Virus record (IMG/VR): IMGVR_UViG_3300012936_000189
Span: 1 to 22,802 of that record
Direction: 5' to 3' (one strand)
Source: a virus
Length of the DNA: 22,802 nt
Both the position numbers and the translations under genes were made by a program. Numbering within the stretch: the first letter of the stretch is position 1; every line of letters begins with the position of its first letter. The notes under the pieces were generated by a model that did no database searches, was not told the origin of the DNA, and saw only the letters and a program-made list of their open reading frames with translations. Of the stretch, positions 1-22,802 are shown piece after piece.

Positions 1-12
1 ACAGGTCGCAGG

Positions 13-906
13 TCAGTCGTCAAGTTCAGATAGCAAAGTTTTTATGTCTAGCCCTGCGCAGTCTATCTTACGCTTATCAACGTGGTAGTGACTGACAAAG
101 CCTCGCTCTTTGCCATAGGTCCATTGCTGTTCATAAACAGTAGAGGTTTTGCCAAACTGGTTTAGTGGTGTTTGCAAAGGGACATCGCAGGCGTTATGTA
201 CTGCTGACCACAAAGCCTTTAGTGCTTCTATCTGAACTGGGTAAAAACCCAAGAAGGGCTGTATTTCACTGAAATGAACTCTCGCATCGTCAATTAATGG
301 TCTTTCCCCAAAGCCTCTGCGCACATAGGTATCCTGATACTTTGTGTAAAAAGCATTGGAGATCTCTACGCCAACAGACTTACGATTAACCTTGCCTGCG
401 TGAAAAGCAGCATGCTGCATATCAAGAGTCTGGTAGATTGTGCCGTCATTGTCGATAAGAAAATGAACACTTATGCCGCGCTTATCTAAAACTTTTTGGC
501 ATTGCGTAGAAGACAGGCAAGCGTCCCAGTGATTAACAAACAACTTAACATCTCTTTGAGGTCTCGCTGTGTAGTCGTAGTAGTTACCGGGACGTGCCAT
601 AAGACCGCCGCGCTCAGACCACAACACAAACTTGTCCCACTTTATTGGTGTAAAGTTGCCATTGTAAACAATGTAGTTTGAGTAATGTGGGTCTGTGGGT
701 TCGTAGTCGTCAATGTTTTCTTGGCGCTCGGTCCAGAGGCAACGGAATGTGTTTGGTCCACACAAACCATCGGCACCCAGACCATAGCGCTTCTGAAAAC
801 GCTTAATTGCTCTTACAAGTTTATCATCAAAATACTTTTCACCAAACCAAGTTGGATCCCAGCCAAGGCTTTGTGCTGATGATTTGTTGTAAAAGTCTTT
901 GTCCAT
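13..906 (-). CDS. Endolysin: peptidoglycan-binding domain plus N-acetylmuramoyl-L-alanine amidase
   Basis: Predicted lysis enzyme of 297 aa that cleaves the amide bond between N-acetylmuramic acid and L-alanine in the cell wall. Residues about 10-58 look like a PG_binding_1 domain, ending in GADGLCGPNTF. Residues about 120-290 are an Amidase_2 (T7 lysozyme/AmpD type) fold. The likely zinc ligands are H126 (in FVNHWD), H273 or H275 (in SHYHVD) and C283 (in KIDCAG), and the core strand VHFLIDNDGTIYQ is at 147-159. No signal peptide or membrane segment is visible, so release would need a holin, and none is seen here. The ATG directly follows the TAG of the co-chaperonin gene, with AGGAG 11 bases upstream. 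It is the last gene of the helicase-RNR unit. A virion-associated lysin is possible, but a free endolysin is more likely. Confidence 0.9.
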   Translation of the reverse strand: MDKDFYNKSSAQSLGWDPTWFGEKYFDDKLVRAIKRFQKRYGLGADGLCGPNTFRCLWTERQENIDDYEPTDPHYSNYIVYNGNFTPIKWDKFVLWSERGGLMARPGNYYDYTARPQRDVKLFVNHWDACLSSTQCQKVLDKRGISVHFLIDNDGTIYQTLDMQHAAFHAGKVNRKSVGVEISNAFYTKYQDTYVRRGFGERPLIDDARVHFSEIQPFLGFYPVQIEALKALWSAVHNACDVPLQTPLNQFGKTSTVYEQQWTYGKERGFVSHYHVDKRKIDCAGLDIKTLLSELDD

Positions 907-1176
907 CTATTCTAGTACTCCTAATACATAATTCTCTAATATCAAGTAATAATTAGAGTGTTGCACACTAATTTGCTGTAACATCTTTTTGTCGATAATG
1001 ATTTTGTCATCAGTATTACAACGTATTGAGACATCATCAGCAACAGCGAGAACATCTACAACTAAGTAGTCTTCTGTAGGGGGTTTGTAGTCATCAGGTA
1101 GTAAAATTCCTGAGTCTGTCTTTTCCTGTGGTGGAGAGTATCCTACCAAAATGTGTCTATTAACTGGTCTTAACAC
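907..1176 (-). CDS. GroES/gp31-like co-chaperonin
   Basis: An 89-aa protein with the GroES layout. The N-terminal strand reads RPVNRHILVGYSPP. A mobile loop with SGILLP (about residues 22-27) is the part that would dock on GroEL. A beta-barrel core follows, and the chain ends ILENYVLGVLE like the GroES C-terminus. By analogy with T4 gp31 it would cap the host GroEL to fold phage proteins such as the major capsid protein; that role is inference. The start is GTG, chosen because AGGAGG lies six bases upstream and in-frame homology begins there. The start overlaps the 3' end of the zinc-ribbon gene by 17 bases, so the ribosome site lies inside that gene. The chain is slightly shorter than E. coli GroES (about 97 aa). 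Confidence 0.82.
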   Translation of the reverse strand: MLRPVNRHILVGYSPPQEKTDSGILLPDDYKPPTEDYLVVDVLAVADDVSIRCNTDDKIIIDKKMLQQISVQHSNYYLILENYVLGVLE

Positions 1177-1399
1177 GATTCACCTCCTGAATTATAACTT
1201 TTTCGTGTATTTTATATTCGTCAACATGCATAAAAACCATTGCTCTGTTATTGCATTTTTTGCAATACATCTGAACTACCATATTTCGAGCGGCGCTGGC
1301 TTGCCCCTCAGATGCTGGTAGCCAATGGCAGCACGAACACCTGCCGCTCTTATTGGCAAGACGCAATTCTTTTTCCATAAACAAGTGATTAAAATTCAT
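1160..1399 (-). CDS. Small zinc-ribbon-like protein, function unknown
   Basis: A 79-aa protein with two Cys pairs, CSCC at residues 21-24 and CKKC at 46-49, separated by about 21 residues. This is the pattern of a zinc ribbon or treble-clef knuckle. The rest is polar with no catalytic motif that I recognise. The start ATG has an excellent GGGAGG site seven bases or less upstream, within the gap after the reductase stop codon. It lies between the ribonucleotide reductase and the co-chaperonin in the same unit and overlaps the latter by 17 bases. Possible roles are nucleic-acid binding or a structural accessory for a neighbour, but nothing in the sequence decides this. The gene itself is well supported by its ribosome site, tight packing and conserved-looking Cys pairs. 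Confidence 0.72.
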   Translation of the reverse strand: MNFNHLFMEKELRLANKSGRCSCCHWLPASEGQASAARNMVVQMYCKKCNNRAMVFMHVDEYKIHEKVIIQEVNRVKTS

Positions 1400-1409
1400 G
1401 TTACCTCCC

Positions 1410-3371
1410 TCACATCATACATGATTCACCATCACAAAACTTAGTTCCTTCTCCACCTTCTTCGGTGTTAAAACGCTGAACCGGGGTGATGCCTTCACTC
1501 ATCTCTTCGTATTGTTCTCGGGTTATTGGCTCGTAAGGAGCCTGGACATATCCAGTCTCTTCATAGCGCAAGAATGATACAGCCTTTAGTCTGGTCTCGT
1601 ACATCTCAAGAGCGGTCTTAATATCCGCTGCTTCTTCGGGTTTAAAAGTCACAGTGATTGAGACAGAGTTATCCGCCCAGTAATGCTGATACTGTGCTGC
1701 AATCTCTAGCTGCTCCCACATTGTAATTTCTCTCTTGCCCTTGACAAAATGTTCTTCATGAACTGGGAACTCTACACACATTGTATTGGGTGAGTAGTGG
1801 TCTGGTTCAATCTTATATCCCGCTGCCGCGAGAGCGGGAAGCATATCACTATCAGCCGCAAAACGAATACGACGAATGTAGTATTCATCTTCGGGGTAAT
1901 GGATGCCGGGGGTAGAGCCGTTGAGAAGCGAAACTGTGCCAGAAGGCTTGATACTTGTCATTCTTACTGATTTTGGAATACAAAGCCAATCAGAGTATTC
2001 TGCGTCCAACTCCTTTACGTGCTCGTAGGCATTGTCACACCACTCCAAAACTTGGCGGCGACCAAACTTGTTGAAAGCCTGAACAACACCAGACTGTGAC
2101 AAGCCAATACGACGGTTCTTTAACATTTTAGCATTGGTCTCGGGCCAATGTGTGTTAGCAAGTGTGACGGTCTTCCCGTAGAGATATGCAATCTTGAGGG
2201 TTGCAAGGTAATCCTCATAGGTTTCATGCTTTGCAGGGAAAGTCTCAACAAGACAACAAAGCTCAGCATCTTCTAGCTGCTGCTCAACGCATGGGTTAAA
2301 GCCCATAACGTTTTTATCATCGTCTCTTGGAGGGTCAGCAAAACGACCGCGAGTTCTTGCGTTGTCAAGCCAGATGTACCCTGGCTCTCCGTTCTTCTGT
2401 GATTGTTCAGCGTGCCAAGTATAGTCCTGACCAACAAGTGCGTGGAAGGAGTTATTGGAACCCCAGCGGTGGTGGGCAAGTTTCTCAGAATCATTCTTCA
2501 TCTGAAGATATTCGCGATCTTCGTGGTTGCCAAGAGCCAATGCAGCAGAGCGACGAACATTGCCAGCAACAACACAGCGACCGATCAAGTTCTCAGTATC
2601 CACAATATCAATAGAAGTTATTTGTTCGCCGGCGCGATCAGAGTAAAGCTGTCCCAAATGCTCATGTAGTTCACGAAGAGGTCCAGAACCGCTGGATGTG
2701 CCGCCAAAACCATTTATAGGAGCGCCATAGGGTCGTATCGCAGAGTAATCAAAGTTGGGAACTTTTGTGCCAAACAAGTACCCATTCAAAAGTATCTTTA
2801 CAGAATCAACCCAGCCTTCGCGGGAGTCTGGAATAGTGTAAGTTTCATTAGTAAACTCTGGCTCTTGAATTGTTAAGGTGCCTGCACCAAGAGTATCAAA
2901 GCCCACACCGATACCAAGCATAAGGGCGTCCATCATCCAAGAAAAAAGATAACCACCCTTTGTGTTAAGTTCTCGGGTTGAACGAAAAGCACAGTTAAAT
3001 AGTCCAGCAGCAGTGCGGGTGTTAACAAACTTTGTTCCCATCATCCACAAGCCACGTCCAGGGGGTGTCCACTTAAGAGTAAACAGGCGCTCGTATGCAT
3101 CCTTGGCAGTGCGCTGCGCTTTCTGGTCATTCCATTCAAGACCAAGCTTATAAACGTGCTGCTTCTGCATCTCAAACATGCCCTCAATAACACGACGGCA
3201 TGTTTGAAACCACTCTTCAGTGCCGGTGGCGTTTTCATCAAACTCGCTTAGTCTGCGGGCATAAGTGCGCTTAAACGTAACATAGCCGAGAGGTCCCCAG
3301 GGGACTTCACGCTCCTTGTACTGGTCAATAAATGTATCTGATAACTTAAATCTGCGAATGTGTGATCTCAT
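1410..3371 (-). CDS. nrdJ: Class II (adenosylcobalamin-dependent) ribonucleoside-triphosphate reductase
   Basis: Reduces ribonucleotides to deoxyribonucleotides for phage DNA synthesis. The 653-aa chain matches the monomeric Lactobacillus leichmannii RTPR type. C127 (GLFNCAF) and C372/C373 would form the substrate-reducing disulfide. NPCVE at 359-363 carries the thiyl-radical Cys361 and Glu363. SIKPSGTVSLL with STPGIHYP (about 473-492) is the phosphate-binding finger typical of the family. The C-terminal CDGESC (646-651) is the C-x4-C pair that re-reduces the active site. It is shorter than the roughly 739-aa bacterial enzyme, but every key residue is present. No intein is seen, although phage RNR genes often carry one. 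The start ATG overlaps the helicase stop (ATGA) and has AAGGAG upstream. A class II enzyme needs cobalamin and works with or without oxygen, so the host presumably makes or imports B12 (inference). Confidence 0.93.
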   Translation of the reverse strand: MRSHIRRFKLSDTFIDQYKEREVPWGPLGYVTFKRTYARRLSEFDENATGTEEWFQTCRRVIEGMFEMQKQHVYKLGLEWNDQKAQRTAKDAYERLFTLKWTPPGRGLWMMGTKFVNTRTAAGLFNCAFRSTRELNTKGGYLFSWMMDALMLGIGVGFDTLGAGTLTIQEPEFTNETYTIPDSREGWVDSVKILLNGYLFGTKVPNFDYSAIRPYGAPINGFGGTSSGSGPLRELHEHLGQLYSDRAGEQITSIDIVDTENLIGRCVVAGNVRRSAALALGNHEDREYLQMKNDSEKLAHHRWGSNNSFHALVGQDYTWHAEQSQKNGEPGYIWLDNARTRGRFADPPRDDDKNVMGFNPCVEQQLEDAELCCLVETFPAKHETYEDYLATLKIAYLYGKTVTLANTHWPETNAKMLKNRRIGLSQSGVVQAFNKFGRRQVLEWCDNAYEHVKELDAEYSDWLCIPKSVRMTSIKPSGTVSLLNGSTPGIHYPEDEYYIRRIRFAADSDMLPALAAAGYKIEPDHYSPNTMCVEFPVHEEHFVKGKREITMWEQLEIAAQYQHYWADNSVSITVTFKPEEAADIKTALEMYETRLKAVSFLRYEETGYVQAPYEPITREQYEEMSEGITPVQRFNTEEGGEGTKFCDGESCMM

Positions 3372-4765
3372 TTGGCTTTACTCCTTAGCTTTCTGAATTT
3401 ATCATACTTGTTTTTTAATATTTCTCTTTGTCCCTTCATATCAATTGCAACCGGACTGGTTACAACTTGTGGTGCCGAGCCGGCAGAGACAACTGGCTTG
3501 GCAAGAATCTTTATACATACATTGGATGTATCCATAAAAAGATCGTAAACCATACCATCTGGTCCGTTACGATTCTTTGCAATAAACATTTTTGCTCTAT
3601 TGTTTTGCTTGTCCTCGATTGTACGCGAGAGCGTGCAAATGAAGTCAGCGACGAAGCACTTGTTGAATGCTTCACTAATCTGCTCCATTGTTACAACTTC
3701 TGCATTGAGACCAGAACGGTTGGTCTGAGATGCAGTCCAAACAGGGCAGTTGAACTCATTAGAAAGTCCTCGTAGTTCCTCGTAGATTGACTCCAGTTCC
3801 GTTCGTTTTTCTTTTCGGACTACTACTGGGCGTAACAAATCTGCGTAGTCTACAATGACCATACCGGGCTCTATGCCCCTTTTAACCAAGCGGGACAAGT
3901 GAGCCTTGATTGTGTTTGTGGAAGCAGACTTCGTTGGATATTCTTTGACGATTAGAGTTCCATCAAGATTCTTGATCTCTTCAAAGATTTCATCCTTGAA
4001 ATTGCTGAGATCGGATAGAGGATACTTTGTGATACAAGAATCGTAGCGACAAGCAACAACCGTGTCTTGCAACTCCAAAGTGTAATGAACAACAGTCTTG
4101 CCCTCTTTGATAGCTTGAGATCCAAGGTGAACAAGAGCCATAGACTTACCTGCCCCAGTGGGAGCAATAACGACGCCAAGCTCATTTCTACCAAGTCCAC
4201 CACTTGTAATGTTGTCAATTTCATCCCACCCTGTTGTAACTGGCAATCTAAACTTTGGCTTGTATCGCTCTTCAAAGTCTGCAATGAAGTCATGGCCAAA
4301 GTTATTCTCTGACCCCAACTTGAGGGCATCGTTGATAACCTTTGAAATCTCGTCAAACGAACAAGTTTGAAGCAGATTTACAGACTTCATCATGGCTTCT
4401 TTCAACTTTTGCTTACGGCAGAAGTCAAGAGAGGTCTCCTTGATATAATCTATATCGTCCGCTATCTCGTTTGTGTGAACTCTCGCAAAGTAATCACGAA
4501 CTTGCTGCTGTGTAACTTCGCTTTCACGGTCAAGTTCTGTCCGCAAGATCGAAATCATAGCATTCGTTGACGGATGCTTTCCATACTTTGTTCTGTACTC
4601 AACAATCTTCGCAACAAATGCACGAAGATATTCAAGCTCTAGAAACTCAACGTCTAGAACTTCTGTAATCTGGTCTGCGAAGGGTCTGTCCTCAAATATG
4701 AGTTGAACAAGCCCTTCTTGGAAGGATTTTCCATACCTTCCAAAGTCTGCTTTGTGTGCAAGCAT
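3368..4765 (-). CDS. DnaB/gp41-like replicative DNA helicase
   Basis: Predicted hexameric 5'-3' fork helicase, 465 aa. Residues 1-160 form an N-terminal helical domain. A RecA-like motor follows, with Walker A APTGAGKS at 201-208, the family Glu in HYTLELQ at about 227-233, Walker B MVIVDYADLL at 302-311, the H3-type motif PVWTASQTNRSG at 341-352 and the C-terminal KNRNGPDG (397-404), which holds the probable arginine finger. These are the DnaB/T4 gp41 landmarks in the normal order. The tail (441-465) is strongly basic. No primase is fused to it or visible in the window. A sigma-70-like promoter lies just upstream and AGGAG precedes the ATG. The gene leads the unit that continues, with overlaps, into the reductase, co-chaperonin and endolysin genes. 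Confidence 0.92.
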   Translation of the reverse strand: MLAHKADFGRYGKSFQEGLVQLIFEDRPFADQITEVLDVEFLELEYLRAFVAKIVEYRTKYGKHPSTNAMISILRTELDRESEVTQQQVRDYFARVHTNEIADDIDYIKETSLDFCRKQKLKEAMMKSVNLLQTCSFDEISKVINDALKLGSENNFGHDFIADFEERYKPKFRLPVTTGWDEIDNITSGGLGRNELGVVIAPTGAGKSMALVHLGSQAIKEGKTVVHYTLELQDTVVACRYDSCITKYPLSDLSNFKDEIFEEIKNLDGTLIVKEYPTKSASTNTIKAHLSRLVKRGIEPGMVIVDYADLLRPVVVRKEKRTELESIYEELRGLSNEFNCPVWTASQTNRSGLNAEVVTMEQISEAFNKCFVADFICTLSRTIEDKQNNRAKMFIAKNRNGPDGMVYDLFMDTSNVCIKILAKPVVSAGSAPQVVTSPVAIDMKGQREILKNKYDKFRKLRSKAK

Positions 4766-4790
4766 ATCTCTCCTAGGTCTCGCACTACTA

Positions 4791-4818
4791 AATATAACAT
4801 ACCTAGCTCAAAAGTCAA
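4791..4818 (-). promoter_or_regulatory. Sigma-70-like promoter for the helicase-RNR unit
   Basis: Minus-strand -35 TTGACT (4813-4818), 16-base spacer, -10 TATATT (4791-4796) preceded by TG (extended -10). The predicted start is near 4784, giving a leader of about 20 bases with AGGAG before the helicase ATG. Confidence 0.75.
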
Positions 4819-4863
4819 GCAGAGTTAGAAGTTTTTTTTACTCTTGACGCTGCCTAACTTTTT

Positions 4864-5442
4864 CTACCAGTTCTTGCAGGACCAGTAGCGAGCTTTCAAT
4901 TTGGAGCCTGGATTGTCGCAGTTGTGACGAGCACGGAAATTCTTTCTACGTCCCTTCTGCTTACGCTTGATCTTCAATCCAGCATCTCCATAACGGATGA
5001 TCTTTTCTGTCCCACCGTCGCATGCCTTGACGACAAACTTCTTCTTGCCGTGACCTGCTTCACCCTTACGAATACGTCGGGGCGAGTTGCACTTCATCTT
5101 ATCCTTAGCGGACTTCTTCTTTTTCTTCTTTTCGTCAAGAACAGCTTGGTATTCTTCTCTTATAATCACAGAAAGTTGATTTCTAGTCATATTACCATAG
5201 GTTTCACAGGGAGTATTTCCGCAGCCACAGTTCATGCCTTCTTCGATGTTTTCTTCTTTTAGATCTTCATCGTCAGAACGATCAACGATGTCATCTATAT
5301 CATCAGCCTGTGCAGCATGCATCTTTGATGAACCTTTTAACTGCTTTGAAATCTTTTTTAGTTTCTTTTCATCAGCTTTAGAGTGTGATTCATCAAGTGC
5401 TTCCTTTATCAACGCATGTAATTCTGTTTTGGTAAGTTTCAT
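4864..5442 (-). CDS. Lys-rich modular protein with two IREE-type helices and a C-terminal Cys mini-domain
   Basis: A 192-aa protein of unknown function. It has three parts: an N-terminal helix LTKTELHALIKEALDE (3-18) followed by an acidic linker; a Cys cluster CGCGNTPC (72-79) and a second helix NQLSVIIREEYQAVLDE (88-104) running into a poly-Lys stretch; and a basic C-terminal module (about 112-192) ending RARYWSCKNW-like, with Cys at 118, 141, 175 and 189. I recall similar short basic modules in other marine phage proteins, but cannot give a role. It overlaps the preceding Lys-rich gene by ATGA, so the two are probably translated together. Candidate roles are DNA-packaged internal proteins, scaffold-like cores or structural additives. 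It ends about 100 bases before the helicase start. Confidence 0.7.
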   Translation of the reverse strand: MKLTKTELHALIKEALDESHSKADEKKLKKISKQLKGSSKMHAAQADDIDDIVDRSDDEDLKEENIEEGMNCGCGNTPCETYGNMTRNQLSVIIREEYQAVLDEKKKKKKSAKDKMKCNSPRRIRKGEAGHGKKKFVVKACDGGTEKIIRYGDAGLKIKRKQKGRRKNFRARHNCDNPGSKLKARYWSCKNW

Positions 5443-6206
5443 TTTTTCTTTTTCTTTCCTTTCTTTTGTGGGTCAGTCTTGACATATGTGGGTTTTGCGG
5501 CACCAGTCTTCTTTGTTTGATTTGGATCTTTCTTTCTCTTTCTCCTGCCAGCGGATTCTCTTTCTTTCTTGCTCATACTGCTGTATTTCTTTCTTGAAAC
5601 ACATTTAGGTGTAGTCTTTTGTCCTGGCTGTCTGGCGCAAGGCTTTCCATCATACTTGCCGCCAGCTTGTCGCCAGCCCCCGCCCTTGAACCATTGATTT
5701 AGGTTCTCTTCGTCTAGTTCTATTTCCTCGTCCTCATTAATTTTTTTTTTATTCAACTTCATAACTGCTGCGTATTCTTCACGAATAATCTGTAGCAAAT
5801 GATCATCAAACTCTATACTTTCTTTCTTCTTTGACTTGTTGCCCCAGTTGGCAGCACCAACTTTACGGCATTTGACAAGTGCGCCACTGGCGTAGGCAGA
5901 TGGCCACACGTCGTAGCGAGCCTTTACCTTATGATAGCAGGCATCTTTCTTACCACTGCTCTTCTTCTTTTTCTTCTTGCGCTTCTTTCTTTTTTCATCT
6001 AGCTCAATTTGTTCTGATTCAGATACTTGTTTCATCTTTTTGCGCAGACTTTTCATATTATATTTACCTAACTTAGATAGTTTGGTAAGCTGTTGTAGGG
6101 CGGCAGCGCTTCTATTCTTGACGTATTCGGCTTCAAGTTTTGCAATTTTGCTTGCATTTGCAGCCGCCTCAAGTATAGTGTCATCAATTTCGTAGAGTTC
6201 TTCCAT
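5439..6206 (-). CDS. Lys-rich modular protein with one IREE-type helix and Cys mini-domains
   Basis: A 255-aa very basic protein, function unknown. Residues 1-60 are helical. A poly-Lys/Arg tract (72-87) is followed by a compact module at about 88-125 containing CYHKVKARY and WPSAYASGALVKCRK, a pattern I recall from many marine phage proteins. FDDHLLQIIREEYAAVMKL (133-151) closely repeats a helix in the next gene. A second module (about 171-250) has WFKGGGWRQ, two Cys (190, 202), RRKRKK and KPTYVKTDPQ, and the chain ends in poly-Lys. The modules look like beads on charged linkers. The start ATG lies at the edge of a perfect inverted repeat whose loop holds the ribosome site. It follows the exonuclease gene by 26 bases. 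A virion or nucleoid-binding role is plausible, but is inference only. Confidence 0.72.
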   Translation of the reverse strand: MEELYEIDDTILEAAANASKIAKLEAEYVKNRSAAALQQLTKLSKLGKYNMKSLRKKMKQVSESEQIELDEKRKKRKKKKKKSSGKKDACYHKVKARYDVWPSAYASGALVKCRKVGAANWGNKSKKKESIEFDDHLLQIIREEYAAVMKLNKKKINEDEEIELDEENLNQWFKGGGWRQAGGKYDGKPCARQPGQKTTPKCVSRKKYSSMSKKERESAGRRKRKKDPNQTKKTGAAKPTYVKTDPQKKGKKKKK

Positions 6207-6228
6207 TTACTACACCTCGGTAGTAAAT
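6205..6228 (-). repeat. Perfect 9-bp inverted repeat around the ribosome site of the first Lys-rich gene
   Basis: Arms ATTTACTAC (6220-6228) and GTAGTAAAT (6205-6213) flank a six-base loop CGAGGT that contains the ribosome site. The start ATG overlaps the end of the second arm. An ACTATTTAC element overlaps the first arm. Confidence 0.85.
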
Positions 6229-6231
6229 AGT
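6223..6231 (-). promoter_or_regulatory. Candidate late promoter element before the Lys-rich gene pair
   Basis: ACTATTTAC, identical to the element before the tape measure gene, 16 bases before the ATG and overlapping the first arm of the inverted repeat at 6205-6228. Confidence 0.35.
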
Positions 6232-6232
6232 G

Positions 6233-7198
6233 TCACTTATCATTACATTCCCTTGAAATCTTGTTTAGGAATGTTTTTAGTTCCTCCCAGTTCAACTCAC
6301 CAAATCCGTCTTCGATCATTAGCTTTAGAAGCTCAGTCTTGTGAAAGTCACACTCAAAGTTCTCCAGGGCATAGTCAATGGTTTGTTTGCCCTGCACTGA
6401 AATAAGCGGAGAATACAGCTGCATCATGTCATAATTGTGTTCAATCAACTTTCTTGACTCTGCGATGGTTTTGAAAACTTTTAGTTTTGATTCTGTGCTC
6501 TCACAGTATTCAATCAGTTCGTCAATTGTTACGCTTCGCTCTTCCTTCATAAAAGGAAGCTTAGTAGCGATGGTCTTCATGCCCACGCGATTGACACCCG
6601 GTAGGTTGTCGCTAGCATCACCATCCATAGCACGAGCAAGAGCCATATTTGTTGGATGAATGCCAAGGCTTTCAATCACAGTCTTCTTGGTTTCAATTTT
6701 GTCAGTGGTTGGTCTATATACAACCGTCTCGTCGTCGCAAAGCTGTAGAAAGTCTTTGTCGTTTGAAACAATTACCTTCTGCCAACCGTCGTAGTGTCGA
6801 GAGTTGCAAACATAAGAAATAATATCATCTGCTTCTACTCTCTCAAGGATAAGTTGGATAATAGGCATTTGGTTAAAGTATTCAATAACCTGCATCTGCT
6901 GCCATACTTTGTTCTGGATCTCTTCGTTCTCTGTCAGGTTGTGTACAGAGCGATTAAGACGCAGAGGCTTACGTCCCTCTTTGTACCCAGAGTTTAGGGT
7001 TTTGCGCTTTTGTGAGCCATTTGGTCCATCCCAGCAGATTACAATTTCATTTGGCTTTGTGATTCTTACAAGCTTTTGTAGAATCTTGATAGATCCCTTG
7101 ATACCACCGATTGGCTGTCCGTGCTGTGACAGACTAGGATCAACGATGAACGCCCTCAAAAACATATTGAGGGCGTCGATAACAAGTACACGTTTCAT
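6233..7198 (-). CDS. 5'-3' exonuclease / flap nuclease (FEN family)
   Basis: A 321-aa structure-specific nuclease, related to T4 RNase H and the 5' nuclease domain of Pol I. It would remove RNA primers and flaps from Okazaki fragments. The metal-binding acids are in the usual places: D8 (VLVIDALN), D57 (ICWDGPNG), E122/D124/D125 (RVEADDI), D147/D149 (SNDKDFLQL, 145-153) and GDASDNLPG (193-201), which opens the H3TH DNA-binding motif. The polymerase in this window lacks its own 5' nuclease, so this gene probably supplies it. A sigma-70-like promoter overlaps the recA stop codon. The ribosome site GGAGG, six bases before the ATG, sits in the arm of an inverted repeat that spans the promoter -10. 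Confidence 0.92.
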   Translation of the reverse strand: MKRVLVIDALNMFLRAFIVDPSLSQHGQPIGGIKGSIKILQKLVRITKPNEIVICWDGPNGSQKRKTLNSGYKEGRKPLRLNRSVHNLTENEEIQNKVWQQMQVIEYFNQMPIIQLILERVEADDIISYVCNSRHYDGWQKVIVSNDKDFLQLCDDETVVYRPTTDKIETKKTVIESLGIHPTNMALARAMDGDASDNLPGVNRVGMKTIATKLPFMKEERSVTIDELIEYCESTESKLKVFKTIAESRKLIEHNYDMMQLYSPLISVQGKQTIDYALENFECDFHKTELLKLMIEDGFGELNWEELKTFLNKISRECNDK

Positions 7199-7204
7199 AG
7201 ATTA

Positions 7205-7234
7205 CCTCCACCCCATAATATAACAGGGTGGAGG
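7205..7234 (-). repeat. Perfect 9-bp inverted repeat spanning the exonuclease -10 and ribosome site
   Basis: Arms CCTCCACCC (7226-7234 on the minus strand) and GGGTGGAGG (7205-7213) flank a 12-base loop that holds the -10. The second arm contains the GGAGG ribosome site. No U-run follows, so it is not an intrinsic terminator. Confidence 0.85.
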
Positions 7235-7245
7235 CACGCTGTCAA
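7217..7245 (-). promoter_or_regulatory. Sigma-70-like promoter for the exonuclease gene
   Basis: Consensus -35 TTGACA (7240-7245), 17-base spacer, -10 TATATT (7217-7222) preceded by TG. The -35 overlaps the recA stop codon. The predicted start near 7210 leaves a leader of only about 12 bases that begins at the ribosome site. Confidence 0.82.
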
Positions 7246-8360
7246 GAGGCTTTGTCTACCTCATAGAAATCGGAGGCATCACCTTCGCGCTTGTCGAACT
7301 TCTGCACGACCACTTCATCCATAAAGTCCATGACGTGCTTCTTAAATTCTTCGTCCTTCTCAAGAAGGTCAACCCACTTACTGGGCTGGAACCGCTTCAT
7401 ATACTTGCCATGCTGGAAAGTATACCAAGAGCCTGAGACGGTCATAAAGTTTTTAAGTGCCTCGAACCAAGATGCCTCATCTTGAACGCCTACCTCATCT
7501 GTACCCCATAAGATACGGAAGGTACAATTCCTGCCCTGAGTTCCAAAGCGAGACTTCTCCAACTTTACCTTGACCTCGGATCCAATACGGAATCCGTTTT
7601 CGTCTTCGATGTATGCTGCCTTACTTCTACGACCTGTGAGCCAGATACGAAGAGAGTAAGAGTAGTGCATCGCCTTGCCACCGGGAGTGATGTAGGGGGT
7701 AGTCATCGCAATCTGTCGAGCCATTGGACCCTGTGGAATATTGGTCTTCAATTGATTGAGGACAAGGAATGTTGCACGCTTATCAGCCAGAGGCACAATC
7801 AGCTTTGACATGCCCTTTGCGAGAATACGAGCCTTTGTGGCCACAGATGATTGTGGGTTGAAGTCACCTTCGACATCCGACACTGATGGAGTAAATGCAA
7901 GAGAGTCCCAGATAAATAGCATCTTGTCGTCCGTTGCCCCAAGAATGTCTTCAATTGTCTCTAGCACAAACTCTACAGATGGTGTCTGGATATACATAAG
8001 TGATTCTAAATCACAACCCGCCCGCTCCAAGAAAGCAGGGTCAATTGCAGACTCTGAATCAAAGTACACAACTCCAATCCCCATCTTCTGTGCGTTTGCT
8101 GCAATCTGTGCAGCAAGGAAGGACTTACCTGTTGCCTCAAGTCCTGCAAGTTCTGTTACCTTTCCAACTGGAATGCCTGCATACTTGCCCTTGCAGATAA
8201 TAGAATCAAGCCAGCGAGATCCTGTGGGAATCCATAACTTTACTTCTGTTGGGTTGTCTTCACGAAGGTCATGCGCCACATTGCGCTTTGCCTTTTTGTT
8301 TATCATTGCTCTAAGGTCAGACATAGATACACGCCCAGCCTTAGCTTTTGCTTTAGCCAT
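7242..8360 (-). CDS. RecA/UvsX-type recombinase
   Basis: A 372-aa ATP-dependent strand-exchange protein, for recombination-dependent replication and repair. Walker A is GLEATGKS (73-80) and Walker B LFIWDSLAF (148-156). The loop-2 region contains LNQLKTNIPQGP (201-212), and TPGGKAMHYSYSLRIWL (225-241) is the RecA-family motif next to the polymerisation and DNA-binding surfaces. A basic, Ala-Lys-rich N-terminus (MAKAKAKAG) precedes the core. The C-terminal 100 residues are divergent and contain acidic stretches, as in RecA and UvsX tails. It has its own promoter and a leader that begins with a UUCG-loop hairpin, with AAGGAG seven bases before the ATG. It lies between the SSB and exonuclease genes, forming a compact recombination/replication block. 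Confidence 0.95.
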   Translation of the reverse strand: MAKAKAKAGRVSMSDLRAMINKKAKRNVAHDLREDNPTEVKLWIPTGSRWLDSIICKGKYAGIPVGKVTELAGLEATGKSFLAAQIAANAQKMGIGVVYFDSESAIDPAFLERAGCDLESLMYIQTPSVEFVLETIEDILGATDDKMLFIWDSLAFTPSVSDVEGDFNPQSSVATKARILAKGMSKLIVPLADKRATFLVLNQLKTNIPQGPMARQIAMTTPYITPGGKAMHYSYSLRIWLTGRRSKAAYIEDENGFRIGSEVKVKLEKSRFGTQGRNCTFRILWGTDEVGVQDEASWFEALKNFMTVSGSWYTFQHGKYMKRFQPSKWVDLLEKDEEFKKHVMDFMDEVVVQKFDKREGDASDFYEVDKAS

Positions 8361-8406
8361 ATAGTTCTCCTTATTTAGTTTTTCTTTTCTTTATTTTTCT
8401 TTAATT

Positions 8407-8420
8407 TGAGCCGAAGCTCA
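8407..8420 (-). promoter_or_regulatory. 5'-terminal UUCG-loop hairpin in the recA leader
   Basis: TGAGC-TTCG-GCTCA on the minus strand forms a five-pair stem with a C(UUCG)G tetraloop. It begins at or next to the predicted transcription start, so the mRNA would start with a very stable hairpin. Confidence 0.65.
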
Positions 8421-8426
8421 TTAGTA

Positions 8427-8455
8427 ATTATAACACACAAGAAGCAAAAGTGCAA
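8427..8455 (-). promoter_or_regulatory. Sigma-70-like promoter for recA/uvsX
   Basis: The -10 is perfect TATAAT (8427-8432) preceded by TG. The -35 is TTGCAC (8450-8455), a weaker match, with a 17-base spacer. The predicted start is near 8420. The -35 lies right after the U-run of the SSB terminator. Confidence 0.8.
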
Positions 8456-8457
8456 AG

Positions 8458-8486
8458 AAAAACCCCCACCTTTTTACGGGTGGGGG
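8458..8486 (-). terminator. Intrinsic terminator after the SSB gene
   Basis: Minus-strand stem CCCCCACC / GGTGGGGG (8479-8486 and 8463-8470) with an eight-base loop, followed by TTTTT (8458-8462) and TCTTT. It lies just after the SSB stop codon. Confidence 0.92.
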
Positions 8487-8508
8487 AGGCTGGAGCGGTA
8501 CGCTTTTA

Positions 8509-9276
8509 CTAGCCAGCCATCAACTCGTCAAATGCCTTATCCACGCTTGACTTCTTGTTGGTGTTATACTGAGTGGTTTCGCGAGACCGTGACTCAGCAG
8601 ACTTATCACCTGATAGCATTGCGTCTAGGATACCATTGACCTCTTCGGTCGAATGACGAGTGAATAGTGAATTAATATCCGGCATGTTCTGAAGCAGACC
8701 GGGGATTGCATCCTTATCTGCCAGAAGCGGACTGGTGTTACGGCGCATCTTCATGTTGGTCTTGGGGTATGCGCCAGGAGCAGTCGGCTTTGTGTATGTG
8801 ATAGTAATATCAGTTCCACCGGTGGGATCCGTGATATCTCCATATTCTGGGTCGAGAATGTAGCCCAGTAGAAGTTCATAAGCCTGCTTGCCGTAGCCAT
8901 AGACCTTGACTCCATCCTCTTCCATACCACGAACGACCACTGGCGAGAAGTAACGAGTACGAACAAAGAGTGACTTTGCAAGCTTCTTGGTTTCCTCATC
9001 GTTGTTTTCGGTGCCGTCGCGCCAAAGCTGTGACGCAAAATCACAAATTGGACAAGCTTCACCAAAGTTGCGCTTTGGACACATCACACCGCCACGGTGT
9101 CCTTCGATGTTGTAGTGGAAGAAGATTTCCTTTAGTGGATCTCCATCTGGTGCGGGGACAATACGAACGTCTGTATCTCCCTCTTCTGGCTTGAACCATA
9201 CACTGGTTCGATCGCTCTTTCCTTCTCCACGAAGTGCGGCGAGCTTCTTCCGCATAAGTTCCATGTTGATTCCCAT
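8509..9276 (-). CDS. gp32-like single-stranded DNA-binding protein with zinc site
   Basis: Single-stranded DNA-binding protein, 255 aa, of the T4 gp32 type. The N-terminal basic segment MRKKLAALRG would be the cooperativity arm. H60, C66, C75 and C78 give H-x5-C-x8-C-x2-C, close to the gp32 zinc site (H-x12-C-x9-C-x2-C). An OB-type core with aromatic and basic residues follows, then a polar Ser/Thr/Asn-rich linker and a C-terminal VDKAFDELMAG tail. I chose the ATG at 9276 because AAGGAG lies eight bases upstream. An earlier in-frame ATG at 9324 falls at or before the predicted transcription start and has no ribosome site. It has its own promoter and is followed by a strong terminator, as expected for a protein needed in large, separately controlled amounts. 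Confidence 0.92.
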   Translation of the reverse strand: MGINMELMRKKLAALRGEGKSDRTSVWFKPEEGDTDVRIVPAPDGDPLKEIFFHYNIEGHRGGVMCPKRNFGEACPICDFASQLWRDGTENNDEETKKLAKSLFVRTRYFSPVVVRGMEEDGVKVYGYGKQAYELLLGYILDPEYGDITDPTGGTDITITYTKPTAPGAYPKTNMKMRRNTSPLLADKDAIPGLLQNMPDINSLFTRHSTEEVNGILDAMLSGDKSAESRSRETTQYNTNKKSSVDKAFDELMAG

Positions 9277-9305
9277 AGTGTTCTCCTTGTGTTGGGCTAT
9301 AGTAT

Positions 9306-9322
9306 GACGAGCGTTCCTCGCC
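9306..9322 (-). promoter_or_regulatory. 5'-terminal hairpin in the SSB leader
   Basis: GGCGAG-GAACG-CTCGTC on the minus strand gives a six-pair stem (one G-U) at the predicted 5' end of the SSB mRNA. The ribosome site further down stays unpaired. Confidence 0.5.
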
Positions 9323-9327
9323 ATCTT

Positions 9328-9356
9328 AAGATAACACGCTCTTCAAGTCTTGTCAA
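9328..9356 (-). promoter_or_regulatory. Sigma-70-like promoter for the SSB gene
   Basis: Consensus -35 TTGACA (9351-9356), 17-base spacer, -10 TATCTT (9328-9333) preceded by TG. The predicted start near 9321 supports translation from ATG 9276 rather than 9324. Confidence 0.82.
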
Positions 9357-9415
9357 GCGTAATTGTTTTGGGTGATGTTTAGAGCGTTCCCTTGCTCATC
9401 TCTAATGTAACGTGA

Positions 9416-10279
9416 TCAGCGTCGGCTGTCAAGAGTGTTTTGTCCTTGAATGTAGTTTGTGTGTGCTACGCAGAACCCAAAGTCTGTTTCATAGGGCGAC
9501 TCATAAATAGCATAAGTCACATTTTTGAATGCATTTCTGGGTTTACTTTTGAGACTTTGGACGACCTTCGAATGAAGCTTTCCGTCGGTCTCTAGACGCT
9601 TTTCCGCTATACATAAATAGTATGCTACGTCACGATCTTCCTCTAATTTATAATACCATTGTTCAGAAAGCTTGTCTACTGAAACGACACCAACAGAGCG
9701 TATTTTCTGCACTTCTGATGGCTTTGTTAGGTTGCCAACGAGCGCCTCCGTGTGGTCGAAGACATTTAGATAATGAACAGCATAGTAGATGTTCTTGTTG
9801 ATCATATCAAAATATTTTTTTATTGGGATTTCGCCTATTGTCTTCTCAATTGCCGGGTTTGACAAGATTGTGAAACTCTTAAAAAGCCCAGACCTCGCAT
9901 ATTCCTGTAATATACCAAATATTGCCCTCTCTTGCAACCTAACATCGCCTATTAAAAGGTCTACGTCGGGCTTGATGTAAAAGATCTCTATCTCTTTGTC
10001 TCTTATCTGCTGTAGGATTGCAAGCGTGTAATTTGCCGAGAATGATGACCCGCAAACAAACACTTGAACCCTGTCCTGTACTGCCTGTAACGTTTTATAA
10101 GACGAAAGCTTAGGCGCTTTCTCCTCACAATCTTCTGCTTTTTCTACTCTTGGTAAATCTCTTGTGTATTTTGTGTTGTCTCTTCCCTCCGAGAACAAAA
10201 AACAATTATATTCTTTGTGGTCTCCAAACAACGACACAATATTACATCCAGCATCGCCTATTCCTATCAGCGATATCAT
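9416..10279 (-). CDS. Divergent tubulin/FtsZ-like protein
   Basis: A 287-aa protein whose motif order matches the tubulin/FtsZ superfamily. The N-terminal phosphate loop is IGIGDAGCNIVSLF (5-18; FtsZ has VGGGGGNAV). A strand followed by VCGSSFSANYTLAILQQI (75-92) stands where FtsZ has GGGTGTGAAP. Next comes YIKPD at 101-105 (FtsZ TKPF), then LQERAIFGILQEYARS (115-130) and NPAIEKTIGEIPIKKYFDMINK (from 141), which parallels the FtsZ N..L/D-F..N region. The tubulin signature itself is degraded, so GTP hydrolysis or polymerisation may be lost or changed. Phage tubulins known to me (PhuZ, TubZ) position or segregate phage DNA. The gene overlaps the polymerase stop by ATGA, implying coupled translation. 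The fold call is from motifs only; a Rossmann-type protein of another family is the alternative. Confidence 0.68.
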   Translation of the reverse strand: MISLIGIGDAGCNIVSLFGDHKEYNCFLFSEGRDNTKYTRDLPRVEKAEDCEEKAPKLSSYKTLQAVQDRVQVFVCGSSFSANYTLAILQQIRDKEIEIFYIKPDVDLLIGDVRLQERAIFGILQEYARSGLFKSFTILSNPAIEKTIGEIPIKKYFDMINKNIYYAVHYLNVFDHTEALVGNLTKPSEVQKIRSVGVVSVDKLSEQWYYKLEEDRDVAYYLCIAEKRLETDGKLHSKVVQSLKSKPRNAFKNVTYAIYESPYETDFGFCVAHTNYIQGQNTLDSRR

Positions 10280-11466
10280 AACTTCAACTCCTTCAACTCT
10301 CCGTAATTCTTACCTGCTTTGACATTTGCTCTAAACGAACCAAGTTTATTGTTTTGAAACACCTCCTTCAACTCTGGTATAAGATATCTGTCATTCTCAT
10401 GGATGTCAAGTACAATTTCATCATGGACGATGAAAGCAACGTGAGACTGTGTGTCCTCAAGAAGCTTGTCAAGTTCAACTGCACGATCGATCGTAAGATC
10501 GGCTGTCGTACTCTGAATGATGTAATTGAAAGCGCGCCGTTGATCGACCTTGATCTTTCTCTTGAATGGAGTCTCGATACGATCACCATAGAAGTAATCC
10601 CCGATCACTCGCTCTCTGCTGTAAACGGAATCATTGAGCGAATTGTCTTCGTTGTTATAGAACGACGCGAAGAATCTCACTTTGGCTTCCTCTCTATCTA
10701 TTGGATGATCGCCATATAGATGTTTCATGTTCCACTGGTGGATATCTTCATCAGGCTGTTCTACACCTGAGAGGGCCAAGAAAGTTCTAACTTCTGCGCC
10801 GTTGTAATCAAACGACACAAGCCAATCGTTTGTGGGCTTGACGATGGAACGCAATTTTGACTTCATCGTGAGAACAGGAAAGCTATCTTTATTGGTCGTC
10901 AGACGCCCTGTAACAGTTCCAAAAATATTATAGTCAACGTAGTGCGACTTATTTTTTACAAGCTTCTGTATGTCCTGCCTGTCCGCTGTAGAGGTCATAA
11001 GGCTGCGACAACCATCAACATTGACGTTCAACTTCTGGTAACCGATCTTGTGGATCAGTTTATAAGCACGATCAAGATGATCATAGTTCTGTGGTTTGCT
11101 GTGATTGACAAACACATGCTCTGTAATTTTATTACGCATCTCACAAAATTGAAGCAAGAAGTCGCTTGGCACGAGATCAAAGAAACAATTCTGGCGCAAG
11201 TCAATCTTGGCAATCTGAAACGACTTCAGATAAGCTTTGAAAGTTTTTTGTAGTTCTGTAAAATCATCTTTCAGATACTCTGGGCATACATCTTGTAATT
11301 TTTGTCCGCCACATCGTAACCAAGCATACTCAATACTTGAATCTTGAACTGAACCTGTGTATTTCCAAGTCTTTGATAGACCTGCTGGCATGCTATCAAA
11401 ATACAACTTGCCATCAACATACACGCCAACACACTCTGACTTATCGTCAAGGGTTTGAAAGATCAT
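10276..11466 (-). CDS. Family A DNA polymerase, polymerase domain only
   Basis: A 396-aa replicative polymerase. Motifs are TGRLTT (186-191), motif A SFDYNGAEVRTFLALSG (218-234, catalytic D220), motif B REEAKVRFFASFY (258-270), NYIIQSTTAD (314-323) and motif C VHDE (347-350, catalytic D349). E. coli Pol I R754, K758, F762 and Y766 align with R258, K262, F266 and Y270. The segment between Y270 and R311 is much shorter than in Pol I, so the fingers domain is reduced. There is no 3'-5' exonuclease or 5' nuclease domain; the first 120 residues match nothing I recognise. A separate proofreading exonuclease, as in Rhodothermus phage RM378, is expected elsewhere. It is joined to the upstream gene by TAATG and to the tubulin-like gene by ATGA. 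Confidence 0.9.
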   Translation of the reverse strand: MIFQTLDDKSECVGVYVDGKLYFDSMPAGLSKTWKYTGSVQDSSIEYAWLRCGGQKLQDVCPEYLKDDFTELQKTFKAYLKSFQIAKIDLRQNCFFDLVPSDFLLQFCEMRNKITEHVFVNHSKPQNYDHLDRAYKLIHKIGYQKLNVNVDGCRSLMTSTADRQDIQKLVKNKSHYVDYNIFGTVTGRLTTNKDSFPVLTMKSKLRSIVKPTNDWLVSFDYNGAEVRTFLALSGVEQPDEDIHQWNMKHLYGDHPIDREEAKVRFFASFYNNEDNSLNDSVYSRERVIGDYFYGDRIETPFKRKIKVDQRRAFNYIIQSTTADLTIDRAVELDKLLEDTQSHVAFIVHDEIVLDIHENDRYLIPELKEVFQNNKLGSFRANVKAGKNYGELKELKL

Positions 11467-12653
11467 TATTCCTCACGTCGTCTTCTTTGTCTTTCAGTAA
11501 CATAACTCAAGGATCCTATGCTGTCAAACGGTTGATTTACAATTGTTTCAAAAGTCTGTAGGCAGCTTGATAATCCTCGTATTTTATATAATCTGATACA
11601 ATCATCAATCAATCTTTTTTGCTCAGCATGTGTCAACTTTTTATCTTCTTCGATTATTCTTATTTTAAAGTACAAATTCAGTAATCTTTCTTCATTGAAT
11701 TGGTTATTAAATGCCTCAACATTGATTTTTTTAATTTCTATGTATCTCGTTTGTTGCACTCCATTGCAATCAAAAGGCTCAGCATAAGATATGGCATTTT
11801 GATTATACAAATTTAATAAATAAAATTTTAGTTTGTTAAAAAATATTAAATCAGTTCTACCATAAGTTTCATTTAAAATTTGATCTGTATTTAGTAAACC
11901 ATATACTCTGCTATATTGTAAACACTCACTACTTCCAATATCTGCCACTAATCTCCAAGGTATTAATTTATCTATCATGAAACCGTATGATCGGCAAGCG
12001 TTTAAATAAAATTCCCAATTAGGGCTATTAATAAATTGCTCTATCTTTCCGTTGTCATCAAAGTAATCAGAATCTGCTATTTCTATGCTGAGTCCAGAAA
12101 CAGAGATCGGGCAGAATCGACTCTTGACAAAACCAGCAAATGTAATAGGATATAACTTGAGCGACTCTTCCAGTAACGACTCCAGTGCAACCATAAATTC
12201 ATTTAAATTGTTATAACGTCTTTTCTTCAACTGTCTAGAAAAACTATTAAGTTGTGTTTGCAGAAAAGATCCGTGTAATTCTTCAGGATTCTGAAAAGCT
12301 TTGTAAACTTTCAATTGACTTAAAAATGGGTCATCTGCTGATATTTTTCCAATTGTTACACATTTTTGAAATTGTGTTGCGAGTCTTTCAAACATATCAA
12401 CAACAAAATTTATTGCTTGGGGCGGTGTACCTTCTGCATTGATTGGATTAAATGTTTTTAATTCAACTAAACTATTATTAAAGTAAATCGGTTTAAAATT
12501 TCTAGATACTCTTCCATATAAAAATTTTTCTCCAAAATTAAAATTGACTAAATTTTTATAATTTGAGTTTTGTGAATCAAAATCATAAATAATTCTTTTA
12601 TTAAAAATTCTTAATGTTGTTTCATCTTCTTTTTCTACATATATTTCAGACAT
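11466..12653 (-). CDS. Unrecognised AT-rich protein at the end of the baseplate cluster
   Basis: A 395-aa protein that I do not recognise. It is hydrophilic, rich in Asn, Phe, Tyr, Ile and Lys, with no membrane segment, signal peptide or catalytic motif visible, and it ends in RERQRRRREE. Its DNA is visibly the most AT-rich in the window, matching the hub gene before it and unlike the replication genes. It is joined to the hub gene by TAATG and to the polymerase gene by TAATG, so all three are probably translated in sequence. Its position after the hub suggests a baseplate or tail-tip structural protein. A role with the polymerase cannot be excluded, because it separates the two modules. Confidence 0.75.
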   Translation of the reverse strand: MSEIYVEKEDETTLRIFNKRIIYDFDSQNSNYKNLVNFNFGEKFLYGRVSRNFKPIYFNNSLVELKTFNPINAEGTPPQAINFVVDMFERLATQFQKCVTIGKISADDPFLSQLKVYKAFQNPEELHGSFLQTQLNSFSRQLKKRRYNNLNEFMVALESLLEESLKLYPITFAGFVKSRFCPISVSGLSIEIADSDYFDDNGKIEQFINSPNWEFYLNACRSYGFMIDKLIPWRLVADIGSSECLQYSRVYGLLNTDQILNETYGRTDLIFFNKLKFYLLNLYNQNAISYAEPFDCNGVQQTRYIEIKKINVEAFNNQFNEERLLNLYFKIRIIEEDKKLTHAEQKRLIDDCIRLYKIRGLSSCLQTFETIVNQPFDSIGSLSYVTERQRRRREE

Positions 12654-15600
12654 TATTGTGTTCTAACTCCGCATTTTTTAACTTCGGCGCCACCTGAACC
12701 TGCGGCACTTGAGTATTGTTTTTGTTTGCTCTCCTCTTCTGAATCCAAAGATTGTACCCACTTGGCTGTTATTGATGTATTCATTTTCCCAGGACCAAAA
12801 TCATGTTCAGAGGAAATAATCATGTAATATCCACCAATACCCAAATCAGTTAAATCAAATTTATCTATATCAAATTGCCCCAATGATGGAGAAAAACCGC
12901 GTGGCTCAACAAAAATATAAGTACCAGGGAAAGCATGAATATTACAAAAAGTTTCAATATTTACATCATAGATTTCTCTTAATTGGTATAATCCTTGGTA
13001 GCCTTCTTGTTCAAATCTAACTTCTTTCAATCCAGGGGAATCAGTCTTGTTTAATTTAATAGTTTTAACAATTCCTCTATCTCGACCCATTATATAATGA
13101 AAAACTCCGTTTTTTTGATCTTGCGATCTTTCTCCTTTTAACAATTCAGGTGGAGCACTACGACCAGCGTAAAAAATGAAGAAATGATTTTCGTTCTCTG
13201 GACCCAAATTGGATGGCGCAAGCATTCTATGTCCTCCAATATTTAATACTGGACGCTGAGAGTCGTCCAATAAATCAATGTTCAATCTTTTTGTTAATCT
13301 TCCTATTTCTGAAGAATTTATCAATGTTGAAATATCGTCTTTATCTTGCTCTGGTTGCCTATAAGAAGTTACTGTAGATTGGAATAATCTAGTTTTTTGT
13401 TTTATATTAAAGTCATAACAACTATCATCGTTCAAAAAATTTCTAACTAAATTATTTACCAAATCATTTAAAAATTGAATTAATGGGTATGTCGCTGAGT
13501 CTTTTGCAAGCACTTTGCTTGTAAGCCATTCGTTAAAATATGCTAAAGATACTGGAATATCAGCCATGCTAACTCTAGAAACCTGCCCGACATTTTTATG
13601 ATTTACAATTTCAACGGGACCAAGCACAAGTCTGAATTTTTTGAATTGTGTTTTAGAGTTTACTAATATTTCTTTTTCTTGTTCTATTAATTCAGGATCT
13701 ATTTCTAATTCAGCGCCGCCGCCTCCGGTGTAAACTTTGGGAAGGTCAGAAATTGAATCCAAATTTTTACCAATTTTTTCCAGAACAATATCAATTAAGT
13801 CACCCAAAAAGAAAAAAGGAATTTGACGATTATCAATACCAGAGATCTTGAAAGAATTCTTCAAGCCTTTTTTATCTTTGTCTTTCGCACTATCAAATTT
13901 TTTATTAAATGCTTCTTCTAAATCTTTACTTATTGACTCTGAAGTTATAGAACCATCAGTAGTAATTTTTTGCTTAATATCTTTAAATTCGAAAAATGGT
14001 CCTGCTGATATCAAGTCATCAAATTCACTTTTACTTAAATTTAAGTAATAAACTAAATCATTAACCAGCAACTCAGTTGTCAAAAATTGTAAACTTTGAA
14101 TCTTATCTTTTTTTAATTGCGCTGCATCATTCTCAATAAATTTATTCAATATTTCAACATCATCTTTGTCAACACAATTTTTTTTCTGAGTTCTAATACC
14201 AAGCTCTCTTGATATTACTCTCTTGTTTATATCTGAATCTGCGAAAATGTTCATTCTTGCTTTATCAAAAAATTCTTCAATATAAGCATAATACTCTATG
14301 TTAAATTTTACGGCGCCGGTTTCGTCAAAATCAAAAGTATGGGTGACTGGCGTAAGATTCAATGTGACATAGTTATTTTGAACTGCTGCTCTTATGTCAT
14401 CAAAATTTGCGGTAACTTCCGCATCTGGAACCGACAAGCCGACGATTGCTTTAATTCTAAAATCTAATTCTTTACTTTGTGTTTTTTCTTTTATGGCTTT
14501 TCCTGTCTTTAGAGCTAAATCAATATACCTATAGCCTCTTGAGTCATCCAATAACTCTGAAAAATTATTTGCTGTTATTGTTAGACTTGCTCTTATGCTT
14601 TTTTTAACTGAAAACGGATTGCTTCCTTCATATTTAAAAGTAAAGTTCTGTAATCCAACTCCAAAGCCCCTTTTATCTTTCCTATCAAAAATACTACTAA
14701 CATCACTTTTTCTAGCAAAAGTATCAAAAGCAAATTCAGTTTCAATTTCGGAGTTTCCATCTGGCGCAACCCTAAATAATCTTATAGTTGGTTGTAAATG
14801 TGCCAATTGTGCGTTCGTCGCTTCAAAAAAATTAACCATAGAGCCATATTGTGTTAGTTTGTTTATGAATGCATATGGTCTTCCATCTACTAAAAGACTA
14901 GAATTATCACCATCATCGCCGGTTTCATATGGCAGCTTCTTTGATGTTTGTTCTTGAATGCTTCTCAGCATTGCTGCTGTAAAGTCCATTGGATCCACTC
15001 CAACATCATCTACCCCTGTGGTATGGGCTTGGTGAATTTGTGATAATTGAAAAATCAGTGCAAGCATCGCACATTGTTCTTTAAACTCTTTTGGAATCTC
15101 TCGTAGTAAAGGGGTTGTCGCACCTGTTTTTGGGCCAATTTCATTGCTAAGATTCTCTCGTGCTTGCTGTACCTCCTCTGGTGACATATCACTAAATTCA
15201 CCACGCTTCATGATTGCATCGTCTAGTGCATCAGTAGCAATAATTTTTTGCTTTTGTTCTATTGACCATAACTCTTCAGCACATTTTCTTGCGCCTTGCT
15301 GTGAATCTGGTGCTCCAACAATTTCTGCTAACGAACCTAAAAGCTCTTGTAGTTCATCTATTTTTTCCTTTTGAACGCTATCAATATCGTCACTTTCTTT
15401 TACTGTGTTGGCAGAAGTGGTCAGATATAAAATTGATTTAAAGATATTATCTGGAGAATTTTTATCATATTTTCCAGAATCTAATTCTCTTTTTATTGCC
15501 TCATCGGTCGCATCACCAAACCCAAGAAAAACATACTCTTTATCTGCTGCTCTACCAGTTTCTCCAGAAAAATAATAATGAGAAAGTTTGTATGCATCAT

Positions 15601-15919
15601 TTAAAGTTTGTTTTTCTATTGGTCTACTAAGGTCTACATTATTCATGAATTGAAAACTGCTTGGGTTTACAAAATATTCAGGGGGTGCAACGCTATCTGT
15701 AATCAGTTGAACATATTCATCATATTCAGCAAGTTGTGATTTTAGTAGATTAAATTTCTCTTTTTGTGATTTTATATCACCATAACATTCCTCGATCTTA
15801 GAACAATTTTCTTTAATATGTTCTTTAAGATCTTCTGTAGCTGCTGAGTCATAATCAACAAAACATTTTTCTCTTGGTTCTTCCTCTTCTTCTGATGAAG
15901 ACCACCAACCGAGTGCCAT
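12653..15919 (-). CDS. Giant baseplate hub-like structural protein
   Basis: A 1088-aa protein, the largest in the window. The N-terminus is acidic with a probable coiled coil (about 30-60, CSKIEECYGDIKSQKEKF). The last 150 residues resemble the end of gp27/late-control-D type hub proteins: a stretch with FCNIHAFPGTYIFVEPRG, then LGIGGYYMIISSEHDFGPG and NTSITAKWV, the strand pattern that closes the hub ring. The middle is mixed alpha/beta and unassigned. By analogy it would form the central ring that connects tube and spike and may hold the tape measure end. No lysozyme or peptidase motif is evident. It follows the LysM gene after a single base and runs into the next gene by TAATG. The DNA is AT-rich. 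The hub assignment rests on the C-terminus and gene order. Confidence 0.72.
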   Translation of the reverse strand: MALGWWSSSEEEEEPREKCFVDYDSAATEDLKEHIKENCSKIEECYGDIKSQKEKFNLLKSQLAEYDEYVQLITDSVAPPEYFVNPSSFQFMNNVDLSRPIEKQTLNDAYKLSHYYFSGETGRAADKEYVFLGFGDATDEAIKRELDSGKYDKNSPDNIFKSILYLTTSANTVKESDDIDSVQKEKIDELQELLGSLAEIVGAPDSQQGARKCAEELWSIEQKQKIIATDALDDAIMKRGEFSDMSPEEVQQARENLSNEIGPKTGATTPLLREIPKEFKEQCAMLALIFQLSQIHQAHTTGVDDVGVDPMDFTAAMLRSIQEQTSKKLPYETGDDGDNSSLLVDGRPYAFINKLTQYGSMVNFFEATNAQLAHLQPTIRLFRVAPDGNSEIETEFAFDTFARKSDVSSIFDRKDKRGFGVGLQNFTFKYEGSNPFSVKKSIRASLTITANNFSELLDDSRGYRYIDLALKTGKAIKEKTQSKELDFRIKAIVGLSVPDAEVTANFDDIRAAVQNNYVTLNLTPVTHTFDFDETGAVKFNIEYYAYIEEFFDKARMNIFADSDINKRVISRELGIRTQKKNCVDKDDVEILNKFIENDAAQLKKDKIQSLQFLTTELLVNDLVYYLNLSKSEFDDLISAGPFFEFKDIKQKITTDGSITSESISKDLEEAFNKKFDSAKDKDKKGLKNSFKISGIDNRQIPFFFLGDLIDIVLEKIGKNLDSISDLPKVYTGGGGAELEIDPELIEQEKEILVNSKTQFKKFRLVLGPVEIVNHKNVGQVSRVSMADIPVSLAYFNEWLTSKVLAKDSATYPLIQFLNDLVNNLVRNFLNDDSCYDFNIKQKTRLFQSTVTSYRQPEQDKDDISTLINSSEIGRLTKRLNIDLLDDSQRPVLNIGGHRMLAPSNLGPENENHFFIFYAGRSAPPELLKGERSQDQKNGVFHYIMGRDRGIVKTIKLNKTDSPGLKEVRFEQEGYQGLYQLREIYDVNIETFCNIHAFPGTYIFVEPRGFSPSLGQFDIDKFDLTDLGIGGYYMIISSEHDFGPGKMNTSITAKWVQSLDSEEESKQKQYSSAAGSGGAEVKKCGVRTQ

Positions 15920-15920
15920 T

Positions 15921-16256
15921 TTAAACCCCCAAAACTCTAATTATTTCTTCTAAATTCAATGGTATGTCCAAAACATCTCCAATTTTGACGTTTGCTTCTG
16001 TAGGATATCCATTATACCATGCGATAATCCACCATAGTTTTGGATCATCATAATACTGACAAGCAAGTTTGTAAAATCTGTCACCATATTTCCATATGTA
16101 TGAGTCCGTTGCCAAACCAACTCTTTCAAATACCTCTGGATTTTTTAAAAGAACCGTTTGCATGTGACGAATAGCTTTTAGTCCCCTCTCTTGTGTAAGA
16201 GGAGAGTAAAAGTCAGCCTCATTGTTAGTCACTTTTACACTACCATATCTTGACAT
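15921..16256 (-). CDS. LysM-containing baseplate wedge protein (T4 gp53-like)
   Basis: A 111-aa protein. Residues about 52-105 form a LysM-like fold: YIWKYGDRFYKLACQYYDDP, then LWWIIAWYNG and VKIGDVLDIP. In T4 gp53 and similar wedge proteins this module is structural and not necessarily a peptidoglycan binder. The N-terminal half carries ADFYSPLTQERGLKAI and a strand that probably packs against neighbouring wedge proteins. GAGGT lies 10 bases before the ATG, in the gap after the upstream gene. It sits between the tube-initiator-like gene and the hub gene, where a baseplate LysM protein is expected in contractile tails. Confidence 0.8.
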   Translation of the reverse strand: MSRYGSVKVTNNEADFYSPLTQERGLKAIRHMQTVLLKNPEVFERVGLATDSYIWKYGDRFYKLACQYYDDPKLWWIIAWYNGYPTEANVKIGDVLDIPLNLEEIIRVLGV

Positions 16257-16266
16257 TTAATTTACC

Positions 16267-17391
16267 TCAATAATAATCATCTACAAAATCAAAGTTTGGA
16301 TTCTCATCACTATATCTATTCTTAATAATATCTATTTGTTTTTCATCGCCCACTTCGGACACACCAATCATCGCACTCTGAATGTAGTCTGTTTTTGATT
16401 CAGAGTATTTGCCTTTGGATATTTTTCTAGCATCTCTTTTTAATCTTGCATTTCCAAACATACCACCATATCTAGCTTCTGCGTTTGCTATGGCAGCTTC
16501 TGCTTTTTCTCTTTCTAGTCTTGCTTTTTCTCTTGCTGAGGCTGCTGCTCTATCCTCTTTATATTTTTTCCTTGCTGCTTCCAGACCTTCAGATGGAGCC
16601 TGCGCCCCAACACCTTCAGGTCCCTTAATATTTGGATCACCTTGTGCCCCATATGGGAACAAAGAAGTGTCCTTTTGATCACCAGTTGATAATTTACCAA
16701 AGTTATTGTTTGCGTCCCAGCCCAGCGGACCTTCGTGAATTGGATTAAACCCGCCCACGCTTACTTCTATTAGTTTAGGTAGAATTGTTCCATCATTCTT
16801 TGATTCACCATCTCCGTCTAAATAGTGAAAGGCACCATGATCTGAATTCTCTAAATTGTAATTGAAGGTTACGTCGCTAAAAAATCCTAAAATTCCTTCA
16901 CCACCAGCACCGTAACTATTATAAAGTACGGTTGCGTTAGTTTCTGAATTCGCAGCAGCTTTTTCTGTAGACTGTGCCAAGTTCATTATTTTTAATCTCA
17001 ATAATGGTCCCTGAGATAATACCTTTGCTCCACCAACATCAGTATAGTTTGGATACATAAATTGTGCTAGTTGTTGTGCTTTTGCTAGGTTAGCATAAGC
17101 CTCGCCTTCACTAGCAGCAGGCATTTTAAAACCAAATGATATTCTTCTGGTTGTTTGTTTAAAATTGTAAAGGGGATCTGCTCTACCAAACACTTGCTCT
17201 GAATTCCAATCCTGTGCATAGGTGTCGTTAAAGGCAGTGATGAAAGCTTTAAATTCTATCATTTTACCAGATGGTACGTGAGTTATAGAAAATTTAAACC
17301 CATTATTGAAAAGATTATCTGAACCATCGGCATAAAAGAATAGTTTATCCTTGCCCTCTACCTTCTGTGTATGTTCTTTATAAGCGCTCAT
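16267..17391 (-). CDS. Tail-tube initiator / baseplate cap-like protein (gp48/gp54 type)
   Basis: A 374-aa protein. Residues about 34-120 contain MIEFKAFITAFNDTYAQDW, VFGRADP, a strand TRRISFGFKMPA and QFMYPNYT. I recognise this pattern from tube-initiator or baseplate-cap proteins of myoviruses, where a tube-like beta sandwich caps the hub and starts tube growth. Residues up to about 250 continue in beta-rich sequence. A charged coiled coil rich in Ala, Glu, Lys and Arg (about 280-315) and a polar tail follow. It begins three bases after the tape measure stop. The position right after the tape measure fits a protein at the junction of tube and baseplate. The family call is from memory of the motif and gene order. 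A peptidoglycan-binding role is unlikely because the LysM module is in the next gene. Confidence 0.65.
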   Translation of the reverse strand: MSAYKEHTQKVEGKDKLFFYADGSDNLFNNGFKFSITHVPSGKMIEFKAFITAFNDTYAQDWNSEQVFGRADPLYNFKQTTRRISFGFKMPAASEGEAYANLAKAQQLAQFMYPNYTDVGGAKVLSQGPLLRLKIMNLAQSTEKAAANSETNATVLYNSYGAGGEGILGFFSDVTFNYNLENSDHGAFHYLDGDGESKNDGTILPKLIEVSVGGFNPIHEGPLGWDANNNFGKLSTGDQKDTSLFPYGAQGDPNIKGPEGVGAQAPSEGLEAARKKYKEDRAAASAREKARLEREKAEAAIANAEARYGGMFGNARLKRDARKISKGKYSESKTDYIQSAMIGVSEVGDEKQIDIIKNRYSDENPNFDFVDDYY

Positions 17392-17394
17392 CTG

Positions 17395-20025
17395 TTATCT
17401 AGCCCTCCCTGCTGATGCGTCTCTTGCGGCACCGCCAACTAACTCAACAATTTTTCTATCTATTTCTTTGCCGTCAAGCATAATTGGTAGTTCCATCTTG
17501 TAAACTTCTTGCTTTGTGGTCTGGGCTGCTGGGGTTACTCCTGTAACCGTTGCGGTAACTGCATTGACAGCGCCTAGTGCTGCTGCGGCAGTATTTGCGG
17601 CTGCAAGCGCAGACATAGAAGTAGCGAATTCTATATTCTTTCTCGCCGGGATTGCTTGTATTGCCTCTGATATTTGTTTGATGTTCTCGGCTGTTTGAGG
17701 ATTTGCGATTGTAGCAAACAACGATGCGAAAGCGTTTGCTACATTGACAATCAAGTCTTCAACCAGCGTCAAAGCAAAAGCAATTCCTAGAATACCGACA
17801 GTCAAAACAGCGATTCCAGCAAGTGCAAGCGGGTTGGCTATCATCATGGCAGCGAGTGCAAAAGCAACCACAGAGCCAGCAAATACTCCCATCGCTACTG
17901 CCAGTGCAAAAATTTCGTCAGCCTCGAACCCTGCGAATGATTCAACTAACAAAGACATCCCATAAGCAGCCAAGCCGATACCTGCACCTAACAAGACAGC
18001 AGCCGCTCCTAGCGCCAAGAAAAATCCAACAACGCCAGCAGTCACCGCCGCTTGTGGACCAGCCACAAGAGCATAACCAAGAGCCATAAGTGCGACAAAA
18101 GGAATCATCAATAATCCTATTCCGACCGCCGCCATACCCGCATTATCACCGAGATCCTTGAAAGCTAAAGCTAACTCGGCTGTTCCTTTTGCTGCAAGGA
18201 AAACGCCGGCACCCAACATTAGTGCTGCGGCGCCTATGGCAAGCATAGCTTTTACAGAGTTCATAGAAATACTATTGCCTTGTCTTCTGACATTGTTGGA
18301 TTCTCTTTCCATTCTATTTGATAATTTTGTTGCTACTGCATTTGCCATTTTTTGACGAGTTTCAGCTATAAAATTTGCAATTCTAGCAGGCATCAACAAA
18401 GACAGCGCCCCCATTACCAAATTAAACGCCCCTTGAACGATAGTTAGTGCTTTAGTGGAAAGTGCCAACAGCGAATACGCAGATAAGAGTCCACCAAAAA
18501 CTTGAACTATTGGACCAACAGTATCAGCATTTTCAGCCATAGACTCAGTAAGACCCTTGATCATATTAATTAATGGCTTCAATATTGGAATTGAAGTTGC
18601 CAAGATTGTATTCAGATTTTCCTGCATCGTGGCCATTTCGTGCGCACGTCTTTTTGCTTCTATCATCTCTTGCGAACTTTGTTGCGTTGCCCCAGAAACA
18701 AGATCCATGTCGCCACTCATAAGGGCTGCAAGTTCTCCAACGTCTGATAGTCCAAGCGAGTCTTTATAAAAATTCTTCTGGAAGTAAGACATATCATCAA
18801 AAGACATCCCGGTGTCAAGCAACGAGTCTCTAATCATTTCAAAACGTTCAGCAGGATTGGTCGCCATCATTAAGTCCATGGCATTCACAAAGTTACCACC
18901 GAGCGCAGCGTTAAGCTTCCCTGCTTGATCTGCGGCACCTTCAAAAGTGTCAAATTTGTTGGTTAGATTTACAATTGACTCGATTGACATACCAGTAGTC
19001 TTGGCGGCAATTGCAAGGTCTTTAAATGCCTTTGTTCCCTCCGAGCCAAGTTTAGCTAGCATATCACCGGCTCCCGCAAAATCAGCAGCGAGTTGTTGTG
19101 GTGCTACGCCAAGATTTTCAGCAAACTTTTCAAGATCAAGCATATTTTGTCCAGCTTGTTCTGAACTCATGCCCAAAGCTTTAGTAGAAATTTGTATTGA
19201 TTTTGCAAAATCTTCGTTTGAAATGCCAGTTTTGGCCAATAAGGTAGACGTTTCGGCTAACGATTCTCTTTGTGCCTTAGAAAGCATGGTAAAATCTGTA
19301 AAAGTAGTAAAAAGTGTCTGGTAAGCAGCAGAAGTTTCTTCGATAGTGGCACCAAACTCACGAGTTCTTTCGTATGATTCTGTAACTGAACTTGCAAATT
19401 CTTTGCTAGCACCTGTAGCTTTCATAAAGTTTGCTTCAGCATCAGCAAGAGCCATTGAAGATTTTATAACTGTTTCCAAAAACATAGAACCAGCTTTGGT
19501 GGCAGACTGATGTGCCAGTGTAGAGAGTTGTTGTGTTTTGCCAATCTTAGATAAACCTGATATAACACCACCAATCGCCTTGGGGCTGAAAATATCTTCT
19601 ACCTTTACAGCGCCGGGTCCTCCAAAAATGTTAGCGAATGAGTCGGATAGATCGTTCGCGGCTTCGGCTGCCTCTCTAGTTAATTTAAGAAATTCATTTT
19701 GTTTTTCAACAGCGTGTGTTAGTGATTCTAGTTTTTCTTTTTCTGCCTTGGTTAAATCCTTACTTGAATCTAGTGTTGCTTTAAATAATTTAAGCTCTTC
19801 ATCAGCCGCTTTAACTGCTGCTTTTGCATTTTTTATTGATTGGCTTTCTTTTTTTAATCTCTCATCATAAAGAGCATTAATTTTTTCTTGTATTTTCTGG
19901 ACTTCTGGAGAATCTTCTTTTGTGGGTCTACCAGCGGCTCCAGTTGTTCCTGCATCTGCGCCACCGCCCTTCAATTTCTTTAATTCAGATATTAGCTTGC
20001 TGATTGCTGCATCGACTTCAGCCAT
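17395..20025 (-). CDS. Tail tape measure protein
   Basis: An 876-aa protein that sets tail length and is ejected with the DNA. Residues 1-130 are charged and coiled-coil-like. About 180-470 resemble the TP901/phage tape measure core of amphipathic Ala/Ser/Lys-rich helices (for example ADAEANFMKATGASKEF). Hydrophobic segments at about 503-560 and 592-775 would form the membrane-crossing part. The C-terminus (about 843-876, ELPIMLDGKEIDRKIVELVG) is the conserved end that binds the hub. At roughly 0.15 nm per residue it predicts a tail near 130 nm, an inference from the usual rule. No lysozyme or peptidase domain is seen. GAGGG lies nine bases before the ATG, with a terminator-like hairpin and an ACTATTTAC element upstream. 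Confidence 0.93.
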   Translation of the reverse strand: MAEVDAAISKLISELKKLKGGGADAGTTGAAGRPTKEDSPEVQKIQEKINALYDERLKKESQSIKNAKAAVKAADEELKLFKATLDSSKDLTKAEKEKLESLTHAVEKQNEFLKLTREAAEAANDLSDSFANIFGGPGAVKVEDIFSPKAIGGVISGLSKIGKTQQLSTLAHQSATKAGSMFLETVIKSSMALADAEANFMKATGASKEFASSVTESYERTREFGATIEETSAAYQTLFTTFTDFTMLSKAQRESLAETSTLLAKTGISNEDFAKSIQISTKALGMSSEQAGQNMLDLEKFAENLGVAPQQLAADFAGAGDMLAKLGSEGTKAFKDLAIAAKTTGMSIESIVNLTNKFDTFEGAADQAGKLNAALGGNFVNAMDLMMATNPAERFEMIRDSLLDTGMSFDDMSYFQKNFYKDSLGLSDVGELAALMSGDMDLVSGATQQSSQEMIEAKRRAHEMATMQENLNTILATSIPILKPLINMIKGLTESMAENADTVGPIVQVFGGLLSAYSLLALSTKALTIVQGAFNLVMGALSLLMPARIANFIAETRQKMANAVATKLSNRMERESNNVRRQGNSISMNSVKAMLAIGAAALMLGAGVFLAAKGTAELALAFKDLGDNAGMAAVGIGLLMIPFVALMALGYALVAGPQAAVTAGVVGFFLALGAAAVLLGAGIGLAAYGMSLLVESFAGFEADEIFALAVAMGVFAGSVVAFALAAMMIANPLALAGIAVLTVGILGIAFALTLVEDLIVNVANAFASLFATIANPQTAENIKQISEAIQAIPARKNIEFATSMSALAAANTAAAALGAVNAVTATVTGVTPAAQTTKQEVYKMELPIMLDGKEIDRKIVELVGGAARDASAGRAR

Positions 20026-20047
20026 AGAAAAGCCCTCACTTCATTAG

Positions 20048-20056
20048 GTAAATAGT
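20048..20056 (-). promoter_or_regulatory. Candidate late promoter element before the tape measure gene
   Basis: ACTATTTAC, within TACTATTTACCTAATGAA, lies 22 bases before the tape measure ATG and just after the terminator-like hairpin. No sigma-70-like promoter is present in this gap. Confidence 0.4.
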
Positions 20057-20064
20057 AACGCCAC

Positions 20065-20092
20065 AAAAACGAAAGGCTGCGTGTGCAGCCTT
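20065..20092 (-). terminator. Terminator-like hairpin between the small chaperone-like gene and the tape measure
   Basis: Minus-strand AAGGCTGC-ACAC-GCAGCCTT (20073-20092), a perfect eight-pair stem three bases after the upstream stop codon, followed by TCGTTTTTG. The U-run is delayed by CG, so termination may be partial. Confidence 0.7.
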
Positions 20093-20095
20093 AGT

Positions 20096-20323
20096 TTAAT
20101 AGAGTTTTTGTGGCCCAGTAGGTTCATTTAGCGGCGTTAAGGTTTGGGAATTACTTCCGCCCCCCTTGGAAGCTTTTTCTATTGCTTCTTTCTCTGCTTC
20201 AAGCTGTTTCACCAGCCTATCAACAAACCACTTTCTAAGACCTACAGGTAGATTATAAGCCTCAGAAAAACTCCAACCACCCGAATACTTTAAGAAGAAA
20301 AACTGCTCATATATGTTTTCCAT
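20096..20323 (-). CDS. Small protein in the tail-assembly-chaperone position
   Basis: A 75-aa protein directly before the tape measure, where lambda gpGT, P2 E' and similar tape measure chaperones lie. It starts YEQFFFLKYSGGWSFSEAYN and has one predicted long helix (about 34-52, WFVDRLVKQLEAEKEAIEK), then a Gly/Ser-rich tail. I chose ATG 20323 because it is the first in-frame start after the upstream stop. The frame is open back to 20524, but only inside the upstream gene. There is no purine-rich ribosome site before this ATG, unlike almost every other gene here. Expression may therefore come from reinitiation after the TGA eight bases upstream, or from a +1/-2 frameshift on a T7 run. That would give a fusion of about 355 aa. 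Confidence 0.62.
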   Translation of the reverse strand: MENIYEQFFFLKYSGGWSFSEAYNLPVGLRKWFVDRLVKQLEAEKEAIEKASKGGGSNSQTLTPLNEPTGPQKLY

Positions 20324-20330
20324 ATATTCA

Positions 20331-20348
20331 TCAGTTAGTCCAAAAAAA
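20331..20348 (-). other. Candidate programmed frameshift site (T7 run)
   Basis: The gp26-like gene ends TTT TTT TGG ACT AAC TGA; the seven T are at 20342-20348. Slipping +1 or -2 here enters the open frame that reads GLTDEY and then the downstream 75-aa protein. A -1 slip meets TAA within three codons. It lies where tail assembly chaperones of other phages shift frame. Confidence 0.5.
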
Positions 20349-21164
20349 GTCCGCCGTAAGCGGCACCTCCATATCTTGCTCGTGGGAACACTCACCGCAC
20401 TGGAAATGTTGAGTAAGGTCAACATTTGGTGCAGCAAGACGATATGCAAGGCGCAAATGGCGGGAGTCAATTGAGGGAACATTGTCGATAAAGTATTGTT
20501 TTGCCTGCATTGAAGTATCTCCATTTAAGGAGACTACAATCGCAGCAAGCTGACGAGTGATATTTTTTTCTGCCTTAGTCTTCCGGTCGTTTTGCATACC
20601 TGATAGGAATGTTTTTTCATCGCGGCCATTAAGAAGTCTAAACTGAACATCAACGCCGGTTCTCGGAAGAGAAACATTAAATGTTCCATCGTCATTTTCT
20701 TTGACACCTAGGTCTCTTGCATCCTCGCCATCATAAATATTGGCACGGTTTAAATCAAATGAATATTCTTGAGTAGTTCCACAAGCGGGGCAAGAAACTT
20801 TGGTATCGTATATATTTCCGTAGCCAGATACTCTTGTTGCAATAATAATAGCATTTCGATCGCCAACCAAAAGTGAATCTGGATCAATTGCTTTGTTTAC
20901 AATAAGGTTTGCTATAACCCTATCAAGCGCAACACCCTTCTTTAAGAGCGTTCTTGATGTGAGCATATCCTCTTCTTTTGCGGTCATCTGGCGGATTTCA
21001 ATTGAACCCTGTCCATGGAGAGGGTGACCTTCGGGATAAAACTTTCCCTGTGATGGTAGTTCTACAAACTCTGTTGGAACTACAAACGAAAAGCCGCCAG
21101 ACTGTGCTGGGGGCTGGGTGTCTTGGTGTTGTGACCCACCAAGACGTTCTTTGTTTCTTGACAA
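20331..21164 (-). CDS. T4 gp26-like baseplate protein with a two-CxxC zinc site
   Basis: A 277-aa protein. After a polar N-terminus, residues 29-65 have PTEFVELPSQGKFYPEGHP and IEIRQMTAKEEDML, the signature of the T4_baseplate (gp26-like) family. GDRNAIIIATRVSGYG (101-116) is the second family block. CPAC (125-128) and CGEC (256-259) are far apart in sequence and would together bind one zinc. In T4 this family is linked to baseplate hub assembly; a chaperone role with the tape measure is also conceivable from its place. The start is TTG, chosen for GAGGTG about six bases upstream and because the family homology needs the N-terminus. The last codons before the stop are TTT TTT TGG, forming a seven-T run. 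Confidence 0.83.
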   Translation of the reverse strand: MSRNKERLGGSQHQDTQPPAQSGGFSFVVPTEFVELPSQGKFYPEGHPLHGQGSIEIRQMTAKEEDMLTSRTLLKKGVALDRVIANLIVNKAIDPDSLLVGDRNAIIIATRVSGYGNIYDTKVSCPACGTTQEYSFDLNRANIYDGEDARDLGVKENDDGTFNVSLPRTGVDVQFRLLNGRDEKTFLSGMQNDRKTKAEKNITRQLAAIVVSLNGDTSMQAKQYFIDNVPSIDSRHLRLAYRLAAPNVDLTQHFQCGECSHEQDMEVPLTADFFWTN

Positions 21165-21203
21165 TTTACACCTCGCGTCTTGTATTGTCTGTTTCTATTA
21201 TGT

Positions 21204-21800
21204 TTACTCATCTGCAACTGAGTTGAAGAAGTCGCTACCACCGCCTCTAACAGCAGAAGAATTAACTACTGTTTCAACTCTTGCCCAGTCGTATTGAAGT
21301 TCGACTGTAGCTTCGGTAAGATCGTCACCGCCGTATTCCAAATCACCATACTTGACATCTTTTATGTATGCGTTCCATAGAGTCCAAGTTTCAAGTGGGC
21401 TGCCATTGGAATCGATTTGAGTAATAATGACCTTGCCAAGAGCACCAGCAGCTTTGGCTTTTGATATGGAACCAAGAGAGTTGGCGTTAGTTGGTGGAGA
21501 ATAGCCAGAACCAACTATAATATCAGACAAAGTAGCGGTTACATCTGGTTCAACTGGATCAACCATTGTTACTGAGATAGTATTCCAAGTAACAGAGCCG
21601 GGGTAGTAAAAAGTATGGTTTAGATACTTGTGCTCAGATGAAGCAATTGTGAAAGAAGGCTTTGCAGCAGTCTTTGCATACCAAAGGAGCGCACCGCCTT
21701 GAGCAGCGTTAATTCCTTGGAATTGTACAGTAAAGCGAAATTTACGCTTTGGATCTTTAAGTGTTGGATCTTGTCCAAAGTCAGTTGACCAGAATGGCAT
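21204..21800 (-). CDS. Tail tube protein (gp19-like)
   Basis: A 198-aa protein that would stack in hexamers to form the inner tail tube. Its layout matches T4 gp19: an N-terminal segment with FWSTDFGQDPTLKDPKRKFRF, the long beta strands of a beta-barrel (FTVQFQGI, WNTISVTMVDP), an insertion rich in Gly and Ala, and the C-terminal strand ATVELQYDWARVET. It lies next to the sheath gene, the usual order for contractile tails. AGGAG lies ten bases before the ATG. The gap before it holds a GC-rich hairpin and a candidate late promoter element. No enzymatic motif is present. Confidence 0.88.
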   Translation of the reverse strand: MPFWSTDFGQDPTLKDPKRKFRFTVQFQGINAAQGGALLWYAKTAAKPSFTIASSEHKYLNHTFYYPGSVTWNTISVTMVDPVEPDVTATLSDIIVGSGYSPPTNANSLGSISKAKAAGALGKVIITQIDSNGSPLETWTLWNAYIKDVKYGDLEYGGDDLTEATVELQYDWARVETVVNSSAVRGGGSDFFNSVADE

Positions 21801-21826
21801 TTGTTAGATTCTCCTGTGATTCATAA

Positions 21827-21835
21827 GTAAGTAGT
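21827..21835 (-). promoter_or_regulatory. Candidate late promoter element before the tail tube gene
   Basis: ACTACTTAC, within TACTACTTACTTATGAA, lies 26 bases before the tube ATG. It closely matches the element before the tape measure gene. The function is inferred from recurrence only. Confidence 0.4.
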
Positions 21836-21838
21836 AGG

Positions 21839-21856
21839 TGGGGGCAAAAGCCCCCA
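21839..21856 (-). repeat. GC-rich hairpin after the sheath gene
   Basis: TGGGGGC-TTTT-GCCCCCA, a perfect seven-pair stem directly after the sheath stop. No U-run follows on the minus strand, so it is more likely an mRNA-protecting or processing hairpin than an intrinsic terminator. Confidence 0.7.
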
Positions 21857-21861
21857 TTTTA

Positions 21862-22802
21862 TCAGTCATCAAATGATGCACCAGTAGAGGCGATTACGAA
21901 GTCAATTGCGATAAACTCAATAGCGCGTGCTGGCTTGACCATAATCTTAGCGTATAGAACGTTCTGATCAATTAGGTCAGGGGTTGTAGTAGTCTCGTCA
22001 AGAATTAGTCGATAATCGGTAATACCAAAATCGGTCTTAACGTTTGCAAGGAATGGTTCAATAAGTGACTTGAAACGATCCCAAGTTGCTTGTACATTCT
22101 GCTCAAATAGAACTTGAGTCGAGAGAATAGAAATTTGCTTCTTAAGGAAGATAACCAAACGACGAACGTTAATTCTATCAAGTGCAGATGGACGCTCTTG
22201 AAGAGTCTTCTGTCCGAACACCACAATTCCTGTGCTGGGGAAGCTAGCAATTGGATTAATTCTTGACTCGTATAGAGTGTCGCGTTGCTTGGAAGTAAGA
22301 CGTTCAGTGACATTTACAATCGGTATGCCTGCTGCTCCGTCTGTAAGCCCACCACGGTTAAATCCGGCTGGAGCAAACCAAATTTGTGATGCTCTCTCAG
22401 AACTTGCAAGAACACCCATCATTGCAACGGTAGGCGGAATCCAAACAAGCTGTCCGCTGTTTTCGTCACGGGTCTGAACCCAGGGATAGAAAGTCGCGCC
22501 GTAAGAAGAATCGATCTTTCTGTTACGAAGTGCTGTTGAGGCTGCTCTAGGAGTGGTTCCAATACGTTTTTTTCTATCTTCGTAGTATTTCTCGTGCGGA
22601 GGTCTATAGACATCTGGGAGATCTATTAACGCCATCGCATCAGCACGATCTTCACAAACATTAATCATATGAGTTGTCAGCCCTTCGTTAGTGAGACCAG
22701 GGACAGTGAGAAGGTTCATATTTATGAACTCTGCATCTGATACCGTATCGATTGCGCGTCGGTATGTGTGGACAATATAGTTTGTATCCTCAGTATCAGT
22801 AG
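21862..22802 (-). CDS. Tail sheath protein, 5' end outside the window
   Basis: The C-terminal part of a contractile tail sheath (T4 gp18 family). The reading frame stays open from an internal ATG at 22719 to the window edge, so the true start lies beyond 22802. Diagnostic segments are the AFFAPAGFNRG-like block (here QIWFAPAGFNRGGL), INPIASFPSTGIVVFGQKTL and INVRRLVIFLKKQI, then FLANVKTDFGITDYRLI and VKPARAIEFIAIDFVI near the end. These are the conserved core and C-terminal strands that link neighbouring sheath subunits and attach to the tube. The stop TGA is followed at once by a GC-rich hairpin. Confidence 0.93.
   Translation of the reverse strand, partial: TDTEDTNYIVHTYRRAIDTVSDAEFINMNLLTVPGLTNEGLTTHMINVCEDRADAMALIDLPDVYRPPHEKYYEDRKKRIGTTPRAASTALRNRKIDSSYGATFYPWVQTRDENSGQLVWIPPTVAMMGVLASSERASQIWFAPAGFNRGGLTDGAAGIPIVNVTERLTSKQRDTLYESRINPIASFPSTGIVVFGQKTLQERPSALDRINVRRLVIFLKKQISILSTQVLFEQNVQATWDRFKSLIEPFLANVKTDFGITDYRLILDETTTTPDLIDQNVLYAKIMVKPARAIEFIAIDFVIASTGASFDD

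Follow-up and report, generated by a model that had tools for sequence, protein, structure and literature searches.

A gene of a large uncultured phage group encodes a 287-aa protein that, by its predicted fold and not by its signature, belongs to the tubulin/FtsZ superfamily; both this assignment and the pairing of the gene with a DNA polymerase gene are well supported. The best reading of model and sequence is that the product is a tubulin-fold pseudo-GTPase, and we see about an even chance that it serves the phage replication complex as a structural accessory. The DNA analysed here (the window) is an entire IMG/VR record of 22,802 bases, itself a fragment. Its genes are those of T4-type tail and replication functions (Table 1), and no chimallin or multisubunit RNA polymerase gene was assigned in its annotated part.

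Table 1. Features of the window around the tubulin-fold gene; residue numbers refer to the 287-aa protein
Feature	Position	Strand	Basis
Cpn10/GroES-like co-chaperonin, phage-encoded	907-1176	-	Pfam 9.4e-9
B12-dependent (class II) ribonucleotide reductase	1410-3371	-	adjoins DnaB-like helicase, stop/start overlap
DnaB-like replicative helicase	3368-4765	-	PF03796 2.1e-21
5'-3' exonuclease (RNase H-type)	6233-7198	-	PF02739 6.6e-28
UvsX/RecA-like recombinase	7242-8360	-	phrog_97 8.7e-57
Intrinsic-terminator-like hairpin after gp32	8463-8486	-	consensus scan; weak, fewer found than in shuffles
gp32-like ssDNA-binding protein, next downstream gene	8509-9324	-	Pfam gp32 3.4e-15, phrog_1192
Tubulin/FtsZ-fold protein (predicted), 287 aa	9416-10279	-	ORF, AlphaFold2, Foldseek, hundreds of viral contigs
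Post-H7 segment, residues 176-192, without NxDxxD and without H8	9704-9754	-	model DSSP, conservation
H7 start YFDMIN, with aromatic 157 and N161	9797-9814	-	hhalign register, conservation
T6-like SNPAIE, with N141	9845-9862	-	hhalign register; N141 in 197/211
QEYARSG patch, residues 125-131	9887-9907	-	conservation
Eroded T4 signature CGSSFSANYT, residues 76-85, at the place of FtsZ GGGTGTG	10025-10054	-	hhalign register, conservation
T1-like nucleotide loop GIGDAGCN, residues 6-13	10241-10264	-	conservation
ATGA stop/start overlap with polA	10276-10279	- (TCAT on +)	sequence; -4 spacing in 115/171 related loci
Shine-Dalgarno-like GAAGGAG, within the end of polA	10288-10294	-	sequence; 8 nt 5' of ATG
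Compact family A DNA polymerase (polA), 396 aa	10276-11466	-	PF00476 E 1.1e-15; PDB matches Taq/Klenow

Predicted fold

The AlphaFold2 model was built from 43 diverse homologues and is confident (pLDDT 91.6, pTM 0.90), with agreement among the five models; it replaced a first model from 22 sequences (pLDDT 67) whose C-terminal half was too poor. The three parts that characterize the superfamily fold are all there: a nucleotide-binding sandwich, a long H7 (residues 153-175) and a C-terminal sheet domain, its strands lying within residues 193-274 (DSSP). Among the 50 PDB matches listed by Foldseek, all are FtsZ or TubZ, and the best, 2r6r, aligns over ~320 columns at ~13% identity (E 1.2e-12, TM 0.71). 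The answer was again FtsZ/TubZ for an earlier, weaker model made from a different alignment, and in the viral library BFVD the best matches of the model bear the names FtsZ, cell division protein or tubulin-like protein. A preliminary description of the window had proposed a tubulin/FtsZ fold from motifs in the protein, and structure prediction bears this out; a confident fold of some other kind, which would have told against the proposal, did not appear.

By sequence the family goes unrecognised in Pfam, PHROGs, NCBIfam and PADLOC. Of 43 members a single one matched PF00091, at E 0.18, the best hit of TIGR00065 was also at E 0.18 (homologue L119), and PDB sequence searches with the window protein and family profiles returned no FtsZ match, so that membership is not seen by PF00091, TIGR00065 or a solved-FtsZ profile. 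Profile-profile alignment (hhalign) of the family with eight FtsZ sequences scored 23.4, as against 12.0-19.4 in eight decoys; the E value of 0.026 is unconvincing taken alone. The register is collinear, pairing GIGDAGCN with T1, CGSSFSANYT with T4, KPD-LIG with KPF-FEG, SNPAIE with the T6 sequence PNDKLL, and YFDMIN with FGAAND at the start of H7. GIGDAGCN, CGSSFSANYT and KPD (residues 103-105) are where the preliminary description had placed them, and the FtsZ-like order and spacing that it had claimed hold in this independent alignment, through SNP-E/PND-L and YFDMIN/FGAAND.

The gene and its family

The minus-strand ORF and its ATGA overlap with the polymerase gene, both reported earlier, are confirmed in the sequence, and the start codon is ATG. 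Compared with two homologues, L001 and L038, the window gene shows 72 synonymous and 12 non-synonymous differences and 106 and 52, respectively. Since close homologues differ mostly synonymously, and since homologues number in the hundreds, we take the ORF to be a functional gene under purifying selection and no chance ORF. Its translation is likely coupled to that of polA, though not obligatorily, because the gene has a Shine-Dalgarno-like sequence of its own.

Searching with the window protein matched 65 viral loci. Profile searches of IMG/VR gave two overlapping sets of at least 582 and at least 587 confirmed relatives, for a total of at least about 590, on contigs that reach 155-191 kb. 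No homologue was returned by tblastn with three members against 50,697 phage records, or by a scan of a bacterial and archaeal genome collection. A description of the family was not found in the literature covered; subscription journals and preprints lay outside that scope, and a prior mention is possible. We conclude that this is a new, divergent family of an already known superfamily, in a genomic context that is also new.

An eroding putative nucleotide site

Conservation was counted over 211 distinct full-length homologues. The T1-like loop is nearly constant, with G8 in 210 and G6 in 202 of them. At T4, the place of the GGGTG[ST]G signature, the window protein has CGSSFSANYT. The earlier statement that this loop has lost most of its glycines stands for the window's clade and fails for others, which keep a partial G-S-G-x-[IV]-S-G; counted over the family, G77 occurs in 200/211, G79 in 112/211 and G83 in 85/211. 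Glycine erosion at T4, as judged from these alignments, is thus specific to the window's clade, with the glycines partly kept elsewhere.

The residues expected to contact guanine, namely an Asn in T6 and an aromatic and an Asn at the start of H7, are present at the positions set by the hhalign register. On that register we take N141 to be the counterpart of the FtsZ/tubulin guanine-contact Asn, while aromatic 157 (F/Y in 189/211) and N161 (199/211) presumably correspond to tubulin Y224 and N228. The two asparagines occur together in 197/211 homologues and are both lost in 12, these falling in two sub-lineages; two homologues lack only N141, and none lacks only N161. Such joint loss is as expected if both touch one ligand, in agreement with tubulin and FtsZ, where their counterparts contact the guanine base. 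The putative nucleotide site appears to be under selection, yet dispensable.

Conservation is strictest in the QEYARSG patch, where Q125, R129 and S130 are invariant (211/211), even where the guanine residues are gone from a lineage; we infer for this reason that the patch carries the conserved role, perhaps as a partner-binding surface or a structural site. Within the family, homologues L214-L220 and L248 have gone farthest towards a pseudo-GTPase, their guanine-contact residues being gone and a QEY[AT]RSG-type patch remaining; in L214-L220, T1 is lost as well (CLGPKACD).

The T7 synergy motif NxDxxD is absent after H7, both from the window protein and from the conservation pattern of its homologues: residues 176-192 hold no conserved acid, the best position being 178, with an acid in 114/211. 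Two C-terminal helices, H8 and H9, are missing from the model. The protein therefore departs from the GTP-hydrolysing FtsZ, TubZ and PhuZ polymers in its T7/H8 elements. In the FtsZ/tubulin mechanism the T7 region serves hydrolysis; hence, with no T7 acid and no H8/H9, we predict that GTP hydrolysis is slight or absent and that the lower subunit interface is altered.

Gene order

Gene order was tallied across 197 loci and tested in about 250 of the at least ~590. Upstream stands polA in 172/172 testable loci, and downstream gp32 in 188/188, followed across related loci by uvsX, the 5'-3' exonuclease gene and dnaB; the window, being on the minus strand, enters the tally in reversed orientation. 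The order polA, tubulin-fold gene, gp32 is invariant wherever testable, so the conservation of the polymerase-tubulin pair, which the preliminary description had marked for checking, holds at every such locus. Apart from the loci with the spacing of the window (Table 1), polA and the tubulin-fold gene are separated by short gaps and, in a few loci, by inserted genes; in some, 0.3-2.6 kb of other DNA intervenes. A scan seeded with polA found the tubulin-fold gene in 75/75 new loci (three times as a fragment at a contig end), a result that is silent on distant polymerases because the search patterns came from the polymerases of this clade. Linkage with the polymerase gene, as would be looked for in a replisome accessory, is thus fixed (172/172 and 75/75).

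Flavobacterium phage immuto, Microcystis phage Mel-JY01 and the uncultured huge phage LR756508 carry the same block, its genes (polA for a similar small polymerase, gp32, uvsX, exonuclease, dnaB) ordered alike, and lack the tubulin-fold gene. They differ in having between polA and gp32 a small, unrelated HRKKxxNTLYTIN[AS]LN protein. In relatives without the tubulin-fold gene this small protein is conserved in that slot (L126:1346-1801, L125:5876-6265 and L288:7764-8171). A split tubulin-fold protein was considered for the two small ORFs that separate polA from gp32 in immuto, and rejected: their sequence looks unrelated and the profile gives no match. As these distant relatives manage without it, the tubulin-fold gene is dispensable for such a polymerase, and it was gained, or replaced another gene, within a single large group of aquatic phages, which kept it.

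Some other features of the window may be mentioned. The motif A, B and C catalytic residues of the 396-aa polymerase are invariant, and its N-terminus, FQTLDDKxECVGVYxDG, gives the impression of a possible 3'-5' exonuclease remnant with the catalytic acids lost. Directly upstream of polA, and conserved across related loci, are minus-strand genes for proteins of 395 aa (11466-12653), with no Pfam, PHROGs or NCBIfam family match, and 1088 aa (12653-15919), with no match in phage records. Two lysine-rich proteins with a repeated [LI]IREEYxAV are encoded at 4864-5442 and 5439-6206 (minus strand), and the first of them starts MKLTKTELHALIKEAL. Unrelated ORFs in L116, L120 and L288 have similar, MKxTKxxLKxLIxEEL-like starts, perhaps a targeting peptide.

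A possible role in replication

As a structural accessory of the replication complex, the tubulin-fold protein would be made in step with the polymerase by way of the ATGA overlap, and may bind the compact polymerase, or an assembly of polymerase and gp32, through the Q125/R129/S130 surface. In most lineages bound GTP or GDP would be a structural ligand and not a fuel, so that, as we propose, the protein would scaffold or tether the replisome in place of filament treadmilling. The preliminary description had suggested a non-polymerising scaffold, which would fit the missing T7 motif, the C-terminal helices absent from the model and the lineages without guanine contacts. This functional half, association with the polymerase and mechanism alike, is our inference. 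Several points weigh against it: in a covariation test (216 paired sequences) polA could not be told apart from the control partners, edge effects dominating; distant relatives manage without the gene; other DNA intervenes after polA in some loci; and regulation alone can conserve gene order. A more specific form of the idea is that a widespread group of uncultured aquatic T4-type phages recruited the tubulin fold as a dedicated subunit of the family A polymerase, for processivity or tethering, shedding GTP hydrolysis and, in some lineages, nucleotide binding too; this is possible, and we hold it with less confidence.

Comparison with known tubulin homologues

Phage tubulins are known mainly as GTP-driven filaments from partition systems and from nucleus-forming jumbo phages, the latter being where PhuZ is found. 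The family resembles PhuZ (201phi2-1 gp59, phiKZ gp39) and other phage tubulins in being phage-encoded, in its predicted tubulin fold and in its BFVD matches. PhuZ, unlike the family, keeps its G-box (SLGGGSGS), and by annotation its gene does not lie beside a polymerase gene, whereas the family gene adjoins polA. TubZ of plasmid type III partition (2xka, 4ei7) is likewise similar in fold (Foldseek E 8.8e-12 to 4ei7); against it, the family lacks the signature and the T7 motif, and has polA and gp32 as invariant neighbours with no TubR/centromere partner recognised. PhuZ is a GTP-hydrolysing protein whose filaments are dynamic (PMC4244570). It is rather unlikely, in our judgement, that the window protein forms a filament of PhuZ/TubZ type, cytomotive or static, to position or hold phage DNA in the host cell as it replicates, while the polA neighbourhood sets only the time of expression. 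The fold common to TubZ and PhuZ would suit such a filament, as would the guanine pocket kept in most members and the centring of phage DNA by PhuZ filaments (PMC4244570), but the T7 catalytic acids and the lower-interface elements H8/H9 are missing, T4 is eroded, and two lineages have lost both guanine asparagines. Moreover, no TubR/TubY-like or nucleus-phage genes were recognised nearby, and the invariant neighbours encode replication enzymes (polA, gp32).

With FtsZ (Aquifex aeolicus 2r6r, B. subtilis 2vxy) the family shares the predicted fold and collinear T1/T6/H7-like positions; it has no GGGTGTG, T7 NxDxxD, H8/H9 or C-terminal linker and tail, and its gene is flanked by phage polA and gp32. 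Genes aimed at the host are usually variable in presence and position, whereas this one is fixed in that slot; the region of the QEYARSG patch is, to our knowledge, not an FtsZ interface, and identity to FtsZ is only ~13% by structural alignment. These points make it quite improbable that the protein is a mimic that binds host FtsZ as a one-sided cap and blocks host division, with the early-gene position giving early production. Such a cap would be expected to have just the arrangement seen, with the nucleotide-side domain kept and T7/H8/H9 absent, and FtsZ is often targeted by phages, e.g. by lambda Kil (PMC3961180), T5 protein 008 (PMC10714956) and T7 Gp0.4 (PMC13423816).

A Rossmann-type nucleotide- or NAD-binding regulator, alike to FtsZ only through a three-layer sandwich, would account for weak Pfam matches that include TrkA_N (best 6e-5, in 2/43 members) and is barely credible, given a model with H7 and an FtsZ-type C-terminal domain, listed PDB matches that are every one FtsZ or TubZ over ~320 columns and none a Rossmann dehydrogenase, and an FtsZ register that extends to SNP-E and Y-x-x-x-N.

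FtsZl1 sets a precedent, likened here by description, for departures of this kind: it is a divergent member of the superfamily and differs from FtsZ in the S6-T7 region and the C-terminal domain (Makarova and Koonin 2010, PMC2875224). FtsZl1 is cellular and implicated in membrane remodelling, and the text of that paper does not contain the word phage (PMC2875224). Lacking the defining sequence features of the superfamily's polymerising GTPases, the new family should be kept apart from PhuZ, TubZ and FtsZ.

Significance

The family is an obligate polymerase neighbour in at least about 590 environmental phage loci (with order tested in about 250) that the sequence libraries tried had missed, and its gene can serve to mark a large group of uncultured phages. 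Its members span nucleotide sites from near-canonical to fully eroded, a natural series that could show which part of the fold survives the loss of the motor. If the dedicated-subunit reading is true, a tubulin homologue would have a non-cytoskeletal role in replication. Should the protein bind the polymerase, replisomes would have a subunit of a new kind, and the tubulin fold a new use.
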